A stretch of 64,000 nucleotides of DNA from Terriglobus aquaticus (GTDB lineage Bacteria; Acidobacteriota; Terriglobia; Terriglobales; Acidobacteriaceae): positions 806,001 to 870,000 of the forward strand of contig NZ_JAGSYB010000001.1 of assembly GCF_025685415.1 (NCBI RefSeq). Direction: 5' to 3'. Of the stretch, positions 1 to 64,000 are shown piece by piece. The translations under genes were made by a program, and so were the position numbers. The notes under the pieces are model-generated. The model did not search any database and was not told the origin of the DNA. It was given only the letters and a program-made list of their open reading frames with translations. Each line of letters begins with the position of its first letter. The stretch's first letter is position 1.

Positions 1-2934
1 GTCAAGGGCGTCACCGTCAGCGCCGGCTCCACGTACTCCCTTCCCATCCGCCTTGCAGTGTCCGAGCAGACAGCAACCGTCGATGTATCCGCAAGCGCCC
101 TCGCGCTGGACACCGCGAACATGCAGCAGACCACCACACTGCCCGAGCACCTGTTGCAGGACGTTCCGCTGAATGGCCGCGACTTCAAGAAGCTGGTTGG
201 GGTGCTGCCCGGTTTCGGCGGCTACTCCGGCGTACTGGGGTCCATCAACGGCGCGCGCGCAAACCAGACCAACTGGCAGATCGACGGTACCGACAACAAT
301 GACCTTTGGACGAACAACTCCGCCGTGAATCAGTCAGGCGTGCAGGGTATTGCCGGAACGCTCATGCCGGTCGATGCAATCCAGGAGTTCTCGCTGGTCA
401 CGCAGTCCACGGCGGAGTCGGGGCGCGATCCGGGAGCCACGGCCAACCTCATCATCAAGTCCGGCACCAACCAGTTCCACGGCTCGGCGTATTACTTTAA
501 TCGCCACGAGGCGCTCAGCGTCGACCCTGTGTTTGTGCCGAAGAAGAAGCTGCGCAACGAGAACTTCGGCGGCTCCATCGGCGGACCCATCGTGCCGAAC
601 CGGACATTCTGGTTTCTGGCTTTCGAGCGGCAGCAGTTCACCATCGGCATCCAGGGCCTGGGCACCGAGCCCTCTGCCGCGTATCAAAACGAAGCGCGCA
701 ATCTGCTGGCGCTCAACGGCATTCCCGTTAATCCGCTCTCGCAGACGTTGCTGAACACCTTGTGGGAGCCGGGCGCACTTACCGGCCCAGCCAACTCCGG
801 CAACTTCAGCCCCGGGCTAGAAACCGGCTTCAGCAACAACGGCGTACTGAAACTGGATCACACCTTCGGAGCCAACGATTACCTCTCCTTCCGCTACTTC
901 ATCGGGCAGGGGAATCAGGTCGCTCCCAGCGGCAACGTGGTTCAGAACAGCTACTTCGAGATAGCACCCATTCACATTCAGAACTACTCGGTCGTCTACA
1001 ACCACACCTTCTCGCCGCGCGTGACCAATCAGGTGCTTCTGGGCGTGAGCGCTTACAACCAGAAGTTCGACGACTTCAACCACAGCTTCGACGTCAATAC
1101 TCTCGGTTTGAACATCGGCAACACCGGTCTTACCGGAGCGCCCAACATCATCCTCTCGGGCTTCGACCAGATCGGCGTCAATCCGCCGCAAGGACGCCGG
1201 GACATCACCGGCCATGTGACCGACGCGCTTACCTACGTCGTGGGTAGCCACTCCTTCCGCTTCGGCGGCGAGTATCGCAAGGCACAGTTGGACGAGTTCT
1301 ACCACCGCAACGGCCTGGGAACCTTCAATTTCGATGGCACCCGCGGTCGCCGACAGTTGAACGGCAGCGCTGTGGCGTACCCGAATAACCCGTACACCGA
1401 CAGCAACGTCGCCTCGCTCGCCGACTTTCTGGCCGGGTATGTTTCCACCTCCAACCTGGCGCGCGGAAACCCGGAGCGGCTGGTGTACATGAACACCTTC
1501 GACCTGTTTGCCCAGGATGCGTGGCAGGTGAACCGCAGGTTGAACGTGAACTACGGCGTGCGCTGGGATTACGAAGGTCCGATCCACAACGGCGATAAGA
1601 ACCTGCCGACCTTTGTTCCGTCGCTCGGCGGCCTCGTGGTACAGGGGCAGACCATCGACAATCTGTACCCGCAGCGCTGGCTCAACTTTGGCCCGCGCGT
1701 CGGGTTTGCCTTCCAGCCGCGCCCTGACGCCGGCACAGTCTTCCGCGGTAGCTATGGCCTGTTCTACGACACAACTGCCATCAGTCCGTTCCTCGACAAT
1801 CGTCCCTCGGGCACCACGGCGCCGAACGGTCTGGAAGGGAATCCCGCGGGTACTTCGCCGGTGCAGACGATCACGCAAAATGCGTACGCGATCGCCGCCG
1901 GGCAGCCGCTGTTCGCAGGCGGACCCGCGAGCATCGTGGGCCTCTTCTCCGTCTCGCAGAGCTTCAAGACGCCGGTTTCCCAGAACTTCACCTTCAGCGT
2001 CGAGCAGCAGGTCGGCAATGCTGCCATCTTCTCGCTGGGATACGTGGGCAGCCAGTCGCGGCACCAGGTTGCGCTGCGCGACATCAACCAGGTCAACCCA
2101 AATGCGGCCAGCACCACCCCGGTGCAGTTGCTTCGGCCGTATTACCGCCAGTTCCCAAACTTTGGCGCGATCAACCAGGTGGAATCCATTGCGAACGGCA
2201 ACTACAACGGCCTGCAAGCCACGCTGCGCAGCAACCGCTGGCACGGCCTGACCGCTCAGGTGAACTACACCTGGAGCCACTCGCTGGACACCATGACGCA
2301 GTACCGCGCGCGCCTGCCCCAGGACAGTCGCAACTTCAAGGCTGAGTATGGCAACTCCGATTACGACACGCGGCATGCTGCCAACGGAGCCATCTCCTAT
2401 GACATCCCGCGCTTGACTGGCGGTCCGCGCCGGCTGACCGAAGGTTGGCAGGTGAATGCCGCGTTTAACCTGCACGGTGGCCAGCCTTTCAACATCGTCA
2501 CCGCTTCCGACAACAGCGGAACTGCCGACCGTTACCAGCGCCCCAACGTGACCGGAGCGTCCGCGGCCACAGCGCACACTTTCGTCCCCAACGGAGCTTC
2601 GCGCTACGTGCAGTGGATCAGCCCGGGAGCATTTGCCCAGCCGGCCGCAGGCACCTTCGGCAACCTGCGGCGTAACGCGTTCTACGGTCCTGGTTACGCG
2701 GACACTGACGTGTCGCTGTTCAAGACCACAAAGCTGGCCGAGCGCGTCAGCCTCCAGCTCCGGGTGGAGATGTTCAACGTCGGTAATCGCATCAACCTGG
2801 CTCCGCCCAGCGCTAGCTTTGGCTCGGCCAGCTTTGGCCGCGTGACTGACACGATCGGCGATTACAACGGCGCTCCTGGGATTGGCCCGGGCGAGCCCTA
2901 CAACACGCAGATTGCAGCCAAGCTGCTGTTCTAA
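1..2934 (+). CDS. TonB-dependent receptor, Oar-like (5' truncated)
   Basis: This is the C-terminal 977 residues of a large outer-membrane receptor. The frame is open from base 1, so the signal peptide and the N-terminal carboxypeptidase-regulatory-like domain lie outside the window; the GTG at 58 is not a real start. A plug-like region is visible (VPLNGRDFKKLVGVLPG, then IDGTDNND, then SGTNQFHGSAYYFNRHE). It is followed by a long beta-barrel rich in aromatic alternating strands and ends in Phe (AAKLLF), as outer-membrane barrels do. Such receptors are abundant in Acidobacteriota and are thought to import oligosaccharides or similar substrates with TonB energy. The substrate cannot be told from the sequence. 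Confidence 0.9.
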   Translation, partial: VKGVTVSAGSTYSLPIRLAVSEQTATVDVSASALALDTANMQQTTTLPEHLLQDVPLNGRDFKKLVGVLPGFGGYSGVLGSINGARANQTNWQIDGTDNNDLWTNNSAVNQSGVQGIAGTLMPVDAIQEFSLVTQSTAESGRDPGATANLIIKSGTNQFHGSAYYFNRHEALSVDPVFVPKKKLRNENFGGSIGGPIVPNRTFWFLAFERQQFTIGIQGLGTEPSAAYQNEARNLLALNGIPVNPLSQTLLNTLWEPGALTGPANSGNFSPGLETGFSNNGVLKLDHTFGANDYLSFRYFIGQGNQVAPSGNVVQNSYFEIAPIHIQNYSVVYNHTFSPRVTNQVLLGVSAYNQKFDDFNHSFDVNTLGLNIGNTGLTGAPNIILSGFDQIGVNPPQGRRDITGHVTDALTYVVGSHSFRFGGEYRKAQLDEFYHRNGLGTFNFDGTRGRRQLNGSAVAYPNNPYTDSNVASLADFLAGYVSTSNLARGNPERLVYMNTFDLFAQDAWQVNRRLNVNYGVRWDYEGPIHNGDKNLPTFVPSLGGLVVQGQTIDNLYPQRWLNFGPRVGFAFQPRPDAGTVFRGSYGLFYDTTAISPFLDNRPSGTTAPNGLEGNPAGTSPVQTITQNAYAIAAGQPLFAGGPASIVGLFSVSQSFKTPVSQNFTFSVEQQVGNAAIFSLGYVGSQSRHQVALRDINQVNPNAASTTPVQLLRPYYRQFPNFGAINQVESIANGNYNGLQATLRSNRWHGLTAQVNYTWSHSLDTMTQYRARLPQDSRNFKAEYGNSDYDTRHAANGAISYDIPRLTGGPRRLTEGWQVNAAFNLHGGQPFNIVTASDNSGTADRYQRPNVTGASAATAHTFVPNGASRYVQWISPGAFAQPAAGTFGNLRRNAFYGPGYADTDVSLFKTTKLAERVSLQLRVEMFNVGNRINLAPPSASFGSASFGRVTDTIGDYNGAPGIGPGEPYNTQIAAKLLF

Positions 2935-2984
2935 GCGGCACGACGGCCTCTTTCGCACCCTCTGCACCGCGAGAGGGGCCGCCG

Positions 2985-2990
2985 TATACT
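2985..2990 (+). promoter_or_regulatory. -10-like box TATACT before miaB
   Basis: TATACT lies 8 nt before the ATG at 2999, and no convincing Shine-Dalgarno sequence stands between them. No good -35 element is seen. It fits a very short or leaderless miaB transcript. Confidence 0.45.
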
Positions 2991-2998
2991 GGATTGTG

Positions 2999-4333
2999 AT
3001 GAATTCGCCCGCCAATAGGACCTTCTACATCGAGACGTTCGGCTGCCAGATGAACGCCCACGATTCGGAAAAGGTCATCGGAACGCTGGAACACGAAGGC
3101 TACCGCCGCGTCGAGACCGAAGAAGACGCTGGCCTGATCCTGTACAACACCTGCTCCATCCGCGACAAAGCGGAGCAGAAGGTCTTCCATAGGCTGAACG
3201 AATACAAGCGCATGCAGGGCGAAGGCAAGCAGTTCGCCGTGCTTGGCTGCGTCGCGCAGCAAGAGGGTGAGAAGATTTTCGAGCGTGCACCGTACGTCTC
3301 GCTCGTCAGCGGCTCCGCTTCGTATCGCAACCTGCCGCAGATGCTGGATCGCCTGCAGGCCGGCGAGCAGCGCATCACCGGCCTCGACGACCGTCAGACC
3401 GACGAGACCTTCGACACCGAGTTCACGGCGCGCTCCAACCCGCATCGCGGCTACATCACCATCATCGAGGGCTGCGACAAGTTCTGCTCTTACTGCGTGG
3501 TGCCATACACCCGCGGCAAGGAACGTTCGCGCACGTCCGAGAGCATCCTGGCAGAAGCTCGTCGCATGGCCGACCAGGGCTACACCGACATCCAGTTGCT
3601 CGGTCAGAACGTGAACAGCTACCGCGACCCCAGCCTGCGGATGAGCTTCGCGGAGGTGCTCGCCGCCGTCGCCGCTCTGCCCGGTATCCGTCGTGTCCGC
3701 TTCACCACGTCGCACCCGCGCGACTTCACCCGTGACATTGTTGAGGCGATCGACACCATCCCCGCTATCTGCGACCACGTGCACCTGCCCGTGCAGTCGG
3801 GTTCGTCTGCCGTGCTCAAGGCAATGCAGCGTGAGTACACGCGCGAGTGGTACCTGGAACGGATCTCCTGGATCAAGAACGCAACCCGCGACATCAGCAT
3901 GACGACCGACATCATCGTCGGCTTTCCCGGCGAAACCGACGATGACTTCGAACAGACCATGTCCCTGCTGGACGTAGCCGGCTACGACGCCGTCTACGCC
4001 TTCGCCTACTCGCCGCGTCCCAACACGCCTGCGATCACCATGGAAGACAGCATTCCCGAAGAGGTGAAGTCGGAGCGTCTGCAGCGTTTGTTGACGGCGC
4101 AACGCGAACGGCAGCGCGTCAGCTACTCGCGCCATCAGGGCCAAATCATGGACGTGATGGTCGAGGGCTACAATCGCCAGCGCGGCCAGATCACCGGGCG
4201 CTCCTCGCAGAACAAGACGGTGAACTTCACCACTACGCAGCCCATTCTTCCCGCACTTGGCAGCTACTGCCAGGTGCGCGTCACCGCCACGTACCCGAAC
4301 AGCCTCGTGGCCGAGGCGGTGTCTGTACGATGA
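2999..4333 (+). CDS. miaB: tRNA-2-methylthio-N6-dimethylallyladenosine synthase MiaB
   Basis: A radical-SAM methylthiotransferase that converts i6A37 to ms2i6A37 in tRNAs. It has 444 residues, the usual family length. The N-terminal UPF0004 domain carries its three cluster cysteines (FGCQMNAHDSE, YNTCSIRD, LGCVAQ). The radical-SAM CxxxCxxC motif is in EGCDKFCSYCVVPYTRG. A C-terminal TRAM domain binds tRNA. The ATG at 2999 is chosen because homology begins at once with YIETFGCQMN; the open frame extends upstream into the receptor gene without homology. The stop overlaps the next start by 4 bp (ATGA), so the nuclease-family gene is probably translationally coupled. Confidence 0.95.
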   Translation: MNSPANRTFYIETFGCQMNAHDSEKVIGTLEHEGYRRVETEEDAGLILYNTCSIRDKAEQKVFHRLNEYKRMQGEGKQFAVLGCVAQQEGEKIFERAPYVSLVSGSASYRNLPQMLDRLQAGEQRITGLDDRQTDETFDTEFTARSNPHRGYITIIEGCDKFCSYCVVPYTRGKERSRTSESILAEARRMADQGYTDIQLLGQNVNSYRDPSLRMSFAEVLAAVAALPGIRRVRFTTSHPRDFTRDIVEAIDTIPAICDHVHLPVQSGSSAVLKAMQREYTREWYLERISWIKNATRDISMTTDIIVGFPGETDDDFEQTMSLLDVAGYDAVYAFAYSPRPNTPAITMEDSIPEEVKSERLQRLLTAQRERQRVSYSRHQGQIMDVMVEGYNRQRGQITGRSSQNKTVNFTTTQPILPALGSYCQVRVTATYPNSLVAEAVSVR

Positions 4334-4842
4334 AGCCCGCACACACTTCCGCGCAGGAAGAGGTCGAGGTTCGGATTCGCGGCCTGATGATGGACCCGGT
4401 GACCAGCATGCCCATGATCGTTCTGAAGGACATCGGCGGCGACGCCGTGCTGCCGATTTGGGTCGGCATCTTCGAAGCAAACGCTATCGCGCTGGAGATC
4501 GAAAAGAACACCACGCCGCGTCCCATGACGCACGACCTGATTCGCAACATCCTGCGCGGCTTCGAGACGCACGTCACCCGCGTTGTCATCTCCGACCTGC
4601 GCGAAGACACCTTCTATGCCGTCATCTGGCTGGAACGGGGCGGCGAAACGCTCGCCATTGACGCGCGCCCCAGCGACGCGCTGGCGCTGGCCATGCGGGC
4701 CGATTGCCCTATCTTTGTCGCCCGCAGCGTTCTGGACAGCGCCAAGGCGAACAGTGCCGGACGGGACTCAGGCAACTCCGACGAACTGCGTCGCTGGCTT
4801 GAGAACCTGAACGACGACGATCTCGGCAAGTACAAGATGTAG
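4330..4842 (+). CDS. Bifunctional nuclease family protein (BFN/DUF151)
   Basis: A 170-residue protein with a BFN/DUF151 domain over about residues 8-145 (EVRIRGLMMDPVTSMPMIVLKD, then LPIWVGIFEANAIALE, then IDARPSDALALAMR). Plant members were described as having RNase and DNase activity; the bacterial role is unclear and the name is inherited. It has an acidic, charged C-terminus. It overlaps miaB by 4 bp and is probably cotranscribed with it. Family assignment is firm; function is not. Confidence 0.85.
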   Translation: MKPAHTSAQEEVEVRIRGLMMDPVTSMPMIVLKDIGGDAVLPIWVGIFEANAIALEIEKNTTPRPMTHDLIRNILRGFETHVTRVVISDLREDTFYAVIWLERGGETLAIDARPSDALALAMRADCPIFVARSVLDSAKANSAGRDSGNSDELRRWLENLNDDDLGKYKM

Positions 4843-4859
4843 GCTGCGTGAACAGCCGC

Positions 4860-4871
4860 TACTCTGGAAGC
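4860..4871 (+). promoter_or_regulatory. -10-like TACTCT exactly 6 nt before a GTG
   Basis: TACTCT (4860-4865), GGAAGC, then GTG at 4872. The spacing is the same as at dnaX and lysA. It supports 4872, rather than the upstream in-frame GTG at 4848, as the start of the glycosyltransferase gene. Confidence 0.5.
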
Positions 4872-5921
4872 GTGCCGCACCCAACGAACTTTTTTCTTCC
4901 GCAGTATCAATCCGCACTCGGAACTGTGGTCCATGCCACGCCTTTGGTCGAGTTGCTGAAGCGGTCACTGCCGCAGGCGCGTGTCGTGGTTGCGAGCAGT
5001 GGTCTGGCCGAGCAGGTGTGGCAGGAAAATCCGCACCTCGAAAGGCTGTTGCACACGCCAAATCCTCTGCACGACCCTGTCGGTGCCGTGCGCGCCTTGC
5101 GTGCCGCACGCATGTTTGTCGGGGAACGGTACGTCACGTTGCTGACCACCGGCAACGAACGAACGAAGATCACCCTGGCTGCCGCGCTTGCGGGCCGGTC
5201 GCGTCGCATCGGCTTTGCCGTACACGGCGCGCTGGTTCAGCAGCATCTGGCGTTCGACTCTGCTCAGAGCCAGATTGAGAACAACCTTCGCCTGCTCGCC
5301 GCTGCGGGTGTTCCGCGTGATCCAGCGTGGCCGACCGAACCGCGCCTCTATCCTGGCTCAGCGGATCGGGCGTTTGCCGAGACCTTGCTGCAGGACGTTC
5401 GCCGCCCGCGCATTGCACTCGCAACGCAAACCTCTCCCACGCAACGCAAGAGCTGGTCGCAGGAGCGTTGGGTTGAGCTGGCACAGCGCTTGCGGTCGCT
5501 CTACGGAGCGGAACTCGTCTTCATCGGAGCGCCCGCTGAGACGGAGGCCATCGACGTTCTGCGAGCAAAGATCAGCTGCTCCACAACCTCGGCAGCGGGC
5601 AGGACCTCGATCCCGCAACTCGCGGCCGTCCTGAAGCAATGCGATCTGGGCATCATGCTCGACACGGGTCCGCTGCACGTCGCGCGAGGGGTTAACCTGC
5701 CTGCAGTGATCATTGCACCAGCGTGGTCGCCGGTGCATGAGTGGCTGCCGGTCGGCCATCCGCGTTATCGCATCCTGAAGAACGCAGACTTCCCAGCGCC
5801 CGCGCCGGACGACTACATCATCGATGAAGTCAGCGTAGGGGACGTGCTTGCTGCCACGTCCGACCTGCTTGCTACTGCGCGCCCAGCTGCCTCAGAAGAG
5901 GGAAGAACTCCGGAAAGCTGA
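4872..5921 (+). CDS. Glycosyltransferase family 9 (heptosyltransferase-like)
   Basis: A cytoplasmic or membrane-associated GT9 enzyme, probably adding a sugar to the LPS core or another envelope glycan. It has 349 residues from the GTG at 4872. The N-terminal QSALGTVVHATPLVELLK corresponds to the family's usual ALGDVVHA-type motif, with Thr in place of the Asp. The C-terminal donor domain shows TSIPQLAAVLKQCDLGIMLD and DTGPLHVARGVNLP, matching the family's DSGPMHLA-type motif. The start is inferred from the TACTCT-N6-GTG arrangement; GTG 4848 would add eight residues. Its 3' end overlaps the 3' end of convergent aroA by 50 bp. Confidence 0.85.
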   Translation: MPHPTNFFLPQYQSALGTVVHATPLVELLKRSLPQARVVVASSGLAEQVWQENPHLERLLHTPNPLHDPVGAVRALRAARMFVGERYVTLLTTGNERTKITLAAALAGRSRRIGFAVHGALVQQHLAFDSAQSQIENNLRLLAAAGVPRDPAWPTEPRLYPGSADRAFAETLLQDVRRPRIALATQTSPTQRKSWSQERWVELAQRLRSLYGAELVFIGAPAETEAIDVLRAKISCSTTSAAGRTSIPQLAAVLKQCDLGIMLDTGPLHVARGVNLPAVIIAPAWSPVHEWLPVGHPRYRILKNADFPAPAPDDYIIDEVSVGDVLAATSDLLATARPAASEEGRTPES

Positions 5922-7167
5922 TCGCAGCAGCCTCGGCGCCGTGGATTGCCGTGTCGCTGGAGGCGCGCAGCGCGGCAATGCTGAACGCCATCGCGATGCG
6001 ATGGTCGTCCCCGGAGTCGATCACACCCCCGTGCAGCGTCTGCCCGCCCGGCACGATCATGCCGTCTTCCAGTTCTTCCACTTCAGCTCCCATGTTGCGC
6101 AGATTGCGGACTACCAGCGCGATCCGATCCGATTCCTTCACACGCAACTCTTTCGCATCGCGAATGGTCACCCCGGTACGGGTATACGGCGCAACTGCCG
6201 CGAGCACAGGGAGTTCGTCGATCAACTGGGCCGAGAGCGAACCGGAGATTTCTGCGCCCTTCAAATCGGCCGAGCCATTCGCCTGCACCGTGCCGATCAG
6301 CTCGCCGTGTTTCTCCTCTAGGTTCAGCACCTGCAGACGAAGTCCCATGCTAACCAGCACGTCCAGCAATGCGCTGCGCGACGGGTTCATCCCCAGGTCG
6401 TCCAGCACCAGTTGCGACTCGGGAAAGAGCAGGGCAGCGCACAGGAAGAAAGCGGCAGAACTCAAGTCGCCAGGCACCGTCGCTTCAATCGCCTGCAGGG
6501 TCTGGCCGCCTGCAATCCGCACGCCTTCTGCATCGCGCTCCAGCTCCGCGCCAAACGCGCGCAGAGCGTGTTCGGAATGATCGCGTGTGCGCACGCTTTC
6601 CTTCAACTCGGTCAAGCCATTGGCCTGTAGACCGGCGAAGAGCACTGCCGTCTTCACCTGCGCAGAGGCGATCGGCGTTTCGAAGCGGATCGCCTGCAAC
6701 GGCCCTCCATGGACCGTCATCGGGGCGTGTCCTTCGGTCAGGTCGATGCGTGCGCCCATCTGTTGTAGAGGTCCGCGAATACGTTCCATGGGGCGCTTGG
6801 TCAGAGAAGCGTCGCCCACGAAGCGAAATGTGCCCGCGTGCGGTGCTACCAGACCGGCCAGCATTCGCATGGTCGATCCGGAATTTCCGCAATCCAGGTC
6901 GCCGGCAGGCTGCGCAAAGGTTCCACCCACGCCCGTCACGCTGACCGCACCGCCCTCGTCGCGAACCGTGGCGCCAAGCTGCTCCATGCACTTCAACGAG
7001 CTATGCGGATCGGCACCCGTGCTGAAGTTCGCCAGCTTCGACGTGCCCTTCGCCAGGCCGGCCAGCATGGCGTAGCGGTGCGAAATGCTTTTGTCTCCTG
7101 GCAGTCGGACACTGCCGCGAAAGGAGCGAACTGGCGAAACGACTTCAATGTGCGTGTTCTCTTGCAT
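5872..7167 (-). CDS. aroA: 3-phosphoshikimate 1-carboxyvinyltransferase (EPSP synthase)
   Basis: The sixth step of the shikimate pathway: joins shikimate-3-phosphate and phosphoenolpyruvate. It has 431 residues. The motifs are LPGDKSISHRYAMLAGLA near the N-terminus, DCGNSGSTMRMLAGLVA, and a late IRDAKELRVKESDRIALVVRNL segment with DDHRIAMAF. The ATG at 7167 is chosen because homology starts with the HIEVVSP segment; the open frame extends 13 codons further. There is no Shine-Dalgarno sequence, and a TACCCT box lies 9 nt upstream. It lies 41 bp after the phosphatase gene and may share its transcript. Confidence 0.95.
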   Translation of the reverse strand: MQENTHIEVVSPVRSFRGSVRLPGDKSISHRYAMLAGLAKGTSKLANFSTGADPHSSLKCMEQLGATVRDEGGAVSVTGVGGTFAQPAGDLDCGNSGSTMRMLAGLVAPHAGTFRFVGDASLTKRPMERIRGPLQQMGARIDLTEGHAPMTVHGGPLQAIRFETPIASAQVKTAVLFAGLQANGLTELKESVRTRDHSEHALRAFGAELERDAEGVRIAGGQTLQAIEATVPGDLSSAAFFLCAALLFPESQLVLDDLGMNPSRSALLDVLVSMGLRLQVLNLEEKHGELIGTVQANGSADLKGAEISGSLSAQLIDELPVLAAVAPYTRTGVTIRDAKELRVKESDRIALVVRNLRNMGAEVEELEDGMIVPGGQTLHGGVIDSGDDHRIAMAFSIAALRASSDTAIHGAEAAAISFPEFFPLLRQLGAQ

Positions 7168-7208
7168 ACACACAGCAGGGTATCGCAGCGGAGCGCGAGC
7201 ACCCACGC

Positions 7209-9119
7209 TTACCGCACGCGCAGAATCACCAGCGTCTCGTCGTCAAACCGCTCTGCGCCGCCCTGAAAGTCGTCCACAGCCTGGAACACCGCTGCAACCG
7301 CTGCTTCCGCAGACTCCGGCGCGGCACGCTGAAGCGACTCACAAATGCGATCCGAACCGAACATCTCGCCGTGCCGATCTTCCGCGTCGGATATGCCATC
7401 AGAGAAGAAGGTCACCATGTCACCCGGATCCGCAGTGACCACTACTTCGTCGTAGTCGGCTACGGGAAACAGGCCAAGCGGAAATCCCTCTGCCTTCAGC
7501 GTCTGCACCTTCGCCTCGCCGTTCACGCGTGTGAGCAACAGCGGCTGCACCGACCCGGCGTTTGCCACCCGCAAGGTGCGCGCGTTGTCGTCCCAAACGG
7601 CAAACAGCATGGTCACATACTGCGAGCTCAAGCGCCGCTCCTGCAACTGGTCGTTTAGCGCCTTCAGCATGGCGGCGGGAGACAGATGCTGAGCCGCCAG
7701 AAGCCGCAGGATGCCCATGACCAGGGCGGCGTACAGGGCCGCCGGCGCCGCCTTGCCACTCACATCACCGATGGCGATAGCGACGCGCCCAGGGCCGTAC
7801 GGGATGAAGTCGTAAACATCTCCGCCGATGGAGCGCGCCGGCAGGAACTGGGCCGCAAACTCGGCGTGTGGCATGGAACTCGGCGGCGGTGGCAAGAGGC
7901 GCAACTGCACTTCGCGCGCCATTTGCAGATCGCGCTCCATACGCTGCTCTTCCTCAAAGATGCGCTCGTAGAGCCGTGCGTTCGAGATCGCGATTGCAAT
8001 TTGCCCGGCCAGCGTGGTCAGCGTCCGCTGGTGTTCCTCGTTGTAGTAGTTCAGCCGCGTGTGCTCTACATCCAGCACGCCGATCACGCGCCCCTTGTAC
8101 AGCAACGGCACGGCAAGCTCCGAGCGCACCTCTGCATTTACGGCAATGTAGCGAGGATCCTTGCGAACATCCGGCGCCAGCACCGGCTCGCGAAGCTGCG
8201 CCGCGCTTCCGATCAGTCCCACGCCGTACACAGCGCCCCGCTCTCGCCGAACACGCTCGCCATAGCGCGTGGAGAAGCGGTGCTCGAACTGCTGGGTGCG
8301 ATCGCTCCACAGCAGGATGGTGAACATCTGAAAGTCCACCACCCGCTTCAGCAAGGAACCGATCCGTTCCAGGAGGTCGTCCAGGTCGAGAATGCTGGTG
8401 ATCTCGCGACTGATGTCGTTCAGCACTGCCAGCGTCTGTGCCTGCCGCGACACGCGCGTGTAAAGCCGAGCGTTCTCAATGGAGACGGCGACACGGCTCG
8501 CGACCAGTTCCAGCAGGCGCTGCTGGTCGGTCGTGAAGGCGCCTACCTCCTCGGATTCGACATCGATCACACCGATCACGCGGTTCTTGCTGATCAATGG
8601 AACCGCCAACTCCGATCGCACATCGTTGTTCGCGTTGATGTAGCTCGGGTCCTCGCGAACATCGTTGACGAGCACCGCCCGGCGCGTCTGTGCCGCCCGG
8701 CCCACAATGCCTGCGCCCAGCTTTACCCGCGTCCGCTCAACCTCCGGTGCGTGCCCAATCTGGAATCGCATCCACAATTCCTGCGAACGCTCGTTGAGCA
8801 GCAGAATCGCAAAGATGCGGTACTGCACCACGGCGCGCACCAGGTCGCTCAGGCGCGTCATCAGCGTCTGCAGATCCAGCGTACTGTTCAGTGCATCGGC
8901 TAGCCGCAGCAGGAAGTCCACATGCGGCAGCGCAGCCGTGTCCTGAGGAATGCTCACGCGCGGCGGCTCCGTCTTTGCGGTCACCTGCGGATCGGTCGGG
9001 CGGTAGTCGCCTTCCATCTCTGGCCCGAAGAAATCGGGTCGCGACACGTGCACCTCCGATGCCGCCGATGGCTGCGCCGCGGTGCTGATCTCTACCCGGT
9101 CGTTCGTCCGCTTGGCCAT
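7209..9119 (-). CDS. GAF-GAF-SpoIIE (PP2C-type) serine phosphatase
   Basis: A 636-residue cytoplasmic signalling protein of the RsbU type. Two GAF domains (about residues 80-240 and 250-410) share the segment VRSELAVPL, which suggests internal duplication. A short coiled-coil linker ends in MAREVQLRLLPP. The C-terminal SpoIIE/PP2C phosphatase domain has the metal-binding motifs GGDVYDF, IGDVSGKAAPAALY, FFSDGISDAED and FDDETLVIL. Such proteins dephosphorylate anti-anti-sigma factors, but no partner kinase or STAS protein lies nearby. The start is the ATG at 9119, after deoC, with ACAGG upstream; the longer open frame would run into deoC. Confidence 0.9.
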   Translation of the reverse strand: MAKRTNDRVEISTAAQPSAASEVHVSRPDFFGPEMEGDYRPTDPQVTAKTEPPRVSIPQDTAALPHVDFLLRLADALNSTLDLQTLMTRLSDLVRAVVQYRIFAILLLNERSQELWMRFQIGHAPEVERTRVKLGAGIVGRAAQTRRAVLVNDVREDPSYINANNDVRSELAVPLISKNRVIGVIDVESEEVGAFTTDQQRLLELVASRVAVSIENARLYTRVSRQAQTLAVLNDISREITSILDLDDLLERIGSLLKRVVDFQMFTILLWSDRTQQFEHRFSTRYGERVRRERGAVYGVGLIGSAAQLREPVLAPDVRKDPRYIAVNAEVRSELAVPLLYKGRVIGVLDVEHTRLNYYNEEHQRTLTTLAGQIAIAISNARLYERIFEEEQRMERDLQMAREVQLRLLPPPPSSMPHAEFAAQFLPARSIGGDVYDFIPYGPGRVAIAIGDVSGKAAPAALYAALVMGILRLLAAQHLSPAAMLKALNDQLQERRLSSQYVTMLFAVWDDNARTLRVANAGSVQPLLLTRVNGEAKVQTLKAEGFPLGLFPVADYDEVVVTADPGDMVTFFSDGISDAEDRHGEMFGSDRICESLQRAAPESAEAAVAAVFQAVDDFQGGAERFDDETLVILRVR

Positions 9120-9129
9120 CGTTGCCTGT

Positions 9130-9858
9130 TTAGTACCCGCTGGCTGCGGCAGCGGCTCCGCCTGCCAGCTCATTCACGATGGCGACAGAAGCGCTCGCGC
9201 CGATACGGTTCGCACCAGCCTCCAGCATGCGTATCGCGTCAGCCAGGGTGCGAATGCCACCCGAGGCCTTCACTCCGCAACGATCTCCGGCGATACTCCG
9301 CATCAGACGCAGATCAGGCACAGTCGCACCACCGCTCGCGAAGCCGGTGCTCGTCTTGATGAAGTCTGCACCGGCCGCCACGGATAGCTCGCTTGCTGCG
9401 CGCTTTTCGTCCTCAGTCAGCAAGGCTGTTTCGAGGATCACCTTCAGGATGCCACCACCATGCACCACGTCCGCAATTGCGGCGATCTCTTCCTGCACCG
9501 CCGCATGCATGCCGCTCTTTAGAAAGCCGATGTTGAGCACCATGTCCACATCGTGCGCGCCAGCGCGCAGCACCGCCTGCGCCTCGTCCACTTTGCTGCC
9601 GGACAGCGAAGCTCCTAACGGGAAGCCGATCACCACACCGACGGGAACGCCGCTTCCGTGCAGGCGATCCACGGCCAGCGGAACCCAGCATGGATTGACC
9701 ATGGCGCACGCAAATTTGTATTCGGCGGCCTCTTCGCAGAGGCGCTCCACCTGGGCGCGCGTCGCCTCCGGCTTCAGCAGAGTATGGTCGAGCACAGCCG
9801 CCAGCTGCGCCGGGGTCAATGCTTGGTTCTGGGCTGGTGTCTGGGCTGGGGCGGGCAT
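9130..9858 (-). CDS. deoC: Deoxyribose-phosphate aldolase
   Basis: Cleaves 2-deoxyribose-5-phosphate to acetaldehyde and glyceraldehyde-3-phosphate. It has 242 residues after a short Pro/Ala/Gln-rich leader. It shows LDHTLLKPEAT, VVIGFPLGA, EVD-type VDMVLNIGFLKSG, LKVILETALL (Schiff-base lysine), FIKTSTGF and GVKASGGIR (proton-relay lysine). The ATG at 9858 has a strong AGGAG site 6 nt upstream, unlike many neighbours. It is the first gene of a deoC-phosphatase-aroA run, and its promoter must lie in the 110 bp shared with the divergent M20 gene. Confidence 0.95.
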   Translation of the reverse strand: MPAPAQTPAQNQALTPAQLAAVLDHTLLKPEATRAQVERLCEEAAEYKFACAMVNPCWVPLAVDRLHGSGVPVGVVIGFPLGASLSGSKVDEAQAVLRAGAHDVDMVLNIGFLKSGMHAAVQEEIAAIADVVHGGGILKVILETALLTEDEKRAASELSVAAGADFIKTSTGFASGGATVPDLRLMRSIAGDRCGVKASGGIRTLADAIRMLEAGANRIGASASVAIVNELAGGAAAAASGY

Positions 9859-9956
9859 GTGTGTCTCCTGCTTCTCCTTCGGTCCACCGCGGGCGTTCCC
9901 CATTGTAGAGCGCACAGTTGGCAGGCTGTCTTGCCATTCTGAACCTCGGGCCGGGT

Positions 9957-9968
9957 TATGCTTGCACC
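9957..9968 (+). promoter_or_regulatory. -10-like TATGCT 6 nt before ATG (leaderless candidate)
   Basis: TATGCT (9957-9962), TGCACC, ATG at 9969. TTGCCA at 9931-9936 could be a -35 element, but the 20-bp spacer is long. There is no Shine-Dalgarno sequence. Confidence 0.5.
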
Positions 9969-11003
9969 ATGCCCATCGATCCGATTGCGCTGACGCGTAA
10001 GCTCGTCGACATCGAATCGACGACGTACGACGAAGGCCGCTGCGGCGTTTTCCTCGCCGAATACCTCGAGTCACTCGGGTACGACGTCGAGCGCCAGCCA
10101 GTAGAACACGCTCCACTCGCTCCGGGCGCATCGCACTCTGGCCTGCCTCGCTTCAACGTCTACGCCCGCATGCCCGGCATCAATCCACTCGTTACCCTAT
10201 CCACCCATTTCGACACAGTGCCGCCGTACTTTCCCTCATCGGAGGACGACGAGTACGTGTACGGCCGCGGATCCTGTGATGCGAAGGGCATTCTTGCTTC
10301 GCAGGTTGCCGCTGCAGAGAAGCTGCACAAGAACGGCACTCCCGTCGGTCTGCTGTATGTCGTTGGCGAAGAGCGGGACTCGGCCGGTGCCAAGGTCGCC
10401 AACCAGGATGGCCATGGTTCCAGGTTCCTTATCAACGGCGAGCCCACTGAGAATCAGCTCGCGCTGGCCACCAAGGGCGCTTTGCGAGTTGTGCTGACCG
10501 CCTCGGGCAAGATGGCGCACTCGGCTTATCCCGAGCTCGGCGAATCAGCGATCGACAAGCTCATTGACGTGCTGCACGATCTGCGCCAGGCCGATCTCCC
10601 CGTGGACGAGGAGATCGGACCATCCACGCTCAACGTGGGACTTATCTCCGGCGGCCGCGCTCCCAACGTGATCGCCGATGCGGCAGAGGCGCAATTGCTG
10701 ATTCGGCTAGTTGGTCCATCGCAGCAGGTGAAAGACGTGATCGAGCCGATCATCGGCGACCGCTGCAAAGTCACTTACTCGTTGGACCTGGCTGCCGTGC
10801 GCATGAAGCGCATCGCAGGCTGGCCTACTATGGTTGCGAAGTACGCGACGGACATCTCGTCCTTAACTGCATGGGGCGAACCTCTGTTGCTCGGCCCCGG
10901 TACGATCCATGTCGCGCACACCGAACACGAGCGCGTGCTGAAGCGCGAACTGCTGGAAGCTGTCGATAAGTACGCGGAACTGGCAGCGTCGCTACTGCGC
11001 TGA
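9969..11003 (+). CDS. M20 family metallopeptidase/deacylase (ArgE/DapE-like)
   Basis: A zinc-dependent amidohydrolase of the acetylornithine deacetylase / succinyl-diaminopimelate desuccinylase family, 344 residues. The expected ligands are visible: STHFDTVPP (His and Asp), GRGSCDAKG (bridging Asp), GEERDS (catalytic Glu pair), NGEPTEN and TIHVAHTEHE (C-terminal His). A dimerisation lid domain lies between (SGKMAHSAYPELGESAIDKL). The substrate cannot be decided: lysA lies 15 kb away and no arg genes are near. The ATG at 9969 is preferred over the upstream in-frame start because of the TATGCT-N6-ATG arrangement and because homology starts there. Confidence 0.85.
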   Translation: MPIDPIALTRKLVDIESTTYDEGRCGVFLAEYLESLGYDVERQPVEHAPLAPGASHSGLPRFNVYARMPGINPLVTLSTHFDTVPPYFPSSEDDEYVYGRGSCDAKGILASQVAAAEKLHKNGTPVGLLYVVGEERDSAGAKVANQDGHGSRFLINGEPTENQLALATKGALRVVLTASGKMAHSAYPELGESAIDKLIDVLHDLRQADLPVDEEIGPSTLNVGLISGGRAPNVIADAAEAQLLIRLVGPSQQVKDVIEPIIGDRCKVTYSLDLAAVRMKRIAGWPTMVAKYATDISSLTAWGEPLLLGPGTIHVAHTEHERVLKRELLEAVDKYAELAASLLR

Positions 11004-11024
11004 TCTTGCCCGCCTGCACGTTCC

Positions 11025-11240
11025 CTAGCGGCCGAAGCGACGGATCACAAACACGCCTGCACCGACCACGCTGACGGCACCGGCGAGCATGATCGCAATG
11101 GCGATGCGGTAGCTTTGCTGCTGCGCTGGATTGGTCTGCGACACCGTGTCGCGGCACTGACTGCAGCCCTGGGCCTCGGCGGCAGCACTGCAGAGTAGCA
11201 TCGACCCGACCAGTAAACTCGCGCGCAGCTTATTGCCCAT
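11025..11240 (-). CDS. Small CxxC membrane protein of the oxidase cluster
   Basis: A 71-residue protein with an N-terminal signal sequence (LRASLLVGSMLLCSAAAEAQ), a GCSQC motif right after the predicted cleavage site, and a C-terminal transmembrane helix ending in RRFGR. Its ATG overlaps the 3' end of the oxidase subunit III gene by 11 bp, so it is probably translationally coupled. Position and CxxC suggest a periplasm-facing helper of the oxidase, perhaps in copper handling or assembly. That is inference; I know no characterised homologue. Confidence 0.75.
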   Translation of the reverse strand: MGNKLRASLLVGSMLLCSAAAEAQGCSQCRDTVSQTNPAQQQSYRIAIAIMLAGAVSVVGAGVFVIRRFGR

Positions 11241-12006
11241 AGACGAGCAAAGCGAACAGGAATATCCAGAACACGCCCATGCTGTGCCAGTACCAGGCCG
11301 AGCAGTCCACAAGAATCTGACGCGACTCCAGCGACCGCACTGCCTTCATCCCAACCAGCGCGGCTGCCAGAAACAGAATGCCCAGCAGAAGGTGAACGCC
11401 GTGCACGCCAGTGATCAGGTAGAAGAAGTGTGTCGACGGGTTATCGCGGAAGGTCACGCGCTGCAGCTTCAGTTGACTCCACGCCGTCAACTGGCCCCAT
11501 AGAAACGCGCCGCCCAGGACCGCCGAAATTGCAAGCCAGGGCAGAACGCGTCTGCGCGTCGGCGTTCCCAGCCCCAGCCACTCTTCCATCAGGTCAGACT
11601 CGCGGAACATGGCACGCCGAGCCAACTCCACCGACACCGACGAAAGCAGCAGCACCGCCGTGTTGATCCAGAGAATGGCCGGGATCTGGATCGGCAGCCA
11701 GCTATTGACCCATTGGTAGTTCGCGTTCACGTGCCCGGAGTGCTTGGTGACAAAAAAGGCGCTCACGATCGACACAAAGAACAACGCATCTCCGCCCAAG
11801 GCAAAGAAGATGCCGAGACGGTACCGCTGCAGGCGCTCCCGAGGGCCTCTCCTGCCTTGCGGCTGATTGCTCCAGTTGTCGTTGTCTCCACCGCCGCCGG
11901 TATGTTTCTCGTCGATGGGCGGGCGGCGGCCGCCGCCGGAATCACCCTCGTCGTAACGACGGGTCGGGCGCTGCTCCACTTCACCGGGATGCAGGATCGC
12001 TGGCAT
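11230..12006 (-). CDS. Cytochrome c oxidase subunit III
   Basis: A membrane subunit of an aa3-type haem-copper oxidase, 258 residues. A soluble, Gly/Asp-rich N-terminal extension of about 60 residues precedes roughly five transmembrane helices. Family features are FFALGGDALFFVSIVSAFF, THFFYLITGVHGVHLLLGI and SAWYWHSMGVFWIFLFALL. It follows subunit I by 16 bp. The extension is unusual and hydrophilic. Confidence 0.9.
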   Translation of the reverse strand: MPAILHPGEVEQRPTRRYDEGDSGGGRRPPIDEKHTGGGGDNDNWSNQPQGRRGPRERLQRYRLGIFFALGGDALFFVSIVSAFFVTKHSGHVNANYQWVNSWLPIQIPAILWINTAVLLLSSVSVELARRAMFRESDLMEEWLGLGTPTRRRVLPWLAISAVLGGAFLWGQLTAWSQLKLQRVTFRDNPSTHFFYLITGVHGVHLLLGILFLAAALVGMKAVRSLESRQILVDCSAWYWHSMGVFWIFLFALLVYGQ

Positions 12007-12022
12007 AGTGACTAAGCCGATA

Positions 12023-13807
12023 CTACTCCGCCGTTGGCTCCGTGGCCCACTGCGGCAAAAATGGCGCTCCGCTTTCGTCGGTGTCAGCGAAAACGGCGCG
12101 ATGATCGGCCGGCTGCGACGGTAGACCGTACTCGCACGGCGCCCGATGGCAGATCAGATCGGTGTCCTGAGGCGCCCATTCCATGGTCGTCGACAACCAT
12201 GAGTTCGGTGTCGCCGGCTGACCTCGCCTCCAACTCCGGATCACGTTGGCGACCCACAGCAACTGTCCGGTCGCGAGCAGGATTGCGCTCGCCGTGATGT
12301 GACGCTCCAGCGGCAAGGTCGAGCGAACCAGCGCGCCCGCGACCCCGGCAAGCCCGTCGAGTTGCGCGTAGTGCCGGGGCTCGCCAGACAGGCCGGTCAG
12401 CAGCATAGGGAAGAACGTGTTGTAGGCGAAAAACACCGTCCACCAGAAATGCCAGCGTCCCAAGCGCTCGCTCAGCATGCGGCCGGTCATCAGCGGAAAC
12501 CAGTACGCTACGCCGGCAAAGATTCCGAAGAGCGCGGCCATCGCCATGATCAGGTGAAAGTGACCGACGACGAAGAATGTGTTGTGCAGGTAGGAATCGA
12601 GCGCTGGCTGTGCCAGGATGGGTCCCGTCAGGCCGCCAGTGACGAAGATCGATACAAAGCCCAGCGCCCACAGCATCGGCGTTTGCATCTTTGGGCGCGA
12701 CCTCCACAGGATCACCAGCCAGTTCAAAACCTTCGCCGTCGAGGGCAGGGCAATGGCCATGGTTGAAACTTCGAACGCTGTGCCGGCAAATGGGTTCAGG
12801 CCCGCGACGAACATGTGGTGTCCCCAGACCAGCAGGCCCAGCACACCGATCAGCCATGTTGTGCCGATCATCAGGCGATAGCCAATGATGCGGCGTCGCG
12901 CGAACGTGCCCAGTAGCATCGTTACCAGCCCCATGCCGGGCAGGATCGCGATGTACACCTCCGGGTGCCCGAAGAACCAGAAGAGGTGAAGCCACAGCAG
13001 GGGCGAACCGCCACCCACGCGCTGCTGCACGGCACCGCTAACCCAAGTGAGTGAAGGCACAAAAAAGGCCGTTCCCAGATGCCGGTCGCAGAACAGCATC
13101 ACGAGTGCGGCCAGGAGCACGCTGAATGCCAGCACGGTCAGCAAGGAAGTCACCAGCCAACTCCATACCGTCAGCGGCATGCGTTCGTAGGTCATGCCTG
13201 CGCATCGGCAACGGATCACGGTGACCACCAGGTTCACGGCTCCCAGCGTCGATGCGATGCAGAAGATCGCCAGCGAAAGCAGCCACAGATCCATGCCGGT
13301 GGCCTGGCCGGGCCCGGCATCGGGCAGAACACTGAGCGGCGGATAAGCCGACCAACCGCCAATGGGTATGCCGCCCGGCACGAAGAATGCGGCAAGCAGT
13401 ACCAGCAACGCCAGTGCGGTGAGCCAAAGCGCGACCTTGTTCACCAGCGGCAGCGCCATCGTGCGGCTGCCAAGCTGTTCCGGCAGAACGAGGTTCGCAA
13501 AGCCGCTCAGAGGAGCGACAGTGAGCACGAAAAACACCATCAAGGTGCCGTGCATCGTGACCCAGGCCAGGTAGTCTTCGGGCCTGGACACTCCGAGGAA
13601 CGGCAGCGAGAGCGCGGGCAACACGCGATGAACCCGCATCAGCAGAGATAGGAACGCGCCGATGCCCAGCGCAAACAGCGCGATGCCCAGGTAGCCAAGT
13701 CCGATTCTCTGGTGCTCTCGCCAACGCGGCCTGACGACGGTGCCGACGAGATGCCGTGCATCGCTCAGGGTAGAAGCCGTTGCGGCGCTCTGCGTCTCGC
13801 GGTTCAT
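12023..13807 (-). CDS. Cytochrome c oxidase subunit I
   Basis: The catalytic subunit, 594 residues with about 12 helices, reducing O2 at the haem/CuB centre. It shows the haem-ligand His in MHGTLM, WFFGHPEVYI (CuB His, the proton-pathway Glu and the cross-linked Tyr), GHHMF (two CuB His), the K-channel lysine in PSTAKVLNW, and VVGHFHLIM (two haem His). In the segment that usually reads DMAFP, this protein has TMALP, so the Asp at the D-channel mouth is replaced by Thr. The start at 13807 overlaps the subunit II stop (ATGA). Upstream in-frame codons extend into subunit II and are not used. Confidence 0.95.
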   Translation of the reverse strand: MNRETQSAATASTLSDARHLVGTVVRPRWREHQRIGLGYLGIALFALGIGAFLSLLMRVHRVLPALSLPFLGVSRPEDYLAWVTMHGTLMVFFVLTVAPLSGFANLVLPEQLGSRTMALPLVNKVALWLTALALLVLLAAFFVPGGIPIGGWSAYPPLSVLPDAGPGQATGMDLWLLSLAIFCIASTLGAVNLVVTVIRCRCAGMTYERMPLTVWSWLVTSLLTVLAFSVLLAALVMLFCDRHLGTAFFVPSLTWVSGAVQQRVGGGSPLLWLHLFWFFGHPEVYIAILPGMGLVTMLLGTFARRRIIGYRLMIGTTWLIGVLGLLVWGHHMFVAGLNPFAGTAFEVSTMAIALPSTAKVLNWLVILWRSRPKMQTPMLWALGFVSIFVTGGLTGPILAQPALDSYLHNTFFVVGHFHLIMAMAALFGIFAGVAYWFPLMTGRMLSERLGRWHFWWTVFFAYNTFFPMLLTGLSGEPRHYAQLDGLAGVAGALVRSTLPLERHITASAILLATGQLLWVANVIRSWRRGQPATPNSWLSTTMEWAPQDTDLICHRAPCEYGLPSQPADHRAVFADTDESGAPFLPQWATEPTAE

Positions 13808-14520
13808 GGACGCTGCTCCCGCACCCAGGTATCGAACTCCGCGGCCGGCAGAACCCGAACCACAGCCTGCATGCGGTAGTGGCCGAGGCCACAAACCTGC
13901 GTGCAGAGGATGGAATACTCGCCCGGGATCGACGGCGTGAAGTGGATGTGGAAGACCTGCCCGGGCAGGGCATTCTGCTTGATGCGCAAAGCTGGAATGC
14001 TGAAGCCGTGGATCACGTCCAGCGCACGCAGGCGTAGGTCGACTTCGCGCCCTGCCGGCAGTACCAGCGCGCTGCGAACGAAGTCGTCGCGACCTCGTTC
14101 ATCCGCCGGATCGATGCCGGCCGGATTGCCTTCCCCGGGCGCGACGAGGCGCAGGTTGGTCGAGCCAAACGCGGCGTCCTTGCCGGGGTAACGGAAGTAC
14201 CACGCAAACTGCATGCCGATGGCTTCCACCTGCATCGCGGCGGGATCGGCGCCGCCGTAGCGCATTGCCGCCCAGAGCCGCTCCGAGTGCCACGCCAGGG
14301 CAAAGAACAGAGCGGTGAAGGCAGCGATGGGCACGTACTCCAGGCGCCATCGCTTATGCCCCAGCGGCTGCGGCCCGCGACGTAGCAGAATACCTGCCAC
14401 CAGCAGTGCCTGCGCCAGCACGCATAGCGCGGCGAAAATGGCGAGGTTGAGTCTCATCTGGCCGTCGAGTGCGGCGCCGTGAAGGGCGGCGTTCGCGGGC
14501 ATGTGCCAGTGAAACTGCAT
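13804..14520 (-). CDS. Cytochrome c oxidase subunit II
   Basis: The CuA-bearing subunit that accepts electrons from cytochrome c, 238 residues. Two N-terminal transmembrane helices precede a periplasmic cupredoxin domain. The CuA site is VIHGFSIP (His) plus CTQVCGLGHYRM (two Cys, His, Met); the residue between the Cys that is often Glu is Gln here. There is no fused cytochrome c domain. It starts 2 bp after recR and overlaps subunit I by 4 bp. Confidence 0.93.
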   Translation of the reverse strand: MQFHWHMPANAALHGAALDGQMRLNLAIFAALCVLAQALLVAGILLRRGPQPLGHKRWRLEYVPIAAFTALFFALAWHSERLWAAMRYGGADPAAMQVEAIGMQFAWYFRYPGKDAAFGSTNLRLVAPGEGNPAGIDPADERGRDDFVRSALVLPAGREVDLRLRALDVIHGFSIPALRIKQNALPGQVFHIHFTPSIPGEYSILCTQVCGLGHYRMQAVVRVLPAAEFDTWVREQRP

Positions 14521-14522
14521 CG

Positions 14523-15131
14523 TCAGAGCTCCCGCCGGTGCTCCAGCGCGCGGCTCATCGTGATCTCGTCGGCGTATTCAATGTCGCTGCCTGCGGGAAC
14601 GCCGGTCGCGATGCGAGTGATCCTGATTGGGTGTTCGCGGCTCTGGGCGCGATGCAGTTCGTTTGCCAGCCAATGCGAAGTGGCTTCGCCCTCCACCGTT
14701 GGCGAGAGTGCAAGAATTGCTTCATCGATCTCCGCCAACCTGTTGAAGAGATTAGCCGTCCGCAGTTGCTCGGGTCCAATCCCATTCAGCGGCGAGAGCG
14801 TTCCGTGCAGCACGTGATACACGCCGTTGAAGCCGCGTGTCTTCTCAATGGCGGCGATGTTGGTCGGCTCCTCGACAACGCACACCGTGCGATGAGAGCG
14901 CGTGGGCGATGCGCAGTAGATACACGGATCGACGTCGGTGACGTTGTTGCACACCGAGCAGAGCCGGAGTTGCGCTTTCAGCGCGCGGATCGCGTTTGAG
15001 AGCGCTTCCGCGTCGGACTCGGGCGAGCGCAGAATGTGAAACGCGAGCCGCTGGGCCGACTTGGCGCCCACGCCTGGCAGCTTGCGCAGCTCGTCAATGA
15101 GCCGAGCCATCGGTTGTGCGAAACGTTCCAC
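14523..15131 (-). CDS. recR: Recombination mediator protein RecR
   Basis: Acts with RecF/RecO in loading RecA at gaps. It has 202 residues from the GTG at 15131, the usual length. It shows the helix-hairpin-helix LRKLPGVGAKSAQRLAFHIL, a four-Cys zinc finger (CSVCNNVTDVDPCIYC), and a Toprim domain (VCVVEEPTNIAAIE to IRITRIATGVPAGSDIEYAD). The start is chosen because TAAGCT lies 7 nt upstream and the extra upstream residues have no homology. It lies 10 bp after the beta-lactamase-like gene, and its -10-like box overlaps that gene's stop codon. Confidence 0.93.
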   Translation of the reverse strand: MERFAQPMARLIDELRKLPGVGAKSAQRLAFHILRSPESDAEALSNAIRALKAQLRLCSVCNNVTDVDPCIYCASPTRSHRTVCVVEEPTNIAAIEKTRGFNGVYHVLHGTLSPLNGIGPEQLRTANLFNRLAEIDEAILALSPTVEGEATSHWLANELHRAQSREHPIRITRIATGVPAGSDIEYADEITMSRALEHRREL

Positions 15132-15144
15132 CGCTTTCAGCTTA
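15132..15144 (-). promoter_or_regulatory. -10-like TAAGCT overlapping a stop codon, before recR
   Basis: On the minus strand, TAAGCT (15144-15139) is followed by 7 nt and the recR GTG at 15131. The first three bases are the TAA stop of the upstream hydrolase gene. It could give recR and the oxidase genes an internal promoter. Confidence 0.4.
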
Positions 15145-16227
15145 CTGCGGCGTTGCCGTGGCGCTCCGCTTACCGGCTGCGGCACCCGCAGAGACCAGCA
15201 GGCCGAGACCCGGCTTGAGCTGTTTTGCGTCAGTTCCGGCCGGCGACCACGTGTTCGCTATAGCTTGGGCAAGCTTGGCGATGGTGACTTCGCCTTCGTT
15301 GTCGACGCTCCAGCCCTGATCTTCGTTGTCGTAGGTGTAGATCGCCATAACGATCGGGCCGGTTTTTGCCGCGACGATGGCGACGTCGGAGCGGGTCGCG
15401 TTCAGCGAGCCAGTTTTGCTGGCGATCGCGGAACCTTCTTCGGAGGAGTCCACGCCTTCCAGGTAGCGCGGAACGGTCTCTCGGTAGAACTGGTTTCGCA
15501 ACATGTCGAGGCCGACGGCGCAGGCCGCCGTTGCTTTCGCAGGATCGATTGTCGGCGTGCCGGGGAGGTTGAGCTGGCAGCGGCCGAGCCGTTCCATCAG
15601 GCTGGCGATCTGGCGCGGCGTAGTTTTGCCCAAACCGTACTTCGGCTGATCCGCCGGCATGGGTCCGGTCGCGGGCTTCATCACCTTCTTGTAAAGCCAG
15701 GTCTGGTCGAGGCCGAGGGCGAGCATGTCGGCGTCGACCTGTGCCGTTGGGAAGCGGTCGATCATCAGGTTGGTCGCGGTGTTGTCGCTGACGATGACCA
15801 TCATCGTTGCGACGTCCTTCAGTGTGAGCGTGACCGGCGTGTCGAGGAAGTGCAGAATTCCGGAGCCGGCGACGCCTTCGCCGGGCTGCAGGGTGATCTT
15901 GTCGGACCAGTTTGCCTTGCCGAGCGCGACCTGCCGCTCGGCTTCCCAGAGCAGGGCGAGTTTGATGGTGCTGGCGGTCTGGACGACGTGATCGGCGTCG
16001 ATGGCTGCAGTCTTGCCGGTGTTGAGTTGGATTGCGTAGAGGGCGACTTTGCCGTGGTGCGCGACGGCAATGTCGGCGAGGCGCTCGGGCAGGTCGGCGA
16101 TCTCTTTCGCCGCGTCGGCCGGCGTTGGGTAGTGAGGTGCCGGCGGCTTTGGGGCGGTTTGGGCGTGGGCGGCTGCGGCGGCGAGGATGGCGCCGAGGGC
16201 GATCTGGAGCGGGCGCGGTGTTCTCAT
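15142..16227 (-). CDS. Secreted class A beta-lactamase-related serine hydrolase
   Basis: A 361-residue exported protein with a signal peptide (ALGAILAAAAAHAQ). It has three class A hallmarks: STIK (nucleophile Ser and Lys), SDN (VSDNTATN) and KTG (ASKTGSL). The omega-loop ExxLN motif with the deacylating Glu is not visible between SDN and KTTPRQ. It may therefore be a weak or non-hydrolysing penicillin-recognising enzyme, not a resistance enzyme. Its ATG overlaps the ybaB stop by 4 bp, which places it inside the ybaB-recR pair. No AmpR-type regulator is near. Confidence 0.85.
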   Translation of the reverse strand: MRTPRPLQIALGAILAAAAAHAQTAPKPPAPHYPTPADAAKEIADLPERLADIAVAHHGKVALYAIQLNTGKTAAIDADHVVQTASTIKLALLWEAERQVALGKANWSDKITLQPGEGVAGSGILHFLDTPVTLTLKDVATMMVIVSDNTATNLMIDRFPTAQVDADMLALGLDQTWLYKKVMKPATGPMPADQPKYGLGKTTPRQIASLMERLGRCQLNLPGTPTIDPAKATAACAVGLDMLRNQFYRETVPRYLEGVDSSEEGSAIASKTGSLNATRSDVAIVAAKTGPIVMAIYTYDNEDQGWSVDNEGEVTIAKLAQAIANTWSPAGTDAKQLKPGLGLLVSAGAAAGKRSATATPQ

Positions 16228-16541
16228 CCGAGCAGGTTGTTCAGGTCGAGGCCGCCGAGCATGTCCTGGCTGGCAGATTGCATCTGCTGGTCGGCTTTGC
16301 GGCCGGCTTCGTTGATGGCAGCGGTGATGAGGTCTTCGAGCATCTCGACGTCGGAGCCGCTGGCGCTGAGTGCCGTGGGGTCGATCTTGAGGCGAAGGAG
16401 TTCTTTGCGGCCGTTGACGCGGGCGGTTACCAGACCGCCGCCGGAGGACGCCTCCGCGACGGTTTGGCTCATTTTCTGTTCCATGCTGGACTGCATCTGC
16501 TGTGCCTGTCCGAGCATTTCCTGGAGCTTCGACATGTCCAT
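16224..16541 (-). CDS. ybaB: YbaB/EbfC nucleoid-associated protein
   Basis: A 105-residue DNA-binding dimer, Met- and Gln-rich at the N-terminus (LQEMLGQAQQMQSSMEQKM), with a core VTARVNGRKELLRLKIDP and a helical C-terminus. A strong GGAGGGG site precedes the ATG. The dnaX-ybaB-recR order is widely conserved; here the beta-lactamase-like gene is inserted before recR. It heads a tightly packed run reaching the oxidase genes, with a perfect palindrome about 90 bp upstream. Confidence 0.93.
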   Translation of the reverse strand: MDMSKLQEMLGQAQQMQSSMEQKMSQTVAEASSGGGLVTARVNGRKELLRLKIDPTALSASGSDVEMLEDLITAAINEAGRKADQQMQSASQDMLGGLDLNNLLG

Positions 16542-16625
16542 GGTGCCCCCCTCCGCTTGTTCCGCTAAGTTCTTCTATCTACGAGTGTTCCCATTGAGGG
16601 TCGCTGCAAGTTCTTCATCCGGGAC

Positions 16626-16641
16626 AACTTACGCGTAAGTT
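16626..16641. promoter_or_regulatory. 16-bp perfect palindrome upstream of ybaB
   Basis: AACTTACGCGTAAGTT is a perfect inverted repeat in the 273-bp gap between dnaX and ybaB. With no loop or T-run it is not a terminator. It looks like a dimer-binding operator for the ybaB-recR-oxidase run. The motif AAGTTC(T) recurs around it (near 16566, 16609 and 16637). Confidence 0.5.
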
Positions 16642-16814
16642 CCTGTGCACGTTGAACTTGGACGACCAGTCTAAAAACGGGAGAAAGCCTCTATCTCCAT
16701 TTTAGCGAGCCGCGCCAAATGGTGCGCCAACTATTTGTAATCCGGAAATCATGAGAATTGAGGCGTTTACGTGCACACGCGGGTGCGAAGGGGCTTGACA
16801 GCCCGATTGCCAGG

Positions 16815-19154
16815 TCAGTCTTTGCGAAGGTCGAAGACGTTCGTGATTTCGGCGTTGAACAGACGCTGGGCGGCCTGCACTGTGGGGTGTTCGAGGGCTT
16901 TGGCCTGGGCGGAGCCGGTGCGTGGCTTCTTGGGAGCGGCGGTGGCCTTGTTGGCGACGGTGCCGGGAAGGAAGACGAGCTTGAGGCCCGCGCCGCCCTT
17001 GTTTGCGATGGCCCCGCGAATGATGGCCTGGGTGTCTGCGCGGAAGATAGTGTTCATCAGCGGCTTGGAAAGCGAGGTCTGAATCTGAACTTCGCCCCTC
17101 GTGACGGTCCAGGTGGTCTCTTCGAGCTGTTCGGCGGCCGAGTTCTGCGAGCCGGTGGCGAAGAGGGCTTCGACGGCGGCTGCCTGCAGGGTGCTTGCCT
17201 CCGACGAAGGCTCCGCTGTGGCTTGAGCCTCGCGATCCGGCGGTGGTGGCGGTTCGGTGTCGCCGTCCTGCACATTTAGAGCGTCGAGTTCGTAGGAGTC
17301 GATGGGCGGGAGGTGAGCGTCGATGCCGGTGGATGGGTCAGGGCCGGTTTTTGCGCCCGGTTGGGCGAGCGGCGGGACGATGCGAGGTCCCGGTCCGACG
17401 GAAGGCTTAGGCGCGACTCCCTCAGGGGCTGAGGCCCCGTCCGTTGCAGGGGTGGCGGTGACCGGGCTGAAAGCCGATCCCTCCGAAAGCCTGTTGGCTG
17501 GGCTGGGCTGCGGCTGGGCTGGTTTGTCGAATGGTGAGATCGGCCGGGGCGATTTGTCGAAGGGCGATGAATGGACCGGCGGTGCGGCTGGCGTGCTGGT
17601 CTGTTCGAGCAGAGAAGCGGCCTTTTCCACTACGGACGCACGGTGTGCATCCTCCGGTTGCGATGACACGGTTGGGGTGGGTGCGGACGAAGCTACCGTG
17701 GCCGATATGGGCGAAGGCCGGGTAGGTGCTTCAGGTGAGGGTGCAGTGGCCGGTGCGGGCTGGTTTTGTCCACTCGCACGTCCCTGAAGGACGTGGGGCC
17801 CGGATTCCGTTTGGTCCTGGACAGGGGAGTTCGCTGCTTCGGCCTGGGTGGTTTGTGCTGGCGAGCTGGATTGAGGTTTTCCCGCATCAGCGGTGCGCGA
17901 CGATGGCGTCGGCGTGGCAGGGCGCGGGGCCGGCGTCGGAGTAGCGATGCGGCGCGTGGTGTCGGGCCGCGGGAGTTGGGAGAGGAAGTGCTCCATGGGG
18001 AGCAGGCGCTGGAGGTGGACGAGCTTGAGCAGGCCGAGTTCGAGGTGAAAGCGCTGTTCCTGCCGGAAGCCGAGGTCGTCGAAGGTGCGCAGCATGACCT
18101 GCATGAAGCGGGTGAGCTCCTCTTCGGTGAAGAGCATGGCGGAGCGTGCGGCGCGGCGGCGTTCGTCGGGGGAGATCTGGAGGAGTTCGGTGTCGGGCGA
18201 GTCGGGGGTGAGGTTCGCGATCTTGGCGACGACAGTGTTGCGGAGGTAGCGGACGAACTGCCGGGCGATCTGGGCGGGGGAGTTGCCGGCGTCGAGCAGG
18301 CGGTTGGCGGTGGTGAGGACGCCAGAGGCCGAGTTGGCCGAAACGTGTTCGAGTATCTCTTCGAAGACGGTGTTTGGCACGGAGCCCATGAGGTCGCGGA
18401 TTTCGGCGGCGGAGAGCTGGGGCTTGGCGATGCCACCTTCCTGCACGACGGGAGCGGAGGCGATGGCCTGGTCCATGATGGACAGCGCGTCGCGCATGGA
18501 GCCGTCGCCGGCTTCGGCGAGCAGGTCGAGGGCGGCGTCGTCGGCGAGCACGTTCTCGTCGACGGCGATCTTGCGGAGCTGACCGAGGATGTCGTCAAGC
18601 TTGACGGCGTGGAAGCTGAAGTGCTGGCAGCGTGAGCGGATGGTTTGCGGGATGTTTTCGGGCTCGGTGGTCGCCATCATGAAGACGATGTGCTCGGGTG
18701 GTTCTTCGAGGGTCTTCAGGAGGGCGTTGAAGGCGGCGTCGGTGATTTGGTGCGCCTCGTCAAGGATGTAGATCTTGAAGCGGTCGCGGGCGGGCCGGTA
18801 GCGGGCGGCGTCGCGGAGTTCGCGGATCTCGTCGATGCCGCGGTTGGTGGCGGCGTCGATTTCGATGACGTCGACGGCGTTGCCCTGACGGATTTCGCGG
18901 CAGCTATCGCAGGTGAGGCAGGGCTCGGGCGTGGGGCGTTCGGGCGAGCCGATGGTGCGCTGGCAGTTGAGCGCGGAGGCCAGGATGCGCGCGATGGTGG
19001 TCTTGCCGATGCCGCGATGGCCCGAGAAGATGTAGCCGTGCGCGACGCGACCCTGTTCGAGCGCGTTCTGGAGCGTGCGGGTGACGTGGTCCTGGCCCAC
19101 GACGTCGCCGAAGCGGAGAGGACGGTACTTGCGGGCTAGAACCTGGTACGGCAC
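16815..19154 (-). CDS. dnaX: DNA polymerase III subunit gamma/tau
   Basis: The clamp-loader ATPase, 779 residues. The N-terminal AAA+ domain has Walker A (GHRGIGKTTIARIL), a zinc module (CQRTIG...CLTCDSC), Walker B (YILDEAHQIT), and sensor motifs (MATTEPENIP, RSRCQHFSF). Domain III follows, then a long low-complexity Pro/Ala/Ser/Thr linker (about residues 390-640) and a tau-like C-terminal domain. It starts with GTG, with no Shine-Dalgarno sequence. TAAACT lies exactly 6 nt upstream. Confidence 0.95.
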   Translation of the reverse strand: MPYQVLARKYRPLRFGDVVGQDHVTRTLQNALEQGRVAHGYIFSGHRGIGKTTIARILASALNCQRTIGSPERPTPEPCLTCDSCREIRQGNAVDVIEIDAATNRGIDEIRELRDAARYRPARDRFKIYILDEAHQITDAAFNALLKTLEEPPEHIVFMMATTEPENIPQTIRSRCQHFSFHAVKLDDILGQLRKIAVDENVLADDAALDLLAEAGDGSMRDALSIMDQAIASAPVVQEGGIAKPQLSAAEIRDLMGSVPNTVFEEILEHVSANSASGVLTTANRLLDAGNSPAQIARQFVRYLRNTVVAKIANLTPDSPDTELLQISPDERRRAARSAMLFTEEELTRFMQVMLRTFDDLGFRQEQRFHLELGLLKLVHLQRLLPMEHFLSQLPRPDTTRRIATPTPAPRPATPTPSSRTADAGKPQSSSPAQTTQAEAANSPVQDQTESGPHVLQGRASGQNQPAPATAPSPEAPTRPSPISATVASSAPTPTVSSQPEDAHRASVVEKAASLLEQTSTPAAPPVHSSPFDKSPRPISPFDKPAQPQPSPANRLSEGSAFSPVTATPATDGASAPEGVAPKPSVGPGPRIVPPLAQPGAKTGPDPSTGIDAHLPPIDSYELDALNVQDGDTEPPPPPDREAQATAEPSSEASTLQAAAVEALFATGSQNSAAEQLEETTWTVTRGEVQIQTSLSKPLMNTIFRADTQAIIRGAIANKGGAGLKLVFLPGTVANKATAAPKKPRTGSAQAKALEHPTVQAAQRLFNAEITNVFDLRKD

Positions 19155-19166
19155 AGGGTTAGTTTA
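19155..19166 (-). promoter_or_regulatory. -10-like TAAACT 6 nt before the dnaX GTG
   Basis: TAAACT (19166-19161), AACCCT, then GTG at 19154 on the minus strand. There is no Shine-Dalgarno sequence. A leaderless dnaX mRNA is the simplest reading. Confidence 0.5.
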
Positions 19167-19275
19167 CTGCCGGGTCGGGACGGCGGAACGGTTGGCGGGC
19201 ACGAATCGGGGCAGGTGGAGAGTACGCAACTCCGTTGCTGTGATTTCGCTCTAACGGACTGCTAGGAGAGAGACT

Positions 19276-19752
19276 TTGGCCATATCGAAGGTAGCGTCGA
19301 GGATTGTGACAGTGTGTGGTCTTGCCAGCCTGTTTGCGGTTGGAACGGCGGCGAGACCGGCCCAGATCAGCATTGGAGTGAATGTTGGTCCTGCTCCGGT
19401 GTGTCCCTATGGGTATTTCGACTATGCGCCGTATAGTTGTGCGCCGTACGGGTACTATGGCCCGGATTGGTTCACGAACGGGGTGTTCATCGGTGCCGGA
19501 CCGTGGTTCCACGGCGGCCACGGTTTTTACGGACACGTGGACAACCGGTTCGATCCGCGGCGGGGTTACAACGGGCCGCTGCCGGACCGGGGTGAGGGAG
19601 CGTTCAATCACTTCCACGGGAACGAAGGGCGAGACGGTCTGGGCCACATAGGGAATCCCGGGCACGGTCCGGAGGGAGAGCACAGCCCCGGATTCGTGGG
19701 CGGCGGGCGGCCCGGTGGTGGTGGCCATTTCGGTGGCGGCGGACGCCACTAG
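19276..19752 (+). CDS. Small secreted Gly/His-rich protein
   Basis: A 158-residue protein beginning at TTG, with AGGAG 7 nt upstream. The signal peptide ends near VGTAARPAQ. The mature part is rich in Gly, Tyr, His and Pro, with PYGYYGPDWFTNGVFIGAGP in the middle and a GGGHFGGGGRH tail. I see no catalytic motif. Similar small exported proteins are common in Acidobacteriota, but I know no function. Confidence 0.7.
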   Translation: MAISKVASRIVTVCGLASLFAVGTAARPAQISIGVNVGPAPVCPYGYFDYAPYSCAPYGYYGPDWFTNGVFIGAGPWFHGGHGFYGHVDNRFDPRRGYNGPLPDRGEGAFNHFHGNEGRDGLGHIGNPGHGPEGEHSPGFVGGGRPGGGGHFGGGGRH

Positions 19753-19767
19753 AGCTCTGTGTTGGAG

Positions 19768-19810
19768 CGTCCCGGTCCTTGCGAAAAGGGCCGGGACGTT
19801 TCTGTTTTGG
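19768..19810 (+). terminator. Rho-independent terminator
   Basis: An 11-bp stem (CGTCCCGGTCC pairing with GGGCCGGGACG) with a short loop, followed by TTTCTGTTTT, 15 bp after the small secreted protein gene. Confidence 0.8.
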
Positions 19811-19972
19811 GAGCGTTAGAGGTGTACCGAGTACGCGGCCTTCTCCGTGATAGAAAGTAGCGCAGAGCCCGCACGTGGCTCGCTTCTGCCCGACACGTTA
19901 GCCCCGCTCTGACACGACGCCGACGTGACCGCGCCGCGCAGAGTCGCGCTCCTATGACAAAGGAACCGGACT

Positions 19973-21811
19973 ATGACTGTGCTTGCCAACCTGGCCAAGT
20001 GCTTGCCCCTGTGCGCGCCGAAGAACGCTGGTGCGCGCTCGACGTTTTCATTCTCCAAGGCTGTTGCAGGCGTCGCGTCGGCGTCGCGCGGCGGTGCGGG
20101 CAGAGGCAGGCTCCGCTGGCGCGGCCTCGTCACGTTTGCGGGCCTGATTGCGATGGCAGGTCCGGCGATGGCGCATGCGCAGGGACTGCAGGTGAGCTAT
20201 GGGGCGAAGGGCGTGCAAACGCTGAGCTACGCGGGCGTGACGCTGATGGACGCCGGTGCGCACCCGGAGGACGCGTTTCACATCTGGCACATGAAGTCGA
20301 CCGACCTGAACGGCAATTTGGTGAACACGGGGCAGTACGGTTGGGGCGAGAGTAACAACGGGACGCAGTGGGACGCGGCCACGCAGACGCAGACGTACTG
20401 GTTCCAGTGGGGGTCGATCCGGACGCAGTTTGTGCAGAGCGGCGACACGCTGAATGTGGTGATCACGGAGAGCAACGATGCGGGCTCGGGCGTGATCTTC
20501 GACGGCGCCGAGGTGGATGCGCTGACGATGCAGTTTCCGCAGGACCCGAAGGGGTTCTATGGCTACTCGCAGGATGCGATTACGACGACGGGGCCGGGCG
20601 TGAGCGTGGCGGATTACGGCCAGGGCGTGGTGACGAGCGTGGTGCCGGACGAGAGTGTGCCGATGTACGCCGGATGGAAGAGCTTGGGCGGCAATGCGTA
20701 TGTGCCGTTGATGACGACGTCGGCACCGGACGGGCTGGCGACGTTTCTGCCGCGGGTGGATCGTCCGGTGAATCCGGGAGAGACGTTCACGTATACGGTT
20801 TCGCTGCGGTTCACGCCTGAGGGAACCGCGGCCGATGCGAGCGATGCGTATGCGAGCTTTGCGAAGACGTATCCGAGCCAGATGACGTGGACGGATCATC
20901 GGCTGATGGGGACGGCGTACCTGGCGAGTTCGCCGCAGGGTGCCACGGACAGCACGCAGCCGGGTGGCTTCCCGACGAATCCACGCCGCTACTTCAACGA
21001 TGCGAGCGTGGATGTGACGACGCGGGCGGGGCTGCAGGCGTTCCAGAACCGCATATTGGCCGTGGCGCAGGCGAATGTTGCGAATGCCAAAGCGATGAAT
21101 GCGCAAGGCGTGATGACGTGGGACGTGGAGGGCGAGCAGTTTCCGATGAACACGAGTTATGTGTGTTCCCCGGACCAGATTGCGCGGGTTGCGCCGGAGA
21201 TGGAGTTGCGGGTGCTGGACAAGGGTTCACGGTACTACGGTCAGCGGCTGGATGATGCGTACTTCAAAACGATGACCTCGGCGGGGCTGAAGGTGGGAGT
21301 GTGCGTGCGGCCGCAGCAGTTCGTGCTGGCGGGCAACGGAACGGCGAGCCAGAATGACCTCCCGACCAATGCGGCGGTGATTGCGAACCTGGAGAACAAG
21401 ATCCGGTTTGCGAACAAGCGGTGGGGCGCGACTATGTTCTACGTGGACTCGAGCGTGGATGCGAACGGGGGAACGCTGGACCCGGCGATCTTCCAGAAGC
21501 TGATCACGGACATGCCCGGATTCCTGCTGATTCCGGAGGAGAGCACGCCGCGGTATTACGCGTATACGGCACCGTTCTACAGCTTCCTGTTCCACACGGA
21601 CCTGGGGACGCCGGCGTCGGTGTACCAGTACTACCCGAATGCGTTTGGAGTGAACCTGGTGAACGATGTGGCGGCGTCGACGCTTGAGCAGTACCGGCCG
21701 CAGTTGGTGCAGGCGGTGCAGCAGGGCGACGTGCTGGCGGGGATCGTGGACTTCTGGCAGGCGAACGATCCGGTGCTGGTGCAGATGTACATGCAGGCGG
21801 GACGGTTCTAG
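19973..21811 (+). CDS. Large exported protein, possible glycosidase-like barrel
   Basis: A 612-residue protein. A long N-terminal region with a hydrophobic stretch (LVTFAGLIAMAGPAMAHAQ) looks like an extended signal sequence. Residues about 70-290 look beta-rich. The C-terminal half has alternating strand/helix segments with acidic residues at strand ends (GVMTWDVEGEQF, LKVGVCVRPQQF, TMFYVDSSVDANGG, FLLIPEESTPRYY), which recalls TIM-barrel glycosidases. I do not recognise the family and assign no substrate. The ATG has AAGGAA upstream; a strong terminator follows. Confidence 0.75.
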   Translation: MTVLANLAKCLPLCAPKNAGARSTFSFSKAVAGVASASRGGAGRGRLRWRGLVTFAGLIAMAGPAMAHAQGLQVSYGAKGVQTLSYAGVTLMDAGAHPEDAFHIWHMKSTDLNGNLVNTGQYGWGESNNGTQWDAATQTQTYWFQWGSIRTQFVQSGDTLNVVITESNDAGSGVIFDGAEVDALTMQFPQDPKGFYGYSQDAITTTGPGVSVADYGQGVVTSVVPDESVPMYAGWKSLGGNAYVPLMTTSAPDGLATFLPRVDRPVNPGETFTYTVSLRFTPEGTAADASDAYASFAKTYPSQMTWTDHRLMGTAYLASSPQGATDSTQPGGFPTNPRRYFNDASVDVTTRAGLQAFQNRILAVAQANVANAKAMNAQGVMTWDVEGEQFPMNTSYVCSPDQIARVAPEMELRVLDKGSRYYGQRLDDAYFKTMTSAGLKVGVCVRPQQFVLAGNGTASQNDLPTNAAVIANLENKIRFANKRWGATMFYVDSSVDANGGTLDPAIFQKLITDMPGFLLIPEESTPRYYAYTAPFYSFLFHTDLGTPASVYQYYPNAFGVNLVNDVAASTLEQYRPQLVQAVQQGDVLAGIVDFWQANDPVLVQMYMQAGRF

Positions 21812-21830
21812 CGCCGAGTGGTGCTGTGAG

Positions 21831-21857
21831 GGGCGCGGGCATTGCCTGCGCCCTTTT
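21831..21857 (+). terminator. Rho-independent terminator
   Basis: GGGCGC-G-GGC, loop ATT, GCC-T-GCGCCC, then TTTT. It lies between the convergent barrel-like gene and the SET-domain gene. Confidence 0.75.
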
Positions 21858-21870
21858 CTGTTCGGCGAGA

Positions 21871-22359
21871 CTACGGCTTGCGGAGGGTGAGCGGGAGGCC
21901 GAGTTTCTTGCGGCGTTTGACTTCGGCGGGCGAGAACATGGTGCCGCGGCAGTTGGGGGCGCCGCAGAAGCAGGGCTGGTCGTCCTGGTCGGAGTCGTGG
22001 AGGTGGTACTCGTAGGTGAGCTCTTCGCCGGGAGCGATGTTGCGGAGGGCGAGGATGAAGATGCGCTCGTCGACCTCTTCGGTCTGGCAGTTGGGCGAGC
22101 AGCAGTGATTGATGAACATGGCGGCGCCGAAGCCGTCGATGACCTCGCCGTTGTCGCCGACGGAGAAGAGGTAGGTGATGTCGCGGTCGGCGTAGCGTTC
22201 GTCGGCGGCGGACTTGGAGAGTCGCGGGCCGTCGTACTCGAGGATGCGCGCGCCCTTTCGGATGGGCGTGAGGGTGTAGCAGCCGGCGCCGTGGACGGCG
22301 GAGGAGCGGATGAGCAGATCGGGACGCTGGGTGATGCGATCGCGCGAGGCAGGCGGCAT
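21871..22359 (-). CDS. SET-domain protein (putative lysine methyltransferase)
   Basis: A 162-residue protein that is almost entirely a SET domain. It has GAGCYTLTPIRKGARILEYDG (SAM-binding start), FINHCCSPNC (NHxxxPNC motif), ALRNIAPGEELTYEYHL (catalytic Tyr region), and a post-SET cysteine cluster (CFCGAPNCRGTM) completing a zinc site with the NHCCSPNC cysteine. Known SET enzymes methylate protein lysines using SAM. The bacterial substrate is unknown; a nucleoid or ribosomal protein is possible. The ATG at 22359 has no clear Shine-Dalgarno sequence and a CATACT box 7 nt upstream. Confidence 0.88.
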   Translation of the reverse strand: MPPASRDRITQRPDLLIRSSAVHGAGCYTLTPIRKGARILEYDGPRLSKSAADERYADRDITYLFSVGDNGEVIDGFGAAMFINHCCSPNCQTEEVDERIFILALRNIAPGEELTYEYHLHDSDQDDQPCFCGAPNCRGTMFSPAEVKRRKKLGLPLTLRKP

Positions 22360-22369
22360 GGTGGCGAGT

Positions 22370-22417
22370 ATGTCAGCTAGTTAGCGAGTCAGCAAGTCGG
22401 CCGTCAGCCAGTCAGTG
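22370..22417 (+). repeat. Degenerate AGTCAGC short repeats
   Basis: About six imperfect copies of an 8-nt unit resembling AGTCAGCN (gtcagcta, gttagcga, gtcagcaa, gtcggcc, gtcagcca, gtcagtgg) in the divergent gap between the SET gene and the TPR gene. No function is apparent. Confidence 0.5.
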
Positions 22418-22563
22418 GGTGGGCGGCTGGTTCGGTGCGTTCTGTTGCGGGGTGGCTGGTAGTGCTTGCTCGTGGCGGGGGTAGCGCGGCGTTGGTGGCG
22501 GGCGTCTAATGAGTTGGTTGAGGGATGCCGGTGGCGAGTGACGCAGGGGTGCGGAGGCTGACG

Positions 22564-23409
22564 ATGCGAGGTGAGTCGGTGCGAGGCTTGGCCTGGATAG
22601 GCGTGTTGGTGCTGGGCGGTGTGGGAGTGACGGCTCGGGCGCAGGCGGTGCCGCCGCCGAGCATTTTGAAGGAAGACTGCGCGGTGCTGAAGGGCAAGGC
22701 GAAGCAGAAGTGCGAGGCAAAGAACGCGGCGTCCGATGCGCCTGCGGCGGCGGCCAAGGCTCCGGACACGAGCGATATGCCGACCGGGGCGGATGCGGAT
22801 GTGCCGGGGGAGCTGCCGTCGCCACGGCCCGCGAAAGCTGCCAAGGCCGCAACGAAGCCGGATACGAGTGACATGCCTTCGGGCAAGGATGCGGACCCGC
22901 CGGCGGAGTCGATGCAGCCGCTGTTGCCGAATGGGCAGCCTGATCCGCGAGGCCCGCTGCCGAACCCAGCGGGATCGAGCTCTTCGTCGTCGTCCTCATC
23001 GAGTTCATCGTCCTCGTCTTCCAGTTCTGCTGCGGACGACGATGATGTGGCTCCGACTACGTCGGGGTCCGACACGCCAGTGAAGTCGGCGACGCTGAAG
23101 GATCTGGGCAGCCATGCGGATTCAAGCGCGGCGCGGGTGAAGCTGGAGCAGAGCCGTGTGGCCGACGATCTGAAGGTCGGGCGGTTTTACCTGAACGACG
23201 GGAACTTTGCCGGTGCGGAGGCGCGGTTCAAGGATGCCCTGCAGCACAATCCGGACGATCCGGAGGCTCACTTTGCGATGGCGCAGTTGTTGCTGAAGCA
23301 GAAGCGAAACCAGGATGCTGCGGTGCAGTTGCGGGCGTACCTGGCGCTTGCGCCGGACGATGAGCATACGAAGGATGCTCAGAAGTTGTTGGCGAAGCTG
23401 GGCAAGTGA
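22564..23409 (+). CDS. Exported TPR protein with poly-Ser linker
   Basis: A 281-residue protein. The ATG at 22564 has GGAGG 7 nt upstream and opens a signal peptide ending in ARAQA; the frame continues upstream without a better start. A Cys pair follows (EDCAVLKGKAKQKCEAK), then two copies of a PDTSDMP(T/S)G unit (about residues 65 and 100). Next comes an uninterrupted run of about 18 Ser and an acidic patch. The C-terminal 90 residues hold two TPR motifs (FYLNDGNFAGAEARFKDALQ; AHFAMAQLLLKQKRNQDAAV). It may scaffold an envelope complex; the partner is unknown. Confidence 0.75.
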   Translation: MRGESVRGLAWIGVLVLGGVGVTARAQAVPPPSILKEDCAVLKGKAKQKCEAKNAASDAPAAAAKAPDTSDMPTGADADVPGELPSPRPAKAAKAATKPDTSDMPSGKDADPPAESMQPLLPNGQPDPRGPLPNPAGSSSSSSSSSSSSSSSSSSAADDDDVAPTTSGSDTPVKSATLKDLGSHADSSAARVKLEQSRVADDLKVGRFYLNDGNFAGAEARFKDALQHNPDDPEAHFAMAQLLLKQKRNQDAAVQLRAYLALAPDDEHTKDAQKLLAKLGK

Positions 23410-23460
23410 GGGTGCTGCGGGGCGGTCGCTAATACTGCGGGTTAGACGGTCGCTGTTGCT

Positions 23461-24084
23461 TCAGTCGCGGACGAGAAGTTCGTCGTCGTAGTCGAGGGGA
23501 TCGGGCAGGGCGGCCTGCATGGCGCGCAGGTGCGCTGGGATGTGGCTCGCGCTGTCGGATGTTGCGCCGATGCGTGAGGGCGGAGCGGCAGCGGAGGAGG
23601 CCGCTTGCTTTCCGCGACCGGGAACAGGGGCAAGTGGATCGATGTGGGTCGCCTGTTCTGTTTCCGCCTCGACCTGGCTTGCCTCCTGAAGGACCTCGTC
23701 CAGAAGCAGATAACGGCGAATGTAGCGGAGCGGCTCTTCCGCCGCCGCCATCTCGCGGAGGTGGTAGAGCCACACGTCTTCGCGGTTGGACTGGCGGGTG
23801 TGGGCGCGACGCCGGATCTGCTTGATCGAACCGTCGGGGCCCACGCGCTGGTAGGCGAGTGCGGGCTGGATGAAACGGATGCGCTCGCCTTCGCGGAAGA
23901 AGTACCTGGCGAAGTCTTGCGAGAAGAGAAGCATGTGGGCGCGACTGCCCTGGGACAGCCACTCAACGGCTTCCATGGCCGTGGTCCAGGGGCGCGCGGT
24001 GTGAGATCGAAACCATTTGCGAAATTCGAATCCGTTTTCGCGGGCCTGTGTGATCAGGTGCTGCAATAGCTCAATACGGGTCAT
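23461..24084 (-). CDS. Conserved hypothetical protein
   Basis: A 207-residue soluble protein. The N-terminal 130 residues are compact and charged (LITQARENGFEFRKWF, RAHMLLFSQDFARYFFREG, IRRYLLLDEVLQEA); the tail is Ala/Pro/Ser-rich. There is no recognised domain, signal or membrane segment. The ATG at 24084 is preferred over the far longer open frame, whose extra N-terminal part is Arg-rich and antisense to the TPR gene promoter. It converges with the poly-Ser TPR gene, 51 bp apart. Confidence 0.6.
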   Translation of the reverse strand: MTRIELLQHLITQARENGFEFRKWFRSHTARPWTTAMEAVEWLSQGSRAHMLLFSQDFARYFFREGERIRFIQPALAYQRVGPDGSIKQIRRRAHTRQSNREDVWLYHLREMAAAEEPLRYIRRYLLLDEVLQEASQVEAETEQATHIDPLAPVPGRGKQAASSAAAPPSRIGATSDSASHIPAHLRAMQAALPDPLDYDDELLVRD

Positions 24085-24255
24085 GATGCCTGCCGTGTTT
24101 CCAGTCCTCGTCGCAAGCTTCGATCGCGGCCGGAAGATGGTCTTAGCCTTCATACTTAGCACGACAGAAGCCGCGCGCGCGCCGACCGAACGATGGAAGC
24201 GCAACAAGTGCAAGCGCCTTTGCGTCATAGTTGCAGACCTAGCAAGGAGAAACGT

Positions 24256-25467
24256 TTGGCTGGACGCGGTTTGAGGGTGGTGGCGGGATGTGTGCTGGCG
24301 GGGTTGTTGGGAACGTGCGGTTTGGCACAGGCGCAGCACACGTATCCGTTGAACCTGGACCCGGCGGTGCGCGACGGCTTGCAGCACTTTTACAACCTGG
24401 ATTACGACGGCGCGGCCCAGCGATTTGAGGCCGTGCTGCGGGCGCATCCGCAGGATCCGATGGCGAACGCGTATGTGCTGATGGTGGTGGAGTTTCGCGA
24501 ACTGTACCGGCAGGACCTGCTGGACACGACGTACTATGCGCGGGAGAACTTCCTGTCGAGCGGGCGCAAGGTGAGCATCGATCCGGTGGTGCGCAAGCGG
24601 ATCGAAGACCTGACGGATGGTGCGATTGCCCTGGCGGACGCGCGCATCAAGGCGAATGGGCAGGACAAGGACGCATACTTCGCGCGAGGGTATGCGAAGG
24701 GGCTGCATGCGGCGTTCACGACGCTGGCGGACCACAGCTTTGCGGGAGCGGCCCGGCAGGGGTTGAGCAGCCGCAACGATAGTGAGCAGGTGCTGAAGCT
24801 GGACCCGGACTACACGGACGCCAAGATGGCGGTGGGCATTCAGCAGTTTGCCGTGGCCAGCCTGCCACGAATGGTGCGCATGCTGGTGGGCATTGCCGGG
24901 ATTGGCGGGAACAAGGAGCAGGGGTTAGTCCTGCTGCGCGACTGCGCCGAGCACGGGAATGCGACCAAGGTGCAGGCGCAGACGGCGCTGAGCCTGTTTC
25001 TGCGGCATGACCGGAGGTATGCCGAGGCTTACGACGTAGCGCACCGGCTGGCGGAGGAGTATCCGCACGACTATTTGTATCGGCTGGAAGAGGCGAACCT
25101 GATGAAGGACGCGGGTCGTGGACCGGAGGCGATTGCGATCTATCAGAAGGTGATCGCGGACGCGGGAAAGCCGGGCTACTTTGTGGAGACGCGGCTGCAG
25201 CTTGCGCTGTTTGGGCTGGCCGAGACGCAGCGTGGGCAGGGCGACGTGAACGATGCCGCGCAGAACTACGCGAAGGCGGCGCAGCAGCCGAACTGCAGCG
25301 ACTGGATGCGGAAACGCGCGGAGTTGAATGCGGGCGAGATGCTCGACCTGTTGCACCAGAGGGACGCGGCGGTGCAGCAGTACACGCTGGCGAGCGCGCC
25401 GGGTGGAGACCAGTCGCAGACGGGCGAGGCGAAGCGGTATCTGCGAACGCCGTACGCCGGGCGCTAG
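24256..25467 (+). CDS. Exported tetratricopeptide-repeat protein
   Basis: A 403-residue protein starting at TTG, with AAGGAG 6 nt upstream. The signal peptide ends near CGLAQAQ. Several TPR-like helix pairs run through it (FYNLDYDGAAQRFEAVLRAHP near the start; RRYAEAYDVAHRLAEEYPHD; GRGPEAIAIYQKVIADAGKP; QGDVNDAAQNYAKAAQQP). It probably acts in the periplasm in protein-protein contacts. Function is unknown. Confidence 0.78.
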   Translation: MAGRGLRVVAGCVLAGLLGTCGLAQAQHTYPLNLDPAVRDGLQHFYNLDYDGAAQRFEAVLRAHPQDPMANAYVLMVVEFRELYRQDLLDTTYYARENFLSSGRKVSIDPVVRKRIEDLTDGAIALADARIKANGQDKDAYFARGYAKGLHAAFTTLADHSFAGAARQGLSSRNDSEQVLKLDPDYTDAKMAVGIQQFAVASLPRMVRMLVGIAGIGGNKEQGLVLLRDCAEHGNATKVQAQTALSLFLRHDRRYAEAYDVAHRLAEEYPHDYLYRLEEANLMKDAGRGPEAIAIYQKVIADAGKPGYFVETRLQLALFGLAETQRGQGDVNDAAQNYAKAAQQPNCSDWMRKRAELNAGEMLDLLHQRDAAVQQYTLASAPGGDQSQTGEAKRYLRTPYAGR

Positions 25468-25588
25468 GACTGCGGCGCGCGGAGCGTGTTGCCCGGTGGC
25501 GTTGGGTGACATGTGGGGTTGCGGAACCGCAGCAGGGGAGATTGCGTAGACATCCGTGTGGCGTAGAGTGAGGCCACGGAGGCAAGCG

Positions 25589-25993
25589 ATGGGCGGAACG
25601 TTGATGCGATCGCGGTTGGATCGGAAGATCGCCGGGGTTTGCGGCGGGATTGCACGGAACCAGGGCTGGGACAGCAACGTGGTGCGCCTGATCTGGGTGG
25701 TGCTGGTGCTGTTTGCTGGAACGGGTGTGCTGGCGTACATCGTGCTGTGGATCGTGCTGCCGGAGGAGCCGTTCGCGCTGCCGCCGTACGCGGGATACCC
25801 GCCGCCTCCACCGCAAGGGTACGCGGGATATCCGCCACCGCAGGCGCAGGGATATGCTCCGCCGCAGCATCCGGGGGCGTATCCGCCGCCGCATGCCGGG
25901 TCGTATCCGCCGCCGCAGCCACCGGCGCAGTACCCGGGCGGGCCGACACACCAGGGTCCGGTAGAGCCGGGTGGAGGCTCGCAGAACAGCTAG
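25589..25993 (+). CDS. PspC-domain membrane protein with PPP-rich tail
   Basis: A 134-residue protein. Residues 1-60 form a PspC domain: SRLDRKIAGVCGGIARNQGW, then one membrane helix (LIWVVLVLFAGTGVLAYIVL) ending in LPEEP. The rest is a Pro/Gly/Tyr/Gln repeat tail of GYPPPxxQGYA units, probably flexible. PspC proteins sense or respond to envelope stress. The ATG at 25589 has GGAGG 6 nt upstream. It is monocistronic, with a terminator after it. Confidence 0.85.
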   Translation: MGGTLMRSRLDRKIAGVCGGIARNQGWDSNVVRLIWVVLVLFAGTGVLAYIVLWIVLPEEPFALPPYAGYPPPPPQGYAGYPPPQAQGYAPPQHPGAYPPPHAGSYPPPQPPAQYPGGPTHQGPVEPGGGSQNS

Positions 25994-26025
25994 GTTTATG
26001 TGTCGGAGTGGATGATCGAAGCGAA

Positions 26026-26052
26026 GGGGCGCAGGCTGACTGCGCCCCTTTT
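26026..26052 (+). terminator. Rho-independent terminator
   Basis: A perfect 9-bp stem (GGGGCGCAG with CTGCGCCCC), loop GCTGA, then TTTT, between the PspC gene and lysA. Confidence 0.85.
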
Positions 26053-26101
26053 GCGTTGGCTCGGCTTGAGTGCTGGCGGAGGTTCTGCGTTGCTGCTGCG
26101 A

Positions 26102-26113
26102 TAGCCTTGGAGG
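26102..26113 (+). promoter_or_regulatory. -10-like TAGCCT 6 nt before the lysA GTG
   Basis: TAGCCT (26102-26107), TGGAGG, GTG at 26114. The GGAGG abuts the start codon and is too close to serve as a Shine-Dalgarno site, which favours a leaderless start. Confidence 0.45.
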
Positions 26114-27424
26114 GTGGACCTGTTGAAGTTGGAAGCGAGTGGACGGCCGTTTGCGGTGTGCGGCGACGAGTTGTGTTGTGTGGGTGGCGGCAGCAGCGTG
26201 GAATTGCGGTCGCTGGCGCAGGAGTATGGGACACCGCTGTATGTGTACTCGGGTGACCAGATCGTGGAGCGGGCGCGGATGTTTCAGAACGCGTTTGCCG
26301 ACCGCGCGCATACGGTTTGCTACGCGGTAAAGGCGAACTCAGCGCTGGGGATTCTTCGATTGCTGGGCGATCAGGGCTGCGGCTTCGACATTGTGAGTGG
26401 AGGGGAACTGGCGCGCGTGATCGCTGCGGCCGGGCCGGAACGCGCTCACGAGTGGACCGGACGCGTCGTGTTCAGCGGCGTGGGAAAGACGGCGGAGGAG
26501 ATGGACTCGGCGCTGGCGGCGGGCATTCTGCAATTCAACGTGGAGAGTGAAGCCGAGCTGGAGCTGCTGGCGGAGCGTGCGGAGCTGTTGCAGCGGAAGG
26601 CGCGGTTTGCGCTGCGGGTGAACCCGGATGTGTTTGCGGAGACGCATCCGTATATCTCGACCGGGTTGAGTGCGCACAAGTTTGGGATTGCGATCGGGCT
26701 GGCGCGCGGGGTGTATGCGCGGTTCCGCGAGCATGCTTGGCTGGAAGCGACGGGCGTGAGCGTTCACATCGGGTCGCAGATCCGGCAGGTGGAGCCGTTT
26801 CAGGCGGCGATGGAGCGGGTGGTTGCGCTGGTACGGGAGCTGCGGGCCGACGGCGCGAACATCCGCACGGTGGACGGCGGCGGGGGACTGGGCATTGAGT
26901 ACGGCGCGGAGGAGTTCAGCCCGGCGGCGAAGGTGTGCGCGTATGCGAACGCGGTCCGTGCGGCGCTGGGCGATTTGGACGCGCACCTCCTGATTGAGCC
27001 GGGGCGCTTCCTGGTGGGGCAGGCTGGGGCGTTGGTGAGCCGGGTGCTGTACACGAAGCGCAATGGCGAGAAGAAGTTCGTGATCACGGACGCGGCGATG
27101 AACGACCTGATCCGGCCGGCGCTGTACCAGGCACACCACGAGATTGTGCCGGTGATGCAGGTGGCTGATGCCGAAGCGGAGACGGTGGACGTGGTCGGGC
27201 CGGTGTGTGAGAGCGGAGACTTCTTTGCGCGGGATCGCAGCCTGCCGGAGCTGGAGCAAGGTGATCTGGTCGCGCTGCTGGACGCCGGCGCGTACGGGTT
27301 GAGTTTGAGCTCGAACTACAACACGCGGCTACGGCCGGCGGAGGTGCTGGTGCGGAGCGGTGAGGCGAAGCTGATCCGGCGCCGCGAGACGTATGAGGAG
27401 TTGTTTGCTCCGGAGATGGTGTAG
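26114..27424 (+). CDS. lysA: Diaminopimelate decarboxylase
   Basis: Final step of lysine synthesis, decarboxylating meso-diaminopimelate with PLP. It has 436 residues. Visible features are TPLYVYSGDQI, the PLP lysine in CYAVKANSALGIL, FDIVSGGEL, SVHIGSQI, the glycine-rich VDGGGGLGIEYG, EPGRFLVGQAG, the active-site Cys in GPVCESGD, and ALLDAGAYGLSLSSNYN. GTG start, see the promoter entry. It stands alone, convergent with the M28 peptidase gene. Confidence 0.95.
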   Translation: MDLLKLEASGRPFAVCGDELCCVGGGSSVELRSLAQEYGTPLYVYSGDQIVERARMFQNAFADRAHTVCYAVKANSALGILRLLGDQGCGFDIVSGGELARVIAAAGPERAHEWTGRVVFSGVGKTAEEMDSALAAGILQFNVESEAELELLAERAELLQRKARFALRVNPDVFAETHPYISTGLSAHKFGIAIGLARGVYARFREHAWLEATGVSVHIGSQIRQVEPFQAAMERVVALVRELRADGANIRTVDGGGGLGIEYGAEEFSPAAKVCAYANAVRAALGDLDAHLLIEPGRFLVGQAGALVSRVLYTKRNGEKKFVITDAAMNDLIRPALYQAHHEIVPVMQVADAEAETVDVVGPVCESGDFFARDRSLPELEQGDLVALLDAGAYGLSLSSNYNTRLRPAEVLVRSGEAKLIRRRETYEELFAPEMV

Positions 27425-27427
27425 CGA

Positions 27428-27459
27428 TTGCGCCTGACGATGTCAGGCGCAAGTCTTTG
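27428..27459. terminator. Bidirectional-type hairpin between lysA and the M28 gene
   Basis: A perfect 11-bp inverted repeat (TTGCGCCTGAC / GTCAGGCGCAA) around a 3-nt loop, 4 bp after the lysA stop, followed by GTCTTT. The T-tract is weak on either strand. Confidence 0.65.
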
Positions 27460-27475
27460 TGGCGGGAACGTCTAT

Positions 27476-29218
27476 CTACTTCTGCGCGTCCGGGTAGAGA
27501 TTGCTGAGCGGTCTGTCGTTGGCCAGGCCCATGGGAATCGAGGGGCGGGGCAGCATGCTGTCGCGCTGCGCGGTGTTGTAGAGGAAGATGGCTTCGATGA
27601 CGGCGGCCTGCTTCAGGTCGGGCTCGCTGAGGTGGTCGTAGGTGTCGAGGTTCGTGTGGTGGGTGCGACTGTCGTAGTCGCGCGGGTCCTGGATGAACTG
27701 GAAGCCGGGCAGCCCGGCGAGCTGGAATGGGACGTGGTCCGTGGAGCCGGTGTTGCGCTGGCTGACGGTGGTCATGCCGAGGTCGGCGATGGGTGCCATC
27801 CACTGCTGGAAGATGTCGGAGATGCCGCTGTTGCCTTCGGTGTAGATGCCGAGGAGTTTGCCGGTGCCGTTATCGAGGTTGTAGTAGGCGTCGAGGTTTG
27901 CGGCTTCCGGCTTTGGAGTGGGCGGGGTGCTCATGACGCGAAGGAAGTCGGGGATCTCTGGCGCGTCCTTCGCGGCGGGAGCGTAGTGGAAGGTGGCGTA
28001 GTGGCTGCCCACGTAGCCCATGGAGCCGTAGAGGCCCTGCTCCTCTCCGCTCCAAAGAGCGATGCGGATGGTGCGGCGCGGGTGGACGTGGAGGGTGTTG
28101 AGGATGCGCATGGCTTCCATGGCGACGATGGAGCCGGCACCATTGTCGGTAGCGCCGGTACCGCCGATCCAGCTATCGAGGTGGCCGCCGACGAGGACGA
28201 CCTGATCTTTGAACTGTGGGTCGGTGCCGGGGATCTCCGCGACGGTGTTGAAGCCTTGGGCGTGCTCGTCGCCGAACTCGGTGTTGGTGGCGAGCTCGAC
28301 CGTGACGGGGACCTTGTTGCTGAGAAGGCGGTCCATGCGGCCGTAGGCTTCGTCGGAGATCACCTCTTCGGGGACGGCCTGGCGATGCTCTGGCCGGTAG
28401 ACGTACCAGCCCATGGAGGCGTTGGTGTCGTTGTGGAGGACGCCACCGGAGCCGCCGGGTACCAGGATGGCGGCAGCGCCTTCCGAGGCGAAGAAGGCGC
28501 CAGCTCTTTCCTGAAAGCCGAAGTTCTTAATGGCTTCCTGGAACTTGGGGTCGGAGACGGGGAGCACGTCCTGCTCGCTCATGTCGCCGTTGAGCGGGTA
28601 GGCGGCGATCTCTCGCAGCTTTGCGGCGTCGTAGTGCTGCATGGCGGGCACCTTGTCGGGATCGACGGTGGGATCGCCGGAGCCGGAGTGACCGTAGAGG
28701 ACGATCTTGCCGCGGAGCTTGCCCTTCCACTCGGCGAAGTCGGCTTCCTTCTTGAACCCGGGCACCTTGATGACTTCTGCGGTGACGGTGCCGTGGGTGG
28801 CAGGGGACCACGGTGTGGCCTGGGCGAGGAAGACGCCGGAAGAGGGTTTGACCATGGCGAGGGACGCGGAGTGCTGCGTCCACGCCATGCCGAAGTCGCC
28901 CCAGCTTTCCAGGTGGGCATTGGAGCAGCCCATGGCTTTCAGCTGGTCGGCGGTCCACTGGTTGGCGCGGGCCATAGCGGGCGAGCCGGTGAGGCGCGGG
29001 CCGATGTCGTCGAAGAGGGCGCTGGCGTACTCCATAACGTGGGAGTGGAGGAAGCCTTCGTCGCGGATGCGGGCGTACATGTCGAGGTCGATGGCTTCGC
29101 GGGCGGGTTGCGCTGCCGGAGACGGCGCTGCGTGCCGCTGCGCAGGCGAGGCGGATGGAACAGCAGCAATGGCGGAGAGAGCGAGCGCGGCGGCAAGCAG
29201 GCGATTCCGGGAAGGCAT
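27476..29218 (-). CDS. Secreted M28 family zinc aminopeptidase
   Basis: A 580-residue exported peptidase. Its signal peptide is LLAAALALSAIAAVPSASPA. A protease-associated insert carries GKIVLYGHSGSGDP and GAAAILVPGGSGG. The M28 zinc core shows VLVGGHLDSWIGGTGATDNG (His and Asp), LWSGEEQGLYGS (Glu pair), YYNLDNGTGK and GSTDHVPF (last His). It probably trims peptides in the periplasm or outside. The ATG at 29218 is chosen because the signal peptide starts there. TACGAT lies 7 nt upstream and no Shine-Dalgarno sequence is seen. Confidence 0.92.
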   Translation of the reverse strand: MPSRNRLLAAALALSAIAAVPSASPAQRHAAPSPAAQPAREAIDLDMYARIRDEGFLHSHVMEYASALFDDIGPRLTGSPAMARANQWTADQLKAMGCSNAHLESWGDFGMAWTQHSASLAMVKPSSGVFLAQATPWSPATHGTVTAEVIKVPGFKKEADFAEWKGKLRGKIVLYGHSGSGDPTVDPDKVPAMQHYDAAKLREIAAYPLNGDMSEQDVLPVSDPKFQEAIKNFGFQERAGAFFASEGAAAILVPGGSGGVLHNDTNASMGWYVYRPEHRQAVPEEVISDEAYGRMDRLLSNKVPVTVELATNTEFGDEHAQGFNTVAEIPGTDPQFKDQVVLVGGHLDSWIGGTGATDNGAGSIVAMEAMRILNTLHVHPRRTIRIALWSGEEQGLYGSMGYVGSHYATFHYAPAAKDAPEIPDFLRVMSTPPTPKPEAANLDAYYNLDNGTGKLLGIYTEGNSGISDIFQQWMAPIADLGMTTVSQRNTGSTDHVPFQLAGLPGFQFIQDPRDYDSRTHHTNLDTYDHLSEPDLKQAAVIEAIFLYNTAQRDSMLPRPSIPMGLANDRPLSNLYPDAQK

Positions 29219-29231
29219 ACGTTTGATCGTA
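29219..29231 (-). promoter_or_regulatory. -10-like TACGAT 7 nt before the M28 ATG
   Basis: On the minus strand TACGAT (29231-29226) is followed by CAAACGT and the ATG at 29218. It is another leaderless candidate. Confidence 0.4.
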
Positions 29232-29250
29232 CCGGCAGGTATGTCGGCAT

Positions 29251-29259
29251 TGCTATACT
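29251..29259 (+). promoter_or_regulatory. Extended -10 promoter for yebC
   Basis: TGCTATACT, an extended -10 (TGnTATACT), lies 90 nt before the yebC ATG. No clear -35 is seen. This gene would have a normal leader. Confidence 0.45.
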
Positions 29260-29348
29260 TCGTTCTGTTGCGCTGGCGTTGAGTCAGCGGCTGCGCTGTG
29301 CCGTGATGGCCTGCGCGGGAATGCACGGAAGAGCTGAGGTTTTGGATT

Positions 29349-30089
29349 ATGTCTGGCCACTCAAAATGGGCAACGATCAAGCATAAGAAGGGGGCGGCGG
29401 ACGCCAAGCGCGGAAAGGTCTTCACCCGGCTGATCAAGGAAATCACGGTGGCGGCGAAGCAGGGCGGCGGCGATCCGGATGGCAATCCGCGGCTGCGGAC
29501 GGCAATCCTGGCGGCCAAGGCAGAGAACATGCCGGCCGACAACATTAAGCGTGCGGTGCAGCGTGGCACGGGTGAAATCGAAGGCCTGAGCTACGAAGAG
29601 ATCACCTTTGAGGGCTACGGTCCGGGCGGCGTTGCGGTGATGGTGGACGTGTTGACGGACAACCGGAACCGCGCGGTGAGCGAAATTCGACACGCGTTCA
29701 GCAAAAATGGTGGGAACCTCGGCGAGTCTGGCTCGGTCGGCTACATGTTTGCCAAGAAGGGCGTGATCACGCTTGCCAAGGACGCGGCGGACGAAGAGAA
29801 GCTGACCGAGATCGTGCTGGAGAGCGGCGCCGAGGACCTGAACGACCAGGGCGAGCACTGGGAGATTGTGACCGGGCCGAAGGAGTTTGAGGCGGTTCGC
29901 GATGCGGTGACCGCGGCGGGATTGAAGCCAGAGCACGCGGAAGTCTCGATGGTGCCGTCGACGTATCAGAAGCTGGAAGGCACGCAGGCCAACGCGATGA
30001 TGCGATTGCTGGATGTGCTGGAAGATCTGGACGATACGCAGAACGTGTATTCGAACTTTGACTTTGACGAGGCGACGGTCGCCGCGTAG
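29349..30089 (+). CDS. yebC: YebC/PmpR-family protein (TACO1-like)
   Basis: A 246-residue protein starting with the family signature [20 protein letters not shown]. It also has [36 protein letters not shown] and [18 protein letters not shown]. The family has been described as transcriptional regulators and, more recently, as factors that help ribosomes at difficult sequences such as polyproline. Two nearby genes encode PPP-rich proteins, but that is only suggestive. Confidence 0.95.
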
Positions 30090-30123
30090 GCCGAACACGA
30101 ATCGGCAACAGGGAACCGCGAGG

Positions 30124-30145
30124 GCCGCCATGTCGGGCGGCTTTT
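30124..30145 (+). terminator. Rho-independent terminator after yebC
   Basis: GCCGCC, loop, GGCGGC, then TTTT, 35 bp after the yebC stop. Confidence 0.7.
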
Positions 30146-30165
30146 GCGCGTCATAAGGGATAGGG

Positions 30166-30894
30166 ATGATGGTGGGACGGAAGAGTTGGGCCGCGGCGGC
30201 GTTGCTGGTGTGGACGGGTGTGGCGGGAGCGCAGGCGAGGAGCGGCGCGGATGCGGTGCCGGCGCTGGCCAATGCACGGGCCTGGAACGTGGGTGCGCTG
30301 TTCCAGGGCGGCAAGGGCGTGACCGAGAATCGCGATGACTTCCAGTTCTTTATGGCTGGAGCGCACGTGGGCAAGGTGCTGACCGGGCAGATCGGGCAGG
30401 GTGTCTTCCGCGGGAACTTCGAATACGGGGCGGAGCTGTTTCCGTACTGGCAGTCGAACACGCCCACATTTCAGCGGCAGTACTGCACGCCGACGGTGAA
30501 CCCGGCGGTGATCCAGTGCTCGGCGCCGTACACGGTGGGTGGAACGTTCCATGGCGTTTCTGTGACGCCCATCATTCTGCGCTGGAACTTTACGCACGGG
30601 CGGCGGGTAATGCCGTGGGCCCAGGCGGCGGGCGGCCTGCTCTGGACGAATCATAAGTATCCGGCGTATGGTCAAGGGCCGGTGAATCTGATCAACGATG
30701 GATTGGGCTCTGACGCGAGTGTTTGGAATTTCACACCGCAGGGCGGGATCGGGCTGCATTATTTCGTCAAGCCACGGCAGAGCCTGGACTTGAGTGCGAA
30801 CGGCGTGCACATCTCGTCGGCGAGCCTGGGCGACCGGAACCCGGGGGTGAACGCGAGCGTTCAGTTCTCGATTGGGTATTCGTGGTGGAAGTAG
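30166..30894 (+). CDS. Acyloxyacyl hydrolase / PagL-like lipid A deacylase
   Basis: A 242-residue outer-membrane barrel with a signal peptide (ALLVWTGVAGAQA). The C-terminal segment ANGVHISSASLGDRNPGVN matches the PagL HxS active-site region, with His and Ser kept; the residue where some PagL proteins have Glu is Asn. The last residue is Lys after SIGYSWW. PagL enzymes remove the 3-O acyl chain of lipid A in the outer membrane. Family fairly sure, activity inferred. The start is ATG 30166 or the adjacent ATG 30169. Confidence 0.78.
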   Translation: MMVGRKSWAAAALLVWTGVAGAQARSGADAVPALANARAWNVGALFQGGKGVTENRDDFQFFMAGAHVGKVLTGQIGQGVFRGNFEYGAELFPYWQSNTPTFQRQYCTPTVNPAVIQCSAPYTVGGTFHGVSVTPIILRWNFTHGRRVMPWAQAAGGLLWTNHKYPAYGQGPVNLINDGLGSDASVWNFTPQGGIGLHYFVKPRQSLDLSANGVHISSASLGDRNPGVNASVQFSIGYSWWK

Positions 30895-31009
30895 TGGATG
30901 TGAGGCAGTAGGGCATTAAGGCCGCGGGAGCGCTCCGGGAGGACACGCAGAGAGCGCGCGCGGTTGAATCAAGACGGGGCTAACAACGCCCGGGCGAGTT
31001 GGTTGTGCA

Positions 31010-31966
31010 GTGGCTGAAGTTCTGGATCGAAGCGATCAGATTGTGGAATGCGTCCCCAATTTTTCCGAGGGGCGGGATGAACAAGTAGTGCGAGAGATCG
31101 TCTCAGCGATGCAGGTGCCGGAGGTGCGGCTGCTGGACTGGTCGATGGACGCGGCGCACAACCGGAGCGTGGTGACGGTAGCGGGACCGTGCGAGGCGGT
31201 GGCGGAATCGGCCGTTCGCGGCGTGGGCCGGGCTTGCCAGTTGATCGACCTGACACGGCAGAGCGGGGAGCACCCCCGGATCGGGGCTGCGGACGTGGTT
31301 CCGTTTGTGCCGGTGCGCGGCATCAGCATGGGCGACGTGGTGAAGCTGGCGCATCGCGCCGGCATGGAGATGTGGCGGCGGTACGGAATGCCGGTCTACT
31401 TCTATGAAGCGGCGGCGGTGCGGCCCGACCGGGTGAAGCTGGAAGAGGTGCGGCGCGGGCAGTTTGAGGGCCTGTGCGCGGCGGTGCGGACCGATTCGCG
31501 GCGCTGGCCGGATGTGGGTGCGGGAGCGCTGCATCCTACGGCGGGAGCAGCGGCGGTGGGGGCGCGGCAATTTCTGATTGCGTACAACATCTACCTGGAT
31601 TCGACTGATGTCTCCGTTGCACGGGCGATTGCGAAGCAGTTGAGGGCGGCCGGCGGAGGGATGCCCGGGGTGAAAGCCATGGGAGTCATGGTGGACGGCC
31701 GCGCCCAAGTGAGCATGAACCTGACGGACCTGCGGCTGACTCCGGTGGCAGCAGTTCACCGGGAAGTGGGATTGCTGGCGCAGCGGCATGGTGTTCGAAT
31801 TGCAGAAGGGGAACTGATCGGCCTGATCCCCGAGGCCGCATGTGAGCCAAACGCCGCATGGGTGCGTCAAATACCGCAGTTCCGCTGGGAGCAGAAAGTG
31901 CTGGAGGCGCGGCTGGCTTCTCCGCTGGCATGGCCGGGGCTGGTGCGCCCGGTGCTAGCTGCCTGA
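31010..31966 (+). CDS. Glutamate formimidoyltransferase (FtcD N-domain-like)
   Basis: A 318-residue enzyme of the formiminotransferase family, which moves a formimino group between glutamate and tetrahydrofolate in histidine breakdown. It shows IVECVPNFSEGRD, GVGRACQLIDLTRQSGEHPR, GAADVVPFVP, PVYFYEAAA and AGALHPTAGAAAVGARQFLIAYNIYL. The cyclodeaminase domain of fused FtcD is absent, and no hut genes are nearby. GTG 31010 gives the longest frame, but homology starts near residue 12, so the start is uncertain. Confidence 0.88.
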   Translation: MAEVLDRSDQIVECVPNFSEGRDEQVVREIVSAMQVPEVRLLDWSMDAAHNRSVVTVAGPCEAVAESAVRGVGRACQLIDLTRQSGEHPRIGAADVVPFVPVRGISMGDVVKLAHRAGMEMWRRYGMPVYFYEAAAVRPDRVKLEEVRRGQFEGLCAAVRTDSRRWPDVGAGALHPTAGAAAVGARQFLIAYNIYLDSTDVSVARAIAKQLRAAGGGMPGVKAMGVMVDGRAQVSMNLTDLRLTPVAAVHREVGLLAQRHGVRIAEGELIGLIPEAACEPNAAWVRQIPQFRWEQKVLEARLASPLAWPGLVRPVLAA

Positions 31967-31991
31967 GCGCCCGGAACGAGGAGTGAAACGG

Positions 31992-32960
31992 ATGAGTTTG
32001 AAAAAGACCCTGGAGAGAACGCTGGGCATGGGCATGCTGGTGGGTGCGTGTGCTCTGACGACCAGCGCGCGGGCCGCGCAGTTGAGCGGCGATGCGCGTG
32101 GAGCGATTCCGCGTGACGTGCAGCAGTTGATCGTTGTGGATTACCGGGCAATGCAGAACTCCAACGCGGCAATGAGCCTGAAGGACCGGGTGCTGCCGCC
32201 GGAGTTGAAGCGACTGGAGACGGCGCTGAAGCAGAGCGGTCTGAAGGTGGATCGGGACACCGATACGCTGGCGTTTGCGGCGTACCGCGTACCTGGTACT
32301 GAGAACCAGACGCGCACTCTGGGCATTGCGCAAGGGCAGTTCCAGACGGCGTCGATCCTGGCGAATTTTGCCAAGCAGAAGACGAAGCCGACGATCATCC
32401 GCAACAACCAGGTGTACCCGATGGGTGCTGCCGGGTATAGCGTTGTGTTCCTGAACCAGACGACGATGCTGTTTGGAGATGCGAACGCCGTAAAGGCGGG
32501 GCTGGATGCACGCGATGGGCTCTCGGGCAGCTTTGTGCAGAATGGCGACATGATGAACGAGATGGCCACTGTGGACCAGAAGAACCTGTGGAGCCTGCTG
32601 GACCAGAAGGGCACGCAGACCATGATGCGCGGCGTGCTGGGCGAAGCGGCGAGCCTGACGGACTACGACACGGTGAAGAACCGGATGAAGTCTTCGCGCT
32701 ACACGCTTGATTTTCAGAACGGTGTGAAGTTCAACATGGCCGTGGTGATGAGTGACACCGTGACGGCGGCGACAGCGGCCACCCTGATGAAGGGCATGGT
32801 GCTGTTGCGGAAGACGCAAGGATCGCCGCTGGAACAGGCCACCATGGATGAGACGGCGATCGACTCCAGCTCGGGGACGCTGCAGGTAAGCTATGCGGCG
32901 AATGACGGGCAGTTTTCGAGTCTGCTGAGCTCGCCTCTGTTTTCGCAGGTGGTGCGGTAA
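31992..32960 (+). CDS. Exported protein of unknown function
   Basis: A 322-residue protein with a signal peptide (LGMGMLVGACALTTSARA). The mature part is a mixed alpha/beta sequence without a known motif: AIPRDVQQLIVVDYRAMQNS, DTDTLAFAAYRVPG, VFLNQTTMLFGDANAVKAGL. The layout, with repeated strand-turn segments and substrate-free polar faces, gives no clue to function. ATG 31992 is preferred to the in-frame GTG 31983 because AGGAG (31979-31983) is then 8 nt away. It follows the formiminotransferase gene by 25 bp and probably shares its transcript. Confidence 0.7.
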   Translation: MSLKKTLERTLGMGMLVGACALTTSARAAQLSGDARGAIPRDVQQLIVVDYRAMQNSNAAMSLKDRVLPPELKRLETALKQSGLKVDRDTDTLAFAAYRVPGTENQTRTLGIAQGQFQTASILANFAKQKTKPTIIRNNQVYPMGAAGYSVVFLNQTTMLFGDANAVKAGLDARDGLSGSFVQNGDMMNEMATVDQKNLWSLLDQKGTQTMMRGVLGEAASLTDYDTVKNRMKSSRYTLDFQNGVKFNMAVVMSDTVTAATAATLMKGMVLLRKTQGSPLEQATMDETAIDSSSGTLQVSYAANDGQFSSLLSSPLFSQVVR

Positions 32961-32987
32961 GACCTCATCTGTAGTTTTGGAGATGCG

Positions 32988-33015
32988 AACAGCGCAGCCA
33001 ATTGGCTGCGCTGTT
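32988..33015. terminator. Perfect 28-bp inverted repeat, bidirectional terminator
   Basis: Two 14-nt arms (AACAGCGCAGCCAA and its exact reverse complement) with no loop, between convergent genes, followed by TATGTTTC on the plus strand. It can end transcription from both sides. Confidence 0.8.
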
Positions 33016-33046
33016 TATGTTTCGGGGCATTGCTGATTGATCAGCT

Positions 33047-34444
33047 CTACCGCTTCGAGGCTTTTGCAGATGTTGCGCTGGCCTTCTTGGATTTAGAGGA
33101 AGTTGTGTCCGCTTCAACGAGTGGGATGCCTTGCTGCTTCATCTTTTGGCGCAGAGCTTTCCAGTCCTGGCGGGTCTTGCGGGCGTAGCTCTCGGCGAAG
33201 CGCAGGATGGATTTGCTGAAGCGGCCATTGCTGCCGATGTAGGCGGAGATGGCGGCGGGGTCGCCACCGCGAGCGTGCCCGCGGGCCAGGATTTCGCCGC
33301 AGAGGCTGGCGTAGCCCTGCAACATTGCCGGGGTGATGGAGCTGAGGTCGAGCGAAGCCTTGTGATCGTTGAACTGGCGGACAAGGTAGTCGCGGCCGTG
33401 AACAGTGGTGTAGCCGAGGAATGGATCGGAGACGAGCTGCATGAGGCGCTGGCCGTCGACCACGCGCTCGCCTTGGTGCGGCGTGCCGGAGGCGGATCGC
33501 GGAAGATAGGCGGCGTAGGCGGAGGCCGGCTCCTCTTTGACCTGGAGAAACAGGGGATCGCTGCCTGGACGCCGCGATGAGCCCTCCATGTAGACGACAT
33601 AGCAGCGAAGGCCGACTGAGCCTGTGCCGACGACGCGAAGGACGACATCGACGGGACGGTACTGCGCGAAGAAGTGGCGACGCTCGGACTGGAGGGTGGC
33701 GCCGTAGTGCTCCAGGCCGGCGAGGATGCCATCGCGTTCCAGTTCGGTGACGGCCTGCTGCAAGGGTGGCTGGTGAAGCAGATGACGGGCGCCGCCCGGT
33801 GTGGCGGGCTGTGCGGTGAGCTTGTCCAGGAGCCGCTGCGGGGTGCTGCGCTGGGCGATGCGGAAGATGGCCGGGATGGGAGCAAGGTGGGCCAGACGCC
33901 TGATCTGGAAGCGAGCGAGCTCGACCACGGGCATGGTGGCGAACTGCTGCATGGCCGTGCTGTAGCTCTGTGTGAAGGTGTCGACGGAGGCCTGACGTGC
34001 TTCGCGGTCGAGGCCTGTCTCGCGGCCGGCGAGCAGAAGGCTGGTGGCGAAGCGCTTCACGTCCCACTCGAAGGGGCCCTGGATGGTTTCGTCGAAGTCG
34101 TTCAGATCGAAGACGAGCCCGCCGTCCTGGGCGGCGAAGGCACCGAGGTTGGCGACGTGGGCGTCGCCGCAGAGCTGGGTGACGAGACCCGTGTGCGGGT
34201 GTGCGGCGAGGTCCGCCGCCATGATGGAGGCGGCTCCACGAAAGAAGCCGAAGGGCGAGGCCGCCATGCGCTGGTACTTGAGCGGAATCAGCGAGGCGAT
34301 GCGCCCGTGCATGGAGGCGGAGAGGACCTGAAGAGGGTCGGAGGCGCAGCGCTTGGCGTCGAGATCGCCGAGATCGGAGCGGGAGCAGTGCTTGCGCGCG
34401 AGCACGCCGACGGAGCGCCTCTCGGCCTGGGTGAGTGAAGCCAT
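33047..34444 (-). CDS. DUF2252 family protein (kinase-like fold)
   Basis: A 465-residue soluble protein. DUF2252 features are FFRGAASIMAADLAA, LCGDAHVANLGAF and VFDLNDFDETIQGPFEWDVKRFATSL, resembling the catalytic and metal-binding loops of aminoglycoside-phosphotransferase-like kinases. The C-terminus is Lys/Ser/Ala-rich. No substrate is known for the family. The ATG at 34444 has TACTCT 7 nt upstream and no Shine-Dalgarno sequence. It is divergent from the PadR gene, with only 65 bp between starts. Confidence 0.88.
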   Translation of the reverse strand: MASLTQAERRSVGVLARKHCSRSDLGDLDAKRCASDPLQVLSASMHGRIASLIPLKYQRMAASPFGFFRGAASIMAADLAAHPHTGLVTQLCGDAHVANLGAFAAQDGGLVFDLNDFDETIQGPFEWDVKRFATSLLLAGRETGLDREARQASVDTFTQSYSTAMQQFATMPVVELARFQIRRLAHLAPIPAIFRIAQRSTPQRLLDKLTAQPATPGGARHLLHQPPLQQAVTELERDGILAGLEHYGATLQSERRHFFAQYRPVDVVLRVVGTGSVGLRCYVVYMEGSSRRPGSDPLFLQVKEEPASAYAAYLPRSASGTPHQGERVVDGQRLMQLVSDPFLGYTTVHGRDYLVRQFNDHKASLDLSSITPAMLQGYASLCGEILARGHARGGDPAAISAYIGSNGRFSKSILRFAESYARKTRQDWKALRQKMKQQGIPLVEADTTSSKSKKASATSAKASKR

Positions 34445-34457
34445 CTTTTGGAGAGTA
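34445..34457 (-). promoter_or_regulatory. -10-like TACTCT 7 nt before the DUF2252 ATG
   Basis: Minus strand TACTCT (34457-34452), CCAAAAG, ATG at 34444. The -35 is not obvious. Confidence 0.4.
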
Positions 34458-34470
34458 CTGCGGTTTGTCG

Positions 34471-34500
34471 TTGCCAGCTTTCTCTTGTTAGATCTACATT
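34471..34500 (+). promoter_or_regulatory. Promoter of the PadR gene
   Basis: TTGCCA (34471-34476), an 18-bp spacer, then TACATT (34495-34500). Transcription would begin within a few bases of ATG 34510, giving a near-leaderless mRNA. Confidence 0.55.
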
Positions 34501-34509
34501 GTGGTGGTA

Positions 34510-34815
34510 ATGGTCGGAGAGTTTGAATACCTCGTGCTTACCGCTGTGGCCCGTCTTGGAGACGAGGCCTACGGAGCTGCGATTCGCCGCTTGCTTGCCG
34601 CGTCGGGAAGGCAGGCGTCGATCGGTGCGCTATACACCACTTTGGACCGCATGGAAGCTAAGGGACTCGTGCAGACGTGGATGGGCGAGGCCACAGCAGA
34701 GCGGGGCGGACGGGCCAAGCGCATGGTCAGGCTGACTCCGAATGGTGTGCGCGAAGCGAAGGAGTTCTTTCGGACCGTGACACGGGTGAGCCGGGGAGTG
34801 GCATGGGCGGAATGA
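34510..34815 (+). CDS. PadR family transcriptional regulator
   Basis: A 101-residue winged-helix repressor. It shows the PadR pattern EYLVLTAVARLGDEAYGAAIRR, ASIGALYTTLDRMEAKGLV (recognition helix and wing) and RAKRMVRLTPNGVREAKEF. The C-terminal dimerisation helix is short. ATG 34510 is chosen over GTG 34501, which touches the -10 box. It overlaps the next gene by 13 bp; in Acidobacteriota such PadR genes are commonly paired with membrane proteins. Confidence 0.88.
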   Translation: MVGEFEYLVLTAVARLGDEAYGAAIRRLLAASGRQASIGALYTTLDRMEAKGLVQTWMGEATAERGGRAKRMVRLTPNGVREAKEFFRTVTRVSRGVAWAE

Positions 34816-36398
34816 TGAGCCTGTCGACGAGGGTTGCGGATGCGACGCTGCATGCGCTGATGCCGCTGTTGGAAGCGAGCGAGCGCGAGGCTGTGCTGGG
34901 CGACCTGCTGGAGGAAGGGCAGAGCGGGTGGGCCGTAGTGGCCGCTGTGGGTGGGCTGTCCGGTCGCCGAATCCTGAGCCGGCTGCGCCGCGGTGAGGCC
35001 CTGGTGCCGGTGAGCGACGCTGCTGTGTCTTCAGAAAGTATGGGCGTGGAAACGTGGCCGGAGTGGGTGTTGCCGCTGGCCGTGGGCTTGATTGCGGCGA
35101 CTTGCGTGGTGGCACTGCTGGTGCCGCCGCGCGCGCATGCGCTGTCGTGGCCAGGGGTGATGTCGCGGTCAGCGTTTCTGCTGGGAGTGGCGGCGTTCGC
35201 GGCGTTAGGAGCGGTGGCGCTGCTGCATCGAGCGTACCGGGAGTACTTCCGGAGGCCGGGCGCGACGCTGCTGGCCTGCGCGTGGAGTGCGGCAATCTGG
35301 ATTCCGCTGTTGCTGCTGGTCTGGTCGGAGCATGCGATCTGGGCTGTGCTGGCGCCGGTTCCGATTGCAGCAGTGGTGGCCAGCTTTGCCAAGCGAAAAC
35401 AGGCTGCGGAGCGGGTGTGGGACGCGGAAGCGGTAACAGGGCCGGAGCCGATGTTTGCAACCGGAGCGCAGATGAGCGCGTTGCGGCTGGCACGGCTGGC
35501 AGTTGTTACGGCGTTGCTGATGCAGGCACTTGTGCTGGCGGCGGTTTGCCGCGCGGTTCCGCTGGTGTGTTCGCTGGTGATCCTGACGACGGCCTGCCTG
35601 GCATGGGGATTTACACCGGTGCGGGCCCGAGAGGGTTCTGCGGCTCCGGTGCGGGCACAGATCGCCGTGCTGCCGTGTTTTCTGCTGACATGCCTGGCTC
35701 TTACGCCGTTCTTGCAAATGGGGTTGCAGATGGGAGGGCTAAGCTCTGTGGTTCTGGCGAACCCATTGCGTGGGGCGCCGCAACTGAAGCCCATCAACAC
35801 AAAGGTGTATTCGGGCGTGGTGCTGATGGCGCCGCCGTTGCCAAAACGCAAGTTGCTGCTGAGTCCGCCGAGAGCGGTGCTGGGCGGCGTGGTGCGACTG
35901 GCACATCCGCTGGTGATCCCATTCGACGGAGCGTACTGGTACTTTCAGGCTCCGGCAACCGGCCCTACGCGGGGAGCCAAGGTGCAACGCGGCGATCCGA
36001 CCAAGGAGCACGTCCATTCGAGTGACTGGACTCCCCTGGAAATGGAGGCTCACCAGCACCTGGGCAAGCGGCTGGACGCGAGTTGCTGCAGAAGCATGTC
36101 CGTCGCGCTGGTGAATGCGGATACGCGGGTGGGTCTGATCCAGGTAGAGGCCCGTTTACGGGACATGACGGGAAGACAAGCGAAGACAGTAAGCCTGGGA
36201 ACGGTTCCGATCCGGTCCAGTATCGGGAGGGCGATCTCTACCGGCAGGGCAAACGTGGCGGAGACGTTGCATTTTCCGATCGCGGGCGAGGCCGCATCAG
36301 CAAGATTCGACGAGATCACGCTTGTCTTCAAGCTGGCACCTGGCCGTGAGTTGGCTGGAGCCAGAGTGCAGGTGTCGAGCTTTACGCTGCAGCCGTAA
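34803..36398 (+). CDS. PadR-linked membrane protein
   Basis: A 531-residue protein. Its N-terminus (HALMPLLEASEREAVLGDLLEEG) resembles the prefix domain found in PadR-associated permeases. About eight hydrophobic segments follow (for example VLPLAVGLIAATCVVALLVP, FLLGVAAFAALGAVALL, IWIPLLLLVWSEHAIWAVLA), then a soluble C-terminal domain of about 190 residues of beta character. There is no ABC-permease FtsX pattern. ATG 34803 has GGGGAG upstream; ATG 34812 (ATGA overlap) is the alternative. Likely repressed by the PadR protein. Confidence 0.7.
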   Translation: MGGMMSLSTRVADATLHALMPLLEASEREAVLGDLLEEGQSGWAVVAAVGGLSGRRILSRLRRGEALVPVSDAAVSSESMGVETWPEWVLPLAVGLIAATCVVALLVPPRAHALSWPGVMSRSAFLLGVAAFAALGAVALLHRAYREYFRRPGATLLACAWSAAIWIPLLLLVWSEHAIWAVLAPVPIAAVVASFAKRKQAAERVWDAEAVTGPEPMFATGAQMSALRLARLAVVTALLMQALVLAAVCRAVPLVCSLVILTTACLAWGFTPVRAREGSAAPVRAQIAVLPCFLLTCLALTPFLQMGLQMGGLSSVVLANPLRGAPQLKPINTKVYSGVVLMAPPLPKRKLLLSPPRAVLGGVVRLAHPLVIPFDGAYWYFQAPATGPTRGAKVQRGDPTKEHVHSSDWTPLEMEAHQHLGKRLDASCCRSMSVALVNADTRVGLIQVEARLRDMTGRQAKTVSLGTVPIRSSIGRAISTGRANVAETLHFPIAGEAASARFDEITLVFKLAPGRELAGARVQVSSFTLQP

Positions 36399-36406
36399 CC
36401 GCTGAA

Positions 36407-36658
36407 TTAATGGCGGAGACCGCAGCGGTGCATGATGCTGCTGATGGTGTGCTCGCGCATCTCCGTGGAGAACTCGTAGACCTGGTGGTCGCGGTAGATC
36501 TGGATGGTCTGGCGTGTGGTGTTGACCAGGATTTCGCAGTGGTCGCACTCGGCCAGGTGAGCGCGGATCTCTTCGAGCAGCTCCGCATCGACTTCGTTGT
36601 CGAAGTAATCGGTCATGCGTGCAAGGAAATCTGTACAGGTCACTGGACCACGCTCCAC
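36407..36658 (-). CDS. Anti-sigma factor-like zinc-finger protein (zf-HC2)
   Basis: An 83-residue protein with the HC2 motif HLAECDHC, preceded by CTDFLARMTDYFDNEVD and followed by EILVNTTRQTIQIYRDHQ. This matches zinc-binding anti-sigma domains that sequester ECF sigma factors; there is no membrane segment, so it would be cytoplasmic. It lies 103 bp downstream of the sigma gene. GTG 36658 is taken; GTG 36643, with GGAG 9 nt upstream, would give 78 residues and is equally likely. Confidence 0.8.
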   Translation of the reverse strand: MERGPVTCTDFLARMTDYFDNEVDAELLEEIRAHLAECDHCEILVNTTRQTIQIYRDHQVYEFSTEMREHTISSIMHRCGLRH

Positions 36659-36761
36659 GATAGAGATGCGCGGCGGCGTGTGGAAGGTGCGACGCGTGAG
36701 TACATTTTTGTACGGACCGTGAACACCGCCGCGGTGCCTGTGCGCTGAGTGCTGAAGGCCA

Positions 36762-37388
36762 TCACGGCTGTACCGACCCGTCTTTGCGCTTTAAGTAGCG
36801 GCTGAGGCGTTCGCGAAGTTGCAACCGGGCGCGCAGCAGCCTGGACTTGACGGCGGGAACGCTGAGACCGAGAGCTTGTGCGGTCTCTTCGGTGGACAGG
36901 TTCTCGATGTCGCGCAGGGTGAAAACGGTACGGAAGCCGGGGGACAGGCCGGCGATGGTCTTCTGCAGGATGTCACCGAGTTCCGAGGTGGACAGCTGCT
37001 GCTCGGGATCGGGAGACCAGTCGGCGAAGTCGCGCGGGATGGAGCCTTCTTCGGTCTGGACGTCCTGGTCCATGCTGACGGTGCGGCTGGTCTTGCGCTT
37101 GCGGAGGCGCATGAGGCTCTCGTTGACCGCGATGCGCGTGAGCCAGGTGGAGAACTTGCTGTTGCCCTGGAACTGGTCGAGCTTGTTGTAGGCCTTGAGG
37201 AAGACGTCCTGGACGATGTCTTCGGCGTCTTCGCGGTTCTGCGTGATGTGGTTGGCTACGCGAAAGATGGCGCGGTCGTACTGCCGCACGAGCGTCTCGA
37301 AGGCCTCGGCATCGCCGTGCTTGGCCCGCTCGACCAGAGCTACATCGGGGTGAACCTCTTCGGTTCCTGGTTGTTCCAGAACTGGCAT
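36762..37388 (-). CDS. ECF RNA polymerase sigma factor (RpoE-like)
   Basis: A 208-residue sigma-70 family protein with regions 2 and 4. Region 2: AFETLVRQYDRAIFRVANHI, DAEDIVQDVFLKAYNKL, KFSTWLTRIAVNESLMRLRK. Region 4: LSPGFRTVFTLRDIENLSTEETAQ and LSVPAVKSRLLRARLQLRERL. The candidate anti-sigma factor follows. Targets are unknown; the divergent lytic transglycosylase gene suggests envelope stress. TACACT lies 10 nt before the ATG. Confidence 0.93.
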   Translation of the reverse strand: MPVLEQPGTEEVHPDVALVERAKHGDAEAFETLVRQYDRAIFRVANHITQNREDAEDIVQDVFLKAYNKLDQFQGNSKFSTWLTRIAVNESLMRLRKRKTSRTVSMDQDVQTEEGSIPRDFADWSPDPEQQLSTSELGDILQKTIAGLSPGFRTVFTLRDIENLSTEETAQALGLSVPAVKSRLLRARLQLRERLSRYLKRKDGSVQP

Positions 37389-37404
37389 GCGTCTTGTTGA
37401 GTGT
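37389..37404 (-). promoter_or_regulatory. -10-like TACACT before the sigma factor gene
   Basis: Minus strand TACACT (37404-37399), 10 nt, ATG 37388. A leader of only a few bases is implied. Confidence 0.35.
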
Positions 37405-37540
37405 ACGACCGCGGAGGTTGGGTCGCAATCACGATGCGTGCCAAGGGCCGAGGAGAATTATTGCGGAGCCGTGCTGTGCCGTTACCAAGATGGGTTCGGA
37501 CAAGGTTGGGCGGGAGCGCGCCGGGAGCCACGGCCCGGCT

Positions 37541-37552
37541 TATTGTGGAGGT
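37541..37552 (+). promoter_or_regulatory. -10-like TATTGT 6 nt before GTG
   Basis: TATTGT (37541-37546), GGAGGT, GTG at 37553. GGAGGT touches the start codon, so it cannot work as a normal Shine-Dalgarno site. Confidence 0.45.
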
Positions 37553-39976
37553 GTGACGTTTGGGCTGGGTAGTAGAGGACGGTTCGGGCTGCTGGCCCTG
37601 GTGGCATGCGGTGTAACCGCCACGGCGGGTGCCGTGCCGAAGAAGCCGGCGCATTCCGGGTCGCAGCATGCCTCCCGGCAGACGGCTGGCAGCGCCCACG
37701 GACCGGCGCGTGGCAGCGCAGGCGCAGCGGCGAGCCGGCGTGCCGGGGTTGGTGGCACGCGGGCGCAAGGGAAGGCCGCCGGTGCGCGAGGTGGGCGAAG
37801 CTCTGGTGGTGCGCGCTCTGTACACGGGCGTGCCGTTCCGCAGGTGCATGTGCGGACGGTGGAGTCGGCACCGACTCCGGTGAGCCGGCAGTTGTCCACG
37901 GCGTTTGTGCAGACGGAGCAGTTGCGGCCGATGGCGCAGCAGTTGGCGAGCACGCGTTCGGCGGCAGCGTACGCCGGCGTGCAGAACTATGCGGCAGCAC
38001 ACCCGGGCGAGGGAGCGGCGGCGGCGTATCTGGCGATCGGACACGCGTACACGCTGGACCGCAGCTATGCCGCGGCAGGTGGGGCATTCCGGCAGGCGGC
38101 CAACGCGGGTACGAGCCTGAAGGATTACGCCGACTTTCTGGGGGCGCAGGCTTCGGTGCAGAACCACGATGCGACGGGCGCGATTACGCTGTTGACCGGG
38201 TTTGGGACGCGGTATCCGGACAGCATCTTTGCCGCGAGCGCGCCTGTGCTGCTGGCGCAGGCGTACCTGTTGCAGAACGACGGAGCGGCGGCTTTGCGGG
38301 CGTTGGCGACGCAGATGGGTCAGCCCGCTTCGCAGAAGGCGGACTACCTGCTGACGGAAGCGAAGGCGCATGAGCAGCAGGGCGACAACGCAGCCGCAGC
38401 GTCCATTCTGCGGCAGATCTATGTGCGGCTGCCGTTTTCGCCGGAGGCGGCGCAGGCCAAGGCCGAGCTGCAGAAGCTGAACGCTGGACCCAGCGCGGGA
38501 GAGCGCAAGCTGCACGCAGATGCCTTGTTCAACGCGCACCGCTATGCCGAAGCAGGGGCGGAGTATCACTCGATTGAGCGGGATGATGCGTCGCTGGGGC
38601 AGGCGGACCGCGATGCGCTGGAGATCTACGCGGCGGTATGCGATCTGCGGCAAAAGCACCTGTCACGGCGTGATGCGGAGCGGCTGCCGCAGACGAGCGA
38701 TGACTCGGCGGCGTTGCGGCTTTACATTCTGGCCGAGCTGGCGCGCAATGATGGGGATGAGGCAGGGAACCGGTCGCTGCTGGAGCAGATGGAGCAGCGC
38801 TTCCCGAACAGCCGATGGCTGGAGGAGGGTTTGTACTCCAGCGGCAACATGTACCTGATCAAGCGCAACAGCGCGCAGGCGATTGCGAACTACTCGGAGC
38901 TGTTTCGGCGGTTCCCGAACAGCACGTATGCGCCGTCGTCGCACTGGCGGGCGGCGTGGTTGAACTACCGCTCACGCAACTACGCGGAAGCCGCGCGGCT
39001 GATGGAAGAGCAGGTCGCGAAATACCCCACCAGCACCGAGGCGCCGAGCGCGCTGTACTGGCGGGGACGGCTGTTTGAGGATCCGGAGAAGAACTACGCG
39101 CAAGCTGCCAACTTCTACAACGCGCTGAATACGAGCTATCAGAACTATTACTATGGCGTGCTGGCTCGCGAGCGGCTGCGTGCCATGGGAGCGCAGCCGA
39201 CGGTCGCGCCGGCGTTTCCGCTGAGCAGCGTGCGCACGCCGCCCGCGCCAACGCTGGTGCAGGCGCTGCCGGAGAATGATCCGCACCTGATCAAGGCGCG
39301 GCTGTTGGCGAATGCCGGCCTGAACGACTACATTGCGCCGGAGATCCAGGCCAGCCCAGGAAGCGGTCAGTGGGGTGCGCTGGCGCAGGCGGAGATCTAT
39401 CGCAGCTATGGCGAGAATGTGCGGTCTCTGCAGGCGATCAAGCGCGCGGGATCGTCGTTCTTTGCCTTGCCGATTCGCGAGGTTCCGAACGAGTACTGGC
39501 AGTTGTTGTTTCCTCGGCCGTATTGGAGCGACCTGACAACCGATGCTGCGGCGCATGGTCTTGACCCTTACCTGGTTGCCTCGCTGATCCGGCAGGAGAG
39601 CGAGTTCAATCCTGCGGCTGTTTCGCGGGCGAATGCATATGGGCTGATGCAATTGCTGCCAAGCGTCGGCAAGGCAGAGGCGAAGAAGCAGGGAATCGGT
39701 CGATTCCAGACAGGGATGCTGCTGGATCCGTCGACGAATCTGCGGCTGGGGACGGGCAACCTGAAAGCGGTGCTGGACCGGTTTGGCGGCCAGGCGGAGT
39801 ATGCGCTGGCGGCGTACAACGCGGGCGACAGTCCCGTGCGGCGGTGGATGGCCGAGAACAACTACAAGGACATCCCGGAGTTTGTTGAGTCCATTCCGTA
39901 CTCGGAGACGCGGGACTATGTGCAGTCCATCCTGCGAAACCGCGAGATGTACCGGCAGTTGTACGCAGGGCAGTGA
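37553..39976 (+). CDS. Soluble lytic transglycosylase (Slt-like) with TPR-like repeats
   Basis: An 807-residue periplasmic murein lyase. The signal-like segment FGLLALVACGVTATAGAVP is followed by a Gly/Ala/Arg-rich low-complexity stretch. Then comes a long superhelical region of TPR-like repeats (AAYLAIGHAYTLDRSYAAAG; YAEAARLMEEQVAKYPTSTE). The C-terminal SLT domain (about residues 640-800) has LVASLIRQESEFNPAAVSRANAYGLMQLLP (catalytic Glu), NLRLGTGNLK and YALAAYNAGDSPVRRW. Start chosen as GTG 37553 because the signal segment begins there; the longer frame adds 53 residues without homology. Divergent from the sigma gene. Confidence 0.9.
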   Translation: MTFGLGSRGRFGLLALVACGVTATAGAVPKKPAHSGSQHASRQTAGSAHGPARGSAGAAASRRAGVGGTRAQGKAAGARGGRSSGGARSVHGRAVPQVHVRTVESAPTPVSRQLSTAFVQTEQLRPMAQQLASTRSAAAYAGVQNYAAAHPGEGAAAAYLAIGHAYTLDRSYAAAGGAFRQAANAGTSLKDYADFLGAQASVQNHDATGAITLLTGFGTRYPDSIFAASAPVLLAQAYLLQNDGAAALRALATQMGQPASQKADYLLTEAKAHEQQGDNAAAASILRQIYVRLPFSPEAAQAKAELQKLNAGPSAGERKLHADALFNAHRYAEAGAEYHSIERDDASLGQADRDALEIYAAVCDLRQKHLSRRDAERLPQTSDDSAALRLYILAELARNDGDEAGNRSLLEQMEQRFPNSRWLEEGLYSSGNMYLIKRNSAQAIANYSELFRRFPNSTYAPSSHWRAAWLNYRSRNYAEAARLMEEQVAKYPTSTEAPSALYWRGRLFEDPEKNYAQAANFYNALNTSYQNYYYGVLARERLRAMGAQPTVAPAFPLSSVRTPPAPTLVQALPENDPHLIKARLLANAGLNDYIAPEIQASPGSGQWGALAQAEIYRSYGENVRSLQAIKRAGSSFFALPIREVPNEYWQLLFPRPYWSDLTTDAAAHGLDPYLVASLIRQESEFNPAAVSRANAYGLMQLLPSVGKAEAKKQGIGRFQTGMLLDPSTNLRLGTGNLKAVLDRFGGQAEYALAAYNAGDSPVRRWMAENNYKDIPEFVESIPYSETRDYVQSILRNREMYRQLYAGQ

Positions 39977-40052
39977 TCGGTTGTGAGGCAGGCTCGGAGA
40001 GCATGGACGTGCCGAAGTAGAGGCAGCAGTCTGTGTTAGCCTGAGGCTGTAC

Positions 40053-40140
40053 GGAGAGATGGCCGAGTGGCTGAAGGCGCACGCTTGGAAAGCGTGTATA
40101 CCGCAAGGTATCCAGGGTTCGAATCCCTGTCTCTCCGCCA
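40053..40140 (+). tRNA. tRNA-Ser (anticodon GGA)
   Basis: An 88-nt class II tRNA with encoded CCA. The acceptor stem GGAGAGA pairs with TCTCTCC. The anticodon stem CACGC/GCGTG frames loop TTGGAAA (anticodon GGA, reading UCC/UCU). There is a long variable arm (TATACCGCAAGGTATC), and the T-arm loop is GTTCGAATC. It stands at the left edge of the accessory region. Confidence 0.97.
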
Positions 40141-40667
40141 CCCTTCCCACAAACAAGACAGAATGAGCAGCTTAGGTTCGTCGAGCGACTTGAGCCTGAC
40201 AACCATTGTCGTCACGTTAGGACGAATGGACACATGCGGACAGGTAAATCTGTCCAACTTGGTCTCCGGTCGTTATCGTTGAGCTCCCCGGCTTCAAGTT
40301 CGGTGTGAGATGTATGTACCAGCTCTGAACATCGCTGTCCCGAGTGGCCTGTGCGACCACCTGCTACACGCCGAGATGGGGAAGCGCATGGCGGAAGGCG
40401 GGTATGCGCAGCGCGTTTCCGACGTGCGACACGCCGAAGCTATCCCAAAGCTGCCATGAACCTATGCGGTTGCTGACGCGATGCTCGTCGAGTCGGCGTC
40501 TGGTCAGATGAGCCTCACGCCTGCTATGTGCCCGTTGTTGCCGGTTGTTGACGAGACGCCGGACTTATAGGACCGATCGCGTTGTGGCTTTCTGTTGATG
40601 AACTCACGAAGCAAAATGCACGTACAACGCTATGTGTGTTGCTGGAGTTCAACTGAAGAGGTGGGCT
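40141..40667 (+). other. Non-coding stretch after tRNA-Ser
   Basis: No supported gene. One 49-codon frame (40310-40459) reads protein-like at its end (GKRMAEGGYAQRVSDVRHAE) and may be a gene remnant. No repeat of the tRNA 3' end was seen by eye here. Confidence 0.4.
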
Positions 40668-42194
40668 ATGAGAGTGGGAGCTAGCCGTCGAGATGTTATG
40701 AAAGGAATGATTTCGGCTACTCTCGGCACTCTCATCTCCACAAGGCTGAGCGCTGGTGCAGCGGATCCTGTCGAATTGAGTTCCGCCTCTCTCTTTCAGG
40801 GGGTGCGCAAGAAGATCGACTACGCGATTGCGACCGGAGAAGCAACGGGTGTGGCCGTCGCGGTGATCCAGGGTGGGCGCATTGTTTGGGAGGAAGGCTT
40901 CGGGTGGGCTGACCGGGAGGCAGGGCTCAACGTAACGCCGCACACGCCATTCAGCATGGCGTCCATCACGAAGCCTTTTACGACGACTACACTGATGACG
41001 CTGGTTGCTGCAGGCAGGCTCTCCCTTGACGGCAGCGCGAACGAGTTCCTCGCGAGGAGCAAGATCTTCTGCGAGAACGGCAACCCGGCCGCCGCGACAG
41101 TGCGCATGCTCGGAGCACACGTCAGTGGCTTGCCTGGCATGTACGAGCCGTACGAGGCTGCCGAAAGCAGCCTTATCCCGAGCCCTGACGTGCTGCTGAA
41201 GGACTATGGCAGGCTGGCCTATCCGCCCGGTTCGGTCTACGAGTACAGCAATCTCGGATATGCCGCGCTGAACGCCATCGCACTCTCTTTGACGCAGATT
41301 GAGTTTGGGGCGCTTATGCGAGACCGCGTCCTCTTACCACTGGGCCTCAAGGACAGCTTCTTCGGCAGTGATGCGAAGCGGGTTCCGAGTGGGGCACTGC
41401 CTTACGATCCGCTCGGCCGCGCTCTCCCACACTACCGCACGTCGACTCCAGCCTCCGGTGAGCTGTATGCGAGCGCTCACGATCTTGCTCAGTTTCTGCT
41501 TTTCAACCTGGGACACCATGTTGGTCATGGAGCGCCGATCCTGGGCAGGCAAGAGATTGCCGAGCTGCATCGACCGGTGTTCCGCGGGCCGTCCGGAATT
41601 GCTACAACATTTGGTTGGTTCCAGGGCCACACGGTTTCCGGCGTTCCATTCTTCTTCAAGAGTGGTGGAGACCCGGGAGTCGCGAACCGAATGTGCTTTG
41701 TGCCTTCGAAAGATCTGGCCTGTGTGGTCGTCACGAATCAGTCGAATGCAACTCCGTTAGCTTACGGCGTCTGTGATGAGGTGATGCAGAGCGGGTTAAG
41801 AGATTGGATTCAGCCCGTGGAAGACTGCGGCTTTCCTGCCACCCCAATGGTTGACGCGGCGAGGTTTGCGGGGCAATGGTACGGCTCACTTCAAAATGAC
41901 GAGGTCGATGTGCCTATCCATTTGCAACTGCAATCTGCACAGGCGGCAACTCTCGCCATTGGAAACCAAAGCGCTGAGCCACTTGAGCGGATCAGTGCTG
42001 AGGGGGAAGCCCTGACAGGGCTGACGAACGGGTATATCGCTTCACCCGACGTGCTGAGAACCGGCGCTCGTAGCCTGGAGATTAAACTGCTCCGCAAAGA
42101 CAACGAACTCGTTGGACGGGTCTTCGCAGTTTCGGGCGATCCAAACGTGAAGAACGCACGGCTGCCGTACGTGTTGAACTTGCGGAAGAGGTAG
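40668..42194 (+). CDS. Tat-exported beta-lactamase-family serine hydrolase (class C-like)
   Basis: A 508-residue protein of the beta-lactamase / DD-peptidase / esterase superfamily. The N-terminus has a twin-arginine motif (GASRRDVMKGMISA) and a hydrophobic stretch, so it is probably exported folded. Catalytic motifs are SITK (MASITKPF, nucleophile Ser) and YSN (YEYSNLGY); the third motif appears as KSGG. A C-terminal domain of about 130 residues (FAGQWYGSLQNDEVDVPIH) resembles the lipocalin-like extension of such esterases. The ATG at 40668 has GAGG upstream. Substrate unknown. Confidence 0.88.
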   Translation: MRVGASRRDVMKGMISATLGTLISTRLSAGAADPVELSSASLFQGVRKKIDYAIATGEATGVAVAVIQGGRIVWEEGFGWADREAGLNVTPHTPFSMASITKPFTTTTLMTLVAAGRLSLDGSANEFLARSKIFCENGNPAAATVRMLGAHVSGLPGMYEPYEAAESSLIPSPDVLLKDYGRLAYPPGSVYEYSNLGYAALNAIALSLTQIEFGALMRDRVLLPLGLKDSFFGSDAKRVPSGALPYDPLGRALPHYRTSTPASGELYASAHDLAQFLLFNLGHHVGHGAPILGRQEIAELHRPVFRGPSGIATTFGWFQGHTVSGVPFFFKSGGDPGVANRMCFVPSKDLACVVVTNQSNATPLAYGVCDEVMQSGLRDWIQPVEDCGFPATPMVDAARFAGQWYGSLQNDEVDVPIHLQLQSAQAATLAIGNQSAEPLERISAEGEALTGLTNGYIASPDVLRTGARSLEIKLLRKDNELVGRVFAVSGDPNVKNARLPYVLNLRKR

Positions 42195-42290
42195 GGAGAA
42201 ACGCTGCTGTCCTCGGCGACGAACACTGTTAACAAAGCAGCCTTCCGATCGCTGCGTTGACGGAATCGGGTGGAGAGAGTTGACTGGTCG

Positions 42291-42914
42291 TCAGTTTGCG
42301 CGCTTTCTTTGCTGGTAGGCAGCAACTTTCACCTTGTTGCCACAGATGTTCATGCTGCACCATCGACGAGAGCCCTTCTTGCTCGTGTCAAAAAAGTGAA
42401 CGACACACGATTCGCATTTGCGAACGCGCGAAGGTTCCTTCTCCACCAATAGATTCGCTGTGCCATTAGCGATGAGCGCCCATAGGTCGGAAGGTGTGTG
42501 CAGTTCGACACGAGTTTCCCGAATGAGCTTGCCGTCTCGCTTGTGCAAGGACGTAAGTTGAGGGTGCTGAAGCAGCAGAGAGTTCACCTCAGAGACGAAC
42601 GCATCCCCCGGTAGCTTTCCGCTCTCGATTCGCAGGACAGCCTCCCTCAATCTCTCGCGGAAGGTGATGAGCTGTTTCAGGAAGGCTTCTGCTTCTGCGG
42701 AGTCTCGCCATTTTCGTACCGCAGCCCTGTCTCGGATCGAATTGATCATCCCGGAAGCCACCATCCACCGTTCTAGCGCTCGAACATCCGTGAGCAGCTC
42801 CGTAGGACCATCCGCCAAGACGGGTTTTGTATTTAGAAAATCCAGGATGGGCCGGTTGGCCACGAACAGAAATCCATCCTTCCAATCGTTCAACTTATGG
42901 GCAGCTGCGTTCAT
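42291..42914 (-). CDS. CGNR zinc-finger transcriptional regulator
   Basis: A 207-residue protein of the ABATE/CGNR family. The N-terminal stress-type domain begins near LFVANRPILDFLNTKPVL. The C-terminal zinc finger is RKCESCVVHFF...RRWCSMNICGNK; the final residue of the usual CGNR is Lys here. Such proteins are putative DNA-binding regulators. It is divergent from the first alpha/beta hydrolase gene, with an inverted repeat in the shared 120-bp gap, and probably controls that set. Confidence 0.88.
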   Translation of the reverse strand: MNAAAHKLNDWKDGFLFVANRPILDFLNTKPVLADGPTELLTDVRALERWMVASGMINSIRDRAAVRKWRDSAEAEAFLKQLITFRERLREAVLRIESGKLPGDAFVSEVNSLLLQHPQLTSLHKRDGKLIRETRVELHTPSDLWALIANGTANLLVEKEPSRVRKCESCVVHFFDTSKKGSRRWCSMNICGNKVKVAAYQQRKRAN

Positions 42915-42949
42915 ACTTCCTCTCTCTTAAGCTACTCCGAAAAATAAGA

Positions 42950-42979
42950 GACACCGATATTGCAACGTTTACAGGTGTC
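42950..42979. promoter_or_regulatory. Inverted repeat GACACC-N18-GGTGTC (possible CGNR operator)
   Basis: The arms are at 42950-42955 and 42974-42979 in the gap between the CGNR gene and the hydrolase gene. The right arm sits directly after the -35 of the hydrolase promoter, a position suited to repression. Confidence 0.45.
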
Positions 42980-42997
42980 AAATAGTCTCACTATATG
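42968..42997 (+). promoter_or_regulatory. Promoter of the hydrolase-hydrolase-SDR set
   Basis: TTTACA (42968-42973), a 17-bp spacer, CTATAT (42991-42996; TATATG with 18 bp). Transcription would start near 43004, leaving room for the GGAGGAA site at 43021-43027. Confidence 0.5.
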
Positions 42998-43034
42998 CAA
43001 GGACAGCCGCACGCGCATCGGGAGGAATTTCGTT

Positions 43035-43883
43035 ATGACCACGTTTCAGCACGCCACCGTTCATGGAGTCAGTGTCTTCTATCGCGAAGCAGGTTCCAAG
43101 GCTTCGCCAACGATCGTGCTGCTGCACGGCTTTCCTAGCTCGTCGCATATGTTCCGGGATCTCATTCCGCGGCTGACAGAAAGATTCCACGTCATCGCTC
43201 CCGACTACATTGGCTTTGGTTACAGCGATGCTCCTGCCGCAGACAGCTTCGAATACACCTTCGACAATCTCGCTGCCCATGTAGAGGAGCTGCTCTTCGG
43301 CGTGCTTGGGTTGAAGAAGTTCAGCATTTATGTGCAGGATTATGGCGCGCCTATCGGCTATCGAATCGCTTTCAAACATCAGGAGGCTATCGAAGGGGTC
43401 GTCGTACAGAACGGCAACGCCTATATCGAAGGCATCGGCGCAGCTTTTGACCCGATGAAGCCATTTTGGATCGACCGCAACGCGGAGACCGAAAAGCCAG
43501 TACGGGAGCTGCTCAAAAAAGAGACGACCATCTTCCAGTACACGCACGGCACAAAGGATTCGTCACGGATCAATCCTGACTCGTACACCATGGATCAGCT
43601 CTTCCTCGATCGTCCTGGTAACGACGCCGTCCAACTGGATCTGCTGCACGACTATCAATCGAACCTCGCGCTGTACGACGGGTGGCATGAGTTCTTCCGC
43701 AGCAAGCAGCCGAAGACTCTCATCGTCTGGGGCAAGAACGATCCCTTCTTCACGGTCGAAGGCGCGCAGGCCTATCTGCGCGATATTCCAAAGGCCGAGC
43801 TTCACCTGATCGATACCGGTCACTTCGCGCTGGAAGACTCGAGCGAGTTCATCGCAGAGCAGATCGTGAAGTTCTTCGCCTGA
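43035..43883 (+). CDS. Alpha/beta hydrolase (haloalkane dehalogenase / epoxide hydrolase-like)
   Basis: A 282-residue enzyme. It shows LLHGFPSSSHMFRDLIP (oxyanion region), YVQDYGAPIGYR (nucleophile Asp in the elbow), WGKNDPFFTVEGA (acid) and DTGHFALED (catalytic His). An Asp nucleophile in QDYG points to the dehalogenase/epoxide hydrolase branch, not esterases. The ATG at 43035 has GGAGGAA 7 nt upstream. It is the first gene of a plus-strand set with the next hydrolase (56 bp on) and the SDR gene. Confidence 0.88.
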   Translation: MTTFQHATVHGVSVFYREAGSKASPTIVLLHGFPSSSHMFRDLIPRLTERFHVIAPDYIGFGYSDAPAADSFEYTFDNLAAHVEELLFGVLGLKKFSIYVQDYGAPIGYRIAFKHQEAIEGVVVQNGNAYIEGIGAAFDPMKPFWIDRNAETEKPVRELLKKETTIFQYTHGTKDSSRINPDSYTMDQLFLDRPGNDAVQLDLLHDYQSNLALYDGWHEFFRSKQPKTLIVWGKNDPFFTVEGAQAYLRDIPKAELHLIDTGHFALEDSSEFIAEQIVKFFA

Positions 43884-43939
43884 TTTCGCAGAGCGAGAAT
43901 GGCAGTCTTTACGGCTCCATAACGAAGCACAGGAGAGGC

Positions 43940-44644
43940 ATGACCGCAATGAACTTCACAGAGAAGGCAACAGTTGTACTGGTTCACGGAGCCTGGGCTG
44001 ATGGTTCAAGCTGGCAGGCAATCATCCGTCCGCTCCAGGAGTGTGGCTTGAACGTAATTGCAGCGCCGATTCCGCTCACCTCCCTGAGTGACGATGCTGG
44101 CGCACTCAAGCGCACGATTGCAAGGACACAAGGTTCCGTCGTCGTCGTAGGACATGCCTACGCAGGTGCCGTCATTGCGACGGCGATCGATGAGCGCGTC
44201 AAGGCATTGGTATATATCGCGGCTCTGGCTCCGGACGAGGGAGAAACGGTCGCCGAGGTCTTCTACAAGGACGAGAGTCACCCAATGGCGCCTGAACTTG
44301 CTCCTGATGCAGACGGGTTTATCTGGATGCCTGACGAAGGATTTGCAAACGCTTTTGCACAGAACGCCACGCAGGAGCAGCTTGTAATCTCAAGGGCCGT
44401 GCAGCGTCCGATCGCCGTGAGGAGCATTCAGGAGGCAGCGCCAGCGCCGGCCTGGAAGTCGAAGCCAACGTGGTATCTGGTTGCTGAAGACGACCGGATG
44501 ATCAATCCGAAGACACAGCGCTTCATGGCAAGGCGCATGAACGCCACCGTGCGATCTCTCCTCGTGGATCACACACCGCTGCTCACCGCTCCTGACAGCG
44601 TCGTCGACATCATCCTCGAAGCCGCACGAGCAACGATCTCCTAA
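43940..44644 (+). CDS. Alpha/beta hydrolase-fold protein lacking the nucleophile Ser
   Basis: A 234-residue protein of the small EstC-like alpha/beta hydrolase family: VVLVHGAWADGSSWQAIIRPL, ALVYIAALAPDEGETVAEVF, WYLVAEDDRMINPKTQRFMA and VDHTPLLTAPD (His). The elbow, normally GHSYGG, reads GHAYAG, so the nucleophile Ser is Ala. It may be a non-hydrolytic binding protein or use another chemistry. AGGAG lies 5 nt before the ATG. Likely cotranscribed with its neighbours. Confidence 0.85.
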   Translation: MTAMNFTEKATVVLVHGAWADGSSWQAIIRPLQECGLNVIAAPIPLTSLSDDAGALKRTIARTQGSVVVVGHAYAGAVIATAIDERVKALVYIAALAPDEGETVAEVFYKDESHPMAPELAPDADGFIWMPDEGFANAFAQNATQEQLVISRAVQRPIAVRSIQEAAPAPAWKSKPTWYLVAEDDRMINPKTQRFMARRMNATVRSLLVDHTPLLTAPDSVVDIILEAARATIS

Positions 44645-44677
44645 AGGGAGCAAGGTACAGACGCACTGGAGGGGATC

Positions 44678-45451
44678 ATGAAGGATGTATCTGTAGCTAT
44701 CGTCACCGGAGCCAGCCAGGGTATTGGCCGCTCTACCGCTATCCGCCTAGCCCGTGACTTCTCCGCCGTGGTCCTTGCTGCGCGTAATGGCAGCGCGTTG
44801 GAAGAGGTGGCCGAAGCAGTCATGGCTGCCGGTGCTGAACCGCTCTCGTGTGCGCTCGATCTGAGTCAGGTAGAGGCGTCGGAGACGCTCGTTCGCAAGA
44901 CACTTGACCGCTTCGGCCGGATCGACGCACTCCTCAACATCGCCGGGGCCGTACCGCAAATCGACCTTTTCGAGATGACAGATGAACAATGGAGGGCCGG
45001 CATGGAATTGAAGCTGCACGGCGCGCGCCGGTTGACGATGCGCGCATGGAAGGCTCTGAAGGAGTCGCAGGGTTCCGTGGTGTTCATGTCTGGCAGCGCT
45101 GCCCTTGATCCCAAGCCGGCATTCGCGGCCGTTGCCTCCACCAACGCGGCGATCACCGCACTCGCAAAGGCCTTTGCCGAACAGGGCATTAAGGACGGAG
45201 TGCAGGTGAACAGCATCGTGCCTGGCGCCGTGATGACCGGGCGGAGGCGCTCTTTCCTTGAAAAATGGGCACCGGCTCACAACATGAGTATCGAAGAGGC
45301 AATGAAGAGATTTCCTGAAGAGGCAGGCATCGCCCGTTACGGTCAACCAGAGGAGATCGCGGAACTCCTAGGATTCATGGTCTCTCCCGCAGCGAAGTGG
45401 ATGACCGGTACGTCTGTTCGCATGGACGGTGGGGAAGTGAAAGGAATCTAA
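44678..45451 (+). CDS. Short-chain dehydrogenase/reductase family protein, altered active site
   Basis: A 257-residue Rossmann protein. The cofactor site is intact (VTGASQGIGRST, LNIAGAVP), and the conserved Ser is present (FMSGSAAL). The catalytic YxxxK is replaced: the aligned segment reads FAAVASTNAAI, with Val for Tyr and Asn for Lys. The rest is normal (VNSIVPGAVMTGRR, MDGGEVKGI). It is probably not a standard oxidoreductase. Last gene of the set, 33 bp after the previous one. Confidence 0.85.
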   Translation: MKDVSVAIVTGASQGIGRSTAIRLARDFSAVVLAARNGSALEEVAEAVMAAGAEPLSCALDLSQVEASETLVRKTLDRFGRIDALLNIAGAVPQIDLFEMTDEQWRAGMELKLHGARRLTMRAWKALKESQGSVVFMSGSAALDPKPAFAAVASTNAAITALAKAFAEQGIKDGVQVNSIVPGAVMTGRRRSFLEKWAPAHNMSIEEAMKRFPEEAGIARYGQPEEIAELLGFMVSPAAKWMTGTSVRMDGGEVKGI

Positions 45452-45795
45452 ACGTTGCCGCGCTTGTGTGCTGCGCGGGTTGATCTTGCCTCCGGTGGTG
45501 ACTGCCGTGGCGATCCCGAGCCAGGCAGAATCCTGGGCCCTTGCGGGGCTGCGCCGTTACGCATGGCCGCAACGCCAGAAGCTCGCCCGATGCTGTTTTG
45601 CCAAGCCGATATCAATCGAGCGAATTGCATGGAGATGGTTCACTCAAACCGCCGACTGCATGCTCCGCTTGGGCAGAGGCCACAGCGGCGGACCATCTGA
45701 TCAACGCCTTTGCGAACTCCTCCGACGGCTCAATGCGCAACTGGCCTCTTCCCGGCAATTGCGATTGAAGCTAAGCGCGATTCGGCGGCACAGAA
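45452..45795. other. Stretch without a supported gene
   Basis: Open frames exist on both strands, but none has a start signal, protein-like composition or recognisable motif. It may be decayed coding sequence. Confidence 0.4.
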
Positions 45796-46209
45796 TCACG
45801 TTCGAAGTACAGGCTGTCCTGTGCGCGGGTTTGTCAGTGTCACGTTCTCAAGGGCCTGGATGCGCCAGCCGTTGGGTAAGAGTCTCAGCACCGCGAGGAT
45901 CACGGTATCGACCGAATGCGGACCAGCCGGATGTGCTTTGCCAATGTTTAGACGACTCCAGCAGTGGAGCACTGCAGCATCATCGCCGAGAGCTATGGTC
46001 GAAATGACTTCATTCTGCATCGTGGAATCGCTATAGATCGTCTCGTGAATCGGCGCATGCAGGGCGACAATCTCCTGAACGCCACGTACGTAGTGTCCGA
46101 AGCGGTTGACGAAGCTAGCGTCCGCGCAAAAGAGCGCAGCAAGTGCGGTCATCTCGTGGCTGTTCCACGCCTCTTGGAACTGCTCAGCTATGTCCTCGGG
46201 TCGCTTCAT
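45796..46209 (-). CDS. SnoaL-like / SgcJ-EcaC family protein (NTF2 fold)
   Basis: A 137-residue protein of the DUF4440/SnoaL-like type: EDIAEQFQEAWNSHEMTALA, ALFCADASFVNRFGHYVRG, IHETIYSDSTMQNEV, WRIQALENVTL. NTF2-fold proteins bind small hydrophobic ligands or act as isomerases and hydrolases; the substrate here is unknown. AGGA lies 9 nt before the ATG at 46209. It is divergent from the ArsR operon. Confidence 0.8.
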   Translation of the reverse strand: MKRPEDIAEQFQEAWNSHEMTALAALFCADASFVNRFGHYVRGVQEIVALHAPIHETIYSDSTMQNEVISTIALGDDAAVLHCWSRLNIGKAHPAGPHSVDTVILAVLRLLPNGWRIQALENVTLTNPRTGQPVLRT

Positions 46210-46314
46210 CGCAGATCATCCTATTTCAGCCAAAGATTTACTGACGAGAAGCCGTCGTTCCAGGTCTGATCTGGCGGGAGGAGCGCATGCGGTCCTCTGG
46301 CTTCATGTCCTCGG

Positions 46315-46344
46315 TTGACGTATTCCTTAAAAGGAATATACAGT
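46315..46344 (+). promoter_or_regulatory. ArsR operon promoter with embedded operator
   Basis: -35 TTGACG (46315-46320) and -10 TATACA (46337-46342, 16-bp spacer) or TACAGT (46339-46344, 18-bp spacer, 7 nt before the ATG). A palindrome with 8-bp arms, TATTCCTT-AA-AAGGAATA (46321-46338), fills the spacer, which fits repression by the ArsR-type protein encoded next. Confidence 0.65.
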
Positions 46345-46351
46345 CTGATGC

Positions 46352-46729
46352 ATGTCGCGAGCAGCTCATCCGGCGGATGTTTTCAGTGCCATAGGCGAAC
46401 CGCGGCGGCGCGAGGTTATCGCGGTGCTCTCTGATGGCCGGGAACACGCCGTCAACGAAATCGTTCTTCGGATGGAAGTGGGCCAGCCTGCCGTGTCCAA
46501 ACATCTGGGTGCGCTACGCAAGGCGGGCGTGGTCACGATGGTTAAACGCGGACAGCATCGCATGTACCGCTTAGAGCCGAAGGGCCTGAAGCCTGTCCAC
46601 GACTGGGTAAAGGCCTTCGAACGCCACTGGACACAACAGATCGGCGACATCAAGCAGCGCGCGGAGCGCAAGGCGCTGGACCGACTTATTCGCCTTGACG
46701 ATGACGTGAATCGGCGAAAGGAGAACTGA
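46352..46729 (+). CDS. ArsR-type winged-helix regulator
   Basis: A 125-residue HTH protein: ADVFSAIGEPRRREVIAVLSDG, then VNEIVLRMEVGQPAVSKHLGALRKAGVV (recognition helix) and a wing KRGQHRMYRLEP. It has no metal-binding Cys, so it belongs to the group paired with SRPBCC proteins, not to metal sensors. It probably represses its own operon through the palindrome in the promoter. The stop overlaps the next ATG by one base (TGATGG). Confidence 0.9.
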   Translation: MSRAAHPADVFSAIGEPRRREVIAVLSDGREHAVNEIVLRMEVGQPAVSKHLGALRKAGVVTMVKRGQHRMYRLEPKGLKPVHDWVKAFERHWTQQIGDIKQRAERKALDRLIRLDDDVNRRKEN

Positions 46730-47181
46730 TGGCAGCCACTGTGAAGAAAGACGTACTGCAGGCCTTCGAGATCATCAAGGAGGAGGAGATTGCGGCACCG
46801 GTAGAGATCGTATTCGAGACCATTCTCGAACAGATGGGGCCCTTGAATCGGCTACCCAAGAAGCCGATGCCCATGGTTCTGGAGGCATGGCCCGGCGGAC
46901 GGTGGTTTCGCGATCTGGGCAACAACGCCGGCCACTTCTGGGCAGTCGTGCAGGCGATCAAGCCGCCTTCGCTGCTGGAACTCTCAGGGCCGCTGATCAT
47001 GTCGACTCCGGCGATGTCGAACCTTCAATACCGCCTCACGGAAGAGAACGGCGTGACCCATCTTCGATTCGTGCACCGGGCGATGGGCTGGTTGGGAGAG
47101 AGCGACCACGGCGTGAACGAAGGGTGGGCTTATCTGATGGAGTGCATTCACACGGCAGCGGTTGAAAGGGCGAGGCGATAG
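46729..47181 (+). CDS. SRPBCC/AHSA1-domain protein
   Basis: A 150-residue helix-grip protein: FEIIKEEEIAAPVEIVFETI, PMVLEAWPGGRWFRDLGN, ALL-type cavity strands such as PPSLLELSGPLIMS and NGVTHLRFVHRAMGWLGE. The fold binds hydrophobic ligands. Pairing with an ArsR gene one base away is common and suggests a ligand-linked stress response. It is translationally coupled to the regulator gene. Confidence 0.85.
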   Translation: MAATVKKDVLQAFEIIKEEEIAAPVEIVFETILEQMGPLNRLPKKPMPMVLEAWPGGRWFRDLGNNAGHFWAVVQAIKPPSLLELSGPLIMSTPAMSNLQYRLTEENGVTHLRFVHRAMGWLGESDHGVNEGWAYLMECIHTAAVERARR

Positions 47182-47183
47182 CA

Positions 47184-47330
47184 ATGTGTCCATTCTGCAT
47201 AGGAACAGCGGCGTGGGTCGCCGCAGGCGTGATCGCAAGTGGCGGGGCCTCTGCGCTTGCGGTCACAAGATTTTGGAAGAACAAATCACAAGCGTATGTG
47301 GGCGAGGAGAAGAATCATGTGGAGCAATGA
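47184..47330 (+). CDS. 48-residue CPFC membrane microprotein
   Basis: A short gene between the SRPBCC and DUF899 genes. The ATG at 47184 follows the SRPBCC stop at once. The protein starts MCPFCIGTAAW, has one hydrophobic helix (WVAAGVIASGGASALAVTRF) and a charged tail (KNKSQAYVGEEKNH). The CxxC at the extreme N-terminus could bind a metal or be redox active. Its stop overlaps the DUF899 start by 14 bp, as expected for real coupled genes. Function unknown; a partner role with DUF899 is inferred. Confidence 0.7.
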   Translation: MCPFCIGTAAWVAAGVIASGGASALAVTRFWKNKSQAYVGEEKNHVEQ

Positions 47331-48069
47331 ACAGATCGCTGCAATGAGCAAACCGGCTATTGTCTCCCGCGAAGAGTGGGACAAGGCTTGGCTCGAGATG
47401 CTGGGCAAAGAGAAGGAACATACGCGGGCACGCGACGCACTGGCTGCGGCACGCCGGCGGATGCCGTGGCTGGCGGTCGAGAAGGAATATGTCTTCGAAA
47501 GCGGCGACGGGAAGAAATCACTCCTTGATCTGTTTGAAGGCCGGCGTCAACTGATTGTCTACCGCGCTTTTTTCGATTCAGGTGTCTACGGATTCCCGGA
47601 TCATGCCTGTGTCGGCTGTTCGCTCGGCGCAGACCAGGTCTCGCATCTCTCGCACCTGCACGAACGCGACACTACGCTTGCTTACGCCTCTCGCGGTACA
47701 CAGGAACAGCTTGCCAACTTGAAGAACCGCATGGGCTGGCAACACATCCCGTGGTACACCATCGTCGATGACTTCGATAAGGATTTCGGCGTGGATGAAT
47801 GGCACGGCCACAACGTTTTCATTCGTGACGAGAACGACAAGATCTTTCGAACGTATTTCATCAATGTCCGGGGCGATGAAGCGATGGGCACCGTATGGAG
47901 CTACCTGGACGCAACCCCACTCGGACGGCAGGAGGATTGGGAAGACTCGCCGGCGGGCTACCCACAGACACCGCGCTACAAGTGGTGGCGCTGGCACGAC
48001 GCCTACGGGAATGAAGACCGCAAATGGTCGAAGGTGGTTGATGACGCCGCGACACGAAACCTGAGGTAA
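47317..48069 (+). CDS. DUF899 family thioredoxin-like protein
   Basis: A 250-residue protein: ALAAARRRMPWLAVEKEYVFE, then the thioredoxin-like core LLDLFEGRRQLIVYRAFF, HACVGCSLGADQVSHLSHLHERDTTL (CxxC) and WYTIVDDFDKDFG. Members are predicted redox proteins of unknown substrate. ATG 47317 has GGAGAAG 4-5 nt upstream; ATG 47347 is an alternative. It is the last gene of the ArsR operon. Confidence 0.87.
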   Translation: MWSNEQIAAMSKPAIVSREEWDKAWLEMLGKEKEHTRARDALAAARRRMPWLAVEKEYVFESGDGKKSLLDLFEGRRQLIVYRAFFDSGVYGFPDHACVGCSLGADQVSHLSHLHERDTTLAYASRGTQEQLANLKNRMGWQHIPWYTIVDDFDKDFGVDEWHGHNVFIRDENDKIFRTYFINVRGDEAMGTVWSYLDATPLGRQEDWEDSPAGYPQTPRYKWWRWHDAYGNEDRKWSKVVDDAATRNLR

Positions 48070-48571
48070 GGTGTTGCGGTGCTGCGGAACCGGCTTTGAC
48101 AAGCTGGCTGGTGTGCATGGGACTTCGGGATCAGCAGCGCCTCTGCATCTCACGAATCTTCGACATCGGCGACATTGCACGCGCGCCGTGCTCCTCGGAT
48201 CCCTGGCTGTCCGCCACTCCCTCGTCGACTAGCGGCGAAGAGCCCGGAATCCTGAAATCCATGAAGAGCGACGGTCTGGCGGGCGTCTATACAGCACCGT
48301 ACTCTTAGTTGCGCCTTGCTGCCGAGAGTCTGCGAGCCGTGACGCAGTGTGCGGATCAACCCGGGTCATTCCTTGTCGTATCCGCTGAGTCAGATCACCG
48401 CCGCGATCCACATCCAGTGAAGCGAAAGAATATCGCGACGGCTGAAACTTCTCACGTCAGATCGCGTCAGGTTAGCAAAGTACCCAAATCATCCTTTTGC
48501 AACATTCGCTGAAACCCGACCGGGTCTCAACGGGCGCGGCCGTCGTTTCAGTAACGATCGGAGCCACACGC
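48070..48571. other. Long non-coding stretch before the second receptor gene
   Basis: No supported gene. Near its end a hairpin (CTGAAAC at 48509-48515 with GTTTCAG at 48545-48551) lies 20 bp before the receptor ATG and could affect its translation. Confidence 0.4.
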
Positions 48572-51500
48572 ATGCCTCATTTCCGTTCCATCGTGTTCGC
48601 TGCCACGATGTCGCTGCCACTCTTCCTCAGTTCTGCATCCATCAACCCTCTCCTTGCACAAGAAACGACCGGCTCGCTCCAGGGCACGGTGCGTGATCCT
48701 TCCGGTGCGGTCGTTGCTCACGCGACGGTCACGGTCACCACCCCAACGCTGGTCGGAAGCAAGAGCGACACGACTGACAGCAAGGGCAACTACCACTTCG
48801 CGAACCTGCCTCCCGGCTCGTACACCATCACGGTCGATGCGCAGGGCTTCACCCAACTGAAGCAAACGGGATTGATGATCGAGGTAGGACGCAGCCCGTC
48901 GGTCGATCTGAAGCTCGGCATTGGGTCAGAAAACACGACCGTAGAGGTGACGACCGAAAGCCCGCAGATCGACACGACTTCTGTGACCACGCAGACGGTC
49001 GTCGGGGCAGACGTAATCCAGTACGTTCCGCGTGGCACCACCTTTCAGTCCGTTATCCAGTTCGCCCCGGCCGCTCGCAACGAACCGCTGATGGGCAACA
49101 CCACCACCAATGGCAGTGGCAGCGTTTCGCCCGGTAACGGCAGTAACGGCAGCCCCTACGGCTACTCCATTGCGGGCGGTTCCGATTCTGAAAACTCCTA
49201 CCTGGTCGAAGGCCAGGAAACCGCCAACCTGATTGGCGGCTACTCCCACACCAACGTTCCGTTCGACTTCATCCAGGAAGTTCAGGTGAAGACATCGGGC
49301 ATCGCGTCAGAGTACGGCGGCGCCATGGGTGGCGTGGTCAATGTGATCATGAAGAAGGGCAGCGCGCAGTTCCACGGCTCCGCCTTCATTCAGTACAACT
49401 CGTCCGGCCTGAATGGGTCGCCCAACCCCTCGCCACGCTACAACCCGCTTGACTCCGGCACGACGACCAACTGGCTGGGCAGCAGCGCGGGCTACCAGGG
49501 CTTTATCGATCCTGCCTACCAGAGCAACACGCCCGTCAAGCCAAAAACCAGCCTTGTCTTTCCCGGCTTCACGCTGGGCGGCCCCCTGGTTCCATTTAGT
49601 AGCACGCTTAAAGACAAGCTGTTCTTCTTTGTTGGCTTCAACCCCCAGCTCAGCCGGTACGCCATCCAGGTGAACTACGGACCCAGCAATGGCGGCCTGG
49701 TGCCGTTCAGCCAGAACCAGAACACCTACTACACCATTGCCCGCGTGGACGCACAGGCCACGAAACGCATCCGCGTGTTCGGCTCATGGCTCTACCAACT
49801 GCAGCGCGAGAACGGCGAGAACCTGCCTTCTCTGGATTCCAAGCAGGGCTACTTCAACGCCGCCACGGGATGCTTCGGTGCGGCTACCTCGGCAAGCAAT
49901 CCTTGCCTATCTACGGGCATTCCGCAATTCGCTAATGCGCACACGCTGGGCTACGTGGCACCCAACATCACGGTCAACACGGGTGCCGACATCACCGTTA
50001 CCAACAACATCGTGGCAACGTCGCACTTCGGCTATTACTTCGAGAATTATCACGACTTCGGCTTTCCCACGACGGGCGTGCTGAACTACTTCAACACCAA
50101 CGGCCTGGGCACGACCGATGCGACGGGCGCTCCGTTACCTGCTGCCTACCAACAATCGACCGGCTACTACAACGCTGCGCTTGACCAGAACTACACGCAG
50201 TACAACGCCAGCAAAGCTATCCAGTTCGATCAGGATGTTGCCTGGTTCAAGAGCGGCTGGGGCGGTAGCCACAACTTCAAGTTCGGCTATCAACTCACCC
50301 GCAATTCCAACACCTTGAACCAGCACTACAACGAACCGCTGGTGAACCTGTACGTCGGCAACTCCTCTGCCGCTCAGTACAGCCCGTCCAGCAGCACGGG
50401 CAACGCAAACTGCGCGGCCTACGTGGCTCTGTACGGCGCCTGCCAGGGCCGCTACGGCTATGTGTCGATCGAAGATTTCGGCACCCACGGATCAGCAACC
50501 AGCTACAACCACGGCCTGTACGCTCAGGACTCGTGGACCATCGCTCGTCGCCTCACGCTCGACTACGGCGTTCGCTTCGACAAGGAATACCTGCCTGGTG
50601 AAGCGCAGAACGCAACCTCAATCACCGGCGCCAATCTTTCCAAGCCGATCAACTTTAGCTGGACCGACAAGTTCGCTCCCCGCATTGGTGCTTCCTGGGA
50701 TGTAGCCGGCGACGGCAAGACGAAAATCTTCGGCGACTATGGCAAGTTCTACGACACGATGAAGCTGAATCTTGCGATCAGCTCCTTTGGCGGCCAGTAC
50801 TGGCAGAACTGCTACTTCGCCCTGGATACACCCAACCTCGGCAGCATCAATCCTGTGTTCAACAGCGCCAGCCGTTATTGCAGCGGTGCGGCTCCCAATA
50901 GCACCACCAACTTCGCTGGTGGGGCGACGCCCGCCGGTCTCACCTTTCTGGAGAGCCAGGACTTCCGCAGCTTTCCAACTACCTGCTCAACCTGCAGCGC
51001 GGTGCAGGAGGGTGTGGCTCCCGGCCTGAAGCCGTACCAGCAGCATGAAGCTGTGGTTGGCGTGGATCGTCAGCTCACCCGCACGCTTGCATTGGAAGTT
51101 CGCTACGATCGCCGCCGACTCGATCAGGCGATTGAGGACGCGTCGCTCGCATCTTCGGTTACCGGCAGCGAGACCTTCGTCGTCGTCAACCCTGGTCGTG
51201 GCGTGAATGCCAGCTACACCGGCTTCTGCCAATTCCTGTATGGCGCTGGCGCTGCAGACTGCACCTCCAGCAGCGGCCAGTACCCGCCGGACCAGCAGAT
51301 TCCAGCGGCGCGCAGTTATGACGGTGTCGAGTTCCGTTTGCAGAAGGCCGTGAGCAATCACTGGTCGGGCATGTTGTCCTACACGTACAGCTACTTCCGC
51401 GGCAACTACACCGGCCTCACCAGCTCTGACCTGGCAGACGGCGGCTCCGGCGGTCGTAACGCTCCCAACAACAGCCGTTCCTTTGATGAACCCTACTTCC

Positions 51501-52153
51501 AGTACAACGCCAACGGCGGATCCTCCAGCGGCCGCCTTCCCACCGATCGTCCCAACACGTTCAAGGGATATGCGTACTACACCCTTGGCTACCTGCGCCG
51601 GTTCAACTCGGACTTCGGTATCTTCCAGACCATCTACCAGGGCTCGCCGAATACCACCTACACCAACGTGGGCTACAGCGAGAATGCCTTCCCAGTTGAT
51701 GTCTTCAATCGCGGCAAGTGGGCTGACGTAACGCAGGATCCGTCCACCGGCATCATCACGGTTGGCACCCCCCGCACCTTCCGCAATCCCTGGTACAACC
51801 AGACCGACTTCGACTTCACGGAGTCGTTCAAGATTGACGATCGGCAGTCGCTCCGATTCGCCACTACCTTCACCAACCTGCTAAATGATCACGCGGTCAC
51901 TGCGGTGTACGAACAGCTTGACTCCGCCTACTCCGCCAACCAATACATCACGCCGGGCGGTTACGCCTTCTACGACGGCGCTGCCTTCTACGCCGCCGCG
52001 GAGCACCCGTACGACGTGGCCAAATCACTGAACGGCAGCACCGCCACGAGCAACAACTTGGGCGGTCCAGAGACGATCAACTCACAATATGGCAAGCCGC
52101 TGTATTACCAACAGCCGCGCAACATCCGCTTTCAGTTGAGCTACACCTTCTAA
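48572..52153 (+). CDS. TonB-dependent receptor, Oar-like, complete
   Basis: A 1193-residue outer-membrane protein. The signal peptide is about 30 residues (FAATMSLPLFLSSASINPLL, then AQE). Next is a carboxypeptidase-regulatory-like beta-sandwich (GSLQGTVRDPSGAVVAHATV to LPPGSYTITVDAQGF), a plug (IDTTSVTTQTVVGADVIQYV, SEYGGAMGGVVNVIMKKGS) and a long barrel ending in FQLSYTF. Start taken at ATG 48572, where the signal peptide begins. Substrate unknown. A terminator follows. It is separate from the sugar locus by orientation and lack of the TTGTCGACAA site. Confidence 0.93.
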   Translation: MPHFRSIVFAATMSLPLFLSSASINPLLAQETTGSLQGTVRDPSGAVVAHATVTVTTPTLVGSKSDTTDSKGNYHFANLPPGSYTITVDAQGFTQLKQTGLMIEVGRSPSVDLKLGIGSENTTVEVTTESPQIDTTSVTTQTVVGADVIQYVPRGTTFQSVIQFAPAARNEPLMGNTTTNGSGSVSPGNGSNGSPYGYSIAGGSDSENSYLVEGQETANLIGGYSHTNVPFDFIQEVQVKTSGIASEYGGAMGGVVNVIMKKGSAQFHGSAFIQYNSSGLNGSPNPSPRYNPLDSGTTTNWLGSSAGYQGFIDPAYQSNTPVKPKTSLVFPGFTLGGPLVPFSSTLKDKLFFFVGFNPQLSRYAIQVNYGPSNGGLVPFSQNQNTYYTIARVDAQATKRIRVFGSWLYQLQRENGENLPSLDSKQGYFNAATGCFGAATSASNPCLSTGIPQFANAHTLGYVAPNITVNTGADITVTNNIVATSHFGYYFENYHDFGFPTTGVLNYFNTNGLGTTDATGAPLPAAYQQSTGYYNAALDQNYTQYNASKAIQFDQDVAWFKSGWGGSHNFKFGYQLTRNSNTLNQHYNEPLVNLYVGNSSAAQYSPSSSTGNANCAAYVALYGACQGRYGYVSIEDFGTHGSATSYNHGLYAQDSWTIARRLTLDYGVRFDKEYLPGEAQNATSITGANLSKPINFSWTDKFAPRIGASWDVAGDGKTKIFGDYGKFYDTMKLNLAISSFGGQYWQNCYFALDTPNLGSINPVFNSASRYCSGAAPNSTTNFAGGATPAGLTFLESQDFRSFPTTCSTCSAVQEGVAPGLKPYQQHEAVVGVDRQLTRTLALEVRYDRRRLDQAIEDASLASSVTGSETFVVVNPGRGVNASYTGFCQFLYGAGAADCTSSSGQYPPDQQIPAARSYDGVEFRLQKAVSNHWSGMLSYTYSYFRGNYTGLTSSDLADGGSGGRNAPNNSRSFDEPYFQYNANGGSSSGRLPTDRPNTFKGYAYYTLGYLRRFNSDFGIFQTIYQGSPNTTYTNVGYSENAFPVDVFNRGKWADVTQDPSTGIITVGTPRTFRNPWYNQTDFDFTESFKIDDRQSLRFATTFTNLLNDHAVTAVYEQLDSAYSANQYITPGGYAFYDGAAFYAAAEHPYDVAKSLNGSTATSNNLGGPETINSQYGKPLYYQQPRNIRFQLSYTF

Positions 52154-52171
52154 CTTCAGGTATGCGCTTTC

Positions 52172-52206
52172 GGCCGGGTCTGACCTCGCAGATCCGGCCC
52201 TTTTTT
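52172..52206 (+). terminator. Rho-independent terminator
   Basis: An 11-bp stem with one G-T pair (GGCCGGGTCTG with CAGATCCGGCC), loop ACCTCG, then CTTTTTT, 18 bp after the receptor stop. Confidence 0.88.
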
Positions 52207-52519
52207 GCGCTAAACCACACCGCTTCCAAAGGAAGGTGTGCTTCCGTCGCCAGCCCTGGATCGTGCCGTTGCCCTGCAAGCTCGCAGAGCCTCCGATGAT
52301 GTGCCGACGTTCCAAGTCGCTCTATAGCTGGCGAAGTGCTTCCGTTGAGTGCTTCCGTGCCGATGCGTCAACCGCGATGGTACTGGCCGCTCTGCACCAT
52401 CAGCCAACAGGCGTGTGACTGAAGGCTGTTGCTGGCAAAAGAGAAGGTCCATTCGTCGTTTCGGACGTAATGACACGGGACCCGATCTTCAGGTTTTATG
52501 GACTGGTCCTTATTTGGGC
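52207..52519. other. Intergenic stretch with short repeats
   Basis: No supported gene. It holds an imperfect hairpin at 52216-52240 (CACACC-GC-TTCC with GGAAGGTGTG) and three copies of GTGCTTCCGT at 52238, 52336 and 52349. The hairpin could end transcription of the glycosidase gene, but it has no T-tract. Confidence 0.4.
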
Positions 52520-54910
52520 TCACCTTTGTTGCGGAGGCTCAACCATGCCGGGAGATAGCCATACTTCAGCAACCTGGCCACCGCGCCCGCTGCCACCAGC
52601 ACCGGGCTGTCGCTGCCATTGGAGCGTAAGTGTGCCGCTCTTGGTGATGGACGGTGGCAGTGCGAACTCGACCTCCTGCGGGTTCGCCTTTCGCAGGTTC
52701 AGCGGCCGCACCACGGTGCCGTTGGCGAGCACCTCCATGGGCAGCGCGTAGTTTTCGCCGGCGTAGGTGATGCGGACGGTGTACGCCGCGTCGGGGTTCA
52801 GGCCGGTGTAGCGCAGGCTCAGGGGTGTTTCGTACAGCGTCTCCGCATAGCTGAGCCAGGAGAGTCGCCAGCCGTTCTCCAGTGTGCGATCCGCGATACC
52901 GTTGATCGCGGTGCGATACATCTCGGGGTCTTGCGTCCAGGGTACGCCGCGGACAAGATGAGGCTCGTTTGCCGGGTCACCCAGGTCATCGTAGTACCCG
53001 CCCGGTGCTGGGGTTTGCCAGTGTGCAATGCGCTGCAGTCGCGCCTGCTTCGCCGCCTCGTCGGGCAGGGCTGACACGCTGTGCATCTCGCTCGTAAGCC
53101 AGGTGCGGTCATTCAACGGAGTGTCAATCCGGTCCAGGTTCGCTCCGCGCTCCCAGTTCGAGGCGCCGTAGCGTGGGATGCTTAGTTGAAGGCCGACCTC
53201 GTGGAAGAGTTTGCCGGCGAGCGCTTCCAGATGTGAATGAATTTCAGTCTCTTCGCTCCCCGGGTGGGTATGCTGCAAAGCCTGTGTAGCGGCCTGCATT
53301 CTCTGCTGCGCGGTTCCCGGAGCTGCAAGTGCTCTCAGCGCCGCTTGCTCGCTGCTGAGTTCGCGGTCACGCTTGATCTGCAGGTAGCGATCATAGGCGT
53401 CGCGGTACAACAGGCTGTGCCATCGCCAGTCGGCAATGCGCGGCTCTGGCAAGTTCGCAAACTGCTGGTGCGTGTTCTGAATGGTGCTGGCCGTGGCGAG
53501 GATCTGGGTCGACCAGTTCTGTTCCAGGCCCGCGATCGCGTCTGCGTATGCCTGCGACCTTTCGCCCGCGCCGAGGAAGTATCGTGCGTACTCCTGCAGC
53601 GTTGTGGACGGCGACGTGTTGCGATTCCAACCCAGCGCGGCCCAGACGATCTTGTTCACGTCGTCGTTCACGCCTTCGCTGTACAGCATGAAGCCCGAGT
53701 TGTCGGCGGCATAGCGGCGGTAAGTGGTGGTGAACGCCTCGGGTCGCGGGCAGATCGGTTCACGCCCCTCGGTAAGGGCAAAGATCGGGTCCCACTCCGG
53801 TACGGGGAACTGCGCGTGCATGGTATGAGCGATGTCGGGATAGAACTCGACCGGCAGATCCGCGGGAATTTTCGCGCGCTCTTCCGGCAGGCCTTCTCTG
53901 GACTGCGGACCAAAGAAAACGCCGTTGAGCCACGATGGTCGCTGCGCCACCAGATCGTAAAAATGCTGAAACCGTTCTGCGGTGAAGCCCTGCGCAGAGA
54001 CCCAGATTGTTGCCTGCGGATGGTAGCGGTGCAGGATTGTGGACTCTTTCGCCAGCAGCGGAAACAGCACCTCGGGTGCGGTGTGGCCGGGATCGCCGCC
54101 GGGCACGTGCAGGCTGTCCACCAGCGGTAGGCGGCGCACGAGGCCCTCGAACTGCTTCAGCTCCGCGTCAACCTGCTTGGGGTCGGTGTAATCCTTCGCC
54201 ATCTCCGGGTAGTACAGGTCGTAGCGCAGCCCGTACTTCTGGCTCAGAGCAGAAAGGCCGACCACGACATCCAGTGGCGGCGCGTGGAACAGCGGACTGG
54301 TCCGGTCGTCGTCTGAGATGGGAGCGATTACCTGAACCGTGTTCATGCCGAAGACAGCGAGGTCCCACATCTGCTGCTCAAACTGCGGTAATGTCCAGGC
54401 GTCGTATGTGTTGTTCTTCATCCGGTACCCGATCTGATATCCGCGCACCGGTTTGTCCGGGGCGGAGAAGAACGGAGCCGGGTGGGGCAGGGGATCGCCG
54501 TGTGCGTTCAGGTGTCGCAAGAGCCAACCAGCGCCGAAGAGCTCACCCCGGGCATCGTTAGCGGCGATCACCAGGACGCGGCCATCCTGAAGGGTCGCGA
54601 CTGAGAAGCCTTCGGCAACCTGCTTGGCTGGTAAGTGTTGTCTGACCTGTCGCCACTCTGCATGCAACTGCCTGGGCAAAAGGTGGTCAACTTCCATATC
54701 CCGTGCGAGGACCACTGTTCTTTCCCTTAAGTGAACGGCGTTCCCTTGCACCCATTTGGAATGTGTCTGCTGAGCAGCTTCCATAGAAAACCGGAGCGCG
54801 ACCACCTCTTCTACCGGGCGATTTCTGCTGCACACGACGTGCACAGTCTGCTGCGCAGGTGAAGAAAGCGGGGTCACAAGGATGGTGGAAAGCACGAAAT
54901 ACCGGAGCAT
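52520..54910 (-). CDS. Secreted glycoside hydrolase, GH67/GH115 alpha-glucuronidase-like
   Basis: A 796-residue exported protein. The signal peptide is FVLSTILVTPLSSPAQQ. An N-terminal domain of the type seen before GH20/GH67/GH115 barrels follows (GRVLVIAANDARGELFGAGWLLRHL). Next is a (beta/alpha)8-like region (RGYQIGYRMKNNTYDAWT, FGMNTVQVIAP, LRYDLYYPEMAKDY, DSLHVPGGDPGHT, GFMLYSEGVNDDVNKIVWAALGWNRN). The C-terminal beta-domain is carbohydrate-binding-like. The exact family and catalytic acids are not certain. ATG 54910 has AGGA/AAGAG upstream. Two TTGTCGACAA-type operators stand 16-50 bp upstream, shared with the divergent receptor gene. Confidence 0.75.
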   Translation of the reverse strand: MLRYFVLSTILVTPLSSPAQQTVHVVCSRNRPVEEVVALRFSMEAAQQTHSKWVQGNAVHLRERTVVLARDMEVDHLLPRQLHAEWRQVRQHLPAKQVAEGFSVATLQDGRVLVIAANDARGELFGAGWLLRHLNAHGDPLPHPAPFFSAPDKPVRGYQIGYRMKNNTYDAWTLPQFEQQMWDLAVFGMNTVQVIAPISDDDRTSPLFHAPPLDVVVGLSALSQKYGLRYDLYYPEMAKDYTDPKQVDAELKQFEGLVRRLPLVDSLHVPGGDPGHTAPEVLFPLLAKESTILHRYHPQATIWVSAQGFTAERFQHFYDLVAQRPSWLNGVFFGPQSREGLPEERAKIPADLPVEFYPDIAHTMHAQFPVPEWDPIFALTEGREPICPRPEAFTTTYRRYAADNSGFMLYSEGVNDDVNKIVWAALGWNRNTSPSTTLQEYARYFLGAGERSQAYADAIAGLEQNWSTQILATASTIQNTHQQFANLPEPRIADWRWHSLLYRDAYDRYLQIKRDRELSSEQAALRALAAPGTAQQRMQAATQALQHTHPGSEETEIHSHLEALAGKLFHEVGLQLSIPRYGASNWERGANLDRIDTPLNDRTWLTSEMHSVSALPDEAAKQARLQRIAHWQTPAPGGYYDDLGDPANEPHLVRGVPWTQDPEMYRTAINGIADRTLENGWRLSWLSYAETLYETPLSLRYTGLNPDAAYTVRITYAGENYALPMEVLANGTVVRPLNLRKANPQEVEFALPPSITKSGTLTLQWQRQPGAGGSGRGGQVAEVWLSPGMVEPPQQR

Positions 54911-54925
54911 TGATGTCTCTTCCTG

Positions 54926-54937
54926 ATTGTCGACAAT
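54926..54937. promoter_or_regulatory. Operator 1: perfect palindrome ATTGTCGACAAT
   Basis: A 12-bp perfect palindrome between the glycosidase and receptor genes. It fits the TNGT-NN-ACNA form bound by FadR-type GntR proteins. Confidence 0.7.
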
Positions 54938-54947
54938 AATAATTAAA

Positions 54948-54959
54948 ACTGTCGACATA
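54948..54959. promoter_or_regulatory. Operator 2: ACTGTCGACATA
   Basis: Core TGTCGACA, centred 22 bp (two helical turns) from operator 1. The AT-rich spacer (AATAATTAAAA) may hold the -10 of the glycosidase promoter on the minus strand. Confidence 0.6.
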
Positions 54960-54965
54960 TTTTCC

Positions 54966-54994
54966 TTGATTTACCAACTTGCGAACAGTTACCT
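54966..54994 (+). promoter_or_regulatory. Possible promoter of the sugar-locus receptor gene
   Basis: TTGATT (54966-54971), a 17-bp spacer, TTACCT (54989-54994), about 95 nt before the receptor GTG. The -10 match is weak. Confidence 0.35.
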
Positions 54995-55090
54995 TGCGTT
55001 CACACATGAAATGACGCCGTTTCTCCAGAAGGAAGGAGATCAGGCGTGGCCAGACCGGCCCGCAGATTGCGCGCTTCATAGGAGATTAGT

Positions 55091-58000
55091 GTGCGAAACA
55101 GGAATGTCATTCAAATTGGGGCAGTGGCAACCATGCTGTCCTGCGTTGCGGCAGCATATGGACAGAGCAGCACGGGGTCTCTGTTTGGAACGGTAACTGA
55201 CACTTCCGGAGCTGTGGTCCCCAACGCAACCGTCTCCGTTGTGAATGTCGACACAGGCGTGAGGACGGATGTGAAGACAAACGGCGAGGGACTCTACTCG
55301 CTGCGCTTTCTGCAGATCGGCCAATACCGGGTGATGGTGGAAGCGCCAGGTTTCAGGCCCTACGCCGTTGGACCGGTGACGGTTGAGACCAACCTGCCGC
55401 TGAAGGTGGACAGCACGCTGGCCATTGGGTCAGAGACTTCCGTGTCCGTGAACGCGGATGTGGTTCCGCTGCTGAACACGGAAAACGGCACCGTGCAGGC
55501 TGTGGTGGACGCGAAGACGATCGACAACGTGCCGATCAACGGCCGCAACTTTACGCAGCTGACGCAGTTCACGCCAGGCATCGCGCTGACCAACCAGAAC
55601 CAATGGAACGGCGCGACTGGCAACCCGAACAATTCCGGTGTGCGCCAGCAGAGCGTGGCCACAGCGCCGTCCATCAACGGCAACCGCATGATCACGAACA
55701 ACTACACGCTGGACGGCATCCAGTTCTTCGACTCCGGTGCCAACTTCTCGAACGCCTTCGGCCTGCCCGGCTACAACCCGAGCCCGGATGCGATTCAGCA
55801 GGTCACCGTGGTCAGCACAAATCCGGCAGCCGAGTTCGGCTTCGGCACCGGCGGACAGATTCTGACTGTGTTGAAGAGCGGCACCAACAGCTTCCACGGC
55901 AGCGCCTACGACTACCTGCAGAACTGGAACCAGGACGCGAACACCTGGGGTAACAAGCGCGTGGCGAATGTTGCGAGCTTCACGCCCAGGACACGCTACA
56001 CTCAGCAGACCTTTGGCGGCACGCTGGGCGGCCCCATCTTCCGAGACAAGCTGTTCTTCTTCGCCGACTACGCCGGCTACCGGAAGCCGACTTCCGCGAC
56101 GTCGCTGTACAGCGTGCTGCCGCAGGCGTTCCGCAATGGCGATTTCTCTGCGCTGCTAACGGCTGCAAACGGCAGCAAGCAGTTGTACGACTCGCAGAAC
56201 GGCTATCGTGCCTTTGCAAACAACCAGCTACCGATCAATAACCCGGTGGCGAAGTACCTGTTTGCGCATCCGGAGCTTTACCCCTTGCCAAATCGCACAT
56301 CACCTGCGGCGGATGGTGTGTACCAGAACTACACGGGCGCGGCGGTCAAGTCGCTGGACCGGAACGATCAGGGCGACATCAAGATCGACTACAGGATCTC
56401 TGACCGCGACAGCGTGTTCGCTCGCGCTTCGTTCAGCCAGGCTCGCTCCGGTGCTTCGAATCAGGGCGTCGGTTTCGCGTTGCCGCTGGTCTCAGAGTTC
56501 CCCTTCAGCAGCTATGCCGCGAGCTACACGCGCGTCTTCTCGCCGACGATCTTGAACGAGTTCCGCGGCGGCTTCACGCGCATCGCCTACAACAGCTATA
56601 ACCAGGACTTTACGGGCGTGTTCGGCAACAACGGCGATGGCCTGGTGGGTATTAGCCTGCCATTTGCGCAAACCGCACCAGGCTTCACTGCGCAATCGTT
56701 CGTGCAGAACGCGTCTACGCCGCCTTCCACTTTGGGGACGGCTGCATCGGGTCGTCTTGCTCTAGATAACAATTACGAGTACGACGACACTCTCTCGATC
56801 CAGCGTGGACGGCACCAATTGCGCGCCGGCATCCAGGTGGTCTTCTACGAAAATAACTTCCAGGCGAATCCGGCGGGCGCGCTGGGTACATTCACCTACA
56901 ACGGCCTGTACACCGGCAATCCCGCGGCGAAGTCACCCAACGGTTATGACCTGGCGGACTGGGTGCTTGGCTATGCGTCTGCTTCGTCGATCAGCGTGGG
57001 CGGTACCGGACGTCGCGGTGGGAGACAGATTCGGTCCGCTTACTTCTTCCAGGACGACTTCCGCGTGAACGACAAGCTCACGTTGAATCTCGGCCTGCGG
57101 TATGAGTACGACCAGCCCTTCCACGAGGTGCAGAACCGCATCGCCAAGATCGACATTGCGACCGGGCAGTTGCGGCTGGCGGGTGTGAACGGCAACAACC
57201 GCGCGCTCTATAACCCGTTTTACGGTCAGGTTGATCCGCGCTTTGGCTTCGCGTACCAGATCAACCCGCGCACAGTGGTTCGCGGTGGCTTTGCCAGCAC
57301 GACGTTTATGGACTTCAACCAGTTCGTTAGCCACGCCACCAACCGACCGTTCGTGAACACCGCAACGGCAGCGGGCGTGACGCCCAGCGCGACTACGGGT
57401 GGTACGGTCATCAATCCTGCAAACGGCTTCGCCAACGTCGCGGCAGCGAGCACACCCACCAGCTACGCAACGTGGCGCGACGACCTACGGCCCGCATTTG
57501 TGCCGTCGTACGATCTGTCGTTGGAATACCAGCTGAGCAACACGCAGACACTGATGGCAGCGTACGTCGGCAACATCGGCAACCGCCTGTTGAACCTTCG
57601 CAACATCAACCAGCTGCACAATCCGGTGGTGGGCACCAGCACCGAGGTCGCGCCGTACTTCGCGCTTGCCGGACAGACGAACACGGTCACGCTGTTCGAC
57701 CAAGAAGGTATGCAGAACTACAACGCGGGCGAGGTGATCTACCGTAAGCGCGCGAGCCGCGGCATCACTTTTACGCTGAACTACACGTTTGCCAAAAACC
57801 TGACCAACGCGCAGGGATACGCGGCGCCGTCGAACATCTCTGGCGGTAGCAACTACCCGCAGGACTCATACAATCTGCGTGCGGAGTACGGCCCGGCCGG
57901 CTTCGACATTCGGCAGAACCTTACGTCGACATTTGTCGCGGAGCTGCCGTTCGGTCGTGGTCGCGCGATCGGACGCAACATGAACCCCGTGCTGGATACT

Positions 58001-58534
58001 CTGGTTGGCGGCTGGAAGGTAGCGGGCAACGCAACGCTGTACACCGGGTTCCCGATCACGGTCCAGGCGAACAACGCCGCAAACACAAACCAAGCTACAG
58101 GTCGCGCCAATCACTACCGCAAGCTGGTGCGCCGCAATCCCAAGTTCCTGCCAGTGGTTCAGGCGACCACGGCAAGTGGGGCGGGCCAGTATGGATGGTG
58201 GGGCAACGATCCCTCTGCTACGCCGTGCACCACGCCCGGTGTTGACAACGGCATTTGCGCTTATGGCGTGCCGGCTGCCGGGACGTATGGCAACGCTGGG
58301 ATCGGTACGGAGCGCAGCCCGGGGTTCCGCGGGATCGACGCTGCCGGATTTAAGAACTTCCACATCTGGCGCGAGAACAACTTGGTCTTCCGCGTGGATG
58401 CGTACAACGTGGGCAACATCGCGTCGTACAACAACCCTGGTCGCAGCGTAGCGACACCTTCCACTTTCGGGCTTGTGCAGAGCACGCGCTCGCAGCAGCG
58501 CCAAATCCAGTTCGCTCTGAAATACACGTTCTAA
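55091..58534 (+). CDS. TonB-dependent receptor, Oar-like, of the sugar locus
   Basis: A 1147-residue outer-membrane receptor starting at GTG, with AGGAG about 7 nt upstream. The signal peptide is IGAVATMLSCVAAAYGQ. It has the regulatory-like N-domain (GSLFGTVTDTSGAVVPNATV to YRVMVEAPGF), a plug (VPINGRNFTQLTQFTPGIAL, YTLDGIQFFDSG, FGFGTGGQILTVLKSGTNSF) and a barrel ending FALKYTF. It is divergent from the glycosidase gene and shares its operator region, so it probably imports the products or substrate of that enzyme. Confidence 0.93.
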   Translation: MRNRNVIQIGAVATMLSCVAAAYGQSSTGSLFGTVTDTSGAVVPNATVSVVNVDTGVRTDVKTNGEGLYSLRFLQIGQYRVMVEAPGFRPYAVGPVTVETNLPLKVDSTLAIGSETSVSVNADVVPLLNTENGTVQAVVDAKTIDNVPINGRNFTQLTQFTPGIALTNQNQWNGATGNPNNSGVRQQSVATAPSINGNRMITNNYTLDGIQFFDSGANFSNAFGLPGYNPSPDAIQQVTVVSTNPAAEFGFGTGGQILTVLKSGTNSFHGSAYDYLQNWNQDANTWGNKRVANVASFTPRTRYTQQTFGGTLGGPIFRDKLFFFADYAGYRKPTSATSLYSVLPQAFRNGDFSALLTAANGSKQLYDSQNGYRAFANNQLPINNPVAKYLFAHPELYPLPNRTSPAADGVYQNYTGAAVKSLDRNDQGDIKIDYRISDRDSVFARASFSQARSGASNQGVGFALPLVSEFPFSSYAASYTRVFSPTILNEFRGGFTRIAYNSYNQDFTGVFGNNGDGLVGISLPFAQTAPGFTAQSFVQNASTPPSTLGTAASGRLALDNNYEYDDTLSIQRGRHQLRAGIQVVFYENNFQANPAGALGTFTYNGLYTGNPAAKSPNGYDLADWVLGYASASSISVGGTGRRGGRQIRSAYFFQDDFRVNDKLTLNLGLRYEYDQPFHEVQNRIAKIDIATGQLRLAGVNGNNRALYNPFYGQVDPRFGFAYQINPRTVVRGGFASTTFMDFNQFVSHATNRPFVNTATAAGVTPSATTGGTVINPANGFANVAAASTPTSYATWRDDLRPAFVPSYDLSLEYQLSNTQTLMAAYVGNIGNRLLNLRNINQLHNPVVGTSTEVAPYFALAGQTNTVTLFDQEGMQNYNAGEVIYRKRASRGITFTLNYTFAKNLTNAQGYAAPSNISGGSNYPQDSYNLRAEYGPAGFDIRQNLTSTFVAELPFGRGRAIGRNMNPVLDTLVGGWKVAGNATLYTGFPITVQANNAANTNQATGRANHYRKLVRRNPKFLPVVQATTASGAGQYGWWGNDPSATPCTTPGVDNGICAYGVPAAGTYGNAGIGTERSPGFRGIDAAGFKNFHIWRENNLVFRVDAYNVGNIASYNNPGRSVATPSTFGLVQSTRSQQRQIQFALKYTF

Positions 58535-58555
58535 GTCTGCAGTTGGCTCCTCCAT

Positions 58556-58587
58556 AGGTCGGCCTTTGGGCCGGCCTCCTTTTTTTG
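58556..58587 (+). terminator. Rho-independent terminator
   Basis: An AGGTCGGCC/GGCCGGCCT stem with one T-G pair and a 4-nt loop, then a run of eight T after CC, 21 bp after the receptor stop. Confidence 0.9.
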
Positions 58588-58705
58588 GGTTTCAGCGGGA
58601 CCTGGCGCGGCTGCTTACTCTGGAGGTCGGAGCCGCACCAATCCGGAGCACTGGACGCGATAGCTGATGCGGCTCTTCCTCTGCGGCGTACTTGAGCGCT
58701 CACAG

Positions 58706-59923
58706 CTACTGGTTGAAGCGGGCAAAGCGAGAGGCGAGCAACGCCATGAGCAGACCCAACAGCAAATAGAGCCAACCAGTGTTGCCAAGTGCGTGCGCCA
58801 TGCCGAGGCGCTTGGATAGGCCAGCTACATACAGCGGCGCCAAGCCTCCACCGATCCAGCCGAGGGAGTTCATCAGGCCCGCGGCAAAGCCTCGCTCCTC
58901 TTCGGAGACGGTGTCGTAAAGCGATGCCCAGATGTTCGAGTCGTAGATTCCTTTGGCCAGGCCGAAGCCGATCAGCGCAAAGATCACCAGCGATAACGCA
59001 GATGCGCCACCGAAGAGCAGCAGGAAGGGCGCACCGACAAACAGGCCGATAGCCTGTGTCCGCATGCGTCCGCCACGCCGCTTGCGTGACATGCGATCCG
59101 CGAGCACGCCGCCCAGCAGCACGCCCAAGATTGAGGCGACCTGCACGTAAATGGTCGACTGTAAACCGGCCGACGCAACGTTCAGGTGCCAACGCTGGTA
59201 CAAGAACGTGGGCAGCCACGTTAGAAAGCAGGAAGCGACGAAGTTTGCGCCGATGAAGATGCAGACCAGCAGTTGCGCACGCTGGTTCTGCGCAAGTCGA
59301 AAAAGCTGCTTTTCGAGGTTGAGGGTCTCAGGCATGCGCTTAACCGTGTTGCGCATGTGCGGCTGTCGAAGATAAAGAGCAAGAATGACTGCCAGCACCA
59401 GCCCGCCCGCTCCAAAGAAGGCAAAGCTCTGGTGCCATCCGCTGCGCTCCGCGATCCATGCCGCGAGTCCGCCACCGGCTACCGTGCCCACATACACACC
59501 CGACTGGTGAAAGGCGAGCGCGCGGGAGCGAGTGTCTGGGCCGTGGTAGTCGGCGAGCAGCGAGAGTGCGGCGGGAAAGTAAAAGGCCTCGCCCAAGCCG
59601 CTTAGCGTTCGCAGAACGATGAGTGGAGTCAGGGTATGGACGAACGCTGTCGCTCCGGTGACAAGCGACCACAACGTTAGCGCGATGACGATGATCCACT
59701 TGCGGCTGAACCGGTCGCACAAGCGGCCGGCGATGGGCCCGGTCACGGCGTACATCCACATGAATGCGGAGCCGACAAAGCCAAGCTGGTAAGGGCCCAG
59801 ATGTAGATCGCGCGACAGCAACGGAAAAACGGAAAAGATCGCCTGGCGATCTGCATAGTTGAAAAAGCAGACCCACCACAGCAGCGCTACCGCGACCCAG
59901 CGACCGTCTCTTTTTTCGGTCAC
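58706..59923 (-). CDS. MFS transporter (sugar-acid/anion:cation symporter-like)
   Basis: A 405-residue inner-membrane carrier with 12 predicted helices. It has WWVCFFNYADRQAIFSVFPLL, FMWMYAVTGPIAGRLCDRFSRKWI (the loop 2-3 MFS motif), GLGEAFYFPAALSLLADYH, and a second-half motif VLLGGVLADRMSRKRRGG. The pattern resembles the hexuronate/galactonate branch of the family; the substrate is inferred from context. GTG start, 3 bp after the regulator stop, so both are one transcript. Confidence 0.88.
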   Translation of the reverse strand: MTEKRDGRWVAVALLWWVCFFNYADRQAIFSVFPLLSRDLHLGPYQLGFVGSAFMWMYAVTGPIAGRLCDRFSRKWIIVIALTLWSLVTGATAFVHTLTPLIVLRTLSGLGEAFYFPAALSLLADYHGPDTRSRALAFHQSGVYVGTVAGGGLAAWIAERSGWHQSFAFFGAGGLVLAVILALYLRQPHMRNTVKRMPETLNLEKQLFRLAQNQRAQLLVCIFIGANFVASCFLTWLPTFLYQRWHLNVASAGLQSTIYVQVASILGVLLGGVLADRMSRKRRGGRMRTQAIGLFVGAPFLLLFGGASALSLVIFALIGFGLAKGIYDSNIWASLYDTVSEEERGFAAGLMNSLGWIGGGLAPLYVAGLSKRLGMAHALGNTGWLYLLLGLLMALLASRFARFNQ

Positions 59924-59926
59924 GCC

Positions 59927-60721
59927 TTACATCCCGGTCCGTGCAACGGTCGCGGGGTCAATGCCGAGATCGAAAGCGGCACTGTGCTTCTGCATCAGCC
60001 GCTCGCGCGTGTAGGCGTCGTACTCCTCCAGGCGCTCTTGCAGGGAATGGCGGATGTGCGCGGCGAGCAGCCCCGCTGCGCGATCAGCGTCCTGCGCCAG
60101 CACAGCGTCCACAATTTCGCAGTGCTGTTTGTGGATGATCTCCAGCGCTTTTAGATCGTGGCCCTGCCGGCGAATCGAGAAGATGCGCACTAAGATGCGG
60201 GTGTCGTTCACAATCTTCTGCATCCGCGCATTCTGGGTTGAGAGCACAAGCAGAGCATGCAAGCGCAGATCCAGCATCATGAATGCGGCCTGCTCCTGGT
60301 CATCCAGTCGCTGCTTGCCGCTGGTGGCAAGAGTGTGGTGAATCTCCTCAAGCTGCTGCAGTATCTTCTTCAGATGTTCGACACTGGGGGCAGGCATACC
60401 GCGTTCCGCGGCCTTACGCACCGCGAACGTCTCCAGCGCCTCGCGCACCTCGTACAGGTCGACAATGTCTGTGCGTGACAGGTCGACGACGATCGAGCTG
60501 CGATTGGGCGACTGCTCGACAATGCCCTCGGCAACCAGTTGGCCGATGGCTTCACGCACCGGTGTCCTGCTCACGCGCAGATCCTGCGAGATCTGCAGCT
60601 CCGAGAGAACGGTGCCACGCGCAATCTTTCCAGAGATGATGCCTTGCTGAAGATGGGCATACACACGCTGGCGGGCGGAGACCTTTGGCTTCTGCTTGGG
60701 CTTGAGCTTTGTTGCAGGCAT
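59927..60721 (-). CDS. GntR family regulator, FadR subfamily (FCD domain)
   Basis: A 264-residue repressor-type protein. A Lys-rich N-terminus precedes the GntR winged helix (VSARQRVYAHLQQGIISGKI, LSELQISQDLRVSRTPVREAI). The all-helical FCD ligand domain has VREALETFAVRKAAERG, LRLHALLVLSTQNARM and AAHIRHSLQERLEEY, with His that can bind metal. Such proteins sense sugar acids or carboxylates. ATG 60721 is preferred over the in-frame TTG 60739. It probably binds the palindrome 46 bp upstream and the pair at 54926-54959. Confidence 0.9.
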   Translation of the reverse strand: MPATKLKPKQKPKVSARQRVYAHLQQGIISGKIARGTVLSELQISQDLRVSRTPVREAIGQLVAEGIVEQSPNRSSIVVDLSRTDIVDLYEVREALETFAVRKAAERGMPAPSVEHLKKILQQLEEIHHTLATSGKQRLDDQEQAAFMMLDLRLHALLVLSTQNARMQKIVNDTRILVRIFSIRRQGHDLKALEIIHKQHCEIVDAVLAQDADRAAGLLAAHIRHSLQERLEEYDAYTRERLMQKHSAAFDLGIDPATVARTGM

Positions 60722-60766
60722 GGGACTATTTTGCTTCAAAAAATGGTTGGCTGCGCATCAATAACA

Positions 60767-60778
60767 GTTGTCGACAAC
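60767..60778. promoter_or_regulatory. Operator 3: perfect palindrome GTTGTCGACAAC
   Basis: A 12-bp perfect palindrome in the 74-bp gap between the regulator gene and the DapA-family gene. Its TTGTCG (60768-60773) could also be the -35 of the DapA promoter, with AATACT or TACTAT 16-18 bp downstream, so binding would block transcription. Confidence 0.7.
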
Positions 60779-60795
60779 CTGCCGACCAAAATACT

Positions 60796-61755
60796 ATGAG
60801 AAGGCACTTCAGGACTGGAGCCCCGACGCACTTGCAAAGGCCGCCCTCTGCGCCAAACCCTTTCGCCTTCCGTATTTCAGGAGTTTGCGCGGCTCTCCTT
60901 GTGCCTCGAACGCCAGAGCACGCGGTCGACCTGGAGGCGACTTTGCGACTGCTCCAGTTTCTGCAGGCCCGTGGCATCCGGTCCTTCGCGCTGAATGGCG
61001 CGACCGGCGAGTACACGCGTTCCTCACAAGACGAAGTCGCGGAGCTGCTGCGCTGCGTGAAGTCAAATCTGGTTGCGGGGACCAGCCTTGTGCTTGGCGT
61101 CGGAGGTCCGGATACCCGGCGGGTCCAGGAGTTGATCGACCTGGGAGAAGACGCCGGCGTTGACGGTTACCTGGTTTCGGTTCCTTCCTTCTTTCCGCTG
61201 GAACAGCAGGACATCGTTTCGTTCGTAGATGCGCTACTCCTGCAGAAGCCGGCCTACCTTTACAACCTGCCTGCCTTCACGACGGCGATCACGCCAGAGA
61301 CTTCAGTCGGTCTGGTTCGCAGCAACGAGCACATCATCGGGGTGAAAGATTCCAGTGGTACGCTCGACACCGTCCGGCTGCTCTCTCGTGAGGCGCCGGA
61401 GGCTTCCAGGATTATCGGAAACGACAGCGCGCTACACCCCGCATTAGGAGAGGGGGTGTGCGACGGTGTCGTCTCCGGTGTTGGCGGAGTTCTGCCCGAA
61501 ATGATGCAGCGGCTGTACTCCGAGACGAGCCGCAATGCCATAAGCGACACCTCTCAACAACTGCTCCAAGTGCTGGCGGAATACATCGCGTGGCTCGGCA
61601 GGTTCCCGGTACCGTGGGGTTTGAAACTGACTGCGCAATACCGCGGGCTGTTCCGGGCTGAATTCCCGCTGCCGTTTTCCAGCGAGCGTCGCACCCATGC
61701 CGAGCAATTTTCAAAGTGGCTCGATGAACATCGCGAAAATCTACAGATCTCTTAG
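60796..61755 (+). CDS. DapA family lyase/aldolase (dihydrodipicolinate synthase-like)
   Basis: A 319-residue class I aldolase-fold protein: ALNGATGEYTRSSQDEVAEL (GTTGE-type motif), AYLYNLPAFT (catalytic Tyr), IGVKDSSGTLD (Schiff-base Lys). With a sugar-acid transporter, a FadR-type regulator and a glycosidase around it, it is more likely a keto-deoxy-sugar-acid aldolase or dehydratase than lysine-pathway DapA; that is inference. The ATG at 60796 gives about 25 residues before homology begins and has no Shine-Dalgarno sequence, so the start is uncertain. Confidence 0.85.
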   Translation: MRRHFRTGAPTHLQRPPSAPNPFAFRISGVCAALLVPRTPEHAVDLEATLRLLQFLQARGIRSFALNGATGEYTRSSQDEVAELLRCVKSNLVAGTSLVLGVGGPDTRRVQELIDLGEDAGVDGYLVSVPSFFPLEQQDIVSFVDALLLQKPAYLYNLPAFTTAITPETSVGLVRSNEHIIGVKDSSGTLDTVRLLSREAPEASRIIGNDSALHPALGEGVCDGVVSGVGGVLPEMMQRLYSETSRNAISDTSQQLLQVLAEYIAWLGRFPVPWGLKLTAQYRGLFRAEFPLPFSSERRTHAEQFSKWLDEHRENLQIS

Positions 61756-61766
61756 GACTCACTTTC

Positions 61767-63380
61767 ATGAAGACATCGATCGTGTACCTGGTGACAAGTG
61801 GCGACCTGCGCGACAGCGCCAACCGCATCTGCTGGCCCGCGCAGCGCGACCTGGAAGCTGCGCTGACCAACTGCTTGAGCAAGCGAGGCGTGACGCTGAA
61901 GCGTGCGGTTCCTGTGGACGAGGCTCGCGGGCACGGGTTCGTCAGCTCGCAGCGCGAAGGCATGGACATCTTTCTTCAGATCCCGCCGGAGGCGCCGCTC
62001 ATCTTCGCAACGGCTGCGTGGCAATATACCCACCATGTGCTTCCGGGTCTGCGATCGCACAAGGGATCGATCCTTACGGTCGCGAACTGGTCAGGGCAGT
62101 GGCCGGGCTTAGTCGGTTTGCTGAACCTGAATGGATCGCTGGTGAAGGCGGGCGTGCCGTTCTCCAGCCTGTGGAGCGAAAAGTTCGACGACGAGTTCTT
62201 TTTGCGCGGTCTGGATGAGTGGCTTGCAACGGGCGAGATCACGCACGACCTGTCGCAGGTCCGCAGCTTCGATCCCGCTGGCGTACAGCTAGAGGTGAAG
62301 AAGGTCGCACAGACGCTCGCGGACGACGTGCTGCGCCGGAAGGCGATCCTTGGTGTCTTCGACGAAGGCTGCATGGGTATGTACAACGCCATCTTGGATG
62401 ACGAACTGCTGAATCCGATGGGCTTGTACAAAGAGCGGCTCAGCCAGTCGGCGCTGCTTGCGGCGATGCAGCATGTGTCACAGAAGGAGGCGGACGGTGT
62501 GTATGCCTGGTTGCGCAATGCCGGCGTGACCTTTCACTTCGGTGACGATGCCGCCCAGCACTTGACCCCGGAGCAGGTGCTGAACCAGTGTCGGATGTAC
62601 ATCGCCGCGGTACGCATCGCGGACGAATTCCACTGCGACGCGATCGGCATTCAATACCAGCAGGGCCTGAAGGACATGGCCTCTGCCTCGGACCTTCCCG
62701 AAGGCTTGCTGAACAATCCGGAGCGTCCTCCGGTCTACTCGCCCGACGGTCGCGAGCTGTACGCGGGCAAGGCGCTGCCGCACTTCAACGAGGTGGACGA
62801 GTGCGCGGGCGTGGACGCCCTGCTGACAAATCGCGTCTGGGAAAGGCTTGGCCTGGATCCTTCGACCACGCTGCACGACCTTCGTTGGGGAGAGCTTTAC
62901 CCTCGAAATTCAGCGATTCCAGAGGACTTTGTGTGGCTGCTGCAGATCTCCGGTGCGGCGCCGGCTTCGCACTTTGTGGGCGGCTACTCCGGCGCTTCCA
63001 GCATGCGTCAGCCTGCGATGTATTTTCCGCAAGGCGGTGGTTCGCTGCGTGGCGTTAGCAGGCCGGGCGAGATTGTGTGGAGCCGCGTGTTCCAGGAAGG
63101 CGGTCGGCTCCACATGGACATCGGTCGCGGCTCTATTCTTGAACTGCCGGATGCGGAGACGCAGCGGCGCTGGAACAATGTCACCTACGAGTGGCCGATC
63201 GTTCACGCGAAGCTGCACGGCATGACGCGCGATCGGTTGATGGCGCGGCATCGTGCAAACCACATGAACATTGCGTACGCTCCGACAGCGCAAGAGGCAG
63301 ACCACGCGCTCGCGTGCAAGGCCGCGCTGTTTGAACAGCTCGGCGGTAAAGTACACCTGTGTGGGCGGGTACAGCTATAG
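61767..63380 (+). CDS. Sugar isomerase-like protein (L-fucose/L-arabinose isomerase fold)
   Basis: A 537-residue cytoplasmic protein, 11 bp after the DapA-family gene and surely cotranscribed. The order of alpha/beta segments and motifs such as LGVFDEGCMGMYNAILDDE, CDAIGIQYQQGLKDM and SHFVGGYSGASSMRQPAMYF resemble the fucose-isomerase superfamily, whose active site uses two acidic residues and a late His. The assignment is from memory of the family and is moderate. It could act on an uronate or unusual sugar released by the glycosidase. The ATG has AGGAC upstream. Confidence 0.55.
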   Translation: MKTSIVYLVTSGDLRDSANRICWPAQRDLEAALTNCLSKRGVTLKRAVPVDEARGHGFVSSQREGMDIFLQIPPEAPLIFATAAWQYTHHVLPGLRSHKGSILTVANWSGQWPGLVGLLNLNGSLVKAGVPFSSLWSEKFDDEFFLRGLDEWLATGEITHDLSQVRSFDPAGVQLEVKKVAQTLADDVLRRKAILGVFDEGCMGMYNAILDDELLNPMGLYKERLSQSALLAAMQHVSQKEADGVYAWLRNAGVTFHFGDDAAQHLTPEQVLNQCRMYIAAVRIADEFHCDAIGIQYQQGLKDMASASDLPEGLLNNPERPPVYSPDGRELYAGKALPHFNEVDECAGVDALLTNRVWERLGLDPSTTLHDLRWGELYPRNSAIPEDFVWLLQISGAAPASHFVGGYSGASSMRQPAMYFPQGGGSLRGVSRPGEIVWSRVFQEGGRLHMDIGRGSILELPDAETQRRWNNVTYEWPIVHAKLHGMTRDRLMARHRANHMNIAYAPTAQEADHALACKAALFEQLGGKVHLCGRVQL

Positions 63381-63725
63381 GTGATACTCATTCATGGGTG
63401 CGCTGGAGCTCTTCTCGAAGAGCGCTTGGTCGACGATTCATCGGTTTAGGCTGCCGCCCTGAAGGGGTCGTGTGCCATAGTTCCTTCTCTCAGTGCAGCA
63501 ATTCGAAGACCGAGTGCGGTTTAGGGGAGCGGTGCCCCGATGTGACTGGATCTCACAAATCCGACGGGTGATGCCACGGCTGACAGGTCGACCTGGGAGC
63601 AAAGGCAGCACGAGGTCCAGCCCCTTCGCATAGATCCGTCGCGAGTGCAACGAAGATCACGGAATCCAGGACCACCTTGGAACTGCGCCGGAGTCAGTGT
63701 CGGCATTTTCGGCTATCCGAGAGAT
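63381..63725. other. Stretch without a supported gene
   Basis: Short open frames only, with no start signals or motifs. No terminator-like hairpin was found after the isomerase-like gene. Confidence 0.4.
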
Positions 63726-64000
63726 CTAACCGTTCCAAGGCTTCCAGGTGTTTTCAGAAGACGAAAGCGATAAGTCGAAACGCCGTGCATTGCCCGGATC
63801 GAGCTGCATAGCCAGAGCAAGCCAGCGCGAGCGCTGGGTAAGTCGCCATTTGAGATTGGGGCGCGGCCCTCCCGCAGGCGGCTCTGAATGCGGGGCGGGA
63901 GTAGCAGTAGAGCCGGCTGGGCGTGAGGGGTGCCGGCGAGGGACGCCGTTGCCACGATGCAGGCAGCGAAGCGGAGGGAGCGGCAGGTGTTCCTCGGTTC
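63726..64000 (-). pseudogene. Possible frameshifted small secreted protein, extending past the window
   Basis: On the minus strand one frame reads like a signal peptide (RFAACIVATASLAGTPHAQ, around 63970-63915). A second frame, ending at the TAG at 63726-63728, reads like a mature protein (PNLKWRLTQRSRWLALAMQL then DPGNARRFDLSLSSSENTWK). One indel around 63905-63925 would join them. Each frame is also open to the window edge. Either a frameshifted gene or a sequence error; the evidence is only protein-like composition. Confidence 0.3.

Follow-up and report, generated by a model that had tools for sequence, protein, structure and literature searches.

A predicted GntR regulon with recurrent accessory operator sites at whole helical turns in Terriglobus aquaticus and its relatives

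The window (the whole 64,000-nucleotide stretch of Terriglobus aquaticus DNA that was analysed) contains a block of genes in which a gntR-MFS pair is divergent from a dapA-fucI pair, and a surface-enzyme gene is divergent from a receptor gene. One palindrome (candidate operator C) lies between the former two, and two palindromes (candidate operators A and B) lie between the latter two. This layout agrees with the four transcripts proposed in an earlier note on this DNA, i.e., glycosidase, receptor, regulator-MFS and DapA-isomerase-like. The features are as follows.

52520..54910, minus strand: surface enzyme of 797 amino acids with a signal-peptide-like start, possibly a TIM-barrel glycosidase
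54926..54937: candidate operator A, ATTGTCGACAAT, centred ~22 bp upstream of the likely start codon of the surface enzyme; assigned from the sequence and from conservation of the site upstream of enzyme orthologues
54948..54959: candidate operator B, ACTGTCGACATA, 22 bp from operator A; assigned from the sequence and from recurrence of this spacing at receptor/enzyme promoters of relatives
55091..58534, plus strand: TonB-dependent-receptor-like outer-membrane protein with a carboxypeptidase-regulatory domain (Pfam OMP_b-brl_4, 2e-203; CarboxypepD_reg, 9e-20)
58706..59923, minus strand: MFS transporter (Pfam MFS_1, 9e-61)
59927..60721, minus strand: GntR regulator with an FCD domain, FadR subfamily (Pfam GntR and FCD above cut-off)
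60767..60778: candidate operator C, GTTGTCGACAAC, in the gntR/dapA-like intergenic region; assigned from conservation near gntR and/or dapA in relatives
60780..60787: putative accessory half-site, TGCCGACC, 11 bp from operator C; assigned from the count of accessory spacings
60796..61755, plus strand: lyase of the DHDPS/NAL superfamily, dapA-like (Pfam DHDPS, 9e-33)
61767..63380, plus strand: protein of the L-fucose/D-arabinose isomerase fold (Pfam Fucose_iso_C above cut-off; predicted fold)

The regulator combines an N-terminal GntR winged-helix domain (PF00392, 1.8e-14, 53.6 bits, cut-off 27) with a C-terminal FCD domain (PF07729, 2.9e-17, 63.7 bits, cut-off 24.3). The MFS gene is separated from gntR by a 3 bp gap and probably forms one operon with it; its product scored 168.7 bits against the NCBIfam D-galactonate transporter model (cut-off 395). 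In the lyase, the Schiff-base lysine in GVKDSS and the active-site tyrosine in YNLP align with those of a solved DHDPS, and the same lysine and tyrosine blocks are named as active site in a paper on NALs (PMC4016182). The protein is below the DapA equivalog cut-off (NCBIfam TIGR00674, 110.1 bits vs 206) and far below the cut-offs for N-acetylneuraminate lyase (NF003164, 60.2 bits vs 281; TIGR00683, 53.6 vs 382). The structure model of the FucI-like protein has a pLDDT of 90.7, and its best fold matches are FucI and D-arabinose isomerase (Z 34-37). The protein resembles the FucI family in its Fucose_iso_C domain and in its fold (Z 36.9, rmsd 2.6 over 340 residues), whereas it shares 16-18% identity with those FucI and D-arabinose isomerases whose structures are solved; no NCBIfam model matched it, and phmmer returned no match in the PDB.

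The surface enzyme had been labelled a glycosidase. At E 0.001 it has no match in Pfam or NCBIfam, and neither a PDB sequence search nor a two-row structure model placed it in a family. (Its translations in our searches began one codon before the ATG, at 54913 instead of 54910.) Its N-terminal part has weak profile similarity to GH84 and GH67 proteins (E 0.013-0.025), and the structure model is poor (mean pLDDT 46.5), with a low-confidence barrel at residues 150-384. The fold matches of this model (GH84, GH156, GH158, GH164 and others, Z ~12) are common TIM barrels and were rejected as evidence of function.

The palindromes had been described as three matching copies. Their positions and the 22-bp distance between the centres of the first two stand, but the copies are not identical: the 10-mer TTGTCGACAA is present exactly in two of the three, and the middle one, operator B, reads CTGTCGACAT, with two mismatches to it. 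Common to all three is the 8-mer core TGTCGACA. The GT-CG-AC at 54928, 54950 and 60769 is of the operator type expected for a regulator of the FadR subfamily; it fits the published subfamily consensus NyGTM-N0-1-KACNy (PMC4494728), which replaces the form TNGT-N-ACNA cited before.

How unusual these sites are depends on how strictly they are defined. At up to two mismatches, TTGTCGACAA has 27 matches in the window vs 21.6 expected and is not enriched; it is the exact forms that stand out. There are four exact copies of the 10-mer in the 4.16-Mb genome, two of them in this block and two inside ORFs, where the coding-like codon score is clear in one case (L258, 0.22) and weak in the other (L261, 0.0). 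The 8-mer TGTCGACA has 37 copies in the genome, and four of them are located in the 5.85-kb block, compared with 0.05 expected by simple proportion. The fourth of these, at 55246 inside the receptor ORF, is probably fortuitous: it lies in an open frame, and the 75%-identical receptor of G001 has no copy. As to the remaining 33 copies, 26 are in open frames that score at least 0.05, and seven score lower or have no open frame; the score is a simple codon-usage measure calibrated on the window's own genes, its threshold of 0.05 is our choice, and some positions that are truly coding fall below it. We inspected two of these seven and found one in a 332-aa ORF and the other at an apt-like gene's start codon. 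Hence the palindrome, whose possible frequency in intergenic DNA of the same genome had been raised as a check, is rare outside coding-like DNA. Two further measures were tried and set aside. The genome-wide count of A/T-flanked sites discriminates weakly, with at least one match in 76 of 150 genomes, a single site (operator A) in the window's own genome and one or more copies somewhere in many genomes without a regulator orthologue; a looser 14-mer with two mismatches gave 88 forward matches in the own genome vs 42 for the reversed control.

The regulator was searched for in 150 genomes, the own genome included. The orthologue group comprises 18 matches, with 552 bits for the protein itself and 176-214 bits for the others (41-47% identity), and a distant group starts at 84 bits. 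Loci were obtained with 17 of the 18 orthologues, the eighteenth being a second copy in G011 (L052) that was retrieved later. Of the 17 orthologue loci, 13 have the core TGTCGACA no more than 300 bp from one end of the regulator gene or the other; of 14 loci from the distant group (its members with loci, including the own genome's second match), none has it there. In one of the other four, the site is 1.45 kb from gntR, before the MFS-gntR pair (L008, G056); two have no site within 300 bp of gntR but carry sites elsewhere in the genome, before dapA-fucI (L016, G051; L017, G008); and in G112 (L022), no site was found near the regulator orthologue or near the homologue of the enzyme. The core is thus conserved at the orthologous genes in relatives, as the earlier note had suggested checking; since the collection of sites relied on an exact match to the 8-mer, the core is invariant by design and degenerate operators are uncounted, and related loci are not independent samples.

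The association between site and regulator is also seen at genes that have changed their positions. A scan by FucI alignment covered 80 loci among the matches listed, many of them short or from other phyla. All three loci with a linked GntR orthologue carry sites (seven in 65 kb), i.e., those of Bryocella elongata (L056), Granulicella sp. dw_53 (L058) and an Acidobacteriaceae MAG (L062), compared with 5 of the other 77, with one copy each (five in 1.30 Mb; presence of the regulator was judged within the fetched stretch). In Bryocella elongata, the same six genes are arranged differently, with one site in front of dapA, another at gntR and a third in the enzyme/receptor intergenic region; the gntR site falls within the longest reading frame, although 52 bp ahead of where similarity begins, and a fourth copy of TGTCGACA is inside fucI. 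In G001, the enzyme/receptor pair, a dapA-fucI-MFS operon and a BNR_2-like gene are at separate places, and each has a site. Similarly, G008 has the enzyme, the dapA-fucI-MFS operon and the BNR_2-like gene on three contigs apart from that of the regulator, each with a site, and the receptor gene of G015 has a site as well. Surface-enzyme genes of at least 50% identity have a site in all five genomes with a regulator orthologue (G000, G001, G008, G011 and that of L056) and in neither of the two genomes without one (G006 and G083, where the FucI homologue is also absent), a comparison that rests on seven genomes. No site is present at the BNR_2-like homologues (54%) of G002, G007 and G013, although all three have the regulator. 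This co-occurrence of regulator and operator, including sites at genes far from the regulator, supports the proposed link of the local GntR protein to all four transcripts.

Genes for LacI-type or GntR-LacI-type regulators adjoin the sites in some relatives (L041 by Pfam; L042, L044 and L232 by eye), and it might be asked whether such a protein uses the sites instead. We consider this very unlikely, as no such gene was found among the eight proteins scanned around the block and the site co-occurs with the FCD-GntR orthologue.

To describe the spacing of accessory sites, we took 39 operators judged to be upstream of regulon genes and recorded second core matches with up to two mismatches. Operator B (counted as the partner of A), the copy at 55246 and copies elsewhere in the loci were left out, the last including L056 11329 (the one inside fucI), L062 7686, L039 13621, L043 18272, L045 17939, L046 7036, L047 2977, L049 11881 and those in L225, L226 and L228. 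Nine of the 39 operators have an accessory match at 11 bp and five at 22 bp, where mononucleotide shuffles gave 0.31 and 0.33, respectively; four matches at 31 bp are all within one closely related group. After removal of similar flanks (n=27), six remained at 11 bp and three at 22 bp, and their total of nine was never reached in 2000 mononucleotide shuffles. The control, i.e., the 33 copies elsewhere in the own genome, had one match at 22 bp, at most one at 11 bp and three at 12 bp. The 11-bp site was found at 7 of 12 dapA promoters (operator C among them), being missing at the other five, and at two further gntR/BNR promoters. The 22-bp site was found at 5 of 9 receptor/enzyme promoters (operators A and B among them) and was missing at four, that of Bryocella included. 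The "phased double operator" that had been proposed at the surface-enzyme promoter therefore recurs in relatives as a 22-bp pair, and promoter class tends to go with spacing, one turn at lyase promoters and two turns at receptor/enzyme promoters.

These data also bear on whether the palindromes are regulatory sites at all. The 8-mer can come from coding sequence, for example as ATGTCGACA at a Met-Ser-Thr start, and a terminator-like stem of seven pairs is present on the minus strand at 60770-60786, so the palindromes could be read as chance occurrences or RNA hairpins. However, this stem itself consists of operator C and its half-site, and the conservation at rearranged promoters, the co-occurrence with the regulator and the spacings of 11 and 22 bp make such an explanation highly improbable. 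We conclude that the palindromes are very probably DNA switches of the GntR-type regulator encoded between its target genes.

In our main reading, to which we assign a probability of roughly 0.87, the FCD-type GntR protein encoded at 59927-60721 recognizes TGTCGACA, flanked mostly by A/T, as its operator, and binding most likely represses the four transcripts. A dimer of the regulator would bind the single site between gntR-MFS and dapA-fucI, aided by the half-site one helical turn away, and would also occupy operators A and B, which are separated by two turns in the enzyme/receptor intergenic region. The bound regulator would repress all four transcripts, its own gene included, and a sugar-acid compound imported by the MFS transporter, or a product of this compound, would release it. 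Repression is the likeliest mode because the operator centres are close to the likely start codons, ~22 bp upstream of that of the enzyme, ~24 bp upstream of the dapA-like ATG and ~51 bp upstream of the gntR ATG. The sites could also serve the same protein as an activator, or in both ways, being located between divergent genes, with the receptor ORF opening ~140-160 bp from operators A and B. The short distances to the other three start codons argue against this, as do the sigma-70-like matches: the only one at the enzyme/receptor region overlaps operators A and B, and the gntR/dapA region has none. We therefore regard activation, alone or combined with repression, as unlikely.

The repressor model has close parallels in known regulons. 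The GntR winged-helix and FCD domains are shared with the FadR-subfamily regulators UxuR, DgoR and GlcC, and the GT-N2-AC palindrome has the spacing given for UxuR, GntR, PrpR and some others (PMC4494728). Weaker half-sites 7-12 nt from the site centre have been described for sites of the GntR family, and extra half-sites, double sites in divergent intergenic regions and the control of carbon-acid metabolism are shared with the FadR-subfamily regulons (PMC4494728). Unlike those, the regulon proposed here includes a TonB-type receptor, a surface enzyme without a family assignment, a DHDPS-family lyase and a FucI-type isomerase. Our literature searches for a GntR regulon or operator in Acidobacteria found none, and a search with the motif gave no title on a GntR operator among the matches listed. 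Sialic-acid (Nan) catabolic loci contain an NAL-superfamily lyase, a sugar-acid-type transporter and a FadR-subfamily regulator. The block resembles them in all three components, as do its relatives in their sialidase-like BNR_2 protein; it differs in a lyase far below the NanA cut-offs, in the presence of an isomerase and, in relatives, of a pentulose kinase. Moreover, NanR binds direct repeats (PMC4494728), whereas the sites here are palindromes. The taxonomy table of that comparative study of GntR regulators contains no Acidobacteria, and "acidobacter" has no match in its text (PMC4494728).

The gene content gives some indication of the substrate. In L040, a site separates the MFS gene from a divergent ribulokinase gene (product above an NCBIfam cut-off); in L058 and L062, a ribulokinase gene (likewise above the cut-off) follows fucI; and in Tropicimonas (L088), a pentulose kinase gene (above cut-off) is directly 5' of fucI, and a gene judged by eye to be DHDPS-like is located further upstream. 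Several relatives have a BNR_2 gene (by Pfam in L040), or a homologue of it, that is either linked to a site or placed under one. The own ribulokinase gene (G000:C1:773517-775025) was rejected as a member of the window's regulon, being ~86 kb away with no TGTCGACA in its 4.5-kb locus, and the own genome has no BNR_2-like homologue at E 1e-20; predicted membership of ribulokinase and BNR_2 in the regulon is accordingly claimed for relatives only.

FucI acts on D-arabinose, and cleavage of 3-deoxy-D-manno-octulosonate (KDO) yields D-arabinose. A lyase, an aldose isomerase and a pentulose kinase occurring together would suit the conversion of an 8-carbon ulosonic acid such as KDO to pyruvate and D-arabinose; together with the sialidase-like genes of relatives, they suggest a pentose-yielding ulosonic acid, perhaps KDO, as the substrate. 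It is possible, though we propose it only tentatively, that the regulon serves the catabolism of KDO, or of a closely related ulosonic acid with eight carbons, derived from surface glycans of plants or bacteria. In such a pathway, the surface hydrolase would free the acid, the DHDPS-family lyase would split it to pyruvate and D-arabinose, the FucI-type isomerase would form D-ribulose, and ribulokinase would lead to the pentose phosphate pathway; GntR would sense the acid or its product through operators with accessory sites one or two turns away. One NAL used D-arabinose less well than D-mannose (PMC4016182). Our literature searches found no report that joined KDO catabolism via an aldolase with D-arabinose isomerase, and none that joined D-arabinose/L-fucose isomerase with Kdo and sialidase.

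To summarize, the genomic comparison describes a new predicted regulon, whose regulator is of a known kind and whose accessory sites recur at whole helical turns. The same predicted switch is found at the same genes even after these have moved apart, so scattered genes can be read as one uptake and breakdown system, and a testable operator code becomes available for a nutrient regulon in Acidobacteriaceae-like bacteria. The predicted regulon also links, within one pathway, a surface-enzyme family that has no assignment and a FucI-like isomerase that no NCBIfam model covers, which allows the substrate to be sought, and the spacing by promoter class is a specific prediction of how one regulator may grade control.

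Operator C, the palindrome between the gntR and dapA-like genes, combines with its neighbouring half-site into a hairpin that resembles a terminator and faces gntR (window 60770-60786, minus strand). In the fetched locus L260, a TGTCGACA copy at about position 1501 falls within ATGTCGACA, where an apt-like gene begins with Met-Ser-Thr; starts of this type give rise to false operator calls with the TGTCGACA core. An extra intergenic copy, TTTGTCGACAAA, was found at position 4324 of locus L226 (genome G001), about 420 bp upstream of a gene for a membrane-protein-like product of 585 aa. This gene is possibly an additional target.

Searches of Pfam and NCBIfam returned no match for the surface enzyme (window 52520-54910). 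Its family was detected at an E-value of 1e-10 in 19 of 150 genomes (own genome counted), and the motifs PGGDPGHT and SEGVNDD were invariant in the alignment of six proteins. In genome G011, which is rated 10% contaminated, loci L159 and L165, which lie at separate places, both matched residues 546-712 of the enzyme with 61% identity, each in an open frame 192 aa long.

None of the NCBIfam models matched the FucI-like protein. Among the matches listed (80 loci, L056-L135), identities were 57-71% and many phyla were represented. Pentulose kinase genes lie close to the FucI-like gene in some Acidobacteriaceae and in Tropicimonas, and sodium symporter, DHDPS-family and AraC-type genes, identified by eye, in Pedobacter and Hymenobacter.

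Two genomes possess clusters of CTGTCGACAG palindromes: nine across about 34 kb in G051 (L234 and L235; G051:C1:245000-284800) and five in G084 (L236 and L237; G084:C190:8000-45000). The clusters surround small GntR-type regulator genes and are accompanied by lyase, MlrC-like, SDR, aminotransferase-like and receptor genes (gene names mostly assigned by eye). Apparently, they represent a large regulon of its own with an almost identical core.
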